Assembly: GCA_018672475.1 (NCBI GenBank)
Contig: JABHFS010000024.1
Span: 1-64,000, forward strand
DNA length: 64,000 nucleotides
Origin: Gemmatimonadota bacterium
GTDB lineage: Bacteria; Latescibacterota; UBA2968; UBA8231
Reading direction: 5' to 3'
The notes beneath the pieces were generated by a model. It was not told the DNA's origin and ran no database searches. It saw nothing but the letters and a program-made list of their open reading frames with translations. Positions 1 to 64,000 of the stretch are shown here, one piece after another. A program made the translations under genes and the position numbers. The number at the start of each line of letters is the position of its first letter. The first letter of the stretch is position 1.

Positions 1-929
1 ATAAACTTGCTATTGATCTTGGCGATCACTCGCTGAAAAAGCTCGGAGTAATCCTCGTTGTAAACCTCCAGGCGCTTGACCAACTCCTGCCGCGCGTAGA
101 GCACCATTTGCTTGGCCGGCGTAATGGCGCGGACCTGGTCGAAGGTCTCGTGCGACAGCTCCAACGAGCTCTGATACGAAAACTCCTCCCCTATCTCCTC
201 CTGCACCTCTTCGAGCGGCTGGCCCGCGTCAATAAAGCGAAAATGGAAAATATCGCGCAGTGAGCGCAACGCGTCGAACGTCGTCTCCTTGAAAACCTGA
301 TAGCGCTTGCGGGCCGACTCCGGATCGAGGTCGGTCGTGCGGATCTCCTCCACCTGCCCGACGCCCGATATCGCGACCTTATGGTTGTTCTCCTGGGCCT
401 CCTGGCCCCGGTACATCTGGCGCTCAACGCTGATCGCTTCGTCGACGAAGAGCAGCACCGCGCGGAAAAGCGGCCGCGGGAAGTCCCGATCGCGAAATTC
501 CTCGCGCAATTCGGTCATCTTATCGTAAAACATCTTCAGACACTCGACCTGCACCTTCGTGCGCGGAAAGCCGTCGACGATCACGCCCTTTTCGTATTCA
601 GAGTCCAGCAGTTTGTTTAGGATCAGGAAGGTCACTTCCTCGTCGCCGACAAGCCCACCGGCGGCCTTAATCTGTTGCGCGCGCGGGCTGTTGAGCAGGT
701 CGCTGATGACCACTGGCTGGGCCGTGATGCCGCGCGCTTCTAAGATAAAGGGCGTATTAGTGCCCTTACCGGCGCCGGGTGCTCCGCCGAGCCAAATGAT
801 CTCGCCGGGAAAACAGAGTCTCTCACGCCCGAATTCCTCCTCCAGGCTGTCGCAGACACGAGAAAAAATCAAACTCGCGTCCTTGATTTCGAGATCGACG
901 TGTTTTTTGTCGGCGGGTTTATTATTCAC
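1..929 (-). CDS. nucleoside monophosphate (adenylate-type) kinase, 3' end outside window
   Basis: Phosphoryl transfer from ATP to a nucleoside monophosphate in the cytoplasm is the expected role. The product starts at a GTG (929-927) six bases after AGGAG. Around residues 40-50 it has a P-loop GGAPGAGKGT, and later the NMP-site pattern DGFPRTKVQVECL typical of adenylate kinases. About 309 residues are visible and the frame is still open at base 1. This is already much longer than the usual 180-220 residue adenylate kinase, so there is a C-terminal extension rich in charged helices. It lies downstream of the ferredoxin gene on the same strand, behind a hairpin and a candidate promoter, so it probably has its own transcript. 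Substrate specificity cannot be read from the sequence. Confidence 0.85.
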   Translation of the reverse strand, partial: MNNKPADKKHVDLEIKDASLIFSRVCDSLEEEFGRERLCFPGEIIWLGGAPGAGKGTNTPFILEARGITAQPVVISDLLNSPRAQQIKAAGGLVGDEEVTFLILNKLLDSEYEKGVIVDGFPRTKVQVECLKMFYDKMTELREEFRDRDFPRPLFRAVLLFVDEAISVERQMYRGQEAQENNHKVAISGVGQVEEIRTTDLDPESARKRYQVFKETTFDALRSLRDIFHFRFIDAGQPLEEVQEEIGEEFSYQSSLELSHETFDQVRAITPAKQMVLYARQELVKRLEVYNEDYSELFQRVIAKINSKF

Positions 930-941
930 AACAGGCTCCTT

Positions 942-966
942 GCCCGCCGTCTCGGAGAAGGCGGGC
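942..966 (-). other. GC-rich leader hairpin before the kinase start
   Basis: A 7-bp GC stem (942-948 with 960-966) lies in the 5' leader of the kinase gene, just upstream of its AGGAG ribosome-binding site. It could influence translation or be incidental; nothing else supports a role. Confidence 0.3.
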
Positions 967-1008
967 GGTATTCAATTCACGTCGTCTCAGGGAAGACGAA
1001 TGACCTTT

Positions 1009-1037
1009 AGTATTACCACTATAGAGGGTGATGTCAA
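1009..1037 (-). promoter_or_regulatory. candidate sigma70 promoter for the kinase gene
   Basis: On the minus strand a perfect TTGACA (1037-1032) is followed after 17 bases by AATACT (1014-1009), a 4/6 match to the -10 consensus. It would start transcription about 75 bases before the GTG of the kinase gene and directly after the hairpin that ends the preceding transcript. Confidence 0.4.
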
Positions 1038-1071
1038 TAGAAAGCCCTGTGGCCGTTGAGACCGCAGGGCT
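1036..1071 (-). terminator. terminator-like hairpin after the ferredoxin gene
   Basis: A 10-bp stem (1043-1052 with 1062-1071, one G:U pair) lies 24 bases past the ferredoxin stop. On the minus strand it is followed by a short T-rich tail (TTTCTATT). The tail is weak but the placement suits the end of the htpG-proA-ferredoxin transcript. Confidence 0.5.
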
Positions 1072-1094
1072 ACGATATCTCGCGTTTTCCGTTC

Positions 1095-1451
1095 TTATGC
1101 TTCCAGATTGCGGAAAGGCTCCGCAATAACCCACTCCTCGACCACCTGACCACCGAGCAAATGCTCCTGAATAATGCGCTCCAATTTCTCGACCGTCATC
1201 GAATGATACCAGACACCTTCGGGATAGACCACCACCGTCGGCCCCGATTCACAGACGCGCAGACAGTCGGCCTTGGTGCGGTGGATCCCGCTGCGGGGAT
1301 CGCCATGGCCCAGCTCGCGCAGCCTCTTTTTTAGATAATCCCAGCACTCCGCGCCGGCCGTGCCCGCATGGCATTTCGCCTTAGTCGGCGTCGCGCAGAT
1401 AAAGATATGGCGATCAATCGCGGTGTTGGCTGTTTCTTGCTCGCTCATCAA
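1095..1451 (-). CDS. thioredoxin-like [2Fe-2S] ferredoxin domain protein
   Basis: A 118-residue electron carrier of the thioredoxin-like [2Fe-2S] ferredoxin family. The sequence shows the family pattern: [13 protein letters not shown] near the N-terminus, a second cysteine pair in [11 protein letters not shown], and the VVYPEGVWY segment common in this family. Four cysteines at these positions are the expected cluster ligands. The gene follows proA with an 8-base gap and shares its transcript. The start has two adjacent Met codons; either is possible. The redox partner is not evident from the neighbours. Confidence 0.85.
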
Positions 1452-1459
1452 AGGCTCCC

Positions 1460-2791
1460 TCAGGCCTGCCAGCCTTGGTCCAACCGGCGGTGGGTAAAGG
1501 GGCGCTGCTCTTCGCCGTCGTAGGTATCGACGACATGCCCGTCCCCTTCTAAAATGTATTTGTAGATCACCAGCCCTTCTAGGCCTACCGGCCCGCGGCT
1601 GTGCAGACGATTGGTGCTGATCCCGACCTCGGCCCCAAGCCCGTATTTGAAGCCGTCGGCAAAACGCGTCGAGGCGTTGTGCACCACCGAGGCCGAGTCG
1701 ACTCCGCGCAGAAATACGCCGGCGGCTACCCGGTCCTCGGTGACGATAGCGTCGGTATGGTGACTGCCGTAGGTGTTGATATGTTCTATCGCTTGATCGA
1801 TGCCGTTGACAACTCTGATCGAGAGTACCAAGTCCAAATACTCGGCCTTCCAGTCCTCTTCCGTCGCGGGTTTGATCTGGCCGTAGACCTTGGCTGCCGC
1901 TCGGGTCCGCTCGTCACCGCGTAATTCGACATCCCTTTGCAGCAGCGCCGGCACCGCCTGCTGCAAAAAATCCTCGGCGACATGTTCATGTACCAATAGC
2001 GTCTCGGCGGCATTGCACACCGAAACGTATTGCGTCTTGGAGTCGACGGCTATCTTCACCGCCTTGTCGATATCGGTCGCCGCGTCGACATAGACGTGGC
2101 AGATGCCGTCGGCGTGCCCCATCACCGGGATCTTGGTATTGTGCATGATATACTGGACAAAATCGTTGCTACCGCGCGGAATAATCAGATCGACCTCGCC
2201 CTCCTGGTCCAATAACGCACGGACCTCCTCGCGGCCTTCCAATAGCGCCAACCAGCCTTCGGGGACCAACTCAATGCCCGCCGTCGCCTCCAGCATCACC
2301 TCGGCCAATACCTGATTGCTGCGCGTCGCCTCGCGGCCGCCCTTGAGCAGCGCGGCATTGCCCGCCATCAGGCAGAGCGAGGCGATCTGCACCAAGGCGT
2401 CGGGACGCGATTCGAAGATCACGCCAATCACGCCGATCGGGACCGTAACCCGGTAGAGGTTGAGCGCCTCGTCCAATTCGAGCGCGCTCTGGGTCTGTCC
2501 CAATGGGTCGGGTTGCGCGGCGACACTGCGCACCATCTCCACCATGCCGGCGAATTTGCGCCCACTCAGATCGAGCCGCTTGAGCAGAGGCAAATCCAAC
2601 TCGCCCTGCTCGATCAGCGCCTTACCGGCTTCCATATCCTGCGCGTTGGCCGCGAGAACCCGCTCTTGGTTGGCTTCCAGTGCTTGCGCAATGGTCTCCA
2701 GGGCCTGTTTGCGCACCTCTCCAGAGGCCGCAGCCAAACTCCGCGACGCGACGCGCGCGCGCTGTGCGAGTTGACGCACTTGTTGCGACAT
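1460..2791 (-). CDS. proA: glutamate-5-semialdehyde dehydrogenase (gamma-glutamyl phosphate reductase)
   Basis: Reduces gamma-glutamyl phosphate to glutamate-5-semialdehyde with NADPH, the second step of proline synthesis. The 443-residue length is slightly above the usual 415-420 for ProA. The aldehyde dehydrogenase fold motifs are clear: [26 protein letters not shown], and the catalytic cysteine region [12 protein letters not shown] near residue 260, with the C-terminal [14 protein letters not shown] block. It starts 2 bases after the htpG stop, so translation is probably coupled. No proB lies in the window. Confidence 0.95.
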
Positions 2792-2793
2792 CT

Positions 2794-4761
2794 TTAGCTC
2801 TCCTTAGTCTCCTCGGCGGCGCTCGCCGTGGCCACGCCCATAATCGACTGCAAGGTCTTGCCGACCCGCTGCGGATCCTCGACCTTGCCCTCGCCCAAGA
2901 GTACGAAATCGACCAGGAAATGCGCCCAGTTGTTTAATTGATCCGAATCGCGGTCGCGCTTGAGCACCGCGCCCATATTGCGAATGATCTCGTGCTTAGG
3001 ATTGATCTCCAACAACCGTTGTCCGCTCTTAAACTCGCGGTCGGCCATATGCATCAGACGCTCCATGTTCTGGCTCATCCCGCCTTGCGGGGCCACCAGC
3101 ACACAGGGGCTGTCGGTCAAGCGCTTCGACTCGGCCACGTCCGAAACCCGGCCTTCGAGCTTCTTCTTGAGAAAGGCGATCAACTCGATGGTCTCAGCCT
3201 TCTGCTCGTCATCGACCCCTTCGAGCTTGACCTCGTCCTCGTCGGCGGCCAGGTCCAGATCTGCCGCGTCTACAGCCTGAAATTCCTTCTCGGCGAATTT
3301 CTGCAAACCCTGGATCACCCACTCGTCGACCGGCTCATCGAGGTAGAGCACCTCCAGTCCGCGCTTACGGAAAGTCTCTAATAGTGGGCTTTGCGCGATT
3401 GCTTCTTTATTTTCGCCGGCCAAGTAGTAGATCTTCTCCTGCTCGTCCTGTATCCGGTCAATATAGGTCTGCAACGAAATATAACTGTCCGCATCGTCCT
3501 CCAGCGAGGTGTGGTAACGCAACAACCCAGCGAGTTGATCCTTGTGCTCGACTTCCATCGACACGCCCTCTTTGAGCACCTGGCCATAGGCGCGCCAAAA
3601 GGTCAGATACTTTTCTTCATCCTTTTTGACCATGCTCTGCAGCATGCCGAGTACCCTGCGCACCAAGGTCTGGCGGATCTTGGCGATAACCGGGTTTTGC
3701 TGCAAATTTTCACGGCTGACATTGAGCGGCAGGTCGTCGCAGTCTACTACCCCGCGCACGAAGCGCAGCCACAGCGGCAAGAGCTCCTTGCAGTCGTCCT
3801 GGATAAAGACCCGCTTGACGTGCAGGTTGAGCGAGATCTTCGGCTCGGGGTTGAACAGCCACTGTGCCGGCGAGTGCTTGGGGATAAACAGCACCGAATA
3901 AAACTGGATCGGCACGTCGACCGCCACGTGCTCGCGTGCCAAAGGCTCGTCCGTGTCGCCGGTCAGATGCGTGTAAAACTCGTTGTATTGCTCGTCGGTG
4001 ATCTCGTTGCGCGGCCGGGTCCACAGCGCGGCGGTGTCATTAACCTGCTTGCCGGCGACCTTGATCGGGTAGGACACGAAGTCGGAGTGCTTGCGGATTA
4101 CCCCCTCCAGGGTCTGAGCGTCGAGGAACTCCTCGCAGTCGGAACGGATGTAGATTTTGATCTCCGTACCGCGCTCTGCCTTGTCGGCTTTGGCCAGCGT
4201 ATAGGCCCCGTCGCCGGTCGATTCCCACATCACCGCCTCGGCGTCCGGGTCGGCCGAACGCGTGGTCAGGACGACCCGATCGGCGACCATAAAGACCGAA
4301 TAGAACCCCACCCCGAATTGCCCGATCAGCTGGACTTTCTTCTCCTCGTCGTCGGCATCGGCCATCTGCTTGGCGAATTCAGCCGAACCCGAGCGGGCGA
4401 TGGTGCCGATATTCTGGTTGACTTCGTCGCGCGTCATGCCAATGCCGCGGTCGCGGATCGTCAACACCTTGTTGCTGCTGGCCACCTCGACCTCGATCTC
4501 CAACTCGGCGTCGAGATCGAGAACATTTTTGTCCGTCAGCGAGCGATGATGGATCTTGTCCAGCGCGTCAGAAGCATTGGAGACCAGTTCGCGCAGGAAA
4601 ATCTCCTTCTGCGTGTATAAGGAATGGATGAGCAGGTGCAACAGTTGTTGCACCTCGGTTTGGAAGACACGTTCTTCGACCTGGCCATCCCCGGTTGCTT
4701 GTTCTTTGTCGTCATCCACCTGGCCCTCTTTGTCGTCACCGACCTGCTGTTCTTCAGACAT
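2794..4761 (-). CDS. htpG: molecular chaperone HtpG (Hsp90)
   Basis: ATP-dependent cytosolic chaperone of the Hsp90 family, about 655 residues. The N-terminal GHKL ATPase shows ELVSNASDALDKI, DRGIGMTRDEV and GQFGVGFYSVF; the middle domain has NVSRENLQQN. The open frame extends upstream to 4995, but that part has unlikely composition and lies opposite another gene. The start MSEEQQVGDD at 4761 has AGGAG ten bases upstream and is preferred. A linker rich in Asp/Glu/Lys follows the start. The gene heads the htpG-proA-ferredoxin transcript. Confidence 0.95.
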   Translation of the reverse strand: MSEEQQVGDDKEGQVDDDKEQATGDGQVEERVFQTEVQQLLHLLIHSLYTQKEIFLRELVSNASDALDKIHHRSLTDKNVLDLDAELEIEVEVASSNKVLTIRDRGIGMTRDEVNQNIGTIARSGSAEFAKQMADADDEEKKVQLIGQFGVGFYSVFMVADRVVLTTRSADPDAEAVMWESTGDGAYTLAKADKAERGTEIKIYIRSDCEEFLDAQTLEGVIRKHSDFVSYPIKVAGKQVNDTAALWTRPRNEITDEQYNEFYTHLTGDTDEPLAREHVAVDVPIQFYSVLFIPKHSPAQWLFNPEPKISLNLHVKRVFIQDDCKELLPLWLRFVRGVVDCDDLPLNVSRENLQQNPVIAKIRQTLVRRVLGMLQSMVKKDEEKYLTFWRAYGQVLKEGVSMEVEHKDQLAGLLRYHTSLEDDADSYISLQTYIDRIQDEQEKIYYLAGENKEAIAQSPLLETFRKRGLEVLYLDEPVDEWVIQGLQKFAEKEFQAVDAADLDLAADEDEVKLEGVDDEQKAETIELIAFLKKKLEGRVSDVAESKRLTDSPCVLVAPQGGMSQNMERLMHMADREFKSGQRLLEINPKHEIIRNMGAVLKRDRDSDQLNNWAHFLVDFVLLGEGKVEDPQRVGKTLQSIMGVATASAAEETKES

Positions 4762-4806
4762 CTCGCTGCAACTCCTTGTTTTTCGTCGCTTCCAAGAGGA
4801 AATTTC

Positions 4807-4812
4807 ATTATA
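4807..4812 (-). promoter_or_regulatory. candidate -10 element for htpG
   Basis: A perfect TATAAT reads on the minus strand 46 bases before the htpG start. The -35 region (around 4830) matches consensus poorly. No CIRCE-type inverted repeat was seen. Confidence 0.35.
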
Positions 4813-4920
4813 GTAGAGACTGGAAATGTACGGAACTACGCTCGCTTGGCAAGTTCCCGCTTCCCCCTTGTACTGAGCGCAACGCGATCTATTTTTGCGA
4901 TAACCCACACAGGAAAAGGC

Positions 4921-6162
4921 GTGGAAACCTACGATCTGATCATCGTCGGCGGTGGCCCTGCCGGCGCCACCGCCGCCCTCTACGCTCATCGCCAAGGGCT
5001 AAAATGTCTGTTGGTAGACAAGGAGCGTTTCCCACGCGATAAAATTTGCGGCGATGCTATATCGGGAAAAAGCGTCGCCATATTGCACGAACTTGGGTTA
5101 GTCGATGAAGTTCGCACATTACCTGGTGCACCCGTTGGCCATATCGTCTTTGGCAGCCCCAACCACACCACCGCGAGTATTCCCCTTGATCGCTATCCCC
5201 TTAATGACCTGATCACCGGCAACACGCTGCCCATGGAAGGTTTTGTTATTCGTCGGGAAGTATTTGATCATTTTCTATTTGAAAAAGCGCGCGAAGTATG
5301 CGCCGACTGCTACGAAGATTTTTCAGTAGAAAAACTACTTTGGGATAAAGATCAAGTTATTGGCATCAGCGGCACAGATACAGACGGCCAAACTCGCGAG
5401 CTTTATGCCCCAGTCGTATTGGGCTGCGATGGCTACCGCTCCATCGTCGCGCGTCAGGCCGGTTTGTACAAACTAGAAAGCAAACACTGGATGGTGGCCC
5501 TGCGTCAATACTGGCAGGGAGTTGAAGGCATGACGGGAAAAATTGAGCTACACTTTATAGATGAGGTAAAACCTGGCTATTTCTGGATTTTCCCCACCGA
5601 CGATGGCCGTGCCAATATAGGTATCGGCATGGGACACGACGAAATAAAAAAGCGTAAGGCAGACTTAAAATCAATGCTGCAAAATGCCATAACCAGCCCA
5701 TCTTTTCAAGCGCGTTTCGCCAACGCCCAACCTTTGGAAAAACCAATTGGCTGGAACCTTCCCGTTGGCTCTAAACGACGCACTATTCACGGCAACGGGT
5801 TTATGCTATTGGGGGATGCTGCCGGACTGATTGATCCCTTTACCGGCGAGGGAATCGGCAACGCCTTCTATTCAGCACGTGCAGCCATAGACATGGCAGC
5901 AGAAGCACATTTAGTCGGCGACTTTTCCGCCCGGACTCTGCATAGCTACGAAAGCCGTCTATGGAAGGTAATCAGCAGTGAACTACGACTCAGCACCCAA
6001 CTACACGGGCTAGGTAATTGGGGAACTCTTATGAACATGGTCATTGGCAAAGCTTCGCGTAACAAAGAAGTCAGCGACCTGCTCTGCGGCATGATGGCCA
6101 ATGCCGTACCGCGCACTCAGTTAATAAACCCACTTTTTTATCTCAAGCTACTTTTTGATTAA
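4921..6162 (+). CDS. geranylgeranyl reductase family FAD-dependent oxidoreductase
   Basis: A flavoprotein of the geranylgeranyl-reductase/FixC-like family, about 413 residues, likely to reduce prenyl double bonds of lipids or quinones. The N-terminal Rossmann motif DLIIVGGGPAGATAAL binds FAD; KICGDAISGK and the C-terminal LLGDAAGLIDPFTGEGIG block are family hallmarks. The start is a GTG at 4921 with AGGAAAAGG just upstream; the open frame reaches further back but overlaps htpG antisense and lacks family sequence. It is divergent from htpG. Codons look more AT-rich than those of htpG. A fragment of a related gene follows directly. Confidence 0.85.
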   Translation: METYDLIIVGGGPAGATAALYAHRQGLKCLLVDKERFPRDKICGDAISGKSVAILHELGLVDEVRTLPGAPVGHIVFGSPNHTTASIPLDRYPLNDLITGNTLPMEGFVIRREVFDHFLFEKAREVCADCYEDFSVEKLLWDKDQVIGISGTDTDGQTRELYAPVVLGCDGYRSIVARQAGLYKLESKHWMVALRQYWQGVEGMTGKIELHFIDEVKPGYFWIFPTDDGRANIGIGMGHDEIKKRKADLKSMLQNAITSPSFQARFANAQPLEKPIGWNLPVGSKRRTIHGNGFMLLGDAAGLIDPFTGEGIGNAFYSARAAIDMAAEAHLVGDFSARTLHSYESRLWKVISSELRLSTQLHGLGNWGTLMNMVIGKASRNKEVSDLLCGMMANAVPRTQLINPLFYLKLLFD

Positions 6163-6182
6163 GTGCAGCTTAGTAGTTATCA

Positions 6183-6386
6183 ACGGCTATCACCTTAAGC
6201 GGCGAACTAAAAATCAGCACCAAGCTGCACAGCCTAGGCTGCTGGCCCTTTCTGATGAACTTCGTCATCCGCAAAGCAGCTAACAATATAGAGGTCAGCG
6301 ACCTAATCTGTGGCATGATCGCCAGCTCCGTACCGCGCAAAACCATGATCGACCCGCGTTTTTACCTGCGATTGCTCTTCCGTTAG
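6183..6386 (+). pseudogene. 3' remnant of a second geranylgeranyl reductase gene
   Basis: From about 6183 to the TAG at 6384-6386 the + strand encodes GELKISTKLHSLG...EVSDLICGMIASSVPR...DPRFYLRLLF. This matches the C-terminal 60 residues of the preceding reductase (SELRLSTQLHGLG...EVSDLLCGMMANAVPR...NPLFYLKLLF) with many conservative changes. There is no start, and stops lie just upstream. It is the tail of a diverged tandem copy whose 5' part has been lost. Confidence 0.8.
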
Positions 6387-6720
6387 TACGCCAAAAAGGG
6401 CAGCGGCCAATTGACACAACCCGTCGCTCGCCCTTTCTCCACCGCCGCAAAATATCCGTCCAACACCCCTTCCTGCAGCACGCACACCATCGCCGCCTCG
6501 CTCATCTCGTCCTTCACCGTCGCCCAAGCCGGATCGAGTGCGTGTTGGTCTGGTCACCATAACGCGGATAATAGGACGAATGCCCGAACAAAAAGGCGAA
6601 AGAATAATCCTCTTGTCGCCCTAAATCATGCCCGTAATTGAGCAACTACCCGCCGACCCCCTTGCGCTGGAAATCCGCCACTACCGCCACCGGCCCGCAC
6701 CGTCTCGCCCAGCAGTCGCA
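6383..6720 (-). pseudogene. broken GNAT acetyltransferase (YhbS-like)
   Basis: Minus-strand translation gives GPVAVVADFQRKGVGG, an in-frame TAG (6648-6646), then LLNYGHDL and FAFLFGHSSYYPRYG. This is the acetyl-CoA-binding motif A and the 'LGHPxYYPRFGF' block of YhbS-type N-acetyltransferases. After a frameshift near 6530-6560 it continues as DPAWATVKDEMSEAAMV...LDGYFAAVEKG to a TAA at 6383. A further shift seems to separate an upstream LLGETVRA piece. One nonsense codon and at least one frameshift make it nonfunctional. Its end overlaps the reductase remnant on the other strand. Confidence 0.7.
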
Positions 6721-6786
6721 ATCGCCACGTACTAAATATTATCCGTCATCACTCCTCTTTTTCTGCTTAACTCCCCCGTGGATGCA

Positions 6787-6823
6787 CAAAAAAACGGCTG
6801 CAGATCCAACAAATCTGCAGCCG
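6787..6823 (-). terminator. rho-independent terminator after the SDR gene
   Basis: An 11-bp perfect stem (6795-6805 with 6813-6823, loop of 7) is followed on the minus strand by a run of T residues (7 in a row). It lies 25 bases past the stop of the SDR gene. Confidence 0.85.
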
Positions 6824-6847
6824 CAATGTTAGTAGCTCATCCGCGAC

Positions 6848-7654
6848 CTATATCGTCGTCGCCAGAAAGCCCCCGTCGACGCAGATGTCGGTGCCGGTAA
6901 CAAAGCTACTCGCCGCCTCCGAGGCGAGAAAGACCGCCGCGCCGACCAACTCCTCCGGCCGCCCGTAACGGTTCATCGGCGTGTGCGAAAGAATCTGGCC
7001 TCCGCGTTCGGTCGGACTGCCGTCTTCCTCGAATAGCAAACGGCGATTCTGCTCGGCGGGAAAAAAACCCGGTGTGATCGAGTTGACCCTGACGCCCTTT
7101 TGCGCCCATTCGCGCGCCAAAAACTGCGTCAGGCTGACCACCGCCGCCTTCGCCGCCGAATAGGCCACCACCCGCGAGACCGGCAAGTGCGCGGCGACCG
7201 AGGCGATATTGATTATACTGCCCTTGCCCGCAGTCACCATCGCCGGACCAAAGACCTGGCACGGCAGCAAGGCCCCCGCGCCCAAATTCAGATCAAAACA
7301 ATCCTGCCAATCCGCCGTTTCAATACCTTCAAAACTCAGTTCGTCGTTCAAGGTCACTTGTGGCTGGTTTCCGCCTGCCGCATTGACCAACACCCCCACC
7401 GCCCCCAAACCCGCGCCCACCGCCGCCTGCGCTTCCGCCAGCGAGGTCTTATCCGTCGCGTCACAAGCGGCAAATAGCGCCTCACCTCCGGCCTGCTCAA
7501 TCGCCGCAACCCGCTCCTTGCCCCGCTCTTGACTGCGCCCCAACACCGCCACCTTGGCCCCTGCTTCGGCCAAACCCTGCGCGATCGCTCCACCCAAAAC
7601 CCCGGTCCCTCCGATCACCACCGCCACCTCACCGCTCAAATCGTATCTGCTCAT
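6848..7654 (-). CDS. SDR oxidoreductase resembling UxuB/YjmF D-mannonate oxidoreductase
   Basis: A classical short-chain dehydrogenase of about 268 residues. The N-terminal VVIGGTGVLGGAIAQGL binds NAD(P), NAAGGN is the structural Asn block, and SRVVAYSAAKAA holds the Tyr-x3-Lys pair. The stretches ITPGFFPAEQNRRLLFEEDG and HTPMNRYGRPEEL closely resemble the YjmF/UxuB-type enzymes that interconvert D-mannonate and D-fructuronate, so that activity is the best guess; other sugar acids remain possible. The start at 7654 is one base after the TGA of the DUF445 gene, so the two are coupled. A UxuA-like gene occurs about 12 kb away. Confidence 0.8.
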   Translation of the reverse strand: MSRYDLSGEVAVVIGGTGVLGGAIAQGLAEAGAKVAVLGRSQERGKERVAAIEQAGGEALFAACDATDKTSLAEAQAAVGAGLGAVGVLVNAAGGNQPQVTLNDELSFEGIETADWQDCFDLNLGAGALLPCQVFGPAMVTAGKGSIINIASVAAHLPVSRVVAYSAAKAAVVSLTQFLAREWAQKGVRVNSITPGFFPAEQNRRLLFEEDGSPTERGGQILSHTPMNRYGRPEELVGAAVFLASEAASSFVTGTDICVDGGFLATTI

Positions 7655-7655
7655 T

Positions 7656-8384
7656 TCAATATCCCATCGCTTTAGATGCCAGTCCAATACAACCACCGAA
7701 TACATTGCCCCACACGATCAGCCAACCCAAATGCTCGCGAATCACCTCCTCCATCATCTCCTTGACCCGTTCGGGCGTCAATTCCTGCAACTTGGTTTCC
7801 AATAACTCGTCCACCTGCTGCCTGAGCGCCCCCACCTCCAATTCCGGCTTGGCCACCTCCCCGGCCAACAACGGCGCGATCTCCGTGCCGACGCTGATTA
7901 CAAATTGTTTAACTAGCGGTTTGACCGTCTGTATGCCCACCATCTTGATCATCATGCCTTGCGGCGAGGCGGCCAACTCCTCCAGCTTTTGATCGATAAT
8001 TCCGTCCACCTGCTCCGACTCCAACATCGCCCCAACCTTCTCCCCCAACCCATCCCCCCCGGCGAATGCGTTCACGCGTTCAGCGAAAAAACGCGAGAGA
8101 TATTCCTCGTCAAAGAAATACTCCATAATCGCATCTTTGACCGCCTGCCGTATCTCGCGAAACCGCGCCGGAATCACCCCCGACCCGTATAACAACGGCA
8201 CCCGGTCAAACAACATCTTTACAGCCAACCAGTTCGTCACCCCCCCCGCAAAACCAAACAACCCCACCGCCAACACCCACCCGCCACCCGCCACTCCCTC
8301 CATCCGCGCAAACAACCCCACACCCAGCAATCCAAAAGAAATCAGATTGCTAATATTCCCCTTTTCAAAATACCCATTCGCCAT
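7656..8384 (-). CDS. DUF445 family membrane protein
   Basis: A 242-residue protein with hydrophobic segments near both ends (LISFGLLGVGLFARM and VLAVGLFGFAGGVTNWLAVKMLF at the N-terminus; a short hydrophobic tail). The GGVTNWLAVKMLF block followed by GSGVIPARF is the signature of DUF445 proteins. The middle is amphipathic and helical. Function is unknown; DUF445 proteins are envelope proteins of unassigned role. It is coupled to the following SDR gene. Confidence 0.75.
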   Translation of the reverse strand: MANGYFEKGNISNLISFGLLGVGLFARMEGVAGGGWVLAVGLFGFAGGVTNWLAVKMLFDRVPLLYGSGVIPARFREIRQAVKDAIMEYFFDEEYLSRFFAERVNAFAGGDGLGEKVGAMLESEQVDGIIDQKLEELAASPQGMMIKMVGIQTVKPLVKQFVISVGTEIAPLLAGEVAKPELEVGALRQQVDELLETKLQELTPERVKEMMEEVIREHLGWLIVWGNVFGGCIGLASKAMGY

Positions 8385-8509
8385 AATCTCATCTCACATT
8401 AAAACGAAAGTGATCCACATAAAATATCAAACCGCGACAACTGGCCGTTCTATTCATCGCTCTATAAAAGAGGAAAGGCTTTAGACCTTCGCAGTTCGCC
8501 CGTCTACAC

Positions 8510-9604
8510 CTAACGCGCCGTCTTCGTCTTCTGCTTATCCCCATGCCTTTCTATCCCCAACGCAATCAATCGATCAATTAGCTCTCCATAACCTATCCCG
8601 CTAGCCTCCCACAGCTTCGGATACATGCTAATCGGCGTAAACCCCGGCATCGTATTGATCTCGTTGATAAAAATAGCCTCGTCGCCTTCGCGCACAAAAA
8701 AGTCCACTCGCGACAAACCCCAAGCCTCCACCGCCTGAAACGCCTTGACCCCCATCGTGCGAATCGCCTCTTGCGTCTTGGGCGAAACGCGCGACGGAAT
8801 GATCAGATCTGAATTGTCATCGATATACTTCGCCTCATAATCGTAAAAATCATTACCCGGCACAATCTCGCCGACCACTGAAGCCTCCGGCTCCTCATTA
8901 CCCAAGATCGCCACCTCCACCTCGCGACAGCCGGCAGCCTCCGCCTCGACCATCACCTTATAATCGTATTGCGCCGCCTCGTCGATCGCCTGTTCCAGCT
9001 CTTCACGATTACTCGCTTTGCCCACCCCCACGCTCGATCCCAAACTCACAGGTTTCACAAACACCGGATATTCAAAACGCGCCTCCAACTCATCGCCCAC
9101 CCCCGCTCGGTCTTTTTCCCAGCGACTGCGCCGCACCACCTGATAGTCGACCTGCGGCAGCCCTTCGGCCTTAAAAACCCGCCGCATTAACTCCTTGTCC
9201 ATGCCCACCGCCGAGCCGACTACCCCGGCTCCGACATAAGCGACATTCGCCAATTCTAACAGACCCTGCATCGTGCCGTCTTCACCATAAGGCCCATGCA
9301 GCATCGGAAAAATAACATCAATCGCCTGGCCCGCCGCATCACCTTCTTGCGCCACCAATTCACGCGAGCCCAGATAGTCCAACGCCACCGGCAGCAGCCC
9401 CTCCTCCTCGACCTGCCCCGACGTCAACAACTCTTGCGTAACCCCAGCCGTCAGCCAACGCCCTTCCTTCGAGATACCGACCATCACCAACTCGTATTTG
9501 TCGCTATCGACCGCCGCCAGTATTGACCTCGCCGAACTCACTGAAACCTCGTGCTCGGCGGAGCGCCCACCGAAGAGCACGCCCACGCGTATCTTGTCGC
9601 CCAT
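8510..9604 (-). CDS. ddl: D-alanine--D-alanine ligase
   Basis: ATP-dependent formation of D-Ala-D-Ala for peptidoglycan precursors in the cytoplasm. The 364-residue product has [18 protein letters not shown] at the N-terminus, [33 protein letters not shown] and the C-terminal [21 protein letters not shown] with the Mg-binding Glu/Asn. It starts directly at the stop of the threonine dehydratase gene (TAA then ATG, no gap), so the two are co-translated. The presence of Ddl supports a walled bacterium. Confidence 0.95.
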
Positions 9605-10825
9605 TTAGCGCTGTTCCTCCAATTGAAAACCCTGGGCCGCGAGCCGTCCGATCAGTTGTTCGGCGTGTTCGCGGCCGCGCGTTTCGAGAGTGAAAAATAT
9701 TTCCGTGCTGTCCACCGGCCCCCCCGGCAGAGACCGTTCGTGGTAGACCTCAAGCACATTAGCCATTTCTTCGGCGATCGCTGCGGTCACCCGTTGTAGG
9801 CTACCCGGCTGGTCGGACACCTGCACTCTGAGGCGAATGCGCCGTCCATCCTTGACCAGTCCGTGCTCGATAATCCGCGCCAGTTTATTCACGTCGATAT
9901 TGCCGCCACTAATGATCACCGCCACTTGCTTGCCCGCCAACTTCACCTTGCCTTTGAGTATCGCCGCCAGCGCCACGGCCCCGGCGCCTTCGGCTACGGT
10001 CTTCTCTATTTCTAACAACGTCAAAATCGCCCGCGCGATCTCCTCCTCCTCGACGCAGACCACCTCGTCGACATAGCGGCGCATTAACGATAAAGGCATA
10101 TTCCCTACTTGCTTGACCGCGATCCCATCGGCCAACGACGCCATTTGTCCGGCGGCGACGACTCGATTTTGCGCCAGCGAGAGCCGGGCCGAGGGAAATG
10201 CCGCCGCCTCGACACCGATAATTTCAATTTGGGGATTTTGTTCTTTCAGCGCTACCGCGATCCCCGAGACCAACCCGCCCCCACCGACCGGTACTACGAC
10301 CGCGTCGAGCTTCGGTGCCTGTTGCAAAAGCTCAAGACCGATCGTGCCCTGCCCGGCGATTACCTCGGCATCATCAAAGGGATGCACAAAGGTCGCGCCC
10401 TGCTGCTGCTGAATTTCCACCGCCTTGTCGTACGCGTCCTGATAGGTCGCCCCCGACAGTACCACCTCGGCCCCGTGCCTACGCGTGTTAGCAACCTTGG
10501 TCAGCGGCGCGTTTTCGGGCATCGCGATCGTCGCAGATATGCGCAACCGTTGCGCCAAATAAGCCACGGCCTGGGCATGGTTACCCGCCGATGCGGTTAC
10601 CACTCCCAGGGCCCGCTCTGCCGCATCCAATTGCAATACCTTATTGAACGCGCCCCGGTCTTTGAACGAGCCGGTCATCTGCAGGTTTTCCAACTTGAAA
10701 TATAGCTGGGCACCGCTGATTTGGCTCAGGGTCTCAGAGTGGGCCAGTGGCGAGTAGTAGATATAGTCGTCGATACGCTCGCGGGCGGCTTTAATGTCTT
10801 TGAGGGTTGTTGATCGTGCAGGCAT
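9605..10825 (-). CDS. ilvA: threonine ammonia-lyase with ACT domain
   Basis: PLP enzyme converting threonine to 2-oxobutanoate. The 406-residue product starts at [12 protein letters not shown] (10825), the first start with family sequence; the open frame extends upstream without similarity. The PLP lysine lies in [12 protein letters not shown], the phosphate-binding loop is VGGGGLVSG, and [13 protein letters not shown] is typical. A C-terminal ACT domain ([22 protein letters not shown]) is present, as in the short IlvA/TdcB-like enzymes, and could sense an amino acid. Without the double regulatory domain of enterobacterial IlvA the exact role, biosynthetic or catabolic, is uncertain. Confidence 0.9.
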
Positions 10826-10927
10826 GCTCTTATGCAACTCCTTGAGTACCTTCAATATAGGAGCGGATTGAGGCGGTGTCGAGCAAGAGAGAGGACGGTG
10901 ATTCGATGTTATTATTATACGCTCAAC

Positions 10928-10956
10928 TTGACAGTCCACTGGCAATATTCAATAAT
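10928..10956 (+). promoter_or_regulatory. strong candidate sigma70 promoter
   Basis: TTGACA (10928-10933), 17-base spacer, AATAAT (10951-10956): 6/6 and 5/6 matches. It points towards the alpha/beta hydrolase gene and would give a leader of about 225 bases that contains no convincing reading frame but does contain a short hairpin (GTCTAT...ATAGAC, about 11007-11028). Confidence 0.5.
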
Positions 10957-11188
10957 GGGTACACCAAGTGAGAACAGGCTGCTGCGAACGTAGGTTCGTC
11001 TATCAGGTGAAATAGACCTGTATCGCGTTCCGCACCTTTTGTTCGTATACGACTTGATAGAGAAAATTGAAAAGCCAGCTATCATACGATTGAAAAAGAG
11101 ACTACCCGAACATATAAGCGATGATGTAGAGATTGGTCGACCTACTTCCATGAACCCCCTATCGCCATAACAGAACGGGCCACGCCAG

Positions 11189-11971
11189 ATGCTAACCGTC
11201 ACCAAAGAAGTACTCGCCGATATCCCGTGCCTCGTCTTGCGCGACGACCGGTTATCGCACACGCCGCTGCTGCTCCACTATCACGGCTGGACCGGCGACA
11301 AGGGCGATATCAATACGCCGGACCAGACGCTCATCTGCGCCGCATCTGCCGGTTTTACCGTAGTCGCACCGGACTGCGTCGAACACGGCGAACGCCGCAC
11401 CGACGCCTGGTCCAGAGCCACGTTCAACGGCTGGACTTTTATCTGCGAGGCGATGGACCAAACCCGCCAGGAAGCACCCGCCCTGCTCGATGCCGCCTTG
11501 GCACTCCCCAATCTATCCGCCGCTAGCCCGCAAGTGGCCGGCGTCTCAATGGGCGGTCTGATCGCGCAAATGGTCTTCGCTCAGGAAAAGCGCTTCAGCG
11601 CCCTCGTTTCGGTCGTCGGGCGCTCCAGCTTCTACCAGGCCGACGCGTGGTGTCGCCGTGCCCAGGAGGGCACGTGGGCGGATACGTGGTGCGCCGGGCA
11701 TGCCACGCAGTCTCATCCCGATCGTTTCACGGACCGCCCGGTGCTCTTTATCGACGGCGGCCAGGACACGGACTGCCCGGCCGCCATCAACGCCGAAACC
11801 GTGCGCCTAATCAACGAGGCGGGCGGGCAGGCGGAGCACTTTGTCGACAACGCAGTGGGGCATGATTTTTCGTCGAATATGCGCGATCGCTATATACATT
11901 GGATGATGGCCCATAAAGAACCAGCAACTGCGTACTATGAGAAATACAGGGCCACCGACCTAACAAAATAA
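11189..11971 (+). CDS. alpha/beta hydrolase (YjfP/YitV-like esterase)
   Basis: A 260-residue serine hydrolase without a signal peptide. LLHYHGWTGDKGD is the oxyanion-hole region, VAGVSMGGLIAQM carries the GxSxG nucleophile, FIDGGQDTDCP the probable acid and VDNAVGHDFS the catalytic His. The layout resembles short esterases of the YjfP/YitV type (prolyl-oligopeptidase-like fold). The ribosome-binding site is weak. It stands alone, downstream of a strong promoter candidate with a long leader. The substrate cannot be inferred from the neighbours. Confidence 0.75.
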   Translation: MLTVTKEVLADIPCLVLRDDRLSHTPLLLHYHGWTGDKGDINTPDQTLICAASAGFTVVAPDCVEHGERRTDAWSRATFNGWTFICEAMDQTRQEAPALLDAALALPNLSAASPQVAGVSMGGLIAQMVFAQEKRFSALVSVVGRSSFYQADAWCRRAQEGTWADTWCAGHATQSHPDRFTDRPVLFIDGGQDTDCPAAINAETVRLINEAGGQAEHFVDNAVGHDFSSNMRDRYIHWMMAHKEPATAYYEKYRATDLTK

Positions 11972-12217
11972 TTATATGAGATAGGTATTTTCCGGCGCCT
12001 GCCGGTGGTAACCTCGGCGGCTGACTATTTCCAAGGGCCGATAGTCGCGCTCGAGGTCAAAGGAAGGCGATGGGTGGTTCGGTCTAATACAGGCGAGCAA
12101 CGCGCTCGCCAACTATATAAAACCCCAGGTGGAATCCTTGTCGCTTGGCATAGCTTAGCATAGACCTTAAGCTAATAAACGAACTTAACCTTCAAGAACC
12201 GACCATAACAAAGAAAG

Positions 12218-12799
12218 ATGGATATGAAACGGATACTCTTGTGCGGCGGCATGGTGATGCTGCTGGCAAACGCCGCCATGGCCGAACCGGCCGGCATGGT
12301 GATGTATTTTCAATCCGGCGACGAGGTCTACCTGCTGCTTGCCGAGCACGCGGGCAGCGAAAGGGGATGGGGCGGTTTTGGTGGTGGTGCACGCAAAGGC
12401 GAGACCATCGCCGAGACGGCCGCACATAAAGGCTCAGAAGAATCGCGCGGTTATTTTACAGCCGCCGACCTGCTGCATAAAATCAAAGACCAAGCCCCGG
12501 TGATGGACGGCGATTTCGCCTCCTATTTCGCCGAGGTCGCCTTCGTACCGGCACAACGCGTGATGAACCACCCCCCACCGGAGGCCAACGACGCCTACCT
12601 GGAGCGTAGCACCTTCGCTTGGATCCCCTATTCGGCCGTCGCGGACTTTTTGCAGAAAGATATCGATCGCAAGAAAAAGCATATGATCGCCCCGGCGTTC
12701 TTGCCCGCCGGCAGCAAGACTGGATATTTCTGGCCCATTTGGCTGAGCAATATGCGCAAGGCCGTTACGAGCAAAAGCCTGCCCTGGCAGCAACACTAA
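12218..12799 (+). CDS. secreted Nudix-like protein with degenerate Nudix box
   Basis: A 193-residue protein with an N-terminal signal peptide (MKRILLCGGMVMLLANAAMAEPAG). The mature part has GGFGGGARKGETIAETAAHKGSEESRG, which follows the Nudix spacing (G-x5-E-x7-...-EE-x-x) with the metal-binding EE kept, but the canonical RE is replaced by HK and the last G by R. The YLERSTFAWIPY segment is also Nudix-like. Nudix hydrolases normally act in the cytoplasm on nucleoside diphosphate derivatives, so export and the altered box suggest changed or lost activity. Start could be M1 or M3. Confidence 0.65.
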   Translation: MDMKRILLCGGMVMLLANAAMAEPAGMVMYFQSGDEVYLLLAEHAGSERGWGGFGGGARKGETIAETAAHKGSEESRGYFTAADLLHKIKDQAPVMDGDFASYFAEVAFVPAQRVMNHPPPEANDAYLERSTFAWIPYSAVADFLQKDIDRKKKHMIAPAFLPAGSKTGYFWPIWLSNMRKAVTSKSLPWQQH

Positions 12800-12899
12800 T
12801 CTCTTTATCGCTGCGCCGGGTTTTATCCTCAAGGTGATGCCCCACCGTGCAACGGTGATCAGGGCAACCCGCATTCCCGCACAACCTCAACACTGTCGC

Positions 12900-13131
12900 C
12901 TGGAGCAGAATATCCCCAACCCCTTCAATCTCGCAGCTGATGATCGGCTTTGCATTAACCGAGTAAGCTTCCGTGGGATTAGCGGTATATAATCTCGGCG
13001 GGCAAAAAACGGCAATTTTGCTAGACGGAGAACGGGCTGTGGGCGTTTATTCGCTACAGTGGCCCGGCCGCGACGATGCAGGGCGTGCATCGGCCAGCGT
13101 CGTCTATCTATACCGACTGCGATCCGGGTAG
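12900..13131 (+). pseudogene. remnant of a secreted protein's FlgD/T9SS-type C-terminal domain
   Basis: From 12900 one frame reads LEQNIPNPFNLAADD, the degraded 'LxQNYPNPFNPxT' motif that opens FlgD-like/T9SS type A tails in FCB bacteria. After a frame change, 12985-13131 reads VYNLGGQKTAILLDGE...GVYSLQWPGRDDAGR...VVYLYRLRSG and stops. This is the complete end of such a domain. No upstream gene body is recognisable. Only the tail of a former secreted protein survives. Confidence 0.65.
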
Positions 13132-13217
13132 CTGGTCGATATTCACAAGGTATTGTTTTTGCAATAGATAAAGATTATACCGGAATCAAGGTCATATACG
13201 GTGCCATGTGGTTGTGC

Positions 13218-13985
13218 TCAAGTCTGGCGTAATAACCAGCGTACCGCATTCTGCTGCATCTTCGCGTATTCGGGGTTCCACAGGGCCGGGATCGTGTGGC
13301 CTGGAGCGAGATAGCAGACCCGACCTTTCCCGTATTGGTAGGCCCAGGCCGCCTCACAACGGGTCCCCAATTCCCCAAAGGTGTGGCCGTCTTCGTTGAC
13401 GCTGATCGCCAAGACGTCTGCGGGGTCTTTGTTATAGCGCATGTAGTGTTGTTCGTCGGTGACAATGAAGTCCCCCACATCGCGCGTAATGGGATGGTCC
13501 CTGTTGGTGATTTCGACTTTATAGGGGCGCACCGGTGGATGGCCCTCGGTGGTTGAGCCCTGCACGTGGCTGAAGTCCTCACAGGCGGTGATATAGGTCG
13601 AGTTGTGGTAGAAGAGGGCTGCGCCGCCTTCTTCTACGAAGGTGCGCACGGCTTGGCCCTGTGCGGGAGTGATCCACTGGACGGCCCTTTGTTCCAGTTC
13701 GGGTGCGGGCGGATCGCTGAGGGTGCCGTGGGTATTGGGATCATAGCCGGGATAAGGTGCACCTTGGCCGTAGCCGTCAGGCCAGATCATGCCGTCGCGG
13801 AAGACGATGAGCAGTGCGTGGTGCGCGAGGGTTTCGGCGTTGAGCTGGTGGATATCGTCGCTGAAATTGACGCTTAAACCTGTTCCCTCACCTAAGGTCT
13901 TGCTCAGGCCGGTGCGGATATAGTCGGAATTGTGGTAGCGGTCGCCGATAAGGGCAAAGGCGCTGGTCTGTTGTCGGTTGCTCAC
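13218..13985 (-). CDS. ThuA-like domain protein
   Basis: A 255-residue cytoplasmic protein of the ThuA family (class I glutamine amidotransferase-like fold). Features are FALIGDRYHNSDYIRTGL at the N-terminus, LLIVFRDGMIWPDG, AVRTFVEEGGAALFYHNST, VTDEQHYMRY, and the C-terminal KGRVCYLAPGHT...NAVRWLL block, which is the standard ThuA ending. ThuA proteins are linked to trehalose or sugar derivative use, but their reaction is not well defined. The gene is monocistronic and convergent with the FlgD-type remnant. Confidence 0.8.
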   Translation of the reverse strand: MSNRQQTSAFALIGDRYHNSDYIRTGLSKTLGEGTGLSVNFSDDIHQLNAETLAHHALLIVFRDGMIWPDGYGQGAPYPGYDPNTHGTLSDPPAPELEQRAVQWITPAQGQAVRTFVEEGGAALFYHNSTYITACEDFSHVQGSTTEGHPPVRPYKVEITNRDHPITRDVGDFIVTDEQHYMRYNKDPADVLAISVNEDGHTFGELGTRCEAAWAYQYGKGRVCYLAPGHTIPALWNPEYAKMQQNAVRWLLRQT

Positions 13986-14289
13986 GATGGGGTATCCTCG
14001 AATAGGGGCGGATAGGCGTTAAGGGCTAATAATACGTCGGGAAAAGGCGAGCGGCAATCGTTGGTTACAGGCATTGGGCAGGGATGGAAATTGCATCTGG
14101 TCCGTGACGTCCTAATGTGTGGTAAGTATACAAGGCGCGATGCGGCGACCTCGCAGTGGTACTTCCCCGATGTGGTCAGTGATGCGGTTTATCAACAGCC
14201 CCTATAGCTGTGTGCGGGCAATGCGCACTACTACCAACCAGAATGATGCGTCTCGCTGAAAGTCGTACTGACGACTCGTCGTTCAATGG
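13986..14289. other. intergenic stretch, nothing recognised
   Basis: About 300 bases between the ThuA-like gene start and the fliG terminator. Short frames occur on both strands, none with start signals or recognisable sequence. Confidence 0.5.
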
Positions 14290-14329
14290 GCAAATAGAAA
14301 AGGCGCCGGGCAACGAGCCCAGCGCCTTT
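14290..14329 (-). terminator. rho-independent terminator after fliG
   Basis: Stem of 8 bp (14299-14306 with 14322-14329) plus an inner GGGC/GCCC (14308-14311 with 14317-14320) and a 5-base loop, followed on the minus strand by TTTTCTATTT. Confidence 0.85.
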
Positions 14330-14356
14330 ATAGCATTGATACGAAGGCAAAAAAAC

Positions 14357-15382
14357 CTAGACGAACTGGTCGTCGGAGTCGCCGCGGACGATGGTGACCT
14401 GCCCCTGCTCTTCCAACTGGCGTACCTGCTGCACGATTCTAAGCTGGACCTCCTCGACCTCTGATAGCCGCATCGGCCCCTGAAACTCCATCTCCTCGGT
14501 GATAAAGGTGCGCACGCGCTCCGACATATTGCCGAGCACTTTATCCTTCATCTCGTCAGAGGCCGACTTGAGCGCGACGACCAGGTCCTTCTGGTCGACC
14601 TCGCGCATCAGCGTCTGGATCTCGCGGTCGGTCAGCTTGGAGATATCGTCGAAAACGAACATCAGGTTGCGCACCGATTCGGCGACTTCCGGGTCCTGCG
14701 CGTCCATATTGTCGAGCACATTCTTCTCGACAGAAGAGCCGGTCAGGTTGAGGATGTCGGCGACGACTTTGGGGCCACCGACGTCCTGGTTGCCGCCGAG
14801 CATATCGCGCAAGCTGGCTTCGAGGCTCTCTTCGATTTCCTTGAGCACGTTCGGCGTGATATTCTCCATCGTGGCGATGCGGTAGGCGACATCCGATTGC
14901 AATCGTTCGGGCAATTGCGCCAAGATGCCCGAGGCTTGGTCGGCTTCGAGCTGAGAGAGGATCAGGGCGATGGACTGGGGGTGCTCGTGGCTGATAAAGG
15001 GAGCGATCTGGTCGGGCGGCACATTGCGCAGCATATAGAAGCCCGAGGAGATCTGCGACGAAATGCGGTCGAGGATTTCCTGAGCTTTACGCGGCCCGAC
15101 GGCGCGCTCCAAGGCTTGGCGGGCAAAGTCGACGCCGCCTTGCGAGATCCACTCGCCGGCCACCAAGAGTTGCTCGAACTCCTCGAGTATCCGGTCCATG
15201 ACCTCGACCGAGATATTCTTGAGCCCAGCGATGGCTTGTGTGATCTCCTCGATCTCGTAGTCGGAGAGGTGTTTCATCACCTCGCCGGACGCCTCTTCGC
15301 CGAGGGCGACCATCACAATGGCTACTTTTTGCTGTAGGGGAAGACTATCTTCTTCGCCCTGTGCATCTTCGTCTTCAGCCAT
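14357..15382 (-). CDS. fliG: flagellar motor switch protein FliG
   Basis: C-ring rotor protein that couples FliF, FliM and the stator. Length 341 residues, normal for FliG. The N-terminal domain has QQKVAIVMVALGEEASGEVMKHLSDYE; the middle domain has the conserved EHPQSIALILSQL; the C-terminal part has VAESVRNLMFVFDDISKLTDREIQTLMREVD with the charged torque helix region, ending in EEVQLRIVQQVRQLEEQGQV. It stands alone: promoter-like region upstream, terminator downstream, no other flagellar gene in 64 kb. FliG genes usually sit inside flagellar operons, so this is an unusual placement. Confidence 0.95.
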   Translation of the reverse strand: MAEDEDAQGEEDSLPLQQKVAIVMVALGEEASGEVMKHLSDYEIEEITQAIAGLKNISVEVMDRILEEFEQLLVAGEWISQGGVDFARQALERAVGPRKAQEILDRISSQISSGFYMLRNVPPDQIAPFISHEHPQSIALILSQLEADQASGILAQLPERLQSDVAYRIATMENITPNVLKEIEESLEASLRDMLGGNQDVGGPKVVADILNLTGSSVEKNVLDNMDAQDPEVAESVRNLMFVFDDISKLTDREIQTLMREVDQKDLVVALKSASDEMKDKVLGNMSERVRTFITEEMEFQGPMRLSEVEEVQLRIVQQVRQLEEQGQVTIVRGDSDDQFV

Positions 15383-15434
15383 GACATATCCCAGGTGGTT
15401 ACATTACAATACTGTATAGATCGGCTTTGAGTAG

Positions 15435-15463
15435 AAGATACTTTACCAAAATTTATAATTCAA
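15435..15463 (-). promoter_or_regulatory. candidate promoter for fliG
   Basis: In an AT-rich gap, TTGAAT (15463-15458) and TATCTT (15440-15435) on the minus strand are spaced by 17 bases, about 50 bases before the fliG start. Confidence 0.35.
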
Positions 15464-15489
15464 GTAAAATAGGTGAGTTAGGTGGCGTT

Positions 15490-16260
15490 TTAAAAGCCGA
15501 TAGAAGCTCCGCCATCGACGGGAATACAGGTGCCCGTAATGAATTTGGCGGCGGGAGAGGCTAGAAAAGCGGCTGTCCAGCCAATATCTTCGGGCTCGCC
15601 CAGTTGTTGCATCGGCGTGCGTCCGAGGACTTTGGCCTTGCGTTCGGGATTGTTCTCGAAGGCAGTGCGGCTCATTTCAGTTACGATCCATCCCGGGGCA
15701 ATGGCGTTGATGCGCACACCGCGGCCCGACCACTCTGTCGCCAGTGTGCGAACGAGCCCGAGGTGCGCGGTTTTGGCGGCGGCGTAGGCGGAGACATAGG
15801 GGATGCCGAAGAGCGAGGCCATCGAGGCGATATAGAGGATATTACCGTAGCCGCGCTCCATCATCCGCCGGGCCGCGTGGCGGCTCATCGAGAAGGCGCC
15901 GACTAGATGCACGTCGAGGACCTGCTGCATTTCCTCTTCCGTAAAATCCTCCGCCGCTCGGCGGATCTGGTTGCCGGCGTTGTTGACCAGGGACGTGAGC
16001 GGGCCGTATTGCGCCTCGATCGATTCAATTAACGATTCGGTGGTGTCGTATTGCGTCACATCGTGGACGCGGTAATCAGCCATCGGCCCCAATTGCGCGA
16101 CGGCCTCTACGAGCAACTCTTCGCGCCGGCCGGTGATCACCACTCGGGCGCCTTGTGCGACATAGGCCTGTGCGATGCCGAACCCGATGCCGGTGCCGCC
16201 GCCGGTGATCAGACCGAGTTGTCCTTCAAGACTAAATGGATTTGTCGATTTTTCTGTCAT
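15490..16260 (-). CDS. SDR oxidoreductase, gluconate 5-dehydrogenase (IdnO)-like
   Basis: Classical short-chain dehydrogenase, 256 residues. LGLITGGGTGIGFGIAQAY is the NAD(P) motif, VNNAGNQ the Asn block, and SMASLFGIPYVSAYAAAKTA holds Ser and the YxxxK pair; the end FITGTCIPVDGGASIGF is standard. It follows an L-idonate-5-dehydrogenase-like gene with an 8-base gap. In known idonate pathways IdnD makes 5-ketogluconate and IdnO reduces it to gluconate, so this pairing supports an IdnO-like role. Substrate assignment is inference from the pair. Confidence 0.8.
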   Translation of the reverse strand: MTEKSTNPFSLEGQLGLITGGGTGIGFGIAQAYVAQGARVVITGRREELLVEAVAQLGPMADYRVHDVTQYDTTESLIESIEAQYGPLTSLVNNAGNQIRRAAEDFTEEEMQQVLDVHLVGAFSMSRHAARRMMERGYGNILYIASMASLFGIPYVSAYAAAKTAHLGLVRTLATEWSGRGVRINAIAPGWIVTEMSRTAFENNPERKAKVLGRTPMQQLGEPEDIGWTAAFLASPAAKFITGTCIPVDGGASIGF

Positions 16261-16268
16261 GGAGTCCT

Positions 16269-17291
16269 CTAATAGTCGATTACGACCTTGATGGTCTCGG
16301 GTTGAAGTGCGGCGTCGAAGCCCGCTTGCAGATTTGCAAAACCTACGGACTGTGATATAAGGGAGGTGACATCGATTTTTTGTCGTGCCAAAAGGTCGAG
16401 GGCTTTGTCGAAGACATGGGTGAAGCGGAAGGAGCCGCGGATGGTCAATTCCTTTTGCATTACGAGATTGACCGGCAGTTCGACCGGGCCACCTTGCACG
16501 CCGAGTTGCACGATAGTGCCCTTAGCTTTGCAATGCTGGTAGGCGGTCTGCAGGGCGCTCGGGGCGCCGGACGCTTCGATCACGATGTCAAAACCTTCGC
16601 CAGCCGCCTCGGCGACTGTATCCGGCTGATCGGCGCGCAGCGGTTGATCAGCCCATAGCGATGCCGCCAGATCGAGCGCATCTTGGCGGATATCGCTGAC
16701 GGCGAGATTGGCGGCGCCGTAGTGGCGAGCGACTAGGCCGATGAGTTGGCCGATGGGGCCGGCGCCGGTCACCAGTACTCGTTTTCCTGCGATGGAGCCG
16801 GCCTGACCGATGCCGTGCACGGCGATCGAGAGCGGTTCGAGCATTGCCGCCTGACGGTAGTTCATCGAATCGGGGATCAAGTGGCAATTCTCGGCGTTGA
16901 CCTGGACATATTCGCGGAACGAGCCGTCTTGCGGCGGGCTGGAGGCGGCGGAACCGAAATAACGCATATGCGAGCAGTGGTTTTCGTTGCCTTCGCGGCA
17001 ATGTGCGCAGGCGCGGCAGGGGTGGGACGGGTCAATGGCTACGCGGCTACCGACGGGCAGCGTGTCGGTGAAGGCACCGGAGTCGACGATTTCGCCGGCC
17101 GACTCGTGCCCGAGCACAAAGGGGCGTTCGGGTACGAAGTCGCCATTTTTTCCGTGCAGGTAATAGTGGATATCCGAGCCGCAGATGCCGGTGGCGCGGA
17201 CGCGCACGAGTGCTTCTTGCGGACCGGGTTGCGGTTGTTCGATGTCGGTTGCGCGCAGGTCGCGCGGGCCGTGTAGGTAATAGGCTTGCAT
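16269..17291 (-). CDS. zinc-dependent L-idonate 5-dehydrogenase-like enzyme
   Basis: Medium-chain zinc alcohol dehydrogenase, about 340 residues. ATGICGSDIHYYLHG carries the catalytic zinc cysteine, VLGHESAGE the second ligand region, and the structural zinc loop is CRACAHCREGNENHC. VLVTGAGPIGQLIGLVARHYG binds NAD(P). The HYYLHG segment resembles IdnD. The start at 17291 is chosen because upstream sequence in frame has no similarity to the family. It is co-transcribed with the downstream SDR. Other polyol or sugar-acid substrates are possible. Confidence 0.8.
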   Translation of the reverse strand: MQAYYLHGPRDLRATDIEQPQPGPQEALVRVRATGICGSDIHYYLHGKNGDFVPERPFVLGHESAGEIVDSGAFTDTLPVGSRVAIDPSHPCRACAHCREGNENHCSHMRYFGSAASSPPQDGSFREYVQVNAENCHLIPDSMNYRQAAMLEPLSIAVHGIGQAGSIAGKRVLVTGAGPIGQLIGLVARHYGAANLAVSDIRQDALDLAASLWADQPLRADQPDTVAEAAGEGFDIVIEASGAPSALQTAYQHCKAKGTIVQLGVQGGPVELPVNLVMQKELTIRGSFRFTHVFDKALDLLARQKIDVTSLISQSVGFANLQAGFDAALQPETIKVVIDY

Positions 17292-17434
17292 GGGGTCTCT
17301 TTTTCTTTGGGTAGGTGCGGGATAATATGGGTTTGTTGTGGGAGCGTCAAGAAGTGTTGGTTTTGCGGCGGTCGCTTGCCAAAGAGGGGAAATATTGCTA
17401 AGACCTAGGTCGTTATTCTCGCTTGCAATGTTAA

Positions 17435-17858
17435 ATGCCAAATGGAATGAGTGTAGTTTTTTCTTTTAATCCAGTGTATGCATTGCGAAATATTTTGGAA
17501 CTCATGCCGGTGATCGACGGCCTGTTAACACCTCGCCGTTTGGCAAAGGGAGTGGCCGTTTTGTTCTTCGCTGTGGTGATGTTGCAGACGGCTTGGCTCA
17601 CCGAAGACGCCTTCGTCTGTGGAGGCCGGTGATGTGACGAGTTTGTTCGAGGCCGACTGCAACTTGGCGGATATTCACATAAGGTTAGGCGATCCAGGTT
17701 TCGAACAGGTGGTCGCCGACATTTATCGGGGGATTATCTCGCGGAATTTTCCACCGGCCGACAGTGAGCGGTACGTCAGGAGGGGAGATTTCTTCGCATC
17801 GGTTGGGATGCGGGCCGAGAGCGCAGAAAGCTATCGCAGGGCCGGTGGGCAACGCTAG
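17435..17858 (+). pseudogene. possible remnant of a membrane protein with TPR-like tail
   Basis: Two short overlapping frames. The first (17435-17632) contains LAKGVAVLFFAVVMLQTAWLTEDAFVC, a membrane helix followed by a '(T/S)(E/D)DA' turn seen at the start of large membrane glycosyltransferase-like proteins. The second (17619-17858) has LADIHIRLGDPGFEQVVADIY and VRRGDFFASVGMRAESAESYRR, TPR-like. They may be the two ends of one gene that lost its middle. Weak evidence. Confidence 0.3.
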
Positions 17859-18010
17859 GCTTTCTGTTCGCAGTGCATCCGTATGTTGCGGGTTGCTGCT
17901 GGACCCATTCACCGATAGCGAAGGCGAGATAAACGGAATATGCACCTATGACCATCGGGATAAATCTTCGCTAGGGCATCTGCCGGCGATTGAAAGGGAG
18001 GACGTATAAA

Positions 18011-19390
18011 ATGGATCCAATAGAGGAGTTGCTCGAATTTGACCGCGAGAACGTGGCGGCGGCTAAGGCGGTCGAAGAGCGCATACAGCAAGAGGGAATG
18101 GCCGCCGGTCACACCATCCGCGACGTGCGCGTCTACCGGGTGCTGATGCCGTGGGTGGGCACCAAACGCTGGGACGGCTCGGCCGAGGGTTTCACCTTCG
18201 CCGAGTTCGAGACCGACAAGGGGCTGGTCGGCATCGCCGAGGGAGCAAACTCGGATCTCGATGAGCTCAGGGCAAAAGTGTTGGGCAAAAACCCCTTTGA
18301 TACGAGCATCCGCGCCGAAATGGGACTGGCTTATTGGGATTTGAGCGGCAAGATCGCCGACCGGCCGTTGGGCCGGCACCTGCACGAGCTTTTTGCGCTG
18401 CAGACGCCTTTGGCCGAGCGCGTGCCGATGTCGGCCTATACCTGGTACAGCTTTCCCGATATCAACGGTAAAAATGCGGTCACTTTTGAGAGCTATCCTG
18501 AGTACTTGCAGGGGATCATCCGCGAGCATGGGTTCCACAATATCAAACTCTCGATGTGCGATTTTGAGCCGCATCGCTATATCGAACTGGTGCGCAATGT
18601 ACGCCAGGCGGTGGGGCCGGACGTCGATATTCGTGTCGACCCGCACGCCTCTTGGGGCGAGGCGCAGGCGCTGCGTTTTATGCGCGGGGTCGAAGACTGC
18701 CATATCGAGTGGATTGAAGAACCTGTCGGCGGCCGTTTTGACCATATCTTCCGCGCAGGCCATCGCCTGCGACGATTGAGTCCGATCCCAATTTCGTCGC
18801 ACGCTTGGTTGCCGCCGGTCGTCAAACAAGCCGACAATCGGGGCCGCTACGGCGACGGCACGTTGCACGCGGCGTTGGATGCGGACGCATTGCGCCGTTA
18901 TCAGCCGGCGGATATTTCTGCCCCGGATGCCTACGCTGGCCCTTTGGCGCTCAAACGCTACTACGACGCGGCGCGCTTTATGGGGCTGGGCATCGGCATG
19001 CACAGCGCCTACGAATTGGGGCCGGCGACGGCGATTCGCCTGCATATCGCGGCCTTCGCCTTCCCCTACGAGATGCCTTACCATATCGTCTGGGGCCGCG
19101 ACCGCGCCTTTCCGCCTTTTAGCGCGCATCCATTAGACGCGCATTACAACCAATGGGAAGGCGATGTGATCCAAGGCGGCAAAATGATCTATGACCAGGG
19201 TTTTCTTACGGTGCCGACCGGACCGGGGCTGGGGGTAGCGTTGGACCACGAGCGCTTGGCGCACTATGCGCATACAAAAGAAAAAGCGGCGATGCATACG
19301 CGCCATATAGAGACGATTCGCGCGACGCATCTCGATGCGCTCGATTGGAAGGTTGAACGCGGGGGGTGGCGGCGTTATAAGGCGGAGTGA
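18011..19390 (+). CDS. enolase-superfamily dehydratase (mandelate racemase/glucarate dehydratase-like)
   Basis: About 459 residues. The start at 18011 has GGGAGGA eight bases upstream. The C-terminal TIM-barrel shows the superfamily acid/base and metal sites: NIKLSMCDFEP, DIRVDPHASWG (Asp ligand), CHIEWIEEPVGG (Glu ligand), and near the end GIGMHSAYELG, like the His loop of glucarate dehydratases. The N-terminal capping domain has TFAEFETDKGLVGIAEG. These enzymes abstract a proton next to a carboxylate, usually to dehydrate a sugar acid. It precedes a UxuA-like gene and is near the IdnO/IdnD-like pair, which favours a sugar-acid substrate. The exact substrate is unknown. Confidence 0.8.
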   Translation: MDPIEELLEFDRENVAAAKAVEERIQQEGMAAGHTIRDVRVYRVLMPWVGTKRWDGSAEGFTFAEFETDKGLVGIAEGANSDLDELRAKVLGKNPFDTSIRAEMGLAYWDLSGKIADRPLGRHLHELFALQTPLAERVPMSAYTWYSFPDINGKNAVTFESYPEYLQGIIREHGFHNIKLSMCDFEPHRYIELVRNVRQAVGPDVDIRVDPHASWGEAQALRFMRGVEDCHIEWIEEPVGGRFDHIFRAGHRLRRLSPIPISSHAWLPPVVKQADNRGRYGDGTLHAALDADALRRYQPADISAPDAYAGPLALKRYYDAARFMGLGIGMHSAYELGPATAIRLHIAAFAFPYEMPYHIVWGRDRAFPPFSAHPLDAHYNQWEGDVIQGGKMIYDQGFLTVPTGPGLGVALDHERLAHYAHTKEKAAMHTRHIETIRATHLDALDWKVERGGWRRYKAE

Positions 19391-19582
19391 ACTAGCTAGA
19401 GGCTGGTCAGGAAACTGCTGGTCGTTGTGCCGTCAGTGCTTATTTCACTTATGCGTTTATACGTTGGATAAGCCATTTCTGCGCAGAGAGGTATTCGTTC
19501 CGTTTCAGCATTCGATTGTAGTGCAGACCACAAAATTAGCTAAGAGAAACCTCTTTGATGGCTAACCCAGGGAGCAACACCC

Positions 19583-20551
19583 ATGAAACTCGGTCTAAAA
19601 TTCGGCTTAGCAACGCTAACGAAAGAAAACCTGCAATTTGCCCAACAGATGGGCGTCACGCATATCGTCGTGCACGGCCCCCGCCTCGGCGATGAAGGGC
19701 TACTCGATTATTTCGAATTGCTGCGGATGAAAAAATTCGTCGATTCGTTTGATTTGCAACTCTGCGCGATCGAGAATTTGCCCGGCGACCATATGCATCC
19801 GATCACTCATGCCACCACCGAACGCGACGCGCAAATCGCCAAAGTCTGTACCTCGATCGAGAATATGGGCAAAGTCGGCATTCCGATGCTCGGCTATTAT
19901 TTTAGCCTAGCCGGCGTTTCAGGGCACTGGCGCTCATACGGCAGCGGTGGCGGCCGCGGCGACGCCGGGCTCAAGAGTTTCGACTACGACCTGGTCAAAG
20001 ACGCGCCGCCGATTGTCGACGAGGAGGTTTCGGTTGAGGAGATGTGGGCGCGGCTGGCGTATTTTCTCGAAAGGGTCGTGCCCGTGGCCGAAAAAGCGGG
20101 TGTTAAACTTGCCGCCCATCAAGATGACCCACCGGCCGAGAGCCTCTTCGGCACGGGGCGCCTGTTGACCAATCACGACGCGATGCAGCGCTTGATCGAT
20201 CTGGTGCCGAGCGAGAATAGTGGTCTAGAGTTTTGTCAGGGTACGGTGGCCGAAATGGGGCCGGAGAAAACAGTCGAGGCGGTGAGTCGTTTCGCCGGCC
20301 AGGGCAAGATCTTCTATGTGCATTTCCGCAATGTGCGCGGGGGTTTCCCCAAATTCGATGAGGTCTTTATCGACGAGGGTGACGTTAATATGATCGCCGC
20401 GCTCAAGGCCTATCGCGACGCCGGTTACGACGGGGTGATCACGCCGGACCACACGCCGAGGGTGGTTGGCGACGAAGGCGGGTTGCGCGGCAAGGCTTTT
20501 GCGTTGGGATACATTCGCGCGGGGATGCAGGCGTTGGAGCTATTGGACTGA
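19583..20551 (+). CDS. mannonate dehydratase (UxuA)-like TIM-barrel enzyme
   Basis: 322 residues, shorter than typical UxuA (350-390). Active-site features of the family are visible: AAHQDDPP, LEFCQGTVAEMG, KIFYVHFRNVRG, and the C-terminal GVITPDHTPRV; these supply the Mn/Fe ligands (His, Cys, His, Asp) in UxuA. It would dehydrate D-mannonate to 2-keto-3-deoxygluconate. A ribosome-binding site GGGAG lies eight bases before ATG. Together with the YjmF-like SDR at 6.8 kb it could form a fructuronate-mannonate route, although the genes are not in one operon. Confidence 0.8.
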   Translation: MKLGLKFGLATLTKENLQFAQQMGVTHIVVHGPRLGDEGLLDYFELLRMKKFVDSFDLQLCAIENLPGDHMHPITHATTERDAQIAKVCTSIENMGKVGIPMLGYYFSLAGVSGHWRSYGSGGGRGDAGLKSFDYDLVKDAPPIVDEEVSVEEMWARLAYFLERVVPVAEKAGVKLAAHQDDPPAESLFGTGRLLTNHDAMQRLIDLVPSENSGLEFCQGTVAEMGPEKTVEAVSRFAGQGKIFYVHFRNVRGGFPKFDEVFIDEGDVNMIAALKAYRDAGYDGVITPDHTPRVVGDEGGLRGKAFALGYIRAGMQALELLD

Positions 20552-20560
20552 TCGGCCGAG

Positions 20561-20863
20561 TCAGTTCAGGGTGTGGCTGTAGTAATGGCCCTGGAAATAC
20601 GACGAGAAAAACCGGGTTAGCAAGGGGTGTTCAATCGGATCCTTGCTCATGGCCAGTTCCAAGTTCTCTTCGGCGACATAGGTCGTTGTTTCCGAGTTGT
20701 CGACCAACACGTGATACCAGGGTTGGTCCCGGTGCGGTTGCGTGCGGTTGCCGCTATACCATTGCTCGTCGGCCCGGCAACAGGGATCGAAGGAGACGAT
20801 GACGCCGCGGTAGGCGTATTTTTTATGGTGGATAATGGCACCGATGGCCCATCTGACCTTCAT
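20561..20863 (-). CDS. hspQ: HspQ family heat shock/hemimethylated-DNA-binding protein
   Basis: About 100 residues of the HspQ (YccV) fold. RWAIGAIIHHKKYAYRGVIV, DEQWYSGNRTQPHRDQPWYHVLVD and TTYVAEENLE are the conserved blocks, and PIEHPLLTRFFSSYFQ ends it. HspQ in E. coli modulates Lon and was described as binding hemimethylated oriC DNA. The start at 20863 is chosen because the family begins at MKVRW; the frame continues upstream without similarity. It is convergent with the UxuA-like gene. Confidence 0.85.
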   Translation of the reverse strand: MKVRWAIGAIIHHKKYAYRGVIVSFDPCCRADEQWYSGNRTQPHRDQPWYHVLVDNSETTTYVAEENLELAMSKDPIEHPLLTRFFSSYFQGHYYSHTLN

Positions 20864-20961
20864 CGCGTAGGGTCTTTCGCTTATAAGGGGTGTAGATCGG
20901 CCGTGTCGCGCCGCTTGCGCCCTATAATAAAACAAGTTGGTGCTCGCCCCAACCTTTGTGC

Positions 20962-20982
20962 GATAGCGCCATTGGCGCTATC
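20962..20982. repeat. perfect 9-bp inverted repeat
   Basis: GATAGCGCC-ATT-GGCGCTATC, a compact hairpin sequence upstream of hspQ and next to a terminator. No T-run follows on either strand, so it is not a classical terminator itself. Confidence 0.6.
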
Positions 20983-20986
20983 CATT

Positions 20987-21024
20987 AAAAAACCCGCAGG
21001 AGCAATATCCAACGGGTTTTTTTT
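20987..21024 (+). terminator. bidirectional terminator-like hairpin
   Basis: AAAAAACCCG (20987-20996) pairs with CGGGTTTTTT (21013-21022) around a 16-base loop, with T8 on the plus strand and T6 on the minus strand. It lies just past the stop of the secreted protein gene on the minus strand, so minus-strand termination is the likely use. Confidence 0.7.
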
Positions 21025-21045
21025 AGAGATCTCCGCTATCGGTTA

Positions 21046-23412
21046 TCAGTAGGCGACGGAGAAGGCGCGAGTGGCGGTGTCGCTGCCGGCATCCGCGCCT
21101 AAGTCTATGCGCAACAGATAGACGCCGGGTTCGACTTGCTCGCCCTTGTCGTCGTGGCCCGACCAAGTATGGCGCTGCTGCGTGCCCATTTGCTCGGCGA
21201 CGAGCGAACCGCGCCGACGGCCCGCTAGGTCGTAGACGGAAACCTCGGGGGTCGTGTCGGCGATTTTGAAAGCGACGAAACGCACTTCGAACGAGTCGTT
21301 GACACCGTCGCCATTGGGGGTGAAGACGTCGGGGACCTGTAAGTCGTTGATCAGCAGGCCGCTGCCGGTCAATTCCGGCAACATGACGATATTGGAGCGG
21401 CGCTGCATCGCCTCTACCGATTGCCAGGTGTCGGGCCGCTCACTTGAACCGAGGTCGAGCGAGAAGACCGTGGCGTTCTCGATCACCCGGGTGGTGAAGG
21501 AGACCAGGATCGAATCGTCGCGAATGGGGGTCGGCAGGGCGATAAACAGCGAATCGCCGAGCATTTCTACGGATGTGGGCACGATGGCCCGATCGCCCGA
21601 ATTGATCTCGACGCTATTGGTCTCGGCAGCCTCGGTGAGCACGAAGCGCAAAAGGTCGAAGCCGCTGTCGAGTTCCTCGGCCTTGGGCCAGAGGGTATAG
21701 GTGAAACGGGTATCCTCGTTGGGCCGGGCTTCGCGCGGCAGGATACTGCCTTTGGCTTCCTGTAGAAAGGCGTCCTCGAAATCGATCGACAGCGCGTTGA
21801 CCGTCGGCCCGACGGCGGGATCATCGGTCGAGAGGATCATTTCCAGTTGTACGAAGCGGCGAGGGTTCTGTGATTTGAAGGCCTCGTCGGAGAATTTGTA
21901 TTCCTCGCTCCAGGCGTCCCAGTCCTCGCCGACGACGACGCTGGTGTCGATCTCGCCGCGCAGGACCTTGGGCGAGCTGAGCCATTTTTCCTCGGTGACC
22001 TGCTCGTTTTTGCGGTCGTAAAAATCGTAGACTTCGCTGAGTGTATTGCCCGAGCGCGAGCGCAGTTGCAGTCTGGCGCCGGTGGGCAGATCGGCGTCCC
22101 AATTGAGGCTCTTGATGACCTTGGGCCGTCCGTCGCCGGCTTCTTCCCCCAGATCGACGAAGCTGGAGCGCATGATAACTTCGGCGGGATGGCCCGGAGA
22201 AAACAGCATCAGCTCGGCCCATTTGGAGAGCCAACTGCTAGTGCTATGGACGTGCCAGAACAGGTAGCGCACCCGCCGCGGCCGGAACTGGTAGCGCAGG
22301 TAGTGCATACTTAGGTCCCCAAAGGCGATCCCATTATGACCGTCGCCCTGGATCAGCAATTCGTTGTAGTCGAAGGGATCGGGCACGGGCAGGTCGGTGC
22401 CGATGGAGCGGGTGCCGTCCGAGCTGAGGATGTTGAAACCCCGGGCGGGACCGGCGAGAAAGCCCACCGTGCCCTCCTGCTCTTTGAGAATGTAGATGAA
22501 GAGTCCGTCGAGCCAGAATATGGCGCCGAGGTCTGCGTAGAACCAGGTGCCTTGCTCCAGCCAGCTGCGCTCCCGACCGGCAAAGGCGACGGGGGCGATG
22601 GAGTTGTTGGTGTTCACGTCGGCGTCGAAGAGATTGCTATTGGAGACGGAGGTGAGGCCATCGAGAACGGAGCCTCGACGGAGAGTGCCGATAGAGACAT
22701 TGTCGCCAATGCCCAAGACCTCGATCTCGGCGAGCGCGCCCTCGGGGTCGGCCGCCTCGACGGTGAAATTGATATACTGGACGAGTCGGTGCTGATTTTT
22801 ATCGGCCGGGTCGAGGTTGAGGTCGGGGTCTAGCACCCGGGAGGTATCCCTGAGGGTAAATTCAAGCGGAATCGTGATTTCGGACTCCTCGTTGGGGCGG
22901 GTGGTGCGGTAGACGGGGTCGAAGAGAAATAGGTCGTCGAGGGGGTCGGAGGTCACGCCGGTGGCGATGAAGACGGTGAACTGCTTGAAGGGGCGGGCGC
23001 CTTCCTGGTCGGGGAATTTGAGGCGGATCTCCTTGGCCAGCACCGCGCGCCCCAGGTCGATCTGCACGAACCACTCGCCGACGACGTCGTCGGGGTCGGG
23101 TTTCCAGAAGGTCGCGGGGTCCCCGTCGATGACTCGGTCGGCCGTGGCCTGACCGCTGCCGGCCTCCCATATGCCGCCGGGGATCTCGTCGCCGCGGGTC
23201 TTGGTCTTGTGGGTGAAGAGGTGGGCGTCGGCGATCACGTTGGTGTTTTTGCGGTATTTAATCAGCTGTAGTTGGCCCGCATCACCAATCTGTACTAGGC
23301 CGTAGGGAGCTTCCTAACTCTCCCAAGCGGCGGCGCTGTCGAAGGTCAGGCGTTCGGCTCGGCTGGCGTAGGCGCAAAGCAGAATACCGCAGAGCAGGAG
23401 CGAGATGCGCAT
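21046..23412 (-). CDS. large secreted discoidin-like protein with CHU_C/FlgD-type C-terminus, interrupted by one in-frame TAG
   Basis: Full frame about 788 codons. A signal peptide (MRISLLLCGILLCAYASRAE) starts at 23412 behind AGGAAGAG; codon 33 is TAG (23316-23314); the frame then runs open to 21046. Past the stop come an F5/8 type C-like module (DRVIDGDPATFWKPDPDDVVGEW...IDLGRAV), a second one (GTWFYADLGAIFWLDGL), a middle region LNWDADLPTGARLQLRSRSGN, and a C-terminal VFTPNGDGVNDSFEV...SVYDLAGRR...GVYLLRIDL domain like CHU_C/FlgD-Ig. Two paralogs in the window have Trp at the position of the stop, so TGG to TAG is likely. An ATG at 23238 could restart but would lack the signal peptide. Last gene of a three-paralog set. 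Confidence 0.75.
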
Positions 23413-23426
23413 AGCAGATTCTCTTC

Positions 23427-25487
23427 CTAGTAGGCGATGCCCAGAGGGCGCAATTGGGGCGATTGAGTGGCTTCGGTCTCGAGTGCGATGGAAATCAAGT
23501 AGAGGCCCGGCGCCAGGGTCTGGCCCCGTTCGTCGCGACCGTCCCAGGTGATCTGTTGCGGCCCCGAATCCTGGACCCCCATAGCGACGCGGGCGACCCG
23601 GCGGCCGTCGAGCGCGTAGACCTCGAGGATTACTGGCACCTGTTCGGGCAGGCGGAATAGCGAATAGGCGATGTTCAGCTGGTCGTGGACCTGATCGCCA
23701 TTGGGCGTCAGTACCGGGGTCGAAAAGGACAGTCCCTGGACAAAATCGGGGGACGCGTCCGGGGAACTGAGCACCCGCAGGCTATTGGTCGAGACGGCGT
23801 CGCTGGCGTCGCCGGGCACGATCGGTTGGGGTAGGGCCTCGCTATCGGACTCGAAGACCTCGCCCTCGAAGGTCGCGGCGAATTCGAAGACCTCGGTGCC
23901 AAAGACTACGCGGACGGGCTGGTTTTGGGCAGGAGTTATGCGCTCGGGCAGATGGACGACGAGGGCACTTTCTTCCTCGATTATCTCCGTCGGGTCAGTC
24001 GCGACCAGCGGCGAGCCCATTTCCAGGCGGCGAAAAGCGGCGCGGTTGCCGGTGTGGATGCGCAGCGCGTCGAAGCCCGAGGCCTGATCGCCGGTGAATA
24101 CCGCCTGCAGGTCGTAGGCGAAGTCAGTCATCGCGCCCAACTCGACCTCGGTGAAGCCGCGCTGGGGCTGGAGGTCGTCGGCGCGGGCGACCTCGCCGAA
24201 AACGTCGTCGGCCAAGAGCGGTGCGGTTTCGACCCACAGCGAGTCGAGACGGGCCCAGGCGTCGAAATCCTGGCTCTCTAGGGTGATGGTCAGCTGCAGA
24301 TGCGAGCCGGAGCGCAGCCTGAGCGGTTGGCCCGACTCAGTGAAGGGCACCGACCAGTAGGTCCAGTTGTCGCTATCGTATTTGATCGAGGCGCGGACCC
24401 CGGGTTTGGGCTCGCGGGTACGGAAGCTGCCGGCGTCGGCGCTGGTGCGGACAAATCGGGCTTTGAGCTCCTTGTCGTAGCGCTCGCGGCCGACCTCTTT
24501 TTCCAGCCCGGTATTGGTGAATTCGTGGTAGATGTCGGGGACCTCGTCGCGGCCGCTGCGCACCTCGACCTTGACCGATACCGCGGCATCTGGATCTTCG
24601 ACCGCGATGCCGTCTTGCATGCGCATCGCAGTCATTGCCCAGTGCAGGCGACCGAAATTGGCGATGGTGCCCAAGTCCGCGATCCGGGTCACGTAAACCA
24701 CCCGCTGCGGTATGCCCTGGGCGAAGAGCTCGAATTCGCCAATATTGCCCTTGATCGCCCGGGCCTGGTTGCCCTGGGCGCCGCAGTCGCGGCAGCCGCT
24801 CAAGGCCTCTTCGTCGATGAGCGACAGTTGCCGCCGCCAGCGCATAAAGCGCACGTACTGGCGGGGGAAGTCGATATGAACGGTGGGGTCGTGGTTTTCG
24901 CCGACATTGGCGACGACCCTTTCGAGCAGATCGTTGCCCCCCTTGGGGATCGCCGCGTCTGCGTCGATGCCAACCGAGACGTCAAAGGCGGGTGGCGCGT
25001 CGATTGCAGTGGGAGTTCCTTCGAGGCGGAAACCCACCGGCGAGGGAAAGAACCCGAACTGGACGGCCGGCACGGGCACCGCCACGTCGATGGTGAAGTA
25101 CTCGGCGGAGATCCCGCCCTGGGCGATGGGGATATTGTAGGAGGTGCTGTCGCCATCGATCAGCCAGGAGCCATTTTCAGAAGGGTCGGGGATGCCGTCT
25201 TTGAACTTCCAGATCCGCGGCATCTGGCCGTCGACATAGCCGAGCCCCTTGTCGCCAGGGTCACGTCAAAACTGCCAGTTTTCCAATAGCGAGAACACGG
25301 TGCGGTCGGGGGTCAGGTAGAGCGGCTGGATCGCCCCGGGAGTGCGGTCGAAGTCGACGAGGATCTGTACCGAGTCGGTCTCGCTCCAGGTCAGGCCGCT
25401 ACCTCCGATCTGCCAGTTGTCGAGTTGGGCCTGGCCCGCTGTTGCCGAGAGCAGGCTCAAGGCGACACACGTCCATAATTTGCGCAT
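23427..25487 (-). CDS. second large secreted paralog, interrupted by one in-frame TGA
   Basis: Full frame about 686 codons. It starts at 25487 (MRKLWTCVALSLLSATAGQAQ, a clear signal peptide) with CGGAG eight bases upstream. A single TGA lies at 25268-25266 after SLLENWQF, and the frame continues as RDPGDKGLGYVDGQMPRIWKF to 23427 without further stops. It contains PSENGSWLIDGDSTSYN and AEYFTIDVAVPVP (carbohydrate-binding-like), IHTGNRAAFRRLEMG, and a C-terminal VLTPNGDQVHDQLNI...EVYALDGRR...GLYLISIAL domain. The stop could replace a Trp codon. It ends 15 bases before the next paralog starts. Without the stop this would be an ordinary exported protein of the same family. Confidence 0.75.
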
Positions 25488-25633
25488 AAATGGGCTCCGC
25501 AGTGGGTGCATTTACAGGCTGTTCACCTAACTAATATGTAGTACAGCTGCACTATACAAGAATTAAAGTTGGCGAGTTACGGAAAATTTTGTCTATTTCG
25601 GGGCTTTGGCAAACAACCGATTCAGGGTTTTGC

Positions 25634-27961
25634 TCAGTAGACGACCGAGACCGCGCGCTGGATGCGCTGTTGCCGGGCGTCCCCCTCGATATGGAGTTCG
25701 AGCAGGTAGAGACCAGGCGCTACCCGCTGGTCGTTCTGGTCGCGGCCGTCCCAGGCGAGGCGCTGAGTGCCTGCGGTCACAGTCTGCGAACGTTCGGCGA
25801 ATAGGTGACCGGCCAAATTGTAGAGCCGCAGTCGCAAGAGGCGCGGCTCGAGGATATTGATCACGTCGGCGAGCACGGTTATTTCGTCATTTATGCCGTC
25901 GCCGTTGGGTGTCAGCACCGTAGTATTGAAGACCACGTTGAGCAGCAGATCGCGTGCGACGGGCAGGCTGACGATATTGGTGCTGCTGATCACCTGATCC
26001 GTGGCATCTCCGGAATCAACGCGTTGGCGGCTGTCGCCGGTGCGGGAGTCCTGAATGAAGAGAGCGAAGGGGGTGGACTGCTGGAAGATCCGCGCGGTGA
26101 AGCGCAACTCGACGAGGTCGTCATCGCCGAGCGCTCGGGGGAAAATTACCTGGAAACCCGACTCGATGGGCTCTGTCGCGACTTCGATGGGCTCGCCGTC
26201 GAGCAGCGCGCCGATAAAGCGCGCGTTTGTCGGCGCTTCGAGGAACAGGCGATCGAAGCCATTGCTTTTGGTCGCGAGCGGGCGGAAAAATAGCTGGAAC
26301 TCGTGTTCTTCGCCCGGGGCGACCTGGATCGGAAATATTTCGCTGACAGCGCGCTGAGAAATGGGGTCATTGAACGCGATTTCTAATGCGTTGAGTTCGA
26401 CCGCCGCCGCCGGATCGTCAGTGACCATGCGCACCTGCAACTGGGCGTAACGCCGTGGAGAGGGCGACTGGAACTCCTGGCCCGAGGAGGCGTAGAGTTT
26501 GCTCCAGGCGCTCCAATCGTCGCCGATGACCTGGAGGGTGTCGATGCGTCCCTTGAAACTGGGGATCAGCTTGTCGTATCTCCGCTCGGTGACTTCCTTG
26601 TCATTCTTATCGTAATAGGTGAGCCGGCTTTCGATCTGGTTGCCGGAGCGGCTGCGGACTTCGAGTCGGGTGCCCGGCGGTATGTCGGCGTCCCAGGATA
26701 GGGTATTGAGGCTCTTGGGGTTTTGCAAGTCGATGATATGCGAGCTGAATTCCAGCTTCTGCGGGAAGCCTTCGCCAAAGACCTGGAACTCCTCGGCGAA
26801 GCCGCGGAAGCCCCGGCGATTGCTCGCTTCCCAACTCTTCCACAACACGCGGATAAAGCGGGTGGGCACCAAGCCGAACTCGTGGGTGGCGATGCCGGTC
26901 ACTCTTTTAGTTTGGTCGCTGGCGGTACCCGAGTAGTGTTTTTGCCAGATCAGCGTACCGTCGGGCGCCAGTGAGCCGTCGGAGCTGAGCACTTCGTAGA
27001 AATTAAACCCGAAAGAGCGCAGGGTCACGAAGAAGTCGACGACCCGGCCGCTGCCGCCGGTGATGCCGCCGCCAGGCCGGGCGACCACGCCGCCGATGAT
27101 TTTTATTTTATCAATAAAATAAGTCGCGCCGAGGTCGAGGATGATATGCGAAAAGACGTCGCGTTCGGCCTGGATGGTCCGTCGCACGAACCATTTCGTG
27201 GAGAGATCGCCGTCGATCAGCACTTTGGCATTGCCCAAGGGGATGAGGTCCTGGGTGACGAGGGGGTCGAGCACGACTTCGATGTTGCCGCCGCGTTCGA
27301 GCAGGCCCAGGGCCATATTGTCGCCCAGCGTTTCGACTTCGACTTCGAGCAGGCGGGTGCCCGGCGCGAGGGTTAAAAGGTCCAGCCGTACGTATTGGAT
27401 CGGGGTGTGGAAGGGCTGGTCGAGCGCGTAGGTGATTTCGTGTCGGGTATTCTCTTTGAAGCGTTCGCGCGTGCGATAGATGACCGTTCCGTCGATGGGG
27501 TTGTCGACCTCGTCGACCGCGTGCTCGCCGGTGGACAGCAATAGGACGAAGAGTTCGGGCGCGGGGCCTGCCGGGTCGAAAATGAGTTTGACCCGACGGG
27601 CGGAGACGCCCCGGCCCAAGTCGACTTCGACGGTCCAGTGTTCGGCTGGATCTTGCGGATTCGGGCTCCAGCCAGTTGCAAGGTCGCCGTCCATAACCAG
27701 GATCGCGTCGCGGCTATTGGAGCCGGCATGGCGGATGCCGCCGCCGAAGGTCTGGGCGTTGAGAGTGGCGTTGATATCGCGTTGGGCTTTGACCGGCAGG
27801 ATCGCGCCCTGTGGGCTCAACTCGACGGTGCCGGGTAGCTGCCAGGCCTGCCAGTCGCGACGGCTGGCAAAGCGGATCTGGTCGGCCTCGGTCTGATGGG
27901 GGTAGAGAATACAGCAGAACAACGCACCGGTGATTGCGCCGAAGCAATGGAGAAGCCTCAT
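25634..27961 (-). CDS. intact large secreted discoidin-like protein with CHU_C/FlgD-type C-terminus
   Basis: 775 residues, no interruption. N-terminal signal sequence (HCFGAITGALFCCILYPHQTEAD). Then ASRRDWQAWQLPGTVELSPQG, a discoidin-like module with LVMDGDLATGWSPNPQDPAEHW...DLGRGVSARRVKLIF, a second with KVLIDGDLSTKWFVRR...LDLGATYFIDKI, the central LSWDADIPPGTRLEVRSRSGNQ block, and EFQSPSPRRYAQLQV. The C-terminus is VLTPNGDGINDEITV...RLYNLAGHLF...GLYLLELHIEG. Discoidin domains usually bind carbohydrate, so cell-surface polysaccharide binding is inferred. It is the first of three paralogs in a row and lies behind a 15-bp inverted repeat. Confidence 0.85.
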   Translation of the reverse strand: MRLLHCFGAITGALFCCILYPHQTEADQIRFASRRDWQAWQLPGTVELSPQGAILPVKAQRDINATLNAQTFGGGIRHAGSNSRDAILVMDGDLATGWSPNPQDPAEHWTVEVDLGRGVSARRVKLIFDPAGPAPELFVLLLSTGEHAVDEVDNPIDGTVIYRTRERFKENTRHEITYALDQPFHTPIQYVRLDLLTLAPGTRLLEVEVETLGDNMALGLLERGGNIEVVLDPLVTQDLIPLGNAKVLIDGDLSTKWFVRRTIQAERDVFSHIILDLGATYFIDKIKIIGGVVARPGGGITGGSGRVVDFFVTLRSFGFNFYEVLSSDGSLAPDGTLIWQKHYSGTASDQTKRVTGIATHEFGLVPTRFIRVLWKSWEASNRRGFRGFAEEFQVFGEGFPQKLEFSSHIIDLQNPKSLNTLSWDADIPPGTRLEVRSRSGNQIESRLTYYDKNDKEVTERRYDKLIPSFKGRIDTLQVIGDDWSAWSKLYASSGQEFQSPSPRRYAQLQVRMVTDDPAAAVELNALEIAFNDPISQRAVSEIFPIQVAPGEEHEFQLFFRPLATKSNGFDRLFLEAPTNARFIGALLDGEPIEVATEPIESGFQVIFPRALGDDDLVELRFTARIFQQSTPFALFIQDSRTGDSRQRVDSGDATDQVISSTNIVSLPVARDLLLNVVFNTTVLTPNGDGINDEITVLADVINILEPRLLRLRLYNLAGHLFAERSQTVTAGTQRLAWDGRDQNDQRVAPGLYLLELHIEGDARQQRIQRAVSVVY

Positions 27962-28016
27962 GATGGACTATCCTAGCTCAGTGGTCTGACAAAATTTTGG
28001 CACGGGTCGAGACGGG

Positions 28017-28055
28017 GTTCACTCCCTTAGTGTAGTATATACTAAGGGAGTGAAC
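28017..28055. repeat. perfect 15-bp inverted repeat
   Basis: GTTCACTCCCTTAGT and ACTAAGGGAGTGAAC flank a 9-base AT-rich centre (28032-28040). It lies between the CBM9-like gene and the first secreted paralog on the minus strand. No T-run follows on either side. It could be an operator, an attenuator or a processing hairpin. Confidence 0.85.
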
Positions 28056-28082
28056 AGACAAAGATAGATCGAGGTTGGTTGC

Positions 28083-28721
28083 TCAGAATACCAGATCGGT
28101 GAAATCCTCGTACTGATGAAAACCAGGTGTCGTCAGCAAGGCGGTCGACGAGAGCTCGGGATCGTCGAGGCCTTGGTTGTAATTGTAGCGGCAGACGGCG
28201 AATTGCCAGGTGGTGTCGGTGGCGGGAATGCCCTCGATATCAAAGGCCTTCCATGGGACGCAGAGTTCGACGGCCCAATGGCCATCGGCGACTTGCACGC
28301 GCTTGCTGGCCCCACTCTCGGGGGCGAGGACTTCGTCCCAGGTTATTTGTCCCGATTGCATTTTTCCCCGGTCGGGTATGTAGATATCCATTATGAAGTC
28401 GTTGGGCGTGACGTGTAGTTCCCAATAGTCGTTGCGGTCGACACCGGGTTTGATGAAGAACTCGGCGACATCGCCCAAGGTCCACATCTTTTGATCGTCA
28501 GCCGTGGCGGTCGAAAAGATATCGCTGTCTTGGTAGTAGGTATAGAAACAGAGACCGGCTTCGGCAGCACCGACATAGGCATGGCCATTTTCGACCGGCA
28601 TTACCTCGGTGCCTCGCCAGAACTGCTTGAGCGGCAGTCGCGTGCAGTCGCGGTATTTTTCCGGATGTTTAACCCCGAAGTCGGCGACGTTGCCGGCGAC
28701 GGGCGGACATGGGATGGACAT
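28083..28721 (-). CDS. CBM9-like carbohydrate-binding domain protein
   Basis: About 212 residues, essentially one CBM9-like beta-sandwich (carbohydrate-binding family 9-like). Features are LCFYTYYQDSDIF, LGDVAEFFIKPGVDRNDYWELHVTP, and WAVELCVPWKAFDI with the later WQFAVCRYNYNQ; 'VPWKAF' and 'NDYWELHVTPN' are typical of this domain. No signal peptide is seen, so it may be cytoplasmic or rely on another route. Start at 28721 has AGGAG seven bases upstream. The 3' end of the PhyH gene overlaps its first 53 bases. It sits directly upstream of the secreted paralogs. Confidence 0.75.
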   Translation of the reverse strand: MSIPCPPVAGNVADFGVKHPEKYRDCTRLPLKQFWRGTEVMPVENGHAYVGAAEAGLCFYTYYQDSDIFSTATADDQKMWTLGDVAEFFIKPGVDRNDYWELHVTPNDFIMDIYIPDRGKMQSGQITWDEVLAPESGASKRVQVADGHWAVELCVPWKAFDIEGIPATDTTWQFAVCRYNYNQGLDDPELSSTALLTTPGFHQYEDFTDLVF

Positions 28722-29541
28722 AGCTATTCTCCTTTTTGTGCCAAGGGTCAAGACCGACCAATTTGCGGCCCAATGGTGTCAGTTTGGCCGGTGGAACTTC
28801 ATCGTGTTCGCGCTCTTCGGCGTAGCGAAAACCCGCGAGGCGGTCGCGCCAGAAGGCGACGTGCCGTTGGCGCGCGTCGGGATTTTTCTCGCCAGCCGGC
28901 GACATAGTGATATACTGGGCCACGCGCGGGCTTGTGCCGCGGTTGAGGCTGGCGGTGTGCGGCAAGGCCGTTTGCCAGAGGACCAGATCGCCAGCCTCGG
29001 CGCCGATGCGCTTGGTGCCCAGCGCCAACAGATCTTGCTCCTTCGGCTTGGCGCCTGTGGGCAGATTGGCGAGCCAGTCTTCGAGCTTATGCTGGAAACC
29101 AGGCACACAGATAAAGGCGCCCTGCTCGGCCGGGGTGTCGTTCAGGTAGAGTATGCCCTGGACGCCGAAGGAGAAGGGTGGGTTGTCGATATTCATATCC
29201 CAGTGCAGGTTGTGCTCTTTGGCTTCGGGATCGCGATTGGGCGGGCTGATGCTAGCGCGATCGTGGCTGACCCATAATTTCTCGTTATTCCAGACCTGGC
29301 TGAACGCCTGGTGCACGCGGGGGTTGGTACGATTGTCCCACATGGCCTGTTGGTGATAGACTTCGACCATGATGCCCTTGCCTTCTTCATACCAGGTCTC
29401 GGGGTCGTCGGGTTTTTTTCCGGAGAAGGCCCAGACGGCTTGGGCGGTGCGTTCGGCTTGTGCGCGGTCGATGACTTTGCGGGCGATGACGTAGCCGTTT
29501 TTGTGGAAGAAGGCGAGGTCTTGTTGGCTTAGGACGGGCAT
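28669..29541 (-). CDS. phytanoyl-CoA dioxygenase (PhyH) family protein
   Basis: 290-residue Fe(II)/2-oxoglutarate oxygenase. The facial triad is visible: NLHWDMNIDNPP gives His and Asp, and TALPHTASLNRGTSPRVAQY gives the distal His and the 2-oxoglutarate-binding Arg. QDLAFFHKNGYVIARKVI is the usual N-terminus. AGGAG lies eight bases before ATG. The last 17 residues (NSYVHPMSARRRQRRRLRG end) are read from bases that also encode the start of the CBM9-like gene, an unusually long overlap. PhyH paralogs are abundant in Latescibacterota and Poribacteria. The substrate is unknown. Confidence 0.85.
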   Translation of the reverse strand: MPVLSQQDLAFFHKNGYVIARKVIDRAQAERTAQAVWAFSGKKPDDPETWYEEGKGIMVEVYHQQAMWDNRTNPRVHQAFSQVWNNEKLWVSHDRASISPPNRDPEAKEHNLHWDMNIDNPPFSFGVQGILYLNDTPAEQGAFICVPGFQHKLEDWLANLPTGAKPKEQDLLALGTKRIGAEAGDLVLWQTALPHTASLNRGTSPRVAQYITMSPAGEKNPDARQRHVAFWRDRLAGFRYAEEREHDEVPPAKLTPLGRKLVGLDPWHKKENSYVHPMSARRRQRRRLRG

Positions 29542-29619
29542 TTGTGAATCTCCTGTAAAAGCTGATCTTGCTGTAGGCGGGCTGCTTGAGGAAATATCCT
29601 CGCCGCATTCAGATGAGTA

Positions 29620-30360
29620 TTACCGATACTGGTCCAAATCTCCCTTAAATTCAAATCCCAACACTTCGCGCGCCCGTTGCGTGTTGCAAAACTCGTCGGC
29701 TTCGGTGGCGCCGGCCATATGCAATACTTCGAAGCCGAGCTCGTCCTTTTCGATGGCTAGGCGGCAGGCCTCGGCTAGGTCGTGGCGGCAGACCATGCCG
29801 GTGTTCCAACTGCCTGGTTCCAGGTTGCCTCCGCCTTTGGCTAGATTGAGGCGGCTATCGATAATCGAACAGGGGCGCAGCACGGCAATGGACTGGTTGA
29901 AGGCGTCGTGGAATTGGCGACACATTTCTTCCTGCAGGCGTTTGCTGATGGCGTAAAGGGTGCCGTCGGGGCGGCGCACGTCGGCGTCAAAGAAAGTGCC
30001 CTGAGGATGTTCGACCTGACAGGAGCCGATATGGGCGATGCGGTTGATGCTGCGGTTGCGCGCGGCTTCGAGCACGTTCCACAGGCCTTTGAGGTTTATT
30101 TCAAAAGGGGCCAGGTCGTCTTTGTCGTAGGAGCCGGCGTAGACGGCGGCGTGGATGATCGCGTCAACGCCGTCGAGGGCGCCCTCGACGGTGTCGTAAT
30201 CGGCGATATCACCGTGCACGATTTCTCCGCCGGACCACGGACCGGCTTTTTGCCAGGATTCGGGGCCTCGGTCGAAGGCGCGTATCGCGTGATGTTCCTG
30301 CAAATTCTCCAATACGGCGCGGCCGACCCAACCGGCGGCGCCGAAGACGACTACCTTCAT
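29620..30360 (-). CDS. NAD-dependent epimerase/dehydratase family protein
   Basis: Extended SDR, about 246 residues. MKVVVFGAAGWVGRAVLENL is the Rossmann motif and fixes the start at 30360 (CGGAG seven bases before); DAIIHAAVYAG, IAHIGSCQ and TLYAISKRLQEEM (the Tyr-x3-Lys pair) follow. The compact size resembles NAD-dependent uronate dehydrogenases or nucleotide-sugar epimerases. It lies upstream of the PhyH gene in the same direction with a 78-base gap, perhaps in one transcript. It is divergent from the SLC13 transporter gene; the shared intergenic region is short. Confidence 0.8.
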   Translation of the reverse strand: MKVVVFGAAGWVGRAVLENLQEHHAIRAFDRGPESWQKAGPWSGGEIVHGDIADYDTVEGALDGVDAIIHAAVYAGSYDKDDLAPFEINLKGLWNVLEAARNRSINRIAHIGSCQVEHPQGTFFDADVRRPDGTLYAISKRLQEEMCRQFHDAFNQSIAVLRPCSIIDSRLNLAKGGGNLEPGSWNTGMVCRHDLAEACRLAIEKDELGFEVLHMAGATEADEFCNTQRAREVLGFEFKGDLDQYR

Positions 30361-30481
30361 GTGTGTACTCCGTGTGATTAGGGCGATTAAGAGCCGCGTA
30401 AGGTATTGCAAAAGTAGGTCGGCTTGTCAAGGGGTGGGTCGATTTGACCGGCTCTCCAGTCGGACATTTCTTAGGTCTCCT

Positions 30482-32041
30482 ATGGAAATACTTAGCCCGT
30501 CCCGCCGCATCGGCCTGTTGTTGGGGCCCACTCTCTTTTTATTCCTGTTAGTCGCGCCTTCGCCGGAAGGCTTGTCGCCTTTGGCGCAGCGTATGGCCGC
30601 CGTCGTCGTGCTGATGGCCGTCTTCTGGATCACCGAGGCGGTGCCGATCGCCGTCACGGCGCTGTTGCCGCTGGCGTTGTATCCGCTATTGGGTATTGCC
30701 GCCAGCAAGCAGACTGCCTTGGCCTACGGCAACCACTTACTCTTTTTGTTTATCGGCGGCTGTCTGATTGCCGCCGGTTTGCAAAAGTGGAACCTGCATC
30801 GGCGCATCGCGCTGTCGATTATTCTATGGATCGGTGCCGATCTTAAGCGGATTATGATGGGTTTTATGCTGGCGACGGCTTTTTTGTCGATGTGGATATC
30901 GAATACCGCGACGACGTTGATGATGTGGCCGGTGGCTCTGGCGGTGGTGGTGGAGTTGGCGCAAAGTGATGCGCAGGGGCGGATCGAACGCAGTTTCGGC
31001 ACGGTGCTTATGCTGGCCATCGCCTATAGCGCCTCGGTCGGCGGCATGAGCACGCTGATCGGCACCGGCACCAATGTGGCCTTCGCGGCTTTGATACGCG
31101 AACTCTTTCCCGATTCGCCCGAGATCGGCTTTACGACCTGGATGGCGTTGGCCTTGCCGTTGACGGCGGTTTTCTTGCCGATTATCTGGTTAGTGCTGTT
31201 GCGCTACGCGGCCTATTTGGGCTTGGGGCAGATAGAAATTCCGGTCGAAGCCGCGCGCAGGGTGGTGAGTGATAAATTGGCGGAACTGGGGCGTCCGAGC
31301 CGCGGGGAGAAAACGATTGCCGTCGCGTTTTTTATGACGGTGTTCCTATGGGTATTTAGAAAACCCATCCCGGTCGGCGATCTGTTTACGTTGCCGGGAT
31401 GGAGCCAGCTCTTTCCGGTGGCCCACGCCAAATATCTGCACGATACTACGGCGGCGGTGCTGATGGCCGTGTTGCTCTTTATGATTCCGGTCGATTTTAA
31501 AAAGGGCATTTTCGCGATGGATTGGAAGACCGGTGTGCGCGGCGTGCCGTGGGATATCGTTCTGCTGATGGGCGGTGGTTTCGCTTTGGCGACGGGATTC
31601 AAGGCGACGGGGTTGGACGTCTGGCTGGCCGGGCATCTCGGCATCTTGCGCGACGCCCCGACTTGGTTGATGATCCTAGCGATTTGTGCGCTGATGACCT
31701 TCGTGACCGAGTTCACCTCCAATATCGCTTCGACCACCATTATGATCCCGATCCTAGCCGCCCTGGCGCAGAGCATGCAGGTGCATCCATTGTTGTTGAT
31801 CGTGCCGGCGACGCTGTCGGCCTCGTGCGCCTTTATGATGCCGGTGGCCACCCCGCCCAACGCCATCGTCTTTTCGAGCGGTTGGATCGATATACGGCAG
31901 ATGGCTCAGGTGGGAATCGTGCTGAATGTGCTGGGGATTTTATTGGTGACGGCGATGTCCTACGCCGGGCTCTATTTCATTTTGGGGATCGATCCGGAGG
32001 TTTTCCCCGCTTGGGCGGAGAGTTCAGCCTCTGGTCACTGA
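30482..32041 (+). CDS. SLC13/DASS family sodium-dependent anion transporter
   Basis: About 519 residues with 11-12 membrane segments. Two SNT motifs that bind sodium and carboxylate are present: MWISNTATTLMMWPVAL and FTSNIASTTIMIPILAAL. The family signature MMPVATPPNAIVFSSG is near the C-terminus. These carriers import di- or tricarboxylates or sulfate with Na+. The start at 30482 is the first Met before the first hydrophobic segment; AGG lies upstream. With the sugar-acid genes around it, an organic acid substrate is plausible but not shown. Confidence 0.9.
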   Translation: MEILSPSRRIGLLLGPTLFLFLLVAPSPEGLSPLAQRMAAVVVLMAVFWITEAVPIAVTALLPLALYPLLGIAASKQTALAYGNHLLFLFIGGCLIAAGLQKWNLHRRIALSIILWIGADLKRIMMGFMLATAFLSMWISNTATTLMMWPVALAVVVELAQSDAQGRIERSFGTVLMLAIAYSASVGGMSTLIGTGTNVAFAALIRELFPDSPEIGFTTWMALALPLTAVFLPIIWLVLLRYAAYLGLGQIEIPVEAARRVVSDKLAELGRPSRGEKTIAVAFFMTVFLWVFRKPIPVGDLFTLPGWSQLFPVAHAKYLHDTTAAVLMAVLLFMIPVDFKKGIFAMDWKTGVRGVPWDIVLLMGGGFALATGFKATGLDVWLAGHLGILRDAPTWLMILAICALMTFVTEFTSNIASTTIMIPILAALAQSMQVHPLLLIVPATLSASCAFMMPVATPPNAIVFSSGWIDIRQMAQVGIVLNVLGILLVTAMSYAGLYFILGIDPEVFPAWAESSASGH

Positions 32042-32246
32042 GCGCTTGTAACGCGTTTGACTGACGACCAGGTGGTGCCTGCTACCGCTGAAGGCGTTAA
32101 TTATCGGCGACAGTCTCCAGGCGCGCACCCAGTCGGCGAGTAGGGTATTGCACGTCGACTCCCGCAGCGAAAGACGGGAAGGAGTTGATGATGAGCCGTA
32201 CGTATCGCGAAAAAGCGCGGAAGATTATTATGACGGCCTTTTTGAC

Positions 32247-33254
32247 TCACTGTTTTTCGTTCTTGAGATCGCGTCCTAACAGCATGGTGAGGAACTGGTC
32301 GCGCACGGCGGGGGCCAGCGAGCGATTCGTGAGGTAGCGAGCGGGTTGTCCAGGAGCAGAAGGTTGTAATTCGATACCCCAGAGGGGTGCGATGCTATTG
32401 GGCAACATGGCATAGCGGATATCGCCGATGAAGTTGGGGCGGGTCGGATGGCGGATGGCTAGCCCTTGCGCGAAGGCGGTAAAGCGTCGAGCATCGTTAT
32501 CGGCACGTGAATTTGTGGGCGCCCAAGGCAGGTCGCTGGAGGGGTCAAAAAGCTTAGTCGCCGCTCCGGGGTAGACGCGTTGTCGGTCGTCGAGGCGGAT
32601 CGCGTCTACCCAGACGCTGTCGTCTACCGTATAGAGCGCGCGCCAGAGCACGAGATTGGCGATTGTGGGTTTGACCAGCAGGCGCTCGGGCGCATGCCCG
32701 CGTTCGGCGGCGATTTCATAGGCGACGATTTCGGCGCGGTGGTGTTGAACGAAGCCGAAGAGTACGTAGGCGAAGGCCAGAACGAGCCCTTGGCGTAGCG
32801 GCCTAGACTGTCTTATGCCGATGAGCAAAGGGATTAAGAGTGCTAAGGTGAAGACCGGGTCGACGATGGCGATAACACTCCAGGCGACAGGCTGTTGCGA
32901 AAAGGGCCAAAAAAGATGGGTGCCATAGCTGGTGCAGGCGTCGAGCAGGCCGCCGGTGGCGTAACCAAGCAAAGCGTAGCGGTACAGCGCACCGAGGGGC
33001 ATATAGCGGCGCAGCAGGGGCCAGAGTAAGAGCGCGGCGAGTGCGGCGCCGAAGGGTATAAAGGCTAGTGAGTGGCTGAAATGCCGGTGGTATTCTAGTT
33101 GCAGCAGCGGGTCGCTGGTGCTGTGGATCAGTGCGTCGGCGTCGGGCAACAGACCTGCGCCGAAACCCACCAATGCGGCTGTGCGGCTGTGTTGCGGTTT
33201 AGCGCAGGCTTGGGCGAGTGCGGCGCCGATGATGCCTTGGGTCAGGATATCCAT
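32247..33254 (-). CDS. YdjM/DUF457 family membrane-bound metal-dependent hydrolase
   Basis: 335 residues. The N-terminal half has about six hydrophobic helices and the family's metal-site motifs: GLLPDADALIHS, EYHRHFSHSLAF and LLDACTSYGTHLFWPFS. The C-terminal part is soluble, ending in LTMLLGRDLKNEKQ. E. coli YdjM is a LexA-controlled inner-membrane protein of this family; enzymatic function is predicted rather than proven. Monocistronic, convergent with the SLC13 gene. Confidence 0.8.
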   Translation of the reverse strand: MDILTQGIIGAALAQACAKPQHSRTAALVGFGAGLLPDADALIHSTSDPLLQLEYHRHFSHSLAFIPFGAALAALLLWPLLRRYMPLGALYRYALLGYATGGLLDACTSYGTHLFWPFSQQPVAWSVIAIVDPVFTLALLIPLLIGIRQSRPLRQGLVLAFAYVLFGFVQHHRAEIVAYEIAAERGHAPERLLVKPTIANLVLWRALYTVDDSVWVDAIRLDDRQRVYPGAATKLFDPSSDLPWAPTNSRADNDARRFTAFAQGLAIRHPTRPNFIGDIRYAMLPNSIAPLWGIELQPSAPGQPARYLTNRSLAPAVRDQFLTMLLGRDLKNEKQ

Positions 33255-33472
33255 GATGTGCTAAGAACGCAGGTCTGACCGTCGGCGACAAGCGGTAGCC
33301 GTGGAGTCATTGCAAATCTCAACTGAATTCACAGAACCAACGCTCTTTAATGCCGTCAGGTAGGGATGTTGTCGGTTCGTAGTCTATAAGTGAGGTGGCT
33401 ACAACTCAGTGTTGAATGAATAGAAAATCACCCTCATTCGTTGGCTTGAGGACCGTTTGCAAAAAAGTTATG

Positions 33473-33865
33473 TTAACCGCGGGAAGGGTGCGGTTCGTCG
33501 CCCTCTCCGTCGTCGCTTTGGTCGTCGTCTTTTTTATGCAGGTTGCCCATTAACTGAGGTCTGAATTGCAAAATAATTACAATGACTATGAAAATGGCGA
33601 TGCCGATCAATCGTTCATCTTTAGTGTTGTACCACGGGTCAACTATTAGCCATCCCGCCAGGCCAACACCTACGGCGATGAGGATTGATAATAAGTTGCT
33701 TATTATCTGCGGTATTGCATGTAGTAAAATCCCACAGAGAATAAAACATGCAATACCGATGCGTTGGGCTTCTTTGTTAGTAAACCACGGATCAATCGTC
33801 AGCCATACGGCAACACCAAAAACCAAAGACACAACGACCGCTATTTTGTTCGGCAAATATTTCAT
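33473..33865 (-). CDS. small membrane protein with an internal duplication
   Basis: 130 residues, not recognised. It holds two copies of one unit: AVWLTIDPWFTNKEAQRIGIACFILCGIL and AGWLIVDPWYNTKDERLIGIAIFIVIVII. Each unit is a membrane helix, a DPW loop with an R-(I/L)-GIA turn, and a second helix, so four helices in total. The tail is strongly acidic with some basic residues (KKDDDQSDDGEGDEPHPSRG). Start has an in-frame ATG at 33865. No near neighbour shares its strand, so context gives no hint. Confidence 0.65.
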   Translation of the reverse strand: MKYLPNKIAVVVSLVFGVAVWLTIDPWFTNKEAQRIGIACFILCGILLHAIPQIISNLLSILIAVGVGLAGWLIVDPWYNTKDERLIGIAIFIVIVIILQFRPQLMGNLHKKDDDQSDDGEGDEPHPSRG

Positions 33866-34112
33866 AACAAAACCCCTTGGTCAGAATGTGCTTAGGAGAG
33901 TAACCGAAAGCACTTCGGCTAGAACTCACGGCCTCTTTTGATCATTCAAGGGTGTACATGGTGCTGATATAAAAAAGTGTATATTTTAATATACAGAAAA
34001 CCAATAATATACAAACGATTTTAAATACGTAAATTTACGTCTTTTTATACTTTTTATAAAAAATAGACAACTCTGATCCATACTGAATATAGGGCACGCG
34101 TCCGTGGGTGCA

Positions 34113-34955
34113 ATGAAAATAGACCACATCATCTTTTTGATTCATCCCTGTTGTTATGAGCCGCTTGCGCCGGAGGTTGTGCATCGCGACAACCTGCAAC
34201 TCTTTGTTGAATGCGAGCGTGAGGTGAAAAAACGTTGGCTGGCGGCGCTGGCCGACCGGCCGTCGAATACTTTGCTCGTGCAGCTGGGCGGGCCGGTGGC
34301 GCTGTGGGATGAGGCGATCCGGTATTTGGGTGCGTCGGCTGTTTTCTATCCGCAAAGCGAGTTCTCCGCAGACGGCGGTCTGTCCGAATATTATCGACGC
34401 CTCATTGCCGAATTCAATACTCATATCACCGCGAATGCTCTGACGTTCGATCCGGCAACCGTTGCTTCCGAGTTATGGGGTGAATCTTTCGAAGGCTGTG
34501 TTCCGGGTTATGGTGGCGCCTTCGCGGAATATCTGAATTTGCGGCAATCTCCAAAGATGCGTTTTGAGATGACGGTCTACGATTCGCGCTTTTTATTTGA
34601 GGCGCGGCATTGGGACTTAATACCTTTGGCTGATAGCGATGTCGAGGCCTGGATTTTCGAGTGTCATGACGGTACTGGCGCGGCGATGTTCCAGGCGCGC
34701 CGCACGGCCCAGTGGATCGACGAACGCCGGGTCCATCTGGAACTGGACGACAAACGATTGCAGATTTGTGATAAGCAGGGTTACACTCTCTGGCCTCAGA
34801 CGCCGTGGGAGAAAGGCAAGGCCGAGGCGGTGTTGCCCTATAGCATGACCTTGAAGGACTGTAATTGGCGCTGGGTGCGTTCGCTCGGCATGCCTTTTGA
34901 TTCGTTTCGGGAAGTTATCGGCGCCGCACGCGTAACGGCGAAAGAGAATGGCTGA
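34113..34955 (+). CDS. unrecognised protein paired with an enolase-superfamily gene
   Basis: About 280 residues, soluble, no signal peptide, no known family seen. It begins MKIDHIIFLIHPCCYE and has a basic stretch (KKRWLAALADRP), a long mixed middle, and ends FDSFREVIGAARVTAKENG. A GTG at 34104 is an alternative start with AGGG nine bases upstream. The gene overlaps the next one by 8 bases (ATGGCTGA), so the two proteins are very probably made together and act in one pathway. Possible roles are accessory enzyme or binding protein for that pathway, without direct evidence. Confidence 0.7.
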   Translation: MKIDHIIFLIHPCCYEPLAPEVVHRDNLQLFVECEREVKKRWLAALADRPSNTLLVQLGGPVALWDEAIRYLGASAVFYPQSEFSADGGLSEYYRRLIAEFNTHITANALTFDPATVASELWGESFEGCVPGYGGAFAEYLNLRQSPKMRFEMTVYDSRFLFEARHWDLIPLADSDVEAWIFECHDGTGAAMFQARRTAQWIDERRVHLELDDKRLQICDKQGYTLWPQTPWEKGKAEAVLPYSMTLKDCNWRWVRSLGMPFDSFREVIGAARVTAKENG

Positions 34956-36111
34956 TATGAAAATCACCGATGTGATTCTGCACAAAGTTGTCGTGCCGAT
35001 GCGGCCTAGTGCGGTGCACTCTGAAGGCGTCGAGGACAAGCTTTGTGCGCCTGATCCGGTCACCGGCCGTTCGTTAAACTTCTGGGAATTCCCCAAGTGG
35101 ATTGTCGAGTTGGTCGCCGACAATGGCCTGGTCGGTCTGGGCGAACCGCGCCGTGGCGATCTTTACGCTCCGCTCTGCGCATATGCTGAGCAGATCATTG
35201 GTAAGACGTTGCAAGAGTTGCCGGTGGGCAATTTGCCGCTGCCGCACGGCGACGACTACGAGTCGTATATCATCTACGAAGCCTATGAGATGGCCTGGTT
35301 GGATTTGTTGGGTAAACATCTGGGCGTGCCGGTGCATCACTTATTGGGCGGCAAAAAAATTGACCGGGTTCCGATCGATTTCTGGATGGGACGCGGTACG
35401 CCGGAGGACACAGCCCGGCGCGCACAAATGGGCCTGGAAATGGGTTTTCGCGGACTCAAGATGAAGTGCGAGCTGGGCGACCCCATCGCAGAACGCGTCG
35501 CGGCGGTGAGGGAAGTTGCGCCGGATTTTTCTATCGTCTTGGACCCGAACGAGCGCTTTGTCGATCTTGACGGGGCGCGGGCGGTGGCCCGTTCCTTAGA
35601 GCGTTTTGATCGAGTCATCTTTGAAAGCCCGGTGCCGCAAGACCGTCTGGACTGGTATGTCGAGTTGCGCAGCCAGATTCCGCAGTCGATTGCGTTGCAC
35701 CTGACGTCGATAAATGATCTGTTGCCCGCGCTGCGACTGGAGGCAGCGGATCATTATAATTTGCTCGGTCCGTTGAAACAGTTCGTCGATTGGGCGACGC
35801 TGACACGCACGGCGGGTTGTGCGACCTGGCGCGGCACGGGCATGGACCTGGGGGTGCGTGATATGAGCAGCGTGCACGCGGCGGCGGCGGCCGGCTGTGA
35901 GTTGCCCAGCGATATTATCGGGCATCTGTTGCGAGAAGATGACCTGGTCGCCGAACCGATTGCGTTTGCCGACGGCAGCTTGATCGTGCCGGATGCGCCG
36001 GGGCTTGGTGTTGAGCTCGACCGCGTCGCGTTGGAAAGATACCGGGTTTCGCTTGCTGAGAATGAATTGGCCGTTGATGGCGGGCGGCGGGCGGCGACCG
36101 TTGGCATTTGA
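34948..36111 (+). CDS. mandelate racemase/muconate lactonizing enzyme family protein
   Basis: 387-residue enolase-superfamily enzyme. The KxK base motif is GLKMKCELGDP, metal ligands follow in IVLDPNERF (Asp) and VIFESPVP (Glu), and the C-terminal capping segment has PDAPGLGVELD. The N-terminal capping domain has WIVELVADNGLVGLGEPRRGD. The usual third ligand and the terminal His loop are not obvious, so the subgroup is unclear. A second Met (34957) is an alternative start. It overlaps the preceding unknown gene and is distinct in sequence from the enolase-superfamily gene at 18 kb. Confidence 0.85.
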   Translation: MADMKITDVILHKVVVPMRPSAVHSEGVEDKLCAPDPVTGRSLNFWEFPKWIVELVADNGLVGLGEPRRGDLYAPLCAYAEQIIGKTLQELPVGNLPLPHGDDYESYIIYEAYEMAWLDLLGKHLGVPVHHLLGGKKIDRVPIDFWMGRGTPEDTARRAQMGLEMGFRGLKMKCELGDPIAERVAAVREVAPDFSIVLDPNERFVDLDGARAVARSLERFDRVIFESPVPQDRLDWYVELRSQIPQSIALHLTSINDLLPALRLEAADHYNLLGPLKQFVDWATLTRTAGCATWRGTGMDLGVRDMSSVHAAAAAGCELPSDIIGHLLREDDLVAEPIAFADGSLIVPDAPGLGVELDRVALERYRVSLAENELAVDGGRRAATVGI

Positions 36112-36250
36112 CGACTTCGCGCCGTGACGAAAGCAGAGAACGATGAGTAATGGCGAATTTCCCTGCGTGTCTTCACTGGAGAATACGAGCAAATTTGGTG
36201 TCCTATCGTGGGGATTTTGTGCAGAGACTTGCACCGATCTATATTAGAGT

Positions 36251-36381
36251 TGTCGCGTATTAAGCTGAATTTTGCTCGTAAAATACTGAAAAATATGGCC
36301 TTTGCAGAGCTTTGATTTTCAATTTAGCAAGTCGCTGTTTTTATACGACTTAAGTGTATTTTTCTCGCTTATAGCGCGACA
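36251..36381 (+). repeat. MITE-like element, copy 1 (131 bp, terminal inverted repeats)
   Basis: AT-rich 131-bp unit. The left end TGTCGCGTATTAAGC is nearly the inverse complement of the right end (read inward on the other strand: TGTCGCGCTATAAGC). A second copy lies at 59864-59995; the first 44 bases are identical, then there are scattered substitutions and small indels. No reading frame. It ends 69 bases before the fourth secreted paralog. Confidence 0.85.
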
Positions 36382-36449
36382 TGTCTTATCGATATACTAG
36401 CATGAAATATCCTTATCAGTGGTTTGCTGGCCGCCCTTGGAGATGCGCA

Positions 36450-38834
36450 ATGAAGCGCCTATTGAATCAGATGTTGAGTTTGGCCGCCGTCGCCGTGCTA
36501 CTGCCGTCGGCTACGGGCCTGATGGCTGAGAATCTTGTCTTTAGCGGGACGGACTTCGAGTCTTGGAATCCTCCGAAGGGCTTGGTCGAGGTGCACGCCG
36601 ACGGCATTGAGATTAAGCGTTTCGGTAAGTCGTTCAACGCGGTGGCCGATGCGCACGAGTATTCATCCGTAGTTATCGGCGATCTGTACGGCAGTGTTCG
36701 TCCTGCGCGCACGCCTTCAAACCAGGCCGATGCACATCTAATCGCCGATCAGGACCCCAGGACCTGGTGGAAACCCGCGGCAGAGGACCCGCCGGATAAA
36801 TTCTGGGTGGAACTCGATCTGGGGCGGGCGGTGATCGCCGACAAGATCCGCGTGATCTTCCCCGATACCACGGGCGCGCGCCCCTTCACCTTTTTTTCGG
36901 TCTTCACCAGTCCCGGGGTGCCGGTCAGTTTTGGCGGGGGCAAGCGGATCGTTTTCGATCGCGTTGGTAAGACAATCAATAATAATACCATGCGCGTGGT
37001 TGAATTCGAGCTTGAGGTGAAGGACGACCCAGAACAGAAGTTTTCGCCGGTGCGCTTTGTGCGTTTTGAGGCAACGGGGCGCACGCCCGACGCAGCGCTG
37101 GCTGAGATCGAGGTCGACGCCGTTGGTTTCAATCTGTCTTCCAAGGTCACGATCGAACGTCGACTGGAGTCCGGTGATGCGGGCTGGGGGGGCCGGACAT
37201 GGAGCTCGGATTCCCGCGAGTGTGTGGATCGCGCCTGCGGCCGGGGCAGCGGTGCCGAGGCATTGCTTGATGAGGACATGGCGTTTCGCAAATGGAATAT
37301 CGAGGCCGTGATCGTCAGTGGTGACTGGCGCGATTCGGGCTTCTGGGCCGTGGTCGATTTTGGCAATGTCTTCCGTGTCGACCGGGCAGTGTGGATCCCG
37401 GGCAATGGGCCCTTCACCTACTCCGTTTACAAACCAGTGGCCACGCATAGTACACTACAGGCTCATTGTGATTTCTCTGTGCAAGAGATATTTACCTCAG
37501 ACGGATCGCCTAGCAAGACCTCTGTTGCGGATGTAGAGGGTCCCTTTGATTACGAATCGCTCGCGGCTGATACGGGTTCCAAGGGCATCTACGATTTCCA
37601 ATTCCCGTCGCGGCCGGTGCGTTTTTTCAACTGGCGCGTGCCCAATGGCCGCGGTAATTGCCGCGCCCTGCAGCTATGGGTCTTCCACAGCGAGGGCTAC
37701 CCTGCTTCGGTCTCCCTGCAATCGGACGACATATCGTTGGGTGGGGCCCGCAGCATCAGTCGCATCGAGTGGGATGCGGACTTGCCGCCGGGGACGCGGA
37801 TTGAGGTACAGACGCAAACGGGCAATGGTTTTCAGTCGATTAGACGCTATTACCTTGCCAATGGCAATGAAGTTACGAAGGAGGGCTACGAGGCGGCGAA
37901 ATCGCGCCAAAAAGGGGATATCGTCGATGAGGACATCCGCGATCCCTCATGGAGCGATTGGAGTAACCCACACCGGTTACCGGGCCAGGCTTTCCAGTCG
38001 CCATCACCCCGGCAGTGGTTGCAGGCGCGCGTCACGCTGAGCAGCGACGACCCCGAGGTTTTTCCGACCCTGCGCTCGCTGACCTTTATCGCTAATGATC
38101 CGGTTATTACCTCCGGGTTGAGCGGATATGTGTTCCCGCGGGAGGCGGCGCTGGACTCGCTGATGGAGTTCCGCTATATCATCAAGCCGGTGTCGTTTCG
38201 TAGCACGGATGTCGGTTTCGATCAGGTGCTGATCGTACTGCCTCCAGGTAGCACTGAGGCTGAACTGGTAAGTGCGACGGTTGGGGGGGTGAAAAGCGAT
38301 GCCACTAGTTTGCTGAAAGGGGACTCATTGCTGGTGCAATTGGCCCAGGAGGCTGTAAAGCGCGACTCGGTTGAGATCATTTTTAAGACGCGTGTATTCG
38401 AGAGTCCGACGGTTTTTGAAACGCTCGTGTCCAGTTCCACCGAGCAAGAGAACATGCAAGGGGTGCTACCCGAGTTTGTCGGGGCCGACCAGGTTTTCGT
38501 GCCACAAGCGGTTACGGGCGGAGGGCTGATTCGCAATGTCAGCCACAATGAGATATTTACGCCGAACCAGGATGGGGTCAACGACCTTTACGAGTTGCGT
38601 TTTATTGTGGTGAAAACTGGCGAGAAACCACAGGTGCGGGTTTTCTCCCTGGATGGGGTCCAGGTGGCTGAACTGGAGCATGCCGGCTCCCAGAGCAATG
38701 AGGCGAAATTTGCGTGGGATGGTGGCGTAGGGACCGGTCAGACGGTGTCGCCGGGCGTATACGTGGTGCGTATCGAGGTCCCGGCGAATGCCAAAAATGA
38801 GGTCATGCAGAAGATCGTGCACGTAGTGTATTGA
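36450..38834 (+). CDS. fourth secreted discoidin-like protein with CHU_C/FlgD-type C-terminus
   Basis: About 794 residues, intact. Start at 36450 (MKRLLNQMLSLAAVAVLLPS signal peptide, GGAG eight bases before). Then FSGTDFESWNPPKGLVEVHADG, equivalent to the N-terminal region of the paralogs with Trp kept; a discoidin-like module LIADQDPRTWWKPAAEDPPDKFW...DLGRAVIADKIRV; a second around WAVVDFGNVFRVDRAVW; the central IEWDADLPPGTRIEVQTQTGN; QAFQSPSPRQWLQARV; and a C-terminal EIFTPNQDGVNDLYEL...RVFSLDGVQ...GVYVVRIEV domain. It ends in HVVY as the others end in VVY/VAY/IAY. Upstream lies the MITE-like repeat; downstream a terminator. Confidence 0.85.
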   Translation: MKRLLNQMLSLAAVAVLLPSATGLMAENLVFSGTDFESWNPPKGLVEVHADGIEIKRFGKSFNAVADAHEYSSVVIGDLYGSVRPARTPSNQADAHLIADQDPRTWWKPAAEDPPDKFWVELDLGRAVIADKIRVIFPDTTGARPFTFFSVFTSPGVPVSFGGGKRIVFDRVGKTINNNTMRVVEFELEVKDDPEQKFSPVRFVRFEATGRTPDAALAEIEVDAVGFNLSSKVTIERRLESGDAGWGGRTWSSDSRECVDRACGRGSGAEALLDEDMAFRKWNIEAVIVSGDWRDSGFWAVVDFGNVFRVDRAVWIPGNGPFTYSVYKPVATHSTLQAHCDFSVQEIFTSDGSPSKTSVADVEGPFDYESLAADTGSKGIYDFQFPSRPVRFFNWRVPNGRGNCRALQLWVFHSEGYPASVSLQSDDISLGGARSISRIEWDADLPPGTRIEVQTQTGNGFQSIRRYYLANGNEVTKEGYEAAKSRQKGDIVDEDIRDPSWSDWSNPHRLPGQAFQSPSPRQWLQARVTLSSDDPEVFPTLRSLTFIANDPVITSGLSGYVFPREAALDSLMEFRYIIKPVSFRSTDVGFDQVLIVLPPGSTEAELVSATVGGVKSDATSLLKGDSLLVQLAQEAVKRDSVEIIFKTRVFESPTVFETLVSSSTEQENMQGVLPEFVGADQVFVPQAVTGGGLIRNVSHNEIFTPNQDGVNDLYELRFIVVKTGEKPQVRVFSLDGVQVAELEHAGSQSNEAKFAWDGGVGTGQTVSPGVYVVRIEVPANAKNEVMQKIVHVVY

Positions 38835-38875
38835 CTCGCTTATGGGGGGCACCAACTAAGCTGTATGGATACATG

Positions 38876-38913
38876 GCGCTGCGTCGGGACCACACCCGGT
38901 GCAGCGCTTTTTT
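38876..38913 (+). terminator. rho-independent terminator after the fourth secreted paralog
   Basis: GCGCTGC (38876-38882) pairs with GCAGCGC (38901-38907), plus an inner CGGG/CCCG stem (38885-38888 with 38895-38898), followed by T6. Confidence 0.9.
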
Positions 38914-39070
38914 AAGCGTACTCGACCCGCAACACGACGCAGGTCATATCCGTCTCCCTGAGGCTCGTCCCCGGCGAAGTTCTGCGCTGCGCCGATCAGG
39001 CGGTCGGTCAGTGCTTTGGCGCCCGCGGCCCGCAGTGCGGTGCTGCGGGTGTCGAGGGAAAGGGTGGAGA
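38912..39070 (-). pseudogene. C-terminal remnant of a SpoIIE/RsbU-type phosphatase
   Basis: Minus-strand translation reads LRAAGAKALTDRLIGAAQNFAGDEPQ, then after a one-base frame change ETDMTCVVLRVEYA and a TAA at 38914-38912. This is the standard ending of PP2C-type SpoIIE/RsbU serine phosphatases ('GxxPQxDDMTxVVLR'). The catalytic domain is absent. Its end overlaps the terminator of the convergent gene. Confidence 0.65.
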
Positions 39071-39148
39071 GAGGGGGAATCGGCCAGGTCGATTCGTTTG
39101 AGGTGGCTCTCCGTTTAACTAATGTGGCTATCTATGGCAATGGTTCCA

Positions 39149-40558
39149 TTAAGTGATATCGGTCCGCAGAAACGATACAAATGCTGCCATAAAAAACAGC
39201 ACGGCGAAGACGGCGAGCAGCAATACGTCCGTAGTGCGCGCTGTGAGTCGGCCCGCGAGACTTTCAGCGCGCAACTTGAAAACGGGCATATCGTCGATGC
39301 GGTAGTCCTCGTCCTCTTGATCGCCAAAGCCCACTGCATCCGCTTGTTGCTCCAGTATATAACGGCTGAATTGGCGTTGATAGGCGCGTAGGCCGTTGAC
39401 CAGATTGCGCTCGTGGCGCACGCCGGTCTCGCCAATATCCGTATTGGCGTAGGCGTAGGAGGCGACGGGTGACAGGCGGGTGATCGTGCGGGCGATATCG
39501 ACTTGATGGCGCAGTCGCTGTTCGTAATCGCGGATAATTTCTTCGGTGACCTTGTTAACTTCCTTGCGCAACGCTTCTCTTCTCTGCTGCATCTGTTGGA
39601 ATAGCTCGGCTCGCTGCTCGGTGGACATATCGCGCATGCCGCGTCGTCCACCTCCGCCCCGTCCACCGCCGCCCCACTCCTGGCGGAACTGGTCGTTGAC
39701 TTCTTTGATGCGCTCCGAGATCAGGCGTTCGACTGCACCCGGAGCGGGTATGGGGGCGACCACTTCGGCGATATAGGGCCCCGCGTTGGGTATGATCAAG
39801 GCCAAGAGCACCCAGATGGCCAATAGGCTCATAAGGGCGGTAGAGGAGTTGCGGACTAGTACCGAGATAAAGAGGCCGATGGAAAACATCACCGCGATCA
39901 AGATCAGCGATACCAACCCCGATACGACAAAGGCTTGCCAGTCTTCGGTCGTGAACGTGATCTCACCGGATATGCCGATCAATAAGGCGCCAATGCCCAA
40001 TGCAATCAAGAAGGGTAGCGCCAGGCTCAGATAACCGCCGATCCACTTGGCCAGGATCAGGGTGTCGCGCGGCAACGGGTACGACATCAGCAATTTTAAC
40101 GTGCCCCTTTCGCGCTCCCCAGCCACCGCGTCATAAGAGATAAAGAACGCCAGCAGGCTGAACACTACCCCGACAATAAAGAGCATATCGGCGGCGGGGA
40201 AGAGCAACACGATGGGGTTGCCGGCGCTGCTGCCTTCGAACCCGGGTAGGAAGTCACGCGAAACTACGGCCGTGCGGTCGAGGGTCTTTTCCGTGCCGTA
40301 GAACAGGACCTGGAAATTCTGCGGCGGCCGATCGACCCGGATGCCCTCCCGCGCCAAGTTTTCGTAGCCGCCGTATTCCTCGGCCTCCGTGCGGTAGATC
40401 TCGCGGTTGCTGTGGTAGTCGGCCTGCTTGGTGGCCAAGTCGGCGCGCAGCACCACTACGCTGACAACGGCCAGGAAGATACAGAGCCCGCCGCAGACCA
40501 AGAAACGTAGTTCGAGCAGGTTATTCAAGCATTCTTTGCGAATCATTACCCAGAGCAT
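39149..40558 (-). CDS. ABC-2 type transporter permease (second of a tandem pair)
   Basis: 469 residues. First helix LLELRFLVCGGLCIFLAVVSV, then a large extracytoplasmic domain, then SYDAVAGERERGTLKLLMSYPLPRDTLILAKWIGGYLSLALPFLIAL, the hallmark 'E-x-G-T-L-x-x-L-x-S-x-P' of ABC-2 permeases. A second extracytoplasmic region includes a glycine/arginine-rich stretch (GGGGRGGGGRRGMRDMS) and coiled coil. About six helices in total. It follows its paralog by 10 bases. No ATP-binding subunit is present nearby. The cargo is unknown; related permeases occur with GldA/NosF-type ATPases. Confidence 0.8.
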   Translation of the reverse strand: MLWVMIRKECLNNLLELRFLVCGGLCIFLAVVSVVVLRADLATKQADYHSNREIYRTEAEEYGGYENLAREGIRVDRPPQNFQVLFYGTEKTLDRTAVVSRDFLPGFEGSSAGNPIVLLFPAADMLFIVGVVFSLLAFFISYDAVAGERERGTLKLLMSYPLPRDTLILAKWIGGYLSLALPFLIALGIGALLIGISGEITFTTEDWQAFVVSGLVSLILIAVMFSIGLFISVLVRNSSTALMSLLAIWVLLALIIPNAGPYIAEVVAPIPAPGAVERLISERIKEVNDQFRQEWGGGGRGGGGRRGMRDMSTEQRAELFQQMQQRREALRKEVNKVTEEIIRDYEQRLRHQVDIARTITRLSPVASYAYANTDIGETGVRHERNLVNGLRAYQRQFSRYILEQQADAVGFGDQEDEDYRIDDMPVFKLRAESLAGRLTARTTDVLLLAVFAVLFFMAAFVSFLRTDIT

Positions 40559-40568
40559 ATAACCGGTC

Positions 40569-41960
40569 CTATTCCATCAAGTCGTAGCGCAGGAAGCTCA
40601 TATACGCTCCCATGAAAAAGGCCATATTGAGCAGCAATAACAACAACAGGTCAGTCTGGGCGCTGACCAGTATCTCGTCCAAGCCCGCTCGTCCCACGGT
40701 GAATTGTGGCAGATCGTCCAGGTCGACTGGGGCATCGCGCAGTGCCTGGCGTTCCTCTTGGCTTTCTACGCTTTCAGCCCGTTGCCTGCGAGCATGTGAT
40801 TCAGCCTGCCACCACTCCATAAAATCGACTCGGTAGCGGTCGATGACGTTGCGCATCGAGGCGAAGTTGTCCAGGCCGCTGCCGGCTATATTGGCGGTCG
40901 CGTAGACGAAGTTGGACGAAGGCGATATACGCGCCAGGAGAATGCTCATGCTGATCTGATCATCGACTTTCCGCATATAGGCGGTCAGGATTTTGCCGGT
41001 CTCTTCCTCGATCCGCGCCCTGATTTCGTCGCGTTGTTGTCTGCGTTCCTCGCGTGACATATCGCGCTGGTTGCGCCTGTTTTGCCGCATCTCGCCCCAA
41101 ACTTGGCGCTGGACCGCCTCGCGTTTGCTGGCCATGACCCCGGCGGAAGGCACCGGAGAAACCGCTCGGGCGACGATGGGGGCGGTGTTGGGGATGACTA
41201 GCACCAACACGACCCAGATCAGAAAATTGAAGACCAGCGAAATGTTTGCGCTATGGGTGAGGGCCGAGATCATCATGCCTAAAGCGAAAAAAACCGATAA
41301 ATAGAGCGCTGCCACCGCCAACATCATTGAAAAAGCGGTCCATTCGGCGCCGGTGAAACTCAGAGAAGTGGTCAATTGAGCGAAGAGTACAGCGATGAGT
41401 ATCGCAGTGAGGAAGGGCAACACTAAGACGGCATAACCGCCGATCCACTTCGCCAGCAATATCGTATGCCTCGGCACAGAGTTGGCCATCATCAATTGGA
41501 GCGTGCCTTCTTCTTTCTCTCCACATATCGCGTCGAAGGCGAAGAGCAGGGCGAGCAGGCTGCCGACGATATTGACGATATAGAGCAGGTCGGGGGTCGA
41601 GAACAGCACGAAGAGCGGGTTGGCGTATTTATTGCGACCGAGCTTGACGTCGCGGGAATTGGAAATGCGGATCGAGCGCGACATTTCGCGCTCCAGGCCA
41701 GTGGCGAAGATGCTGAGCGGGTTGGGGGCTTTTTCTGCCTGGATGCCGCTCCAGCGCATGCGTCTGAAATCACCCGACTCGCGTAGCTGTTCCTCCTGTG
41801 CACGGCGGGTCTCCGCATGGTTTTCGACCTGGCGGCTGTAATTCAGTGCGATCATCTGCACCGAGCTGACCACCAGCACGAAGAATAGCGAGAACGTCAG
41901 GATGAAGCGGTAACTGAGCAGGTGCGTCAGTACTTCCTTGCGGATTAGTAGGCCCATCAT
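40569..41960 (-). CDS. ABC-2 type transporter permease (first of a tandem pair)
   Basis: About 463 residues, a paralog of the following gene with the same plan: IRKEVLTHLLSYRFILTF at the N-terminus, an extracytoplasmic domain, FDAICGEKEEGTLQLMMANSVPRHTILLAKWIGGYAVLVLPFLTA, a second extracytoplasmic region with RNQRDMSREERRQQRDEIR, and a last helix LLLLLLNMAFFMGAYMSFLRYD. The start at 41960 is chosen because MMGLLIRKE aligns with MLWVMIRKE of the paralog; the frame extends 11 codons further. The two permeases could form a heterodimer. It follows the Spy-like gene. Confidence 0.8.
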   Translation of the reverse strand: MMGLLIRKEVLTHLLSYRFILTFSLFFVLVVSSVQMIALNYSRQVENHAETRRAQEEQLRESGDFRRMRWSGIQAEKAPNPLSIFATGLEREMSRSIRISNSRDVKLGRNKYANPLFVLFSTPDLLYIVNIVGSLLALLFAFDAICGEKEEGTLQLMMANSVPRHTILLAKWIGGYAVLVLPFLTAILIAVLFAQLTTSLSFTGAEWTAFSMMLAVAALYLSVFFALGMMISALTHSANISLVFNFLIWVVLVLVIPNTAPIVARAVSPVPSAGVMASKREAVQRQVWGEMRQNRRNQRDMSREERRQQRDEIRARIEEETGKILTAYMRKVDDQISMSILLARISPSSNFVYATANIAGSGLDNFASMRNVIDRYRVDFMEWWQAESHARRQRAESVESQEERQALRDAPVDLDDLPQFTVGRAGLDEILVSAQTDLLLLLLLNMAFFMGAYMSFLRYDLME

Positions 41961-42062
41961 GAGAGGGTGTTCCGCTGGGTTGGCCAATAGCATTGGCTGG
42001 CTGTTCGTGCGTTCCTCGGCGTATTTTCCACTTGTTAAGCTTGCATATTAAGACGTGCGAAT

Positions 42063-42455
42063 CTATCGCCCGCGGCCGCCGCGGGCGCCCTGGCGACTTT
42101 GGCTTTGCTGGGCTTTGATGCCGTTAAAAAGGTCGCGCTGCTCGGAACTGAGGATATTGTTTACAGCCCGGTCTAAATCGACCTGCAGCGTGCTTGCCGC
42201 TTCGCGCATAGCCGAGGGATCGGAACTCGACGATTGCAATAATTCCTTGCGCTGATTCCAGGCATCTTTATAGGCCAGCTTCAGCGCCAGCATCTGGTCA
42301 CCCTTTAGATCGAGCTCGAAACTGAGCACGGCCCAATCGCGTTCCAGTGAGGCTAATGGCATGCCTCCGCTCCGACCACCACCGCGACCTTGTGCCTGTA
42401 CATAGGCCGTCGACCCCATTAGAATCAGAACTAGTAACATCGCAATTTTTCTCAT
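42063..42455 (-). CDS. small secreted Spy/CpxP-like helical protein
   Basis: About 130 residues with a signal peptide (RKIAMLLVLILMGSTAYVQAQ) and a glycine/arginine-rich N-terminus. The mature part is helical: LSFELDLKGDQMLALKLAYKDAWNQRKELLQ and LQVDLDRAVNNILSSEQRDLFNGI. The 'LSxEQ/LKGDQ' pattern resembles LTxxQ motifs of Spy/CpxP periplasmic proteins. The second of two Met codons is preferred because AGGAGG lies five bases before it. It heads the set with two ABC-2 permeases, which suggests an envelope-related task. Confidence 0.65.
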   Translation of the reverse strand: MRKIAMLLVLILMGSTAYVQAQGRGGGRSGGMPLASLERDWAVLSFELDLKGDQMLALKLAYKDAWNQRKELLQSSSSDPSAMREAASTLQVDLDRAVNNILSSEQRDLFNGIKAQQSQSRQGARGGRGR

Positions 42456-42476
42456 CATAACCTCCTATGTTCAACC

Positions 42477-42495
42477 GATGCCTTGAAAAGGCATC
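42477..42495 (-). other. leader hairpin before the Spy-like gene
   Basis: A perfect 8-bp stem GATGCCTT/AAGGCATC with a 3-base loop sits about 10 bases upstream of the AGGAGG of the Spy-like gene. A role in translation or mRNA stability is possible. Confidence 0.4.
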
Positions 42496-42599
42496 CGCTT
42501 TTCATGAGTTTCGTCGATATACACGAATTTTGTTATCGCGTAGGAGAAGTCATATAAGGAATATACCTGAGTGCTGTTCAGATTTCGTTTACGGTGACC

Positions 42600-43266
42600 C
42601 GAAAATAACCGAGGAACGCATGCCGTCGGTGATAGCACAGTGCATACGCAGTATTCAATCCTTCGATTCACGTTTTGACGACGGGCTTGTGCTGGCAGGC
42701 GATATCGATACGTCCTTTGTTAACTTTACACAGGCGGAGAATAACGGCAAACAGTTATTTTCTGGATCCACCGGTTTTTGACAGCCGCGGCGAACGCACG
42801 TCAGGCGGGGGGGTGCAGGCTGTCATAACCCAAACCGAATTCGACATTAAACTCGACTCTGGGAACAATGGTTTTACCGAAACGGGTGCCAATGTGTATA
42901 TCGACGGCAAGTGGTCGGACCGGTTTGACGCGAATGGTGATTTGGCTGTGATACCGGCGCCATTTCTACCAATGTTGAATCCGAAGACCGTGCAGATGCT
43001 TTGAGCTTTGCACTCGCATAGAACTACCCTAATCCGTTTAATCCTGCAACTACATTACAGATCGAGTCGGCCAGACTAGTAGGGTGAGCCTGAAGGTATA
43101 CAATGTTTTCGGTCAAGAGATAGCCGCCCCGATAAGCGATTTTCACGTGGCGGAAAATTCTCGGTGCCGGTTTGATGGGGTTGGGCAGCCTTCGGGGCTC
43201 TATTTTTATCGCCTGATTGCCGACGGTCAGATCGTGCAGGCCTACAAAATGCTGTTGCGCAAATAA
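42600..43266 (+). pseudogene. decayed secreted protein with FlgD/T9SS type A-like tail
   Basis: Pieces in three frames: FDDGLVLAGDIDTSFVNFTQ (about 42669-42730), GVQAVITQTEFDIKLDSGNNGF...VYIDGKWSDRFDANGDLAVI (42780-42955), then SEDRADALSFALA, an amber codon at 43019-43021, NYPNPFNPATTLQIESARLV, a frameshift near 43078, and VSLKVYNVFGQEI...SGLYFYRLIADGQIVQAYKMLL to 43266. 'LAQNYPNPFNPATT' is the consensus of the tail, so the TAG replaces CAG. At least two frameshifts and one nonsense codon. The body is not recognised. Confidence 0.7.
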
Positions 43267-43351
43267 GCGCGGACACCATACCATTTTATGTACAGTGTCT
43301 TCTGCTGATCTAATTGGGCGCGCCGTTCGCTTGCGTCACCACCACGTCAGC

Positions 43352-43390
43352 AAACAAAAACGGGCTACGACGCTGTTGTCGTAACCCGTT
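43352..43390 (-). terminator. rho-independent terminator after tRNA-Pro
   Basis: AACGGG-C-TACGAC (43359-43371) pairs with GTCGTA-A-CCCGTT (43378-43390), a 12-bp stem with one mismatch, and on the minus strand is followed by TTTTTGTTTG. Confidence 0.85.
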
Positions 43391-43398
43391 CTTATTTA

Positions 43399-43476
43399 TG
43401 GTCGGGGTGCTCGGATTCGAACCGAGGACCCCCTGCTCCCAAAGCAGGTGCGCTAGCCGGGCTGCGCCACACCCCG
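43399..43476 (-). tRNA. tRNA-Pro (anticodon TGG), CCA encoded
   Basis: On the minus strand CGGGGTG pairs with CACCCCG as the acceptor stem. The anticodon stem CCTGC/GCAGG holds the loop TTTGGGA with anticodon TGG. The T-loop is TTCGAAT in a CTCGG/CCGAG stem. Discriminator A and CCA are encoded at 43402-43399. A terminator follows directly. Confidence 0.95.
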
Positions 43477-43536
43477 AAAATCCAATTCAAAAAATAGAGG
43501 TAGTCGCGAACAATCGCAACAGTAGACCGCAGATCT

Positions 43537-44349
43537 TCAGACGTTGCGGTGCTCGTTGATTGCGTCGCGTAGTTCGAGCGTGGCGGTTCGTGCGGCTTCG
43601 GCGAAGTCTTCGCCGGAGGAGGCGTAGAGGATGCCGCGCGATGAGTTGAGTAGGATGCCGGCTCCTTGCTCGTCCTGGCCATTTTTGACCGCTGTCTCTA
43701 TATCGCCGCCTTGCGCGCCGATGCCGGGAATTAAGAAAGGCATGTCGGGCGCCAGCGCGCGGACGCTGGCGAAGTGCTCGGGTTGGGTGCCGCCGATGAC
43801 GAGGCCGATATTGTCGTCGGTATTCCACTCGTGGGCTTTGGCGATGACGTGTTCGTAGAGCGGTCGGTCGCCCATTGGCTGCTTTTCGAAGTCGTCGGCG
43901 CCGGGGTTGGAGGTCAGGCAGACCAGGAAAGTGGTGCAGTCCTGGTAGGCGGTGAAAGGCGTGACGGCGTCGGTGCCCATATAGGGGGTGACTGTCAACG
44001 CGTCGGCGCCGAGCACGTCGAAGAATTTGCGTGCGTATTGCTCGGCTGTATTGCCGATGTCGCCGACCTTGGCGTCGACGAGGACCGGGATCGGGTCGGG
44101 TACGTGCGCCATGGTTTGCTGTAAGGTGGTGAAACCATGGGCGCCGAGCGCGCCGTAAAAGGCGAAGTTGGGTTTGTAACAGCAGACAAGATCGGCGGTG
44201 GCGTCGATGATCTGTTGGTTGAAATAGAGGACCGGGTTGTCCTTGTCTTGCACGCAAGCGGGCAGTTTGGCCGGGTCGGTGTCTAAGCCGACGCAGACCA
44301 GCGAGTTATTGCGGTTCGTCGCCTGGTGCAGTTTCTCCTTGAAACTCAA
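43537..44349 (-). CDS. pyrF: orotidine 5'-phosphate decarboxylase (type 2)
   Basis: Decarboxylates OMP to UMP, the last step of UMP synthesis. 270 residues, the length of the type 2 subfamily. LVCVGLDTDPAKLP at the N-terminus, YKPNFAFYGALG, and the catalytic VLVDAKVGDIGNT with its Lys/Asp array; C-terminal LIPGIGAQGGD and ILLNSSRGILYAS bind phosphate. The start is a TTG at 44349 with GGGAG six bases upstream, lying 44 bases inside the end of the LPP20-like gene, so translation is probably coupled. Confidence 0.95.
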   Translation of the reverse strand: MSFKEKLHQATNRNNSLVCVGLDTDPAKLPACVQDKDNPVLYFNQQIIDATADLVCCYKPNFAFYGALGAHGFTTLQQTMAHVPDPIPVLVDAKVGDIGNTAEQYARKFFDVLGADALTVTPYMGTDAVTPFTAYQDCTTFLVCLTSNPGADDFEKQPMGDRPLYEHVIAKAHEWNTDDNIGLVIGGTQPEHFASVRALAPDMPFLIPGIGAQGGDIETAVKNGQDEQGAGILLNSSRGILYASSGEDFAEAARTATLELRDAINEHRNV

Positions 44350-45367
44350 ACTCTTCTCCCTCTGAAATAAGGGTGGTGTCGGTGTTAGTAGAGTCGGTAA
44401 ACATCGATTCGAAGCTAACGGGTTTGGCGCCGAGCAAGAAGGTTACACGGCATTCGTGCAGGAAGTCGCTGTCGGAGTCGGCCATCAGCACGCGAGTGGC
44501 GTCGAACTCACTGAGTACCGCGTCGCCGGAATAGAGCCCGGAGGTGCGCGTGGCCTTGACCACGAAGGGGTTGGCCTTTTCGCCGCCGAGCCGGTCGCTT
44601 TTCAGGGCGCGGTCGATATCCTTGTCGTAACCGATGATGCCATATTGCGTGGCGTAGTCGCGGTCGACGGTAGCGGCGCCGTAGATGATGCGGCCTTCCT
44701 CGCTGAGGATGCGCGGCGACATGCTCGGTTGCAGGTCCAGCCCGCGGGCGTCGACGAGAATGCCGGTATAGGGCATCCGCGGGATGAAGACGACCGCTTC
44801 TTCTTCCATTATATCTTCCGAACTATCGAGAGAATCGGCCATTGGCTCGGGCGGTGCGGGCAATGCTATATCGTAGGTGTCGGGCGTCAAGCGCGCGACT
44901 TCGGGCAAGACGGCGTCGGCGAAATCGCCCAAGAGCGGCAAGCGCAACGCGATGCGGTAGAGGCCCTCGTTTTCGACTTGCGAACCGGCGATGATGCGGG
45001 CGCCGCGGACCAGACCCTGGACTTTGACGCCGATAGAATCGCTGGTGACGATAAAATTCTGCACGCGAGTTTCGCTGTCGATCTGGACTTCGCCGATCAT
45101 TTCGAGCAGGTTGCGGTAAGCAACCGCTTTGGCGCCGCGGAAACCGAGCAGCCGGCGTTGCACGGGGTTGCTGATATGCTCGGGCACGGTGGCGTCGCCG
45201 TAGACGACCAACTCGTTTTTGGTCCAGTCGACATAGCCCTCGATCAGCGAACCGCCGGCCTCCAGGGTCAGGGCCTCTTCCACGTGTCCCTGAGAGGCCG
45301 AAGAAGTGGGTTGTGCGATGAGGGTTGTGGCGCCGGTTAGGGTCAGCGCGATGAGCAGAAGGAGCAT
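44306..45367 (-). CDS. secreted LPP20/FlgT-N-like protein
   Basis: 353 residues with a signal peptide (LLLLIALTLTGATTLIAQ). The domain at about residues 40-150 has GYVDWTKNELVVYGDA...AKAVAYRNLLEMIGEVQIDSETRVQNFIV...VQGLVRGARII, the pattern of LPP20/FlgT N-terminal domains. The second half (FIPRMPYTGILVDARGLDLQPSMSPRILSEEGRIIYG) resembles the rest of LPP20-type proteins; the C-terminus is acidic. GGAG lies seven bases before the ATG. FlgT-like proteins belong to flagellar or envelope assemblies; fliG is elsewhere in this window, but the link is only suggestive. Its 3' end overlaps pyrF. Confidence 0.7.
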   Translation of the reverse strand: MLLLLIALTLTGATTLIAQPTSSASQGHVEEALTLEAGGSLIEGYVDWTKNELVVYGDATVPEHISNPVQRRLLGFRGAKAVAYRNLLEMIGEVQIDSETRVQNFIVTSDSIGVKVQGLVRGARIIAGSQVENEGLYRIALRLPLLGDFADAVLPEVARLTPDTYDIALPAPPEPMADSLDSSEDIMEEEAVVFIPRMPYTGILVDARGLDLQPSMSPRILSEEGRIIYGAATVDRDYATQYGIIGYDKDIDRALKSDRLGGEKANPFVVKATRTSGLYSGDAVLSEFDATRVLMADSDSDFLHECRVTFLLGAKPVSFESMFTDSTNTDTTLISEGEEFEFQGETAPGDEPQ

Positions 45368-45424
45368 GGTAGGTCTCCCAGGAAAAGCGGCCTGGTATTG
45401 ATAATACAGTGTAGGTTGGGCTGG

Positions 45425-45466
45425 GAAAAGGGAAAAGATTGCCTCGGGGCCGTAAGGCCCCGAGGC
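45425..45466 (-). terminator. rho-independent terminator after rnpB
   Basis: A perfect 11-bp stem, GCCTCGGGGCC (45441-45451) with GGCCCCGAGGC (45456-45466), tetraloop GTAA, followed on the minus strand by T-rich AATCTTTTCCCTTTT. Confidence 0.85.
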
Positions 45467-45472
45467 GAAGGA

Positions 45473-45840
45473 GTGGGTCTATAAGCCGAGTTCTGTCCAC
45501 ACGCCTTGCGGCGCGTTGTGCGGGCATTCATCTGGGGCGACGGTTACCCGATCGCCTCGGTGCGGCCTACCCGGGAATGATAACGAGGCGGACCACCTCT
45601 CTCCCCCTATTTGGCCTTGCTCCGGATGAGGTTTTCCCTGCCACCTACGTCACCGCAGGCGCGGTGAGCTCTTACCTCACCATTTCACCCTTACCCGGGG
45701 TAAACCGGGCGGTATATTTTCTGTGGCACTGTCTGTGGGGTCACCCCCCCTGGGCGTTACCCAGCATCCTGTCCTGCGGAGCTCGGACTTTCCTCACCGC
45801 CGGTCCGAAGACCGGCAAGCGCGCCCGCCCGACCCACTCC
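45473..45840 (-). ncRNA. rnpB: RNase P RNA (bacterial type A)
   Basis: Catalytic RNA that matures tRNA 5' ends. Read on the minus strand it shows the conserved GAGGAAAGTCCGAGCTCC, GGTAAGGGTGAAA, GTAAGAGCTCACCG, AGAGAGGTGG-type core segments, the GCAGGGAAAACC region and the terminal ACAGAACTCGGCTTATAGACC. The first bases GGGTC pair with the last GACCC to form P1. Exact ends are within a few bases. The 5' end abuts the stop of the zinc-ribbon gene, so it may partly be transcribed from that promoter. Confidence 0.95.
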
Positions 45841-45843
45841 CTC

Positions 45844-46557
45844 TCAGTTGGATTGCTCGTCCCAGGCCATGATCGTGCCGCAGCTCTCGCAGTAGAGCAC
45901 GCCGCGCTCGCCGCTGCGGACTTCCATGCGTATCTGGGCCGGCATTTGATGAAAACAGCAGCCGCAGGCACCCTTGCGCACAGCGGCGACACGGACCCCG
46001 CGTCGACCCTTCTTGCGCTCGTAGGTCGCAAGAAGCCTGGCTTCGATGTCTTTGGCGACCTTTTTACGGCGCTTCTGGACCTCGTCAACTTGCTCTTGCA
46101 TGGTGTTGAGCTGGCTCTGCAATTCGTCGATGCGCTCCTGCTGGCTCTGGCGGATTTCCTCGAAGGTGGTTTTCTCCTCCCCGATTTGTCCTTGAACCCG
46201 TTCGATACCCTCGATCGCCTCTAGCAACTGGCTCTCGTTTTCGGAGAGACTTGACTTGCAGGCTTCGATCTCGGTTTGCAGCGCGTCGTATTCCTTGTTG
46301 GTAGTGACGACGGCGAAGCGCTCTTCGTGTTCTTTCAGATTGACCTTGCCGCTCTCGATCTCGCGCTCGCAGTGCCGCTGTTTTTTCCCCAATTCTTCGA
46401 GCGTCGCTTCGAGGTCGATCAAATGAGCTTGGGCGTTTACTATTTCGCGCTGGCGCTCGCTGATCTCGGCAGGGTACTTCTCTTTGGCCTCTTCTAGTGT
46501 GAAGACTTCCTTATCGACTGCTTGGAGCTGCAAAAGTTGTAGCAAACCCTCTTTCAT
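45844..46557 (-). CDS. coiled-coil protein with C4-type zinc ribbon
   Basis: About 237 residues. Nearly the whole N-terminal 180 residues are predicted coiled coil (LIDLEATLEELGKKQRHCER, LSENESQLLEAIEGIERVQG and similar heptads). The C-terminus carries two CxxC pairs, GACGCCFHQMP and LYCESCGTIM, the C4 zinc ribbon of the DUF164/zf-RING_7 family. The start at 46557 is preferred over 46581, which lies just after a terminator and lacks a binding site. The gene directly precedes rnpB, an arrangement seen in other bacteria. The family's role is poorly defined, with nucleic acid binding suggested. Confidence 0.85.
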   Translation of the reverse strand: MKEGLLQLLQLQAVDKEVFTLEEAKEKYPAEISERQREIVNAQAHLIDLEATLEELGKKQRHCEREIESGKVNLKEHEERFAVVTTNKEYDALQTEIEACKSSLSENESQLLEAIEGIERVQGQIGEEKTTFEEIRQSQQERIDELQSQLNTMQEQVDEVQKRRKKVAKDIEARLLATYERKKGRRGVRVAAVRKGACGCCFHQMPAQIRMEVRSGERGVLYCESCGTIMAWDEQSN

Positions 46558-46593
46558 AGGCCGTTTCTCTTCTCCTGTCATGCGCGCTTAAAG

Positions 46594-46623
46594 CCAAACA
46601 AAAAGCGCACCCTATAGGTGCAC
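46594..46623 (-). terminator. terminator after the transketolase operon
   Basis: On the minus strand GTGCACC and GGTGCGC form a 7-bp stem (46623-46617 with 46611-46605, one G:U pair), followed by TTTTTGTTTGG. It separates the transketolase genes from the zinc-ribbon gene. Confidence 0.65.
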
Positions 46624-46817
46624 TTGAGGTGGTATAGTCTTATCGATTTCGATGGTAAGAGGCGCTGGCGAGATACGTCGCGCCGGATTGCAAAGGACCT
46701 GTGAGGAAGCAGGTGAGTGGCGTCATGAACGGCTACTTGACTTCTAATGGTCACAAGTATTGTAAGTGCGTTGTATACCAATAATTACGGTTATTCCGAC
46801 ATATAGTCAAGACGGCT

Positions 46818-47765
46818 TCAGGCCAGGAGGGCTCGGGCCGCCTGCGCGACGTGGTCTGAAGTCAGTCCGTATTTGGCTAACAGATCCTCATTGGTGGCCG
46901 ATTCGCCAAAGGTATCGCGGATACCGACCCGCTTCATCGGGGTGGGGCGTTGCTCACCGAGCACCTCGGCGACGGCGCCGCCCAAGCCGCCGATGATAGT
47001 ATGGTCTTCGGCGGTGACGACTTTGCCCGTCTTGTGTGCGGCGGAGACGATCGCTTCTTCGTCGAGCGGTTTGATCGAAGGCACGTGCAGGACGTGGGCC
47101 GAAATGCCCTCGCCGGCGAGGGTATCGGCGGCATCGAGGCAGCGCGGTGTTTGCGCGCCGGTGGAAATCAGTGTGACGTCGGTGCCTTCGCGCACGACGA
47201 GCGCCTTGCCGAGCTCAAATTGATAATCGGCAGGAAAAATAACGGGCTCGGGGTCGCGGGTCATGCGCACATAGACAGGGCCGGGTAGGTCGTTGGCAAC
47301 CCGCATGCACGCGGCTACTTCAACAGCGTCGGCGGGGGCTAGGACCGTCATATTGGGCATCGCGCGCATAATGGAAATATCGGAGACTTCTTGGTGGGTC
47401 TTGCCCGTCTTGCCGGTTAATAGCCCCGAGTAGGCGCCGCAGAGTTTGACGGGCAGGTTGGGTTGGGCGACTACGATGCGCAGTTGGTCGAGGTCGCGGT
47501 TGACGATAAAACAGGCGAAGCTGCTCAACCACGGTACTAGACCGCAGGTGGCCATACCGGCGGCGACGCCCATCATATTTTGTTCGGCGATGCCCATCAT
47601 CAGGAAGCGGTCGGGGCGTTCGCGCGAGACCTTATCGGCCTTAGTTGAATTGGCGAGATCGCCGTCGAGGGCGTAGACGCGCTCGTCGCGGTCGATCAGT
47701 TCGACTAGGGTGTCGCCGAAGGCGTCGCGTTGCGCGACCATCTGGCCGGTGGCGGAGAGATTCAT
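46818..47765 (-). CDS. transketolase C-terminal subunit
   Basis: 315 residues forming the pyrimidine-binding and C-terminal domains of a split transketolase. VYALDGDLANSTKADK, FLMMGIAEQNMMGVAAGMA (the catalytic Glu for TPP), SDISIMRAMPNMTVLAPADA, and GKVVTAEDHTIIGGLGGAVAEVL are typical. It starts inside the stop of the N-terminal subunit gene (ATGA overlap), so the two are made together. Two-subunit transketolases are common in archaea and several bacterial phyla. It acts in the pentose phosphate pathway. Confidence 0.9.
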   Translation of the reverse strand: MNLSATGQMVAQRDAFGDTLVELIDRDERVYALDGDLANSTKADKVSRERPDRFLMMGIAEQNMMGVAAGMATCGLVPWLSSFACFIVNRDLDQLRIVVAQPNLPVKLCGAYSGLLTGKTGKTHQEVSDISIMRAMPNMTVLAPADAVEVAACMRVANDLPGPVYVRMTRDPEPVIFPADYQFELGKALVVREGTDVTLISTGAQTPRCLDAADTLAGEGISAHVLHVPSIKPLDEEAIVSAAHKTGKVVTAEDHTIIGGLGGAVAEVLGEQRPTPMKRVGIRDTFGESATNEDLLAKYGLTSDHVAQAARALLA

Positions 47766-48628
47766 AGGGCGGCCTCCTGGGCGGCGAGTTCGTCTTGTGC
47801 TTGTTTGAGGTCGTCGTCGGTGACCGGTTTGGAATGCCAGGCAAAGTCGTTTTCCATATAGGAAATACCCTTGCCTTTAATGGTCTTGGCGATGACGATG
47901 GTGGGTTGGCCGGTATGGGCTTTGGCTTTGGCGAATGCATCGAGTAGCGCATCGAAGTCGTGCCCGTCGACGTCGATGGTATGCCAGCCGAAGGAACGCC
48001 AGCGTTCGGCCGGATTGTCCTGCGGGGCCAAGCGGTCGTTTGCGTCGTAGCCCTTGTCGGTGGCCCAGCCATATTGCTGCAGGCCATTCCAGTCAAGAAT
48101 GGCGGTGAGGTTGTCGAGGCGGTAGCGGGCAGCGACGAAGGCCGCTTCCCAAATTTGTCCTTCCTGCGAATCGCCGTCGCCGACCATCACCCAGGTGTGG
48201 AAATTTTGTTTTTTGAGCTGCGCCGCCAGCGCCATGCCGAGACCGGGGGACAGGCCCTGGCCCAACGAGCCGGTCGACATGTCGAGGCCAGGCAGCACGC
48301 CCATATCGGGGTGGCCTTGCAGGCGGGAGTCGATGGCGTCGAAGGTTTTGAGTTCCTCGATGGGAAAATAGCCGCGCAGTGCGAGGACCGAGTAGAGGCC
48401 GATCGAACAGTGTCCCTTGGAGAGGATGAAGCGGTCGCGGTTTTCGTCGCGCGGCTTCTGCGGGTCGATATTGAGTGTCTCGAAATAGAGGGCGACGAGC
48501 ATGTCGGCGGCGGACATCGGGCCACCGAGATGGCCGGCGCCGGCGTAGTGGACCGATTCGACGACATGGCGGCGCAGTTGGATGGCGAGGCGCTTGAGCT
48601 CGGTATGGCGCTCGGGCGTCAGGCTCAT
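47762..48628 (-). CDS. transketolase N-terminal subunit
   Basis: About 288 residues, the TPP-binding half. HYAGAGHLGGPMSAADMLVALY and FILSKGHCSIGLYSVLA are the entry motifs, MSTGSLGQGLSPGLGMALA follows, and the TPP/Mg motif is MVGDGDSQEGQIWEAAFVAA...LDWNGLQQ. Start at 48628 has AAGGAG nine bases upstream. It overlaps the C-terminal subunit gene by 4 bases. Together they interconvert sugar phosphates by moving two-carbon units. Confidence 0.9.
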   Translation of the reverse strand: MSLTPERHTELKRLAIQLRRHVVESVHYAGAGHLGGPMSAADMLVALYFETLNIDPQKPRDENRDRFILSKGHCSIGLYSVLALRGYFPIEELKTFDAIDSRLQGHPDMGVLPGLDMSTGSLGQGLSPGLGMALAAQLKKQNFHTWVMVGDGDSQEGQIWEAAFVAARYRLDNLTAILDWNGLQQYGWATDKGYDANDRLAPQDNPAERWRSFGWHTIDVDGHDFDALLDAFAKAKAHTGQPTIVIAKTIKGKGISYMENDFAWHSKPVTDDDLKQAQDELAAQEAAL

Positions 48629-48684
48629 AATAGGGGTCTCCTTGCTGGTTGAATACTCCAAATAAAGTAGCTACTGATTTGTAC

Positions 48685-49264
48685 TCAGTCCAGCCACGGG
48701 GCCGCGATGCCGAATTCTCGCCCGCATTCTTCCAAGCGTCCGACGTCTTCGAAAGCTATTGGAATGCCGTCGCGGCTATAGGCTTCCTCGTTGCGATGCT
48801 CGGGGGTGCCCGGCAGGGTTACTTCGTCGTAGCCGCGTAGCGGGATCATCTGCTCCATGCCGAGGCGCACGTCGGCTACGGGTGCGAAGAGACCGAGGTT
48901 CATGACGATGACGTAAGCTACCCATGCGGCAGGCAGGCCATTTTTCGTGGATCGCTTGCGCGCGGTCGGCGCCTTGGCCGACAAAAGCGCCGACCAAAAG
49001 CGTGGCGATAGCGGTGTAGCCCATGGACTTGAAGAAGGCCGCGGGGATCTGTTGCTCAATGGCCTCGATCTCCTCGCCCCGCTGGTAATCGGCGAGAATA
49101 CAGGTAGCTACGTCGAGTACTACGGGCGGGCCTTCCTGGCCAGGCAGGCCGAAACACAGCGGCGGATTGCCGTAGTGGGCGGCGCGTGTGTTCTGGTTGG
49201 AAGTGTAATAGTGTGGGAAGGCGGCCGATTCATATACTGTCTCCAAAGAGGTTCGTGAGATGTA
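48685..49264 (-). pseudogene. broken Ldh_2 family (malate/L-lactate/sulfolactate) dehydrogenase
   Basis: Only the second half of the family is present. One frame reads NTRAAHYGNPPLCFGLPGQEGPPVVLDVAT...GYTAIATLLVGAFVGQGADRAQAIHEK, then after a frameshift near 48930 another reads AAWVAYVIVMNLGLFAPVADV...RDGIPIAFEDVGRLEECGREFGIAAPWLD to a stop at 48685. Both are Ldh_2 segments in correct order. The N-terminal half with the active-site His is gone. Confidence 0.75.
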
Positions 49265-49355
49265 ATGTTGCATTTGGTTGTGAGCTGGATTGCGAATCAA
49301 CAATCAGATCGTAGCAGATCGGCGATCAACGCGTTTGTCAATGTTGCGATGGCAA

Positions 49356-50627
49356 TTACGTATCTATTTCGCTAAGTAGTAGCATCGCTTTTTTGCTAAA
49401 CCGATCTTGTGGTTCACCAACCTCAGTGCAGCGTTTAAAAGCGGCCGTAGCGTCACTTTTTTGACCGAGACTGCTAAGGCTCAACGCAAGAAAATACCAA
49501 CCTTCAGAGTCATTTGGTCGTATGCTGACCACCTGCTCAAAATAGGCTACGGCCTGTTTGTATCGCTGCAACTGCCCGGAAACCTGTCCAGCCGTAAGCA
49601 ATGCGGGAACATATGTCGCATCTTGCTCGAGAGCAGCCTCTACATAACGCAACGCTACTCCGGGTTGTTTTAGCTCCGCAAGATCGCGGGCTAGGGTATT
49701 TAGCCATTTTGGATTGCCGCTCTGCAGGCTCATTGCGCGGTCGAATTTACTCTCTGCCTCGGCGAAATACCCATTGCGAACAAACAACAAGCCGAGATTG
49801 TAGTGGTGCTGAGCCTCTTCTGGAGCATTGAGGATGGCGGCGCGCAAACGTTCGACTTGCTTGTGTACCTCGATCTTGCCCTTACCGATCGAACGCAGAT
49901 GCTTAAATTGTTCCAGTGCTTTCCGTGCCAGCTCTTCTCGTCCGAGTTTTCGCGCCAATATTCCCAGCCGATAGAAGGCGTCTGTAAAGCCGATATCAAC
50001 AAGGGTCGCACGCTGCAGCGATTGCAAGGCTTCTTCGTTGCGCAGTTCCCCTTCCAGGCTTTGGCCGAGGTAGTATAAGAGGGTCGCATCCTTGGGGAAG
50101 AGTCGCAGAGCTGCTGCAAACTCTTGGGTTGCTTGAGCATATTGCGAATTGGTGAGATAGACCTCACCTAAACGCCGGCGTATGCCCGAATTGTTAGGGT
50201 TTAACTCGCGGGCTTTATAGAGATAATTTGTCGCTCGTTCGTTTTGACCAAGCTTGGTGTAGATGCCGCCGAGGTTTAGCAGGCCTGTGACGAATGTGGG
50301 TTGCAAGTGCAACGCATTCTCTAACGATTCGATGGCCAGCGTATAACGTCCTTCGGCGGCGAAACAGGTTGCGACTATATTGTGCAGTTCAACATCGCTC
50401 GAGTCTAGTAACAATCCGCTGTTGGCGGCCGAGGCGGCATCTTTATAGCGATTACTTTCTAGATATTGACGAGCATTAAGTCGATATTGTTCTGTTGTAA
50501 TAGCTGCAGGTGGGCTGGGTTTATCAACAGTTGGACTGCAGGCTGATAGCAATGCTAGGATCGCGTACAAGGTGCCCGCAATGGTGCATAGGAAAGTGGG
50601 CTGGGATCGCGCTTGTGATAGGTCCAA
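49356..50627 (-). CDS. TPR-repeat lipoprotein
   Basis: 423 residues. A lipoprotein signal LYAILALLSACSP gives Cys as the lipidated residue. At least nine TPR units follow, for example YLESNRYKDAASAANSGLLL, AEGRYTLAIESLENALHLQP, KLGQNERATNYLYKARELNP and RNGYFAEAESKFDRAMSLQS. Such proteins act as scaffolds in the envelope. It is divergent from a second TPR gene, with a short shared promoter region. The nearby ASPIC/FG-GAP set also contains TPRs, so a joint function is possible. Confidence 0.8.
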   Translation of the reverse strand: MDLSQARSQPTFLCTIAGTLYAILALLSACSPTVDKPSPPAAITTEQYRLNARQYLESNRYKDAASAANSGLLLDSSDVELHNIVATCFAAEGRYTLAIESLENALHLQPTFVTGLLNLGGIYTKLGQNERATNYLYKARELNPNNSGIRRRLGEVYLTNSQYAQATQEFAAALRLFPKDATLLYYLGQSLEGELRNEEALQSLQRATLVDIGFTDAFYRLGILARKLGREELARKALEQFKHLRSIGKGKIEVHKQVERLRAAILNAPEEAQHHYNLGLLFVRNGYFAEAESKFDRAMSLQSGNPKWLNTLARDLAELKQPGVALRYVEAALEQDATYVPALLTAGQVSGQLQRYKQAVAYFEQVVSIRPNDSEGWYFLALSLSSLGQKSDATAAFKRCTEVGEPQDRFSKKAMLLLSEIDT

Positions 50628-50706
50628 TATAGGATTCGGGGGGTATGGTTTAATGGGACGTTGCTTATTGGCTTTGGCTAAAAGATAAACGATTGGCCCA
50701 TAGAGG

Positions 50707-50735
50707 TTGATCCAGTCCGAATGTTATCATATTAT
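50707..50735 (+). promoter_or_regulatory. candidate promoter for the plus-strand TPR gene
   Basis: TTGATC (50707-50712), 17-base spacer, TATTAT (50730-50735); 4/6 and 5/6 matches, in the divergent gap between two TPR genes. Confidence 0.4.
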
Positions 50736-50872
50736 TCACCGGGATGGTGCCACGCTTTAGTTTTGTGTTTTGCTCGACTAACGGGTGCTGGGCTGAGTTG
50801 TGGCTTGAAGGCATGTGATTTTTAGGGGCCATAGGGTTATGCTACTTGTTTTCCTCGAACGATTTGATTGGT

Positions 50873-52129
50873 ATGGGTTCCACACGAAAAAAACGAGAAT
50901 CTACTAAGCGTGTCAATCGCAATATGCTCGCACTGGTGTTCTTGCTATTGGCATCCTCAATGTTCGGCGCCTACCAACTTTATTGGCAACCTAAGCAAAA
51001 AAAAGAAGAAGCAAGGGCTGCGTTAGAAAAAGCGGACCGACTGCTTGGACAAAATCGCCAACAAGAGGCTGTAGACGGCTATCGCGAGGCTACGGCATTA
51101 GATCCTAGTCTAGCACAGGCGTGGAATAGCCTGGCGGTGATTGAGGTCTCCGGCCAGCGGATGCAGGAAGCATTGCCATTTTTTAATCAAGCATTAGACC
51201 TGGATGCGAATTTTTTTGAGGCGCAGGTAGGTCGTGCGATTGCCTATGAAGGGCTGGGGCGTTTTCTCGAAGCTGAGTCGGACTATAAAAAAGCACTATC
51301 GTTGCGGCCCAATTTTGGTGGGGTGCACTACAATCTAGGGTATCTATATCAACAGCAGGGACTATATCGTGATGCTGAGTCCCATTACCAAGAGAGTCTG
51401 AGGTTGTTACCCAATTTGCTGCAGGCGCTGGCGAATCTGGGCGCGGTGTATGATTTGCTGCAAGACCCAGGCAAGGCGGTAGCGACGTATAAGCGTGCAC
51501 TGGCTGCTCACCCCAACGAGGGGCCTATACATGCGCGTTTGGGTAAGAGCTATATGAAACTGCAAGATTACCAACGGGCCCGCACGGCTTATCTCCGCGC
51601 GATAGAATTGGATGCGGTAGATGCGCTTATCTATCACGATCTCGGTGTAATCAGCGAACAGACGGATGACTTGAAACAGGCCGAAGAATATTTTAACCGT
51701 GCGCTATCGGCTAATCCTTCACACGCGGATTCTTACCAAAAATTGGGTGTGGTCACAGCGGCACTAGGCTATCCAGATCAGGGTGCTGGCTACTATCAAA
51801 AAGCCATTCGTCTGGATCCTACCCACGCGACGGCTCATTACAATTTGGCTCAGCACTACTTTGCACAAGGCCGATCCGCCGACGGGCGCGAACTGATGGA
51901 AGTTTTTGCTGGATTAAAAGAGTATGAAGGCAGGCTTGTCACCCTAAAACGCGGGGTCAATAGAAATCCACGAGATTCTCAAGCGTCGTACCAACTGGCC
52001 CAACTGCACTTGCGTTTCGGCAAGGTCAAAGAGGCGGTCGCCGTATTGCAGCGAACCTTGCAGATCGACCCCTCATTTCAAGCGGCGCAGCGGAGCTTAG
52101 AAGAGATCGAGCGGCTTTCCCGGCAATAG
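50873..52129 (+). CDS. membrane-anchored TPR protein
   Basis: About 418 residues. A basic N-terminus (STRKKRESTKRVNRN) is followed by one hydrophobic segment (MLALVFLLLASSMFGAYQLYW), so a single anchor with the TPR part outside is likely. About nine TPR units follow, such as QNRQQEAVDGYREATALDPS, GRFLEAESDYKKALSLRPNF and YQRARTAYLRAIELDAVDAL. A TTG at 50846 with AGGG nine bases upstream is an alternative start. It is convergent with the ASPIC/FG-GAP gene downstream. Confidence 0.8.
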   Translation: MGSTRKKRESTKRVNRNMLALVFLLLASSMFGAYQLYWQPKQKKEEARAALEKADRLLGQNRQQEAVDGYREATALDPSLAQAWNSLAVIEVSGQRMQEALPFFNQALDLDANFFEAQVGRAIAYEGLGRFLEAESDYKKALSLRPNFGGVHYNLGYLYQQQGLYRDAESHYQESLRLLPNLLQALANLGAVYDLLQDPGKAVATYKRALAAHPNEGPIHARLGKSYMKLQDYQRARTAYLRAIELDAVDALIYHDLGVISEQTDDLKQAEEYFNRALSANPSHADSYQKLGVVTAALGYPDQGAGYYQKAIRLDPTHATAHYNLAQHYFAQGRSADGRELMEVFAGLKEYEGRLVTLKRGVNRNPRDSQASYQLAQLHLRFGKVKEAVAVLQRTLQIDPSFQAAQRSLEEIERLSRQ

Positions 52130-52153
52130 CAATAGCAGGCTGGCAGATGTGGT

Positions 52154-53890
52154 TCAATGCGAAAATGCTTTGAAAGGATTGGCTCCAGTTTCTATAATCG
52201 AGTGCGCGCCTTGCTGCTGCACAGCGATCATCCTATCGACGGGTAAATTGCGAAGAATAGTGGATGTTCCGTTGGGCCATATGATGTCGAGTTGGTCGAT
52301 TTCCTGAACGGTTCCGAGACCAAAATGTGCTGTTATATCGCTATGTGAGAGATAGCTGCCGGCTCCGCTCACATAGCGCCATTGGCTCTGATCTCCAGCC
52401 CGTAGATGGATGCGCGAACCAATGCCGTCGCGATTATCACCCGAGCAAAACAGGCGCACGGAAACCCAGTGGTTCGCCTGTCCCAATTCGTTGCGCAATA
52501 GCGTAGCACCATCGTTCAGTTCGGTTACAAATACATCTACATCACCATCGCTATCGTAGTCTCCGAAGGATGCACCGCGGCTCACCTTGTCTTGCAGGTG
52601 GGCTGCGATATCCACGGGCCTGAAACGCCCATTGCCGTGGTTCTCGAATAGCTGGTTGGGCTGTCGATAGTTAGAGCCGGTTTCGACTCGCTCTACTTGG
52701 GGGTAGACGTGCCCGTTGGCAACGAATAGATCTAGTAGCCCGTCGTTATTATAGTCGAAAAAACGAGTTCCCCAACCTATCAGATCTATGGTGGGGGCCG
52801 CGAGGCCAGCCGTGGTGGTGGCATCGCTAAAGCGCGTGCCGTCCTCATTGCGATATAGCGTGTTGGTTTCGGTGAAGAAATGGGTTACGTATATGTCCGG
52901 ATCGCCGTCATTGTCATAATCGCCGAAGTCTACACCCATGCCGGCTTCGGTGTCGCCGTCGCCGTTATAGGCTACGCCGGCTATCAATGCCACGTCGTCA
53001 AAGGTTCCATCCCCGTTGTTATGAAATAGCACATTCGGCGTTTCGTCATTGGCGACAAATAGGTCGGGTAAGCCATCGTGGTTGTAGTCTGCTGTGACCA
53101 CCCCGAGACCGTAATACCGATTGGCCTTTGATACACCAGACGGATCGGTGACATCGGTGTATTGTCCATGGCCTTCATTGCGGTACAGCACGTCGGCGGC
53201 TCCGACCAACCCCTTGGGACCGCAATAGACCTTGATGCCGCCGTAAAAGCTACAAAGCGCTGGTTTTTCGGGACGATTTAAAGCATCGAATACGACATAA
53301 TTGCTGACGTAGAGATCAAGGTCGCCGTCGAGGTCGAAATCGAAAAATGCAGCACTGGCACTGAACGCGTCTCCGCCTACGGCAGCTATCTGGGTATGGT
53401 CTGTGAAAGTATTGCCATTCCCCCCACCATTCATGTACAGTGTGTTAGAGCCGTAGTTGGACAGGTAGAGGTCGCGATACCCGTCATTATTTATGTCCCC
53501 TACGGCTACTCCGGTGCTCCAGCCCGCATGACCTGTGCCGCTGGCCACAGTGGCGTCGGTGAAGGTGCCTTCGCCCGTATTACGATATAGTACATTACCT
53601 GGTCCCGATTGTTCCAGATATGTTGAAAATGTTGAGCCATTGGCAATATAGAGATCGAGGTCGCCATCGTTATCGGCGTCAAAGAAGGCCGCGCCACTAC
53701 CGTGGGCTTCGAGGATAAAGCGTTTTTCAGGATCACCGCAGGTGTTGTAGTATGCGATCCCCGCTGCTGCGGTTTGGTCTGTAAAAGGGGGTTGCGCTGG
53801 ATGACTAGATGTCGCACAAAGTAGCAAGGCCATCAGCCCTATAAGCACTATACGCAATATTAGAGATGGGTGGGGCAGGCACCGATTCAT
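52154..53890 (-). CDS. secreted CRTAC1-like protein with FG-GAP repeats and ASPIC/UnbV domain
   Basis: 578 residues with a signal peptide (LRIVLIGLMALLLCATSSHPAQ). Then a chain of FG-GAP/VCBS calcium-binding loops: FFDADNDGDLDLYIANG, VGDINNDGYRDLYLSNY, FFDFDLDGDLDLYVSNY, TADYNHDGLPDLFVAND and others, forming a beta-propeller. The C-terminal ASPIC/UnbV module is ANHWVSVRLFCSGDNRDGIGSRIHLRAGDQSQWRYVSG with FGLGTVQEIDQLDIIWPNG. It starts in an ATGA overlap with the upstream TPR/FG-GAP gene. Adhesion or surface scaffold functions are inferred. Confidence 0.85.
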   Translation of the reverse strand: MNRCLPHPSLILRIVLIGLMALLLCATSSHPAQPPFTDQTAAAGIAYYNTCGDPEKRFILEAHGSGAAFFDADNDGDLDLYIANGSTFSTYLEQSGPGNVLYRNTGEGTFTDATVASGTGHAGWSTGVAVGDINNDGYRDLYLSNYGSNTLYMNGGGNGNTFTDHTQIAAVGGDAFSASAAFFDFDLDGDLDLYVSNYVVFDALNRPEKPALCSFYGGIKVYCGPKGLVGAADVLYRNEGHGQYTDVTDPSGVSKANRYYGLGVVTADYNHDGLPDLFVANDETPNVLFHNNGDGTFDDVALIAGVAYNGDGDTEAGMGVDFGDYDNDGDPDIYVTHFFTETNTLYRNEDGTRFSDATTTAGLAAPTIDLIGWGTRFFDYNNDGLLDLFVANGHVYPQVERVETGSNYRQPNQLFENHGNGRFRPVDIAAHLQDKVSRGASFGDYDSDGDVDVFVTELNDGATLLRNELGQANHWVSVRLFCSGDNRDGIGSRIHLRAGDQSQWRYVSGAGSYLSHSDITAHFGLGTVQEIDQLDIIWPNGTSTILRNLPVDRMIAVQQQGAHSIIETGANPFKAFSH

Positions 53891-56205
53891 TTCTGCTCCG
53901 GTTCGGTAATCCGAATGACTTGATTGGCATCAAAAGGACCATACTGCTCTTTGCGCCCCGAAGGCCACCGTATTTCGACGCGTTCGACCCGGTTACGGTT
54001 GCCGAGACCGAATTCCAGTGCGAAAGAATCGGTCGAACCAAAGCCGCCGCCACTATGAACCTGCGCGATTTGTGACCGATCACCGCTGTATATCCGGGCT
54101 TGAGCGCCGATGGCGTTGTGGTTCGGTGGGTGGCCTGTAAGGACGATGTGGATCCATTGGGCTTGAGTGCCCTCATTGCGATAAAGACTATTTTTCCACA
54201 GGTCACCCGGATAGTGGCCACCGTGGCCAACATAGAGATCGAGATCGCCATCGGCATCGTAGTCAGCAAAGGCTACACCATGTCCTTTGCCGAGATTGTC
54301 GACACCAGCGTCTGCGGCTACGTCGACGTAGCCGTCATTGCGGCGAACAAAAAGTGCATTCGGCTCGAAGCGTGGCATGATAGGCCCGCCGTTAGCTAGG
54401 TAAATGTCGATATTCCCATCGTTGTCTACGTCGCCGAATCCAGCGCCCATCGATCCAAAAGCGCGAGCGATCCCTAACTCCGCGGCATATTCGCGGAATG
54501 TGCTATTGTCTTCGTTGAGGTATAAGTACGATCTACTGCGATGCCCGCGACTACCGGTAGTCGCGGATGTGACGAAGTCTTCGTAGTAGGCCATCGCCGA
54601 GACGAAAAGATCAAGGTCGCCATCGTTGTCGCTGTCAAAGAAAAAAGGCACATAGCTGCCATTTATGGGGCGGCTGACACCGGTCGCTTCGGCGACATCG
54701 TTAAACTGCGTTCCGTCGTTGCGCAATAGTCGATTGGGATCGGCGACATTAGCGACGTAGAGATCGAGGTCGCCATTGCCGTCGTAATCTCCGAAAGCTA
54801 CTCCGAGCGAATTGCTACCGTCTGCTGCGGCTCGAAGCACTGCTTGATCTGCGAAGCTACCCTTACCGTCGTTGATATAAAGTTTGTTTGCAGCACCGCT
54901 ACCGGTTATACCGTCGGCGACATAAAGGTCGAGCCATCCATCGCCATCGACATCTCCCCAAGCGGCAGTAAAACTATCGTCCGGGTCATCCACTCCGGCC
55001 GCAGTCGCTACGTCCACAAAGTGACCCGTTCCGTCATTGTTGTATAGCGAATTGGTCGCTGCCCCTTCCCAGGCATCTCTCGTAACATAAAGGTCGATGT
55101 CGCCATCGCCATCATAGTCGGCGGATACGGCCGCCCAGCCGCCGCGCGCGTCGTTAAGGCCAGCGGCACTCGCGGTGGACAGGAAACGATCGTTGCGGGC
55201 AAGAAATAAGCCATGTTGGGTCTGAATACCAACCGAGAACAAGTCCAAATCTCCGTCTCCATTAAAGTCGGCCCACGCGACGCCACGCCCGCGATCGAGC
55301 TTAGCCACCCCTACGTGCTCAGCTATATCTGTGAATTGGTTCGGTGCCTTTGCCGCTACGGGTAGCGAAGCTATCCTATAGCGCGGCTCCAAATTTCCAG
55401 GATATACTCCATGTTGGGCGAGATACGCTACCCGTAGATTCCACAACCTAACCGGGAGAAGCGGTGAAGCGGCGGGCAATGAGTTGATGGCTGTTTTGTA
55501 GGCCGTCACGGCCTCGGCGTACGACCCTTGCCAGTGCAGGGCAGTACCGAGCAGAAATGTCAGGTGTGGATCGTTCGGTTTACTCTTTAGTAGCATCTTG
55601 AAATCGCGGCTGGCATCAGCAAAAAGACCTAATCGCAGACGGGAGGCGGCTGCCCCAGCCTGGGCACGCTGCAAGCTTGGATCTACGGTAAGGACAGCCT
55701 CATACTGCTCTAACGCACGCTGGGGGCTCGGAGGAGCGTCTGTCATCAGTAGATCTGCGTAGGCCATGCAGGCAGGGGTGAAGGCCGGAAATTGTCCGAC
55801 GATTTCCTCCAGCATGGCGCGTGCCTCGTCATCGCGACGGAGCATACGATAGACCAGTGCTAACTGGAATGGAGCCTCAACGCGGCGCGCTTGTGCTCGC
55901 ATGGCTCGTTGTAGTTGGGGGATGGCTGCATGCAAGGCGCGCTTGCGAATATTGATCTCAGCCAACCCGAGTAGCGCCATATATTCGCTCGAATCGGCCT
56001 TGACTATTTGGGCAAATAAGACGCCTGCTGAATCTAAATTAGAGCGGCCAACTAGAATCTCGGCTCGCTTATACAACTCGGCGATAGGTGTCGGATCTAT
56101 GCGTGGTGTGGGATTTTCAACTGCGCAGGCTATAAGGGCGATTACGAAAAAAAACTGAATAAATGCACGGCCTTGTTGAGGTCGGGAGAGTATTGGGTCA
56201 CTCAA
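53887..56205 (-). CDS. TPR plus FG-GAP plus ASPIC/UnbV fusion protein
   Basis: 772 residues. N-terminal lipoprotein-like or signal segment (AFIQFFFVIALIACAVENP), then about six TPR units (residues 40-260), then FG-GAP loops (WADFNGDGDLDLFSVG, SADYDGDGDIDLYVTRD, WGDVDGDGWLDLYVADG, FFDSDNDGDLDLFVSAM, FGDVDNDGNIDIYLANG), and a C-terminal ASPIC/UnbV module (AQWIHIVLTGHPPNHNAIGAQARI...SFALEFGLGNRNRVERVEIRWPSG). The TPR and propeller in one chain link a scaffold with a secreted beta-propeller. It overlaps both neighbours by 8 and 4 bases, so it is tightly coupled to them. Confidence 0.85.
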   Translation of the reverse strand: MSDPILSRPQQGRAFIQFFFVIALIACAVENPTPRIDPTPIAELYKRAEILVGRSNLDSAGVLFAQIVKADSSEYMALLGLAEINIRKRALHAAIPQLQRAMRAQARRVEAPFQLALVYRMLRRDDEARAMLEEIVGQFPAFTPACMAYADLLMTDAPPSPQRALEQYEAVLTVDPSLQRAQAGAAASRLRLGLFADASRDFKMLLKSKPNDPHLTFLLGTALHWQGSYAEAVTAYKTAINSLPAASPLLPVRLWNLRVAYLAQHGVYPGNLEPRYRIASLPVAAKAPNQFTDIAEHVGVAKLDRGRGVAWADFNGDGDLDLFSVGIQTQHGLFLARNDRFLSTASAAGLNDARGGWAAVSADYDGDGDIDLYVTRDAWEGAATNSLYNNDGTGHFVDVATAAGVDDPDDSFTAAWGDVDGDGWLDLYVADGITGSGAANKLYINDGKGSFADQAVLRAAADGSNSLGVAFGDYDGNGDLDLYVANVADPNRLLRNDGTQFNDVAEATGVSRPINGSYVPFFFDSDNDGDLDLFVSAMAYYEDFVTSATTGSRGHRSRSYLYLNEDNSTFREYAAELGIARAFGSMGAGFGDVDNDGNIDIYLANGGPIMPRFEPNALFVRRNDGYVDVAADAGVDNLGKGHGVAFADYDADGDLDLYVGHGGHYPGDLWKNSLYRNEGTQAQWIHIVLTGHPPNHNAIGAQARIYSGDRSQIAQVHSGGGFGSTDSFALEFGLGNRNRVERVEIRWPSGRKEQYGPFDANQVIRITEPEQK

Positions 56206-57067
56206 TTATATAATCCACACCAGTCAACTCTTGCAAGGCCGAACGGGCTGCATCGACATCGGCTCCTTCGTAGCGCTCCTTCATCAAAGCAACGAGTGCT
56301 TCGACCGCTGTCGTATCAGAGAGGAGAGCAAGTCCCCGCGCTGCCTCGGTTCTGACCCAGATACTGTTGTCTGCAAGCATGCGCCGAAGCGGTAGGCGTG
56401 CTGCGGCTAATTGGTGGTTGGCAGCGACTTGTACCGCGATGTAGCGAACCTTTTCATCGGGGTCTTTTATAGCGGCTATCACCGTCGGTATGGCGCTACC
56501 TGTCCAGATACGGCCGAGTGCTGCAATGGCGCTCTGCCGTACGCTCGCGATACTGTCGCCGAGGGCTGAGCAAAGTGACTTGACTACGCTGGTATCGCGA
56601 AAAGTCGGTAGCCCCTCTGCTGCGATCGCCCGTAATTCCGCATGTGGATTGTGCCGTAGAATATGTAGAAGCGTGTCCTTCATGGTCGGCACGTGAATTT
56701 TACTCAGTGCTAGAATCGCGTTTTTGCGCACATGCAGATTGGCGTCGTGAGTCAAGGCAAGGAGAACTGGAGCTGAACGAGGATTGCCGATGCGACCTAG
56801 AATCTGTGCACTGATATAGCGAAGTCTATCAGAGCCCGGAGTCAAAGCCCGATGGATGGGTTCGACAGCGGCATTGCCTTGGTTGACTAGTGCATAGGCC
56901 GCTTTGCGCCGTATGTCGGATACTGGATTGGAAAGGTCCTCAATCATAGACTCGGGATCTCTGGTGCTGCATCCCGATATCAAGGTGCAACTGAGCATGA
57001 AGACAACGACGGCGCTAGGTGAGAGCAATCTGTGGATAATTCCCCGGAGAGATTCTAACACCGACAT
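56198..57067 (-). CDS. HEAT-repeat lipoprotein
   Basis: About 289 residues. The signal SAVVVFMLSCTLISGCST ends in a lipobox with Cys. The rest is HEAT/PBS-type repeats: SNPVSDIRRKAAYALVNQGN, TPGSDRLRYISAQILGRIGN, THDANLHVRKNAILALSKIH, RHNPHAELRAIAAEGLPTFR, GDSIASVRQSAIAALGRIWT, KDPDEKVRYIAVQVAANHQL. The last repeats end in RSALQELTGVDYIIE. It is a membrane-anchored scaffold on the outer side of a membrane. Its stop overlaps the next gene by 8 bases. Confidence 0.85.
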   Translation of the reverse strand: MSVLESLRGIIHRLLSPSAVVVFMLSCTLISGCSTRDPESMIEDLSNPVSDIRRKAAYALVNQGNAAVEPIHRALTPGSDRLRYISAQILGRIGNPRSAPVLLALTHDANLHVRKNAILALSKIHVPTMKDTLLHILRHNPHAELRAIAAEGLPTFRDTSVVKSLCSALGDSIASVRQSAIAALGRIWTGSAIPTVIAAIKDPDEKVRYIAVQVAANHQLAAARLPLRRMLADNSIWVRTEAARGLALLSDTTAVEALVALMKERYEGADVDAARSALQELTGVDYIIE

Positions 57068-57178
57068 TCTCCGATCACTAGAAACGGAGTGAATGAGGCT
57101 AAAAAGAGACAAGTTGTTCTGTCTAACTGTGCAACCTGAAGCGAAGAGTAGTGTGAATAGACCTGTTTAGAGCGCAGG

Positions 57179-58360
57179 TCAATTGACCATCTGCATGAGG
57201 CGCTGTGTCATCGATCCCTCTTGAGTGAGCGCGTATACGATTACGTTGATAGCCATCTGCATCTGGCGAAGTTTATCTTGGCCGCTTGCCGATCCTGTGA
57301 ATCCAAGGCCTAAGCTGAAATTTATGCCGACCAAGCGCCCCTTTATGAAGTGGCCTGTCGTGTATTGCCAAGCGTTCTGATTCTTGTTGGAACTGACACC
57401 ACGCGTCGAGGTCGGAGCGCCTCCCTTGAAATCAAAGTACGAACTAAAAACCGGGTGATCGTCCGGCAGCCTTTCAGACCAAAAATCCCGCCCTTCGACT
57501 AATCCGGCATATTTCTCCAGACCTTCGTGTACAAAGCCAATACCACCGAAGATGAAACCGCCGGAGGTGAGATAACGAGTCATCTGCTCTAACTCGCTCT
57601 CGTTGGGAGAGCCCGAGGGTAGAATGATTGGAATTTCCAGTAGGCGCTCGTCATCATAGGTTATGCTGCCCATAAAATCGGCGTTAATACCGGTGTATTC
57701 GTTAAGGCCGTTGACGAGGAAACGCAACCCGTTCGTTGCACCAGTCGTTGTGCCCGAGGCCAATGCGCTGGCCGAGACGACTCGGGCAAAGTTAATAAAT
57801 CCTTTTATCGCCTGCGGGTCGCCTGGATCTTGGACGAGCATCGCCCGGTAACGGCCGGTATCCATGCTATTGACGTCGAGCATTTCTAAAGCCATGTCAA
57901 TTTTATTGTCGGGCTGCCGGGTACCACTTAGATCCACAGCATCAATGTTTGGTGTCAACTCGATGCTATCGACTTGATCCGTTCGTGCGACGTTCATTGT
58001 CGGACCGGAAGTCACGTTTAGAGCAGAAACAGTGCTGAAGCTCGCAGTAGCTTTGACTTGGTCCATACGGGCCCGAGTGATCATCGATTGCCGTTGAATC
58101 ATCTGGCGCTTCGGTTTGGGAACCTTGCGTAGTTCCAAGGGCTTGGTCAATCGTGGTTCGCGTTTGATGAATTTAGTGCTCATCGGTCGGGGAGATGTTT
58201 CGACTGCCTCGTCTAACGGGTTGATAATAATCGCACCCAAATGCACGATGACTGCGAGGATGAGTGACAGCAGCAGATATTTGTGCAGTTCGCGTAGAAG
58301 AATGCTTGGATCGAAAGAGGAGATCTGTGAGGCAAAACGAGATGGTGTAGGCGTACTCAT
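57179..58360 (-). CDS. membrane-anchored DUF4159 protein with TonB-like N-terminus
   Basis: 393 residues. One membrane helix (LHKYLLLSLILAVIVHLGAIIINPL) follows a short cytoplasmic tail; then a basic, proline-containing stretch (KPLELRKVPKPKRQMIQRQS) as in TonB proteins. The C-terminal domain is DUF4159: LEQMTRYLTSGGFIFGGIGFVHEG, LPDDHPVFSSYFDFKGGAP, FIKGRLVGINFSLGLGF, MAINVIVYALTQEGSMTQR. DUF4159 is found in several phyla with unknown function, often near MoxR/BatA genes; none is here. It follows the FlgT-like gene with a 3-base gap. Confidence 0.8.
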   Translation of the reverse strand: MSTPTPSRFASQISSFDPSILLRELHKYLLLSLILAVIVHLGAIIINPLDEAVETSPRPMSTKFIKREPRLTKPLELRKVPKPKRQMIQRQSMITRARMDQVKATASFSTVSALNVTSGPTMNVARTDQVDSIELTPNIDAVDLSGTRQPDNKIDMALEMLDVNSMDTGRYRAMLVQDPGDPQAIKGFINFARVVSASALASGTTTGATNGLRFLVNGLNEYTGINADFMGSITYDDERLLEIPIILPSGSPNESELEQMTRYLTSGGFIFGGIGFVHEGLEKYAGLVEGRDFWSERLPDDHPVFSSYFDFKGGAPTSTRGVSSNKNQNAWQYTTGHFIKGRLVGINFSLGLGFTGSASGQDKLRQMQMAINVIVYALTQEGSMTQRLMQMVN

Positions 58361-58363
58361 TAT

Positions 58364-59410
58364 TTAATCCTTATTAGATGCATCTTTTGGTGGCCGTTGC
58401 CGCGATATGACTTGGTCTCCAACATCAATCGTACCGCCGCGTTTACGGACGGAGCGTTCGAGCTTGCGCACGCGCCCTACAGAAGATGCCGAATCTACAG
58501 ATACGATTTCGATCTGCCCTATTTTCGAGCCGGATTTCCCGGAGCGAAAAACCTCAAGTCTCATCTTGTTGCGAATGCCAACGTCAATGCCAAGGTCGAG
58601 TTGGAACATTGGACGCAGCTTCTCGTCGAGGCCAGCCTGAGAAACTATCGATCCAGACAAGGGCAGATTAGCATCAATCTCCGGAATCAGGTCTGCTACC
58701 ATCTTTTGAAGCATAGCGTTCGCTGAGATCAAATCCTCATCGGCGTTGCTTATGTACCACCGATCTGCTGCCGACAACATACGCAAGGCACTAGGCCGTC
58801 TGCCCCGCTGGCGCAAAATCGGCACCGCGTAGTCGCGTATTAATTCCGGAGGGGTGTATCCCGGGTACTTCTCTAGATTGTAAATAAAACGACCATTATG
58901 TGCCAGCATTATGCTACTGTCATGCAAGGTCGACCAGATCGTTTTATTGCTCTCTTCACTGACCAGATGTGCTTCTATCGCACCGCTTAGCACTGGAAGT
59001 GCGATCATTTCGTGCATTATCGGTTCCCGCGCGATTTGGCTGAGTTCGTCTCGTGTTTGGTACCTTCCCCTATTGCGAAATATTTTGCTGAATCGGCGAA
59101 GGCGAAGCCGTAACGTAAATGTTGCCCCATCTGTCTCCCGAGTTTGTCGCCATGGCATGTCCACAACGCGGTCGCCATTTTGGTCGGTCAAGGCAACTCT
59201 ATCGATTCGCTTGAGCTCTTGACGCAGAACATATTCGATGTCCGCTAATGCGCTTTTGTGAAACGATTCGAGATGTTCCCAGTGATCGGCTGGATTGCTC
59301 TGATCGCTGATATCAAAGGCTAAGCTAATCACGTCGGAACTTTGGGCACTTGCACAAGTGCCCAGCAAGTGCCCAATTACCAAAGCCCAACTAAGCTTAT
59401 CGGCTTTCAT
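58364..59410 (-). CDS. secreted protein with FlgT-C-like end
   Basis: About 348 residues with a signal peptide (LSWALVIGHLLGTCASA). The body is not recognised: SFHKSALADIEYVLRQELKR, a basic stretch FTLRLRLRRFSKIFRNRGRY, and DADRWYIS-type helices. The C-terminal 90 residues, FQLDLGIDVGIRNKMRLEVFRSGKSG, SKIGQIEIVSVDSASSVGRV and GGTIDVGDQVIS, follow the pattern of the FlgT C-terminal domain ('D-x-G-x-x-x-G-x-K... I-x-V-x-S... I-x-x-G-D'). It is the first gene of the five-gene minus-strand set. Confidence 0.6.
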   Translation of the reverse strand: MKADKLSWALVIGHLLGTCASAQSSDVISLAFDISDQSNPADHWEHLESFHKSALADIEYVLRQELKRIDRVALTDQNGDRVVDMPWRQTRETDGATFTLRLRLRRFSKIFRNRGRYQTRDELSQIAREPIMHEMIALPVLSGAIEAHLVSEESNKTIWSTLHDSSIMLAHNGRFIYNLEKYPGYTPPELIRDYAVPILRQRGRRPSALRMLSAADRWYISNADEDLISANAMLQKMVADLIPEIDANLPLSGSIVSQAGLDEKLRPMFQLDLGIDVGIRNKMRLEVFRSGKSGSKIGQIEIVSVDSASSVGRVRKLERSVRKRGGTIDVGDQVISRQRPPKDASNKD

Positions 59411-59431
59411 TCTAAAGCACCAACTAAACAA

Positions 59432-59863
59432 TATTGTGAATATTTTTCTTAAGTTGTTGATAAATAGGGACTTACGTAGACTGTCATTGAAACATGTAAC
59501 CTATTGATAAGTAAGCATTTACGAATTACTACATTATACAAATTCACTCAAAATGGAAAAAGTGTCCACAGTATTGACTAAAGTCGGGTGCGTTTTACAA
59601 AACTTGGCCGCACGGTTCAATCACTCTATAGCCCGTTGATATTTGCCAACGGTTTTAAAAGCACTTTTAGTAATTTCAATAATCTTTGCGTTAGCACTAT
59701 GTGTCCAATTATAAAGATTCTCTCCTCCCCATCCAACGATTTTTTTCAATTTCTTAGCCAGCGAGACGAGTATAAATGGGAAACTTAACATTTTTGACAT
59801 TTCTTTAGGAGGGGACACAAATGTCCAAGACAGGCGACTGTATCCAAGACAGGCAACTAGCGT
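59432..59863. other. AT-rich intergenic stretch with short tandem repeat
   Basis: This stretch is clearly more AT-rich than its surroundings. Near 59822-59860 the unit TCCAAGACAGGC occurs twice, 19 bases apart, and a GGACA-CAAA-TGTCC palindrome is at 59813-59826. A short minus-strand frame lies within it (see separate entry). Confidence 0.5.
59621..59818 (-). CDS. short AT-rich frame, uncertain
   Basis: A 65-codon frame starting at GTG: SPPKEMSKMLSFPFILVSLA...KKLKKIVGWGGENLYNWTH. It has a hydrophobic then basic stretch and AT-rich codons unlike the neighbours. No ribosome-binding site and no recognised family. It could be a small acquired gene, the end of a truncated one, or chance. Confidence 0.2.
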   Translation of the reverse strand: MSPPKEMSKMLSFPFILVSLAKKLKKIVGWGGENLYNWTHSANAKIIEITKSAFKTVGKYQRAIE

Positions 59864-59995
59864 TGTCGCGTATTAAGCTGAATTTTGCTCGTAAAATACT
59901 GAAAAATCTGGCATTTGCAGAGATTTAGTTTGCCAATTTTCTCAAGTCGCTGTTTTTATGCGGTTTAAGTAGTATTTTCCGCTTATAGCGCGACA
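59864..59995 (+). repeat. MITE-like element, copy 2 (132 bp, terminal inverted repeats)
   Basis: Same unit as at 36251-36381, in the same orientation relative to the downstream gene, with the same terminal inverted repeats TGTCGCG...CGCGACA. The first 44 bases are identical to copy 1, as is the block AAGTCGCTGTTTTTAT. It ends 228 bases before a secreted-protein gene. Confidence 0.85.
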
Positions 59996-60081
59996 TGTCT
60001 ACTTATCTTACGTGCTCGTTATGTCACAATATGGGTACAAAAATAGTGTAGCCAATTGGTTAGTTATAACGGGTAAAAATC

Positions 60082-60108
60082 TTGACAACCGCCTAGAGCA
60101 TTTATAGC
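60082..60108 (+). promoter_or_regulatory. candidate promoter for the CBM9-like secreted protein
   Basis: TTGACA (60082-60087), 15-base spacer, TATAGC (60103-60108), about 115 bases before the ATG. Spacing is short. A leader hairpin (ATTGAAACCC with GGGTTTTCAAT, about 60173-60200) lies before the AGGAG. Confidence 0.3.
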
Positions 60109-60223
60109 TTTGTGTGCGGTAGTATTTATCGCATGACTTCGGCGGTCCGGTTGGTTCGGATTACTGTAGATCATTGAAACCCAATAGATGGGTTTTCAAT
60201 TCCAATCCATAGGAGATTACGGA

Positions 60224-61156
60224 ATGAAAAAGATATTAATGGTGGGAGCCTCGGTATTAGCCGTTGCCAGCGCCAGTTTTGCCCAGGGCGATCGTGTTTT
60301 TGATCTCCCGATGTTAACCCAAGCCCCAGTGCTTGATGGCGTTATTGACGGAGATGAGTGGGCTGGTTCGTTAGAGCTCGGATGCTCGCCGTCGCAAGTC
60401 CAAGCTGATGGTGCCGAATATGGCTGGCGTGACATTGAGGCTCAGCAGAGCGAAGTCAGTGTCAATCAGCTTGCTCAATCGGACGGTGAAGATGCAGCGA
60501 TCGCGCGTACTGACGCCGATTTTAATTCGCGCATCTGGCAGGCTTGGAACGAAGATGGTTTGTGGGTCGCTACTGCTGTGGCAGATAACGCCCACGACGT
60601 CGAGGGCGGTGAGAATGGTTGGGCTTGGTGGGAGCGCGACAGCCTCTCGCTATATGTTGACCTGGTCAACGAAAAAGAAGAGGCCGTGCTGAACGGCGAG
60701 TATACTGCGTTGAACATCATCAACTTCCAGGCGCGTCCCCTCGAATCTAGCCCTTACACTGTTTCTTGGGCTCGTACCGTAGAGGGCGCACGCTCGGATG
60801 ACGACGGTAATGATCCCGATCTCATCGACGGCTTTCTGAACGGTTACCGTGATGCTGGTGACGAGTTTGGTGGCGAGGCCGATTACGTCATTGAAATGTT
60901 CAGCCCGTGGGAGAATTTGATGCGCTTCAACCTCCCGGCCGCGCCGACGGTAGGTACTGAGATGGGCTTCTCTTGGTTGCCGCCCGACCCGGATGGTGAT
61001 GACGGTTATGGTGGACAGTTGCAATGCTGGGGATGGGCCGATGACCCGTCTAATTTCTCGACTTGGGTCTTCTCTGATATGCCTGCCGGTCCTTCCGGCG
61101 GCTCGACGGCCGTCGAGGATGATTCTTGGGGCCGCGTTAAGAGCACCTTCCAGTAG
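60224..61156 (+). CDS. secreted CBM9-like sugar-binding protein
   Basis: About 310 residues. MKKILMVGASVLAVASASFAQ is a signal peptide and fixes the start at 60224 (AGGAG eight bases before). The mature protein begins DRVFDLPMLTQAPVLDGVIDGDEWAGSLEL, the classic 'P-x-L-D-G-x-x-D-x-x-W' opening of CBM9-like domains, then NEDGLWVATAVADN, WWERDSLSLYVDLVNEKEE, and YVIEMFSPWENLMRF. Such domains bind sugars outside the cell. It is flanked by the MITE-like element upstream and a long double hairpin downstream. Confidence 0.8.
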   Translation: MKKILMVGASVLAVASASFAQGDRVFDLPMLTQAPVLDGVIDGDEWAGSLELGCSPSQVQADGAEYGWRDIEAQQSEVSVNQLAQSDGEDAAIARTDADFNSRIWQAWNEDGLWVATAVADNAHDVEGGENGWAWWERDSLSLYVDLVNEKEEAVLNGEYTALNIINFQARPLESSPYTVSWARTVEGARSDDDGNDPDLIDGFLNGYRDAGDEFGGEADYVIEMFSPWENLMRFNLPAAPTVGTEMGFSWLPPDPDGDDGYGGQLQCWGWADDPSNFSTWVFSDMPAGPSGGSTAVEDDSWGRVKSTFQ

Positions 61157-61176
61157 GGTATCTTTACCGCACCAAT

Positions 61177-61264
61177 TATATTGGCCTGCAGTTTAAATCG
61201 CAGGCCAATATAGGATTGGGTTTCCATGTCAGGAGTGCTATTCAGCGCTCTTGATATGGAAACC
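61177..61264 (+). terminator. double hairpin after the CBM9-like gene
   Basis: Hairpin 1 is a perfect 13-bp stem (61177-61189 with 61200-61212). Hairpin 2 has a stem of about 21 bp with several G:U pairs (61219-61239 with 61244-61264), followed by ATTATTATAT. The second can act as a terminator; the first could stabilise the 3' end. Confidence 0.6.
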
Positions 61265-61382
61265 ATTATTATATGGGTTTCAAGGCGCATTGTTCTTTTG
61301 CTGCTGTAACGTGAAACACGATGTTGTTCCTATGCAGCAGGCAGATAGCATCGTGTGATTATAGGCGAGCCTCGGGGGGCGG

Positions 61383-64000
61383 ATGTCTCATACTTGCAAT
61401 GGATTGTTCCGGACCATCAGGTTTCCTGGCATATTAGCCGCTATGTGGTTGCTGGCGTTGGCGATTCCGACCACTGCTCAGCGCCATCCTGAGTCTCAAG
61501 GCCCGCTGCCTTACTATCGCGATGGCCCTGGGGCATTATCCGAGCCCGAGTGGCGGCATCGGCCGCCATTTGTTCGCGGGCCCCGCGACAGGTATCAGCG
61601 GGGTGCCGATCGGATGTTCCTGGCCACTGGCGATGATGTTCCCTACCTCAATTACGCTGACTCTCGTTATATCCTTTCGCAACGTGAACTCATTCCGTGG
61701 TTTCAGCCCAAGGGGCGTGCCTGGAAATTTCGTAATACCCGATGGGATCGCATGGGGACCTACATGGGCTCGCCGGGCCCACTGCGCTTGTTTTCTTGGG
61801 AAGAAACCCGGAGCAGCAATCCGGGACAGGGCAGCAGTTTTATCGATCACCGCTCGCCGTCGCCATGGGGGCCTGCGGCTGGAAGTACCGACGCGACGTT
61901 AAGAATCGGTCACTACAATTACCACGATTTTCACTGGACAGCTACTGTCGGGCAGCGTATTCGTAGCTATTTCACGCCGCTTACTTTAGCTCAGAGTCAC
62001 TTGTCTGTAGCTCGAATGGACTTCGATAACAAATTGGGGCAAGATCGAGCAACATTTCTATTTAATCGCGGCAGGACTCGCCCTGGCGGGCTCTTTTCTG
62101 AGTGGGCTTCGGTGGGTGGCGAGACGTATGAAGACTCGCCGGTATTGATGTACGGTTTACATTGGAAGCATCGTTTTGGCCGATACGCGCAGTTCGGCAC
62201 AACGTGGCTCAATCAGGTTATGAACAGTCCGAGTTCGGTCAACAGTAGCCCTTTAAAAGGCGATCTGCCGTATGCAATGCTCGGACCGCGTATAATTCGC
62301 GTTTTCATAGCCGATGATTCCCCCGATGAAACTCGTTACAATGCCCGGGTATACAGCGTGCATATCACCGTTCGCGGTACTGAAGGGGATCAGCCGGTAA
62401 CCTATAGCAGTAGTCCCGGCGAATTTTACGATCCACGGCTTGAACCACTCTCCGTCTTGGGGGGCCAGATGCTTGCCGGCGAAGGTCGGGAGGCGGTTGG
62501 TCGGGAAGCCATTGTGTACGAATTCGAGATACCTGAAGATATGTCGGCACAATCTGCTCAGTTCCATGCCGATGTGTCTGACGACTATCGTATCGGTCTC
62601 CGTCAAGTGTATGATTTCCCCGGTATTGACCGAAAAGGGGAAACCGAATTAGAAGAACGTGTGTGGCCAGATGATTTTGTTGCAACAGAGGCTGGTACGC
62701 GCCGCCCATTTAGGTGGGACGTGCAGGAAGGTGAGGAGCCGTATTACACAGTCGCACGCTCTGAAGGAGTCGGTCGCAACAGTTCCAATCGGCGTGTAGT
62801 CCGGTTTGATCATGGTCTCCCGACAGGCCAGAATATTGCCTCGGTAGATTTCAAGGCGAATCTAGTCGGACTGCGATTTAGTGGAGAAATTGCGCACAAT
62901 CTGCAAAATTACATCTATCCAGTTGGCGATCTTGCAGGTAAACGTAGTGCAGAACGAGCTTGGGCGTATTGGCTCAATGTGCTCAAAGACGTGGCTTTTG
63001 GTGCCAAGTTAGGGGCTGAGATCTTCCGTTTGGACCCGAACTACAGCGGTGGCTACGACAGTCAACGTGGAGGTATGGCCTTTCACAGCGACACACAGGC
63101 AAAGCCTGGGAGCAAAATAGATTCTGCCACTCAAGAATACGGATTGGTGGAAGATAATGACGATTCGGATCAATGGCCGGATGATTTCAGCGAGGATACG
63201 GCCTCTCCTGGCCGACTGTCGTATCCCGGTTGGGGGAATGCATCGGTTTATCCGGGTCTTGATGAGAACTTAGACAACATACCGGATGTCGATCGCAACG
63301 AAAATTTCGTTCCTGACTGGGAAGAACCGTTTCTAACGTATGACGCCGACCCGCCAGAATTTGTATACGGTGTTGATTTTAACAATAACGGACTTCCTGA
63401 TTATCGTGAAAATGACGATCTTCCAGACTATCCGTATCGACGAGATCAAAAAGGGCGCCACTTCTTTCTCCGCTCCGAAAATTTGGGTTCATTTGGAGAC
63501 GGTCTCACTCTCGGCTATTATAAGGCTGAAGAGATGGCTGGCGGTGGTAATGCCCAAAGTCTTTATTTGCGCTATGCCTTTCATAAACAAAAAGATAGGG
63601 TCGGTCAGTTTAAAATAAACATCGACAGTAAAAAAGTTGAAGACGACATACGCGACGACAGCTATGTGTATATCGTGCCTCCGAATGACGACGATATGAT
63701 CCCTTGGCTCAACAAGCCCGATAACCATCCTGGTGTAGCGGGGCGCTTCAGGCCGGCTACACCGGATCTTTTGCAAATGCGTGATAGTTGGGTGCACACG
63801 GCCTACTTTGATATGGACTATGTCAAGTGGGACAATGTCTATATACGGAATGCTGTGTTGTGGACTCGCAACAGTCAGGCCGAAATTCCTCTTGCTACAG
63901 AAGGAGAAGGAGAATTATTGCAGGCCGAAGATGTGCGATCACGTGCAATAATGATAAATAAAATAGACCGGTCTTGGCGCCGTCGTTCGCTTTCAATAAG
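61383..64000 (+). CDS. very large secreted protein, 3' end outside window
   Basis: An open frame of 872 codons that runs off the end. Start MSHTCNGLFR at 61383 behind a G-rich run; hydrophobic FPGILAAMWLLALAIPTTAQ is a signal peptide. No domain family is recognised. Visible features are many aromatic and charged beta-strand-like segments (YGLHWKHRFGRYAQFGTTW, FKANLVGLRFSGEIAHNLQN), a stretch of calcium-loop-like repeats (LDENLDNIPDVDRNENFVPD, VDFNNNGLPDYRENDDLPDY), and KINIDSKKVEDDIRDDSYVY. It may be an outer-membrane or surface protein. It is separate from the CBM9-like gene upstream. Confidence 0.75.
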   Translation, partial: MSHTCNGLFRTIRFPGILAAMWLLALAIPTTAQRHPESQGPLPYYRDGPGALSEPEWRHRPPFVRGPRDRYQRGADRMFLATGDDVPYLNYADSRYILSQRELIPWFQPKGRAWKFRNTRWDRMGTYMGSPGPLRLFSWEETRSSNPGQGSSFIDHRSPSPWGPAAGSTDATLRIGHYNYHDFHWTATVGQRIRSYFTPLTLAQSHLSVARMDFDNKLGQDRATFLFNRGRTRPGGLFSEWASVGGETYEDSPVLMYGLHWKHRFGRYAQFGTTWLNQVMNSPSSVNSSPLKGDLPYAMLGPRIIRVFIADDSPDETRYNARVYSVHITVRGTEGDQPVTYSSSPGEFYDPRLEPLSVLGGQMLAGEGREAVGREAIVYEFEIPEDMSAQSAQFHADVSDDYRIGLRQVYDFPGIDRKGETELEERVWPDDFVATEAGTRRPFRWDVQEGEEPYYTVARSEGVGRNSSNRRVVRFDHGLPTGQNIASVDFKANLVGLRFSGEIAHNLQNYIYPVGDLAGKRSAERAWAYWLNVLKDVAFGAKLGAEIFRLDPNYSGGYDSQRGGMAFHSDTQAKPGSKIDSATQEYGLVEDNDDSDQWPDDFSEDTASPGRLSYPGWGNASVYPGLDENLDNIPDVDRNENFVPDWEEPFLTYDADPPEFVYGVDFNNNGLPDYRENDDLPDYPYRRDQKGRHFFLRSENLGSFGDGLTLGYYKAEEMAGGGNAQSLYLRYAFHKQKDRVGQFKINIDSKKVEDDIRDDSYVYIVPPNDDDMIPWLNKPDNHPGVAGRFRPATPDLLQMRDSWVHTAYFDMDYVKWDNVYIRNAVLWTRNSQAEIPLATEGEGELLQAEDVRSRAIMINKIDRSWRRRSLSI

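What the first reader, a model, noticed from the sequence alone, without database searches (positions are those of the whole stretch)
36251..36381. Dispersed 131-132 bp MITE-like element with terminal inverted repeats, two copies
Copies at 36251-36381 and 59864-59995 share 44 identical leading bases and near-identical ends that form an imperfect 15-base inverted repeat (TGTCGCG...GCGCGACA). No coding capacity. Both lie upstream of genes for secreted proteins in the same orientation, so they may be mobile, regulatory or both.
Basis: seen in the sequence. Interest (0 to 1): 0.7.

Follow-up and report, generated by a model that had tools for sequence, protein, structure and literature searches.

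The report
Small IS5-type MITE in Latescibacterota
The repeat is a 139-base non-coding hitchhiker transposon (a MITE) that ends in the same sequence as an IS5-family insertion sequence in the same genome, and one copy is shown to be a clean insertion because a sister species has the empty site; it is an ordinary kind of mobile element in a little-studied bacterial phylum.

Summary
The true element is 139-140 bp, slightly longer than reported: 36247-36385 and 59860-59999. The genome holds five copies in two subfamilies (A: both window copies plus contig C72; B: C150 and C5), all in unrelated contexts. The decisive evidence is an empty site. A congener, Candidatus Latescibacterota SZUA-1027, aligns on both sides of copy 1 at 91-93% identity but lacks exactly 139 bp plus one TTA, so copy 1 is a precise insertion with a TTA duplication. 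The likely autonomous partner is present. Contig C5 carries a 1,029-bp IS whose two ends (GAGTTGTCGCG) match the MITE left end, and its HTH_Tnp_4/DDE_Tnp_4 transposase has a single premature stop. C140 carries a transposase fragment joined to an end of the MITE right-end type. No intact transposase was found in this draft genome. The 'upstream of secreted-protein genes' pattern does not extend to the other copies, and no promoter or Rfam RNA was found, so a regulatory role is unsupported, though copy 1 sits about 60 bp before the likely start codon. A new, low-copy member of a well-known kind, comparable to MITEAba12/ISAba12.

The parts
36247..36385 (+). MITE copy 1 (subfamily A), 139 bp
   Evidence: empty-site comparison with congener G005:C481; repeats genome-wide
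36244..36246 (.). left TTA target duplication of copy 1
   Evidence: congener has a single TTA at this point
36386..36388 (.). right TTA target duplication of copy 1
36247..36265 (+). left terminal inverted repeat, GAGTTGTCGCGTATTAAGC
   Evidence: first 11 bases identical to both ends of the C5 IS
36367..36385 (-). right terminal inverted repeat, read inward GACATGTCGCGCTATAAGC
   Evidence: same type as the end joined to the C140 transposase fragment, GACATGTCGCGCTATAGGC
59860..59999 (+). MITE copy 2 (subfamily A), 140 bp, flanked by TA on both sides

Best explanation
[quoted passage not shown] It is a 139-bp non-coding DNA element whose ends are bound and cut in trans by an IS5-family (HTH_Tnp_4/DDE_Tnp_4) transposase, and it inserts at A+T-rich TA-containing sites with a 2-3 bp duplication. 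Shown: repeat copies in unrelated places, matching termini on a resident IS and on an IS relic, and a precise insertion with a TTA duplication relative to a sister species. Inferred: that this transposase, or a lost or unassembled intact copy of it, moved the element. Any effect on the neighbouring gene is most likely incidental: copy 1 lies about 60 bp ahead of the likely start codon of a CHU_C-domain protein gene and must displace or replace its upstream region.
For: Five copies of 139-140 bp in two subfamilies. Flanks of the two window copies are unrelated. G005:C481 aligns at 91% and 93% to window 35717-36246 and 36386-37100, with the two blocks overlapping by 3 bases, TTA. The C5 IS of 1,029 bp has GAGTTGTCGCG at both tips, with a transposase in one frame and one stop, 44% identical to an intact Leptolyngbya boryana transposase. 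The C140 transposase fragment is joined to a MITE-type end. The L. boryana relative starts GAGTTGT, and two separate insertions are both flanked by TA. The TIR-paired single strand folds better than the shuffle mean in all five copies (z -4.1, -2.5, -1.3, -5.2, -2.9). Divergence of window copies 1 and 2 (about 10-13%) is no greater than the intergenic divergence between the two species at this locus (about 15%), in keeping with movement after they split.
Against: No intact transposase is in the assembly, which is a 92%-complete draft. Copies 1 (TTA), 2 (TA) and the C5 copy (TA) have matching flanks, while C72 and C150 do not show a clean duplication. The MITE interior does not match the IS, so it is not demonstrably an internal-deletion derivative. 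Only one of five sites had a usable empty site.
Confidence: 0.93

Rival explanations
1. The repeat is a conserved regulatory element or leader RNA of a small regulon for secreted proteins, and its similarity between sites reflects shared control.
For: Both window copies lie in the same orientation ahead of genes for apparently exported proteins (CHU_C-domain, CBM9-like). Paired ends could form a stem.
Against: The other copies lie between a Usp/PTS gene and a TauE gene, beside a degraded repeat region, and next to an IS near a Cys/Met-metabolism gene. The element is absent at the same locus in the congener, whose gene is conserved, and no convincing match was found in ten congeners. No Rfam match and no promoter-like site in copy 1.
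Confidence: 0.04
2. The copies are remnants of a larger segmental duplication.
For: Two copies are 23.6 kb apart in the same orientation.
Against: Similarity stops at the element ends, three more copies lie on other contigs, and copy 1 is a precise insertion.
Confidence: 0.01
3. The element is a MITE family that is now immobile in this genome: its transposase source is broken and the copies are fossils. (This rival concerns present activity, not identity, so it overlaps with the best explanation.)
For: Transposase copies found are interrupted; copies differ by 10-32%.
Against: The insertion of copy 1 post-dates the split from the congener unless the congener lost it precisely; the C5 transposase is one stop codon away from open, and the assembly is incomplete.
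Confidence: 0.3

Closest known systems
MITEAba12 / ISAba12 of Acinetobacter (PMC6382973)
   Same: Short (111-114 bp) non-coding element, non-identical TIRs matching those of a resident DDE-transposase IS of about 1 kb, identity to the IS confined to the TIRs, target duplication.
   Different: MITEAba12 has 9-bp duplications, 90 copies in many genomes, observed transposition and a transcript from an outward promoter; here there are 5 copies, a 2-3 bp duplication, and no seen transposition or transcript.
Nezha MITE of cyanobacteria (Zhou et al. 2008; cited in PMC10969869, features recalled from memory)
   Same: Recalled as about 134 bp with TIRs and 3-bp duplications; cyanobacteria also carry the closest relatives of this transposase found in plasmid records.
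   Different: Sequence comparison with Nezha was not made; its TIR is recalled as longer.
IS5-type IS of Leptolyngbya boryana plasmids (transposase WP_017291676.1)
   Same: Transposase 44% identical to the C5 IS transposase, ends GAGTTGTTGGG/CCCAACAACTC, TA flanks at two separate insertions.
   Different: Full IS of 1,007-1,008 bp with an intact gene; no MITE was sought there.

Membership tests
MITE | short, non-coding, no transposase gene | tested here: met
   139-140 bp, no transposase or ORF of note inside
MITE | terminal inverted repeats | tested here: met
   13-14 of 20 end bases pair in four copies, 11 of 20 in the fifth, against shuffles
MITE | multiple dispersed copies with unrelated flanks | tested here: met
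   five copies on four contigs
MITE | target-site duplication / precise empty site | tested here: met
   copy 1: TTA duplication, single TTA in congener; TA flanks for copy 2 and the C5 copy; not clear for C72 and C150
MITE | ends shared with an autonomous element able to move it | tested here: inconclusive
   matching ends on the C5 IS and C140 relic, but the transposase genes seen are interrupted
MITE | mobilisation in trans | not testable with these tools
   needs a transposition assay
IS5 family (for the partner IS on C5) | DDE transposase of the family | tested here: met
   HTH_Tnp_4 and DDE_Tnp_4 above Pfam cut-offs; NF033581 IS5 match to the C-terminal part, below its cut-off
IS5 family (for the partner IS on C5) | about 0.8-1.3 kb with short TIRs and short target duplication | tested here: met
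   1,029 bp, 11-bp perfect ends, TA flanks
IS5 family, IS427 subgroup (for the partner IS) | 2-bp duplication and phylogenetic placement in the subgroup | tested here: inconclusive
   TA flanks fit the 2-bp duplications listed for most IS427-group elements of Paracoccus (PMC3281130), but no ISfinder tree was built and copy 1 shows 3 bp

The most novel reading that the evidence does not exclude
Copy 1 has taken over the upstream region of the CHU_C-domain protein gene, so the MITE supplies or insulates its promoter and has rewired expression of a secreted protein in this species relative to its congener.
Probability: 0.12. Interest if true: 0.35.

Novelty: new member of a known kind. Interest (0 to 1): 0.2.

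Why it matters
It documents an IS5-type MITE with a resident partner and a demonstrated empty site in a Latescibacterota genome; the held papers searched gave no earlier report for this phylum. It is useful for annotation and suggests that this lineage's genomes carry several small TIR repeat families. It does not change any general picture.

Tried and rejected
Segmental duplication: rejected by unrelated flanks and the empty site. Known RNA family: no Rfam match in the window at these places or at the other copies. Promoter or terminator: nothing in copy 1, and in copy 2 only one weak minus-strand promoter match overlapping its right end. Homologues of the MITE: none at E <= 1e-5 in plasmid records, and none in the other 59 genomes of the relatives search beyond two 23-base chance-level matches. 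Empty sites for the other copies: copy 2 and C72 had no simple syntenic alignment; C5 flanks fall on two different contigs in the congener; C150 lies among other dispersed repeats. I first took the C5 transposase to be frameshifted from the ORF list; tblastn with the L. boryana protein shows one frame with a single stop. The one-mismatch TIR-like 13-mers on C4, C40, C76, C110, C125, C192 and C197 are no more numerous than the reversed-pattern control gives, and no partner end was seen near them. One protein comparison with the C140 relic failed because of stop codons in the chosen frame; the search and tblastn results already cover it.

Full report
Observation. The two copies are present as described, and blastn gives 87% identity over 142 bp. 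Similarity stops abruptly at both ends. With all copies compared, the element runs from GAG to GTC: 36247-36385 (139 bp) and 59860-59999 (140 bp), i.e. about 4 bases longer at each end than the reported span. The ends read inward are GAGTTGTCGCGTATTAAGC and GACATGTCGCGCTATAAGC. Over 20 bases 13-14 pair, reached by only 3-4 of 20,000 shuffles.

Other copies. The 6.6-Mb draft genome has a third full copy on C72 (81%), a diverged copy on C150 (69%), and a fifth on C5, which is 87% identical to the C150 copy by blastn. They form two subfamilies: A (both window copies and C72, 81-90% identical) and B (C150 and C5, 89%). Between the subfamilies identity is 68-72%, highest at the two ends. All are 139-140 bp. 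In a search of 60 genomes, no other genome (10 congeners and 49 further relatives) held a copy; the only hits were two 23-base chance-level matches.

Empty site. Window 35600-37100 aligns with G005:C481 in two blocks, 35717-36246 at 91% and 36386-37100 at 93%. They meet in G005 with a 3-base overlap. The filled site reads CTATATTA-[139 bp]-TTATCGATATAC and the congener CTACATTATTGCTGTAC, so one TTA was duplicated. G005 is Candidatus Latescibacterota SZUA-1027: its contig C856 has the same length as DQLG01000840.1 and the same sequence where compared. This places the window's genome in the same genus. The alternative of a precise loss in G005 is formally possible but less likely.

Partner. On C5 a 1,029-bp element has GAGTTGTCGCG at both tips in inverted orientation. 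Its transposase is open in one frame except for one TAA, aligns end to end with an intact L. boryana transposase at 44% identity, and carries HTH_Tnp_4 and DDE_Tnp_4. A B-subfamily MITE lies directly beside it. On C140 a transposase fragment, 63% identical to the C5 protein and with one stop, is joined to GACATGTCGCGCTATAGGCGGAAAA, i.e. the MITE right-end type. C12:4151 carries what looks like a solo 3' end of the IS. The L. boryana relative begins GAGTTGT, and two separate insertions have TA on both sides. Flanks in the home genome: TTA/TTA for copy 1 (which can also be read as TA plus a shared T), TA/TA for copy 2, the C5 MITE and the C5 IS, unclear for C72 and C150. This fits IS5-type transposases with 2-3 bp duplications: 2 bp is listed for most IS427-group elements of Paracoccus (PMC3281130), and 0, 2 or 3 bp for the eukaryotic Harbinger relatives of the family (PMC12730594).

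Mechanism. The element carries no transposase gene, so movement must be in trans by a transposase that recognises the ends. The resident IS is the best candidate. The transposases seen are broken, so the active source is either lost, or in the missing part of the assembly, or the single stop on C5 is an assembly error; this cannot be decided here. The MITE interior does not match the IS, as was also found for MITEAba12 and its IS (PMC6382973).

Regulation. Copy 1 and its duplication end about 60 bp before the likely start at 36450, and the downstream gene is conserved in the congener without the element, so the gene does not need it. The neighbours of the five copies share no function. The pattern scan shows no promoter-like site in copy 1 and one weak minus-strand match at the right end of copy 2; such scans are not tuned to this phylum. 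An effect on the CHU_C-domain gene is possible but untested.

Verdict. A real but ordinary MITE, new as a family, of a known kind.

Noticed in passing
window 59429-59576: A second small repeat family lies about 285 bp upstream of copy 2: about 148 bp with ends CAATACTGTGGACACTTTTT / AAAAAGTGTCCACAGTATTG. Relatives lie on C63 and C28 and in congener G005 on C195 and C514; probably another MITE family, shared between species.
   Followed up: partly
G000:C5:27435-28603 (L017 5436-6603): A B-subfamily MITE and the 1,029-bp IS lie side by side with almost no DNA between them (TAATA), as if one inserted at the border of the other.
   Followed up: partly
G000:C12:4151 (L021): Solo end TAGAGTTGTCGCGAAATCGGATTGTTTCA resembles the 3' end of the C5 IS with a short deletion; likely an IS remnant.
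   Followed up: no
L019 7959-8397 (G000:C150): Flank of the C150 copy consists of other dispersed repeats also found in G005 (75-89% identity), seemingly degraded IS sequence.
   Followed up: partly
window 45466-45840 (minus) and 43402-43476 (minus): Bacterial class A RNase P RNA and a tRNA gene, both Rfam matches above the gathering score.
   Followed up: no
window 52721-54795: Seven copies of a 42-nt direct repeat inside minus-strand ORFs, probably a protein repeat of the FG-GAP or calcium-binding kind.
   Followed up: no
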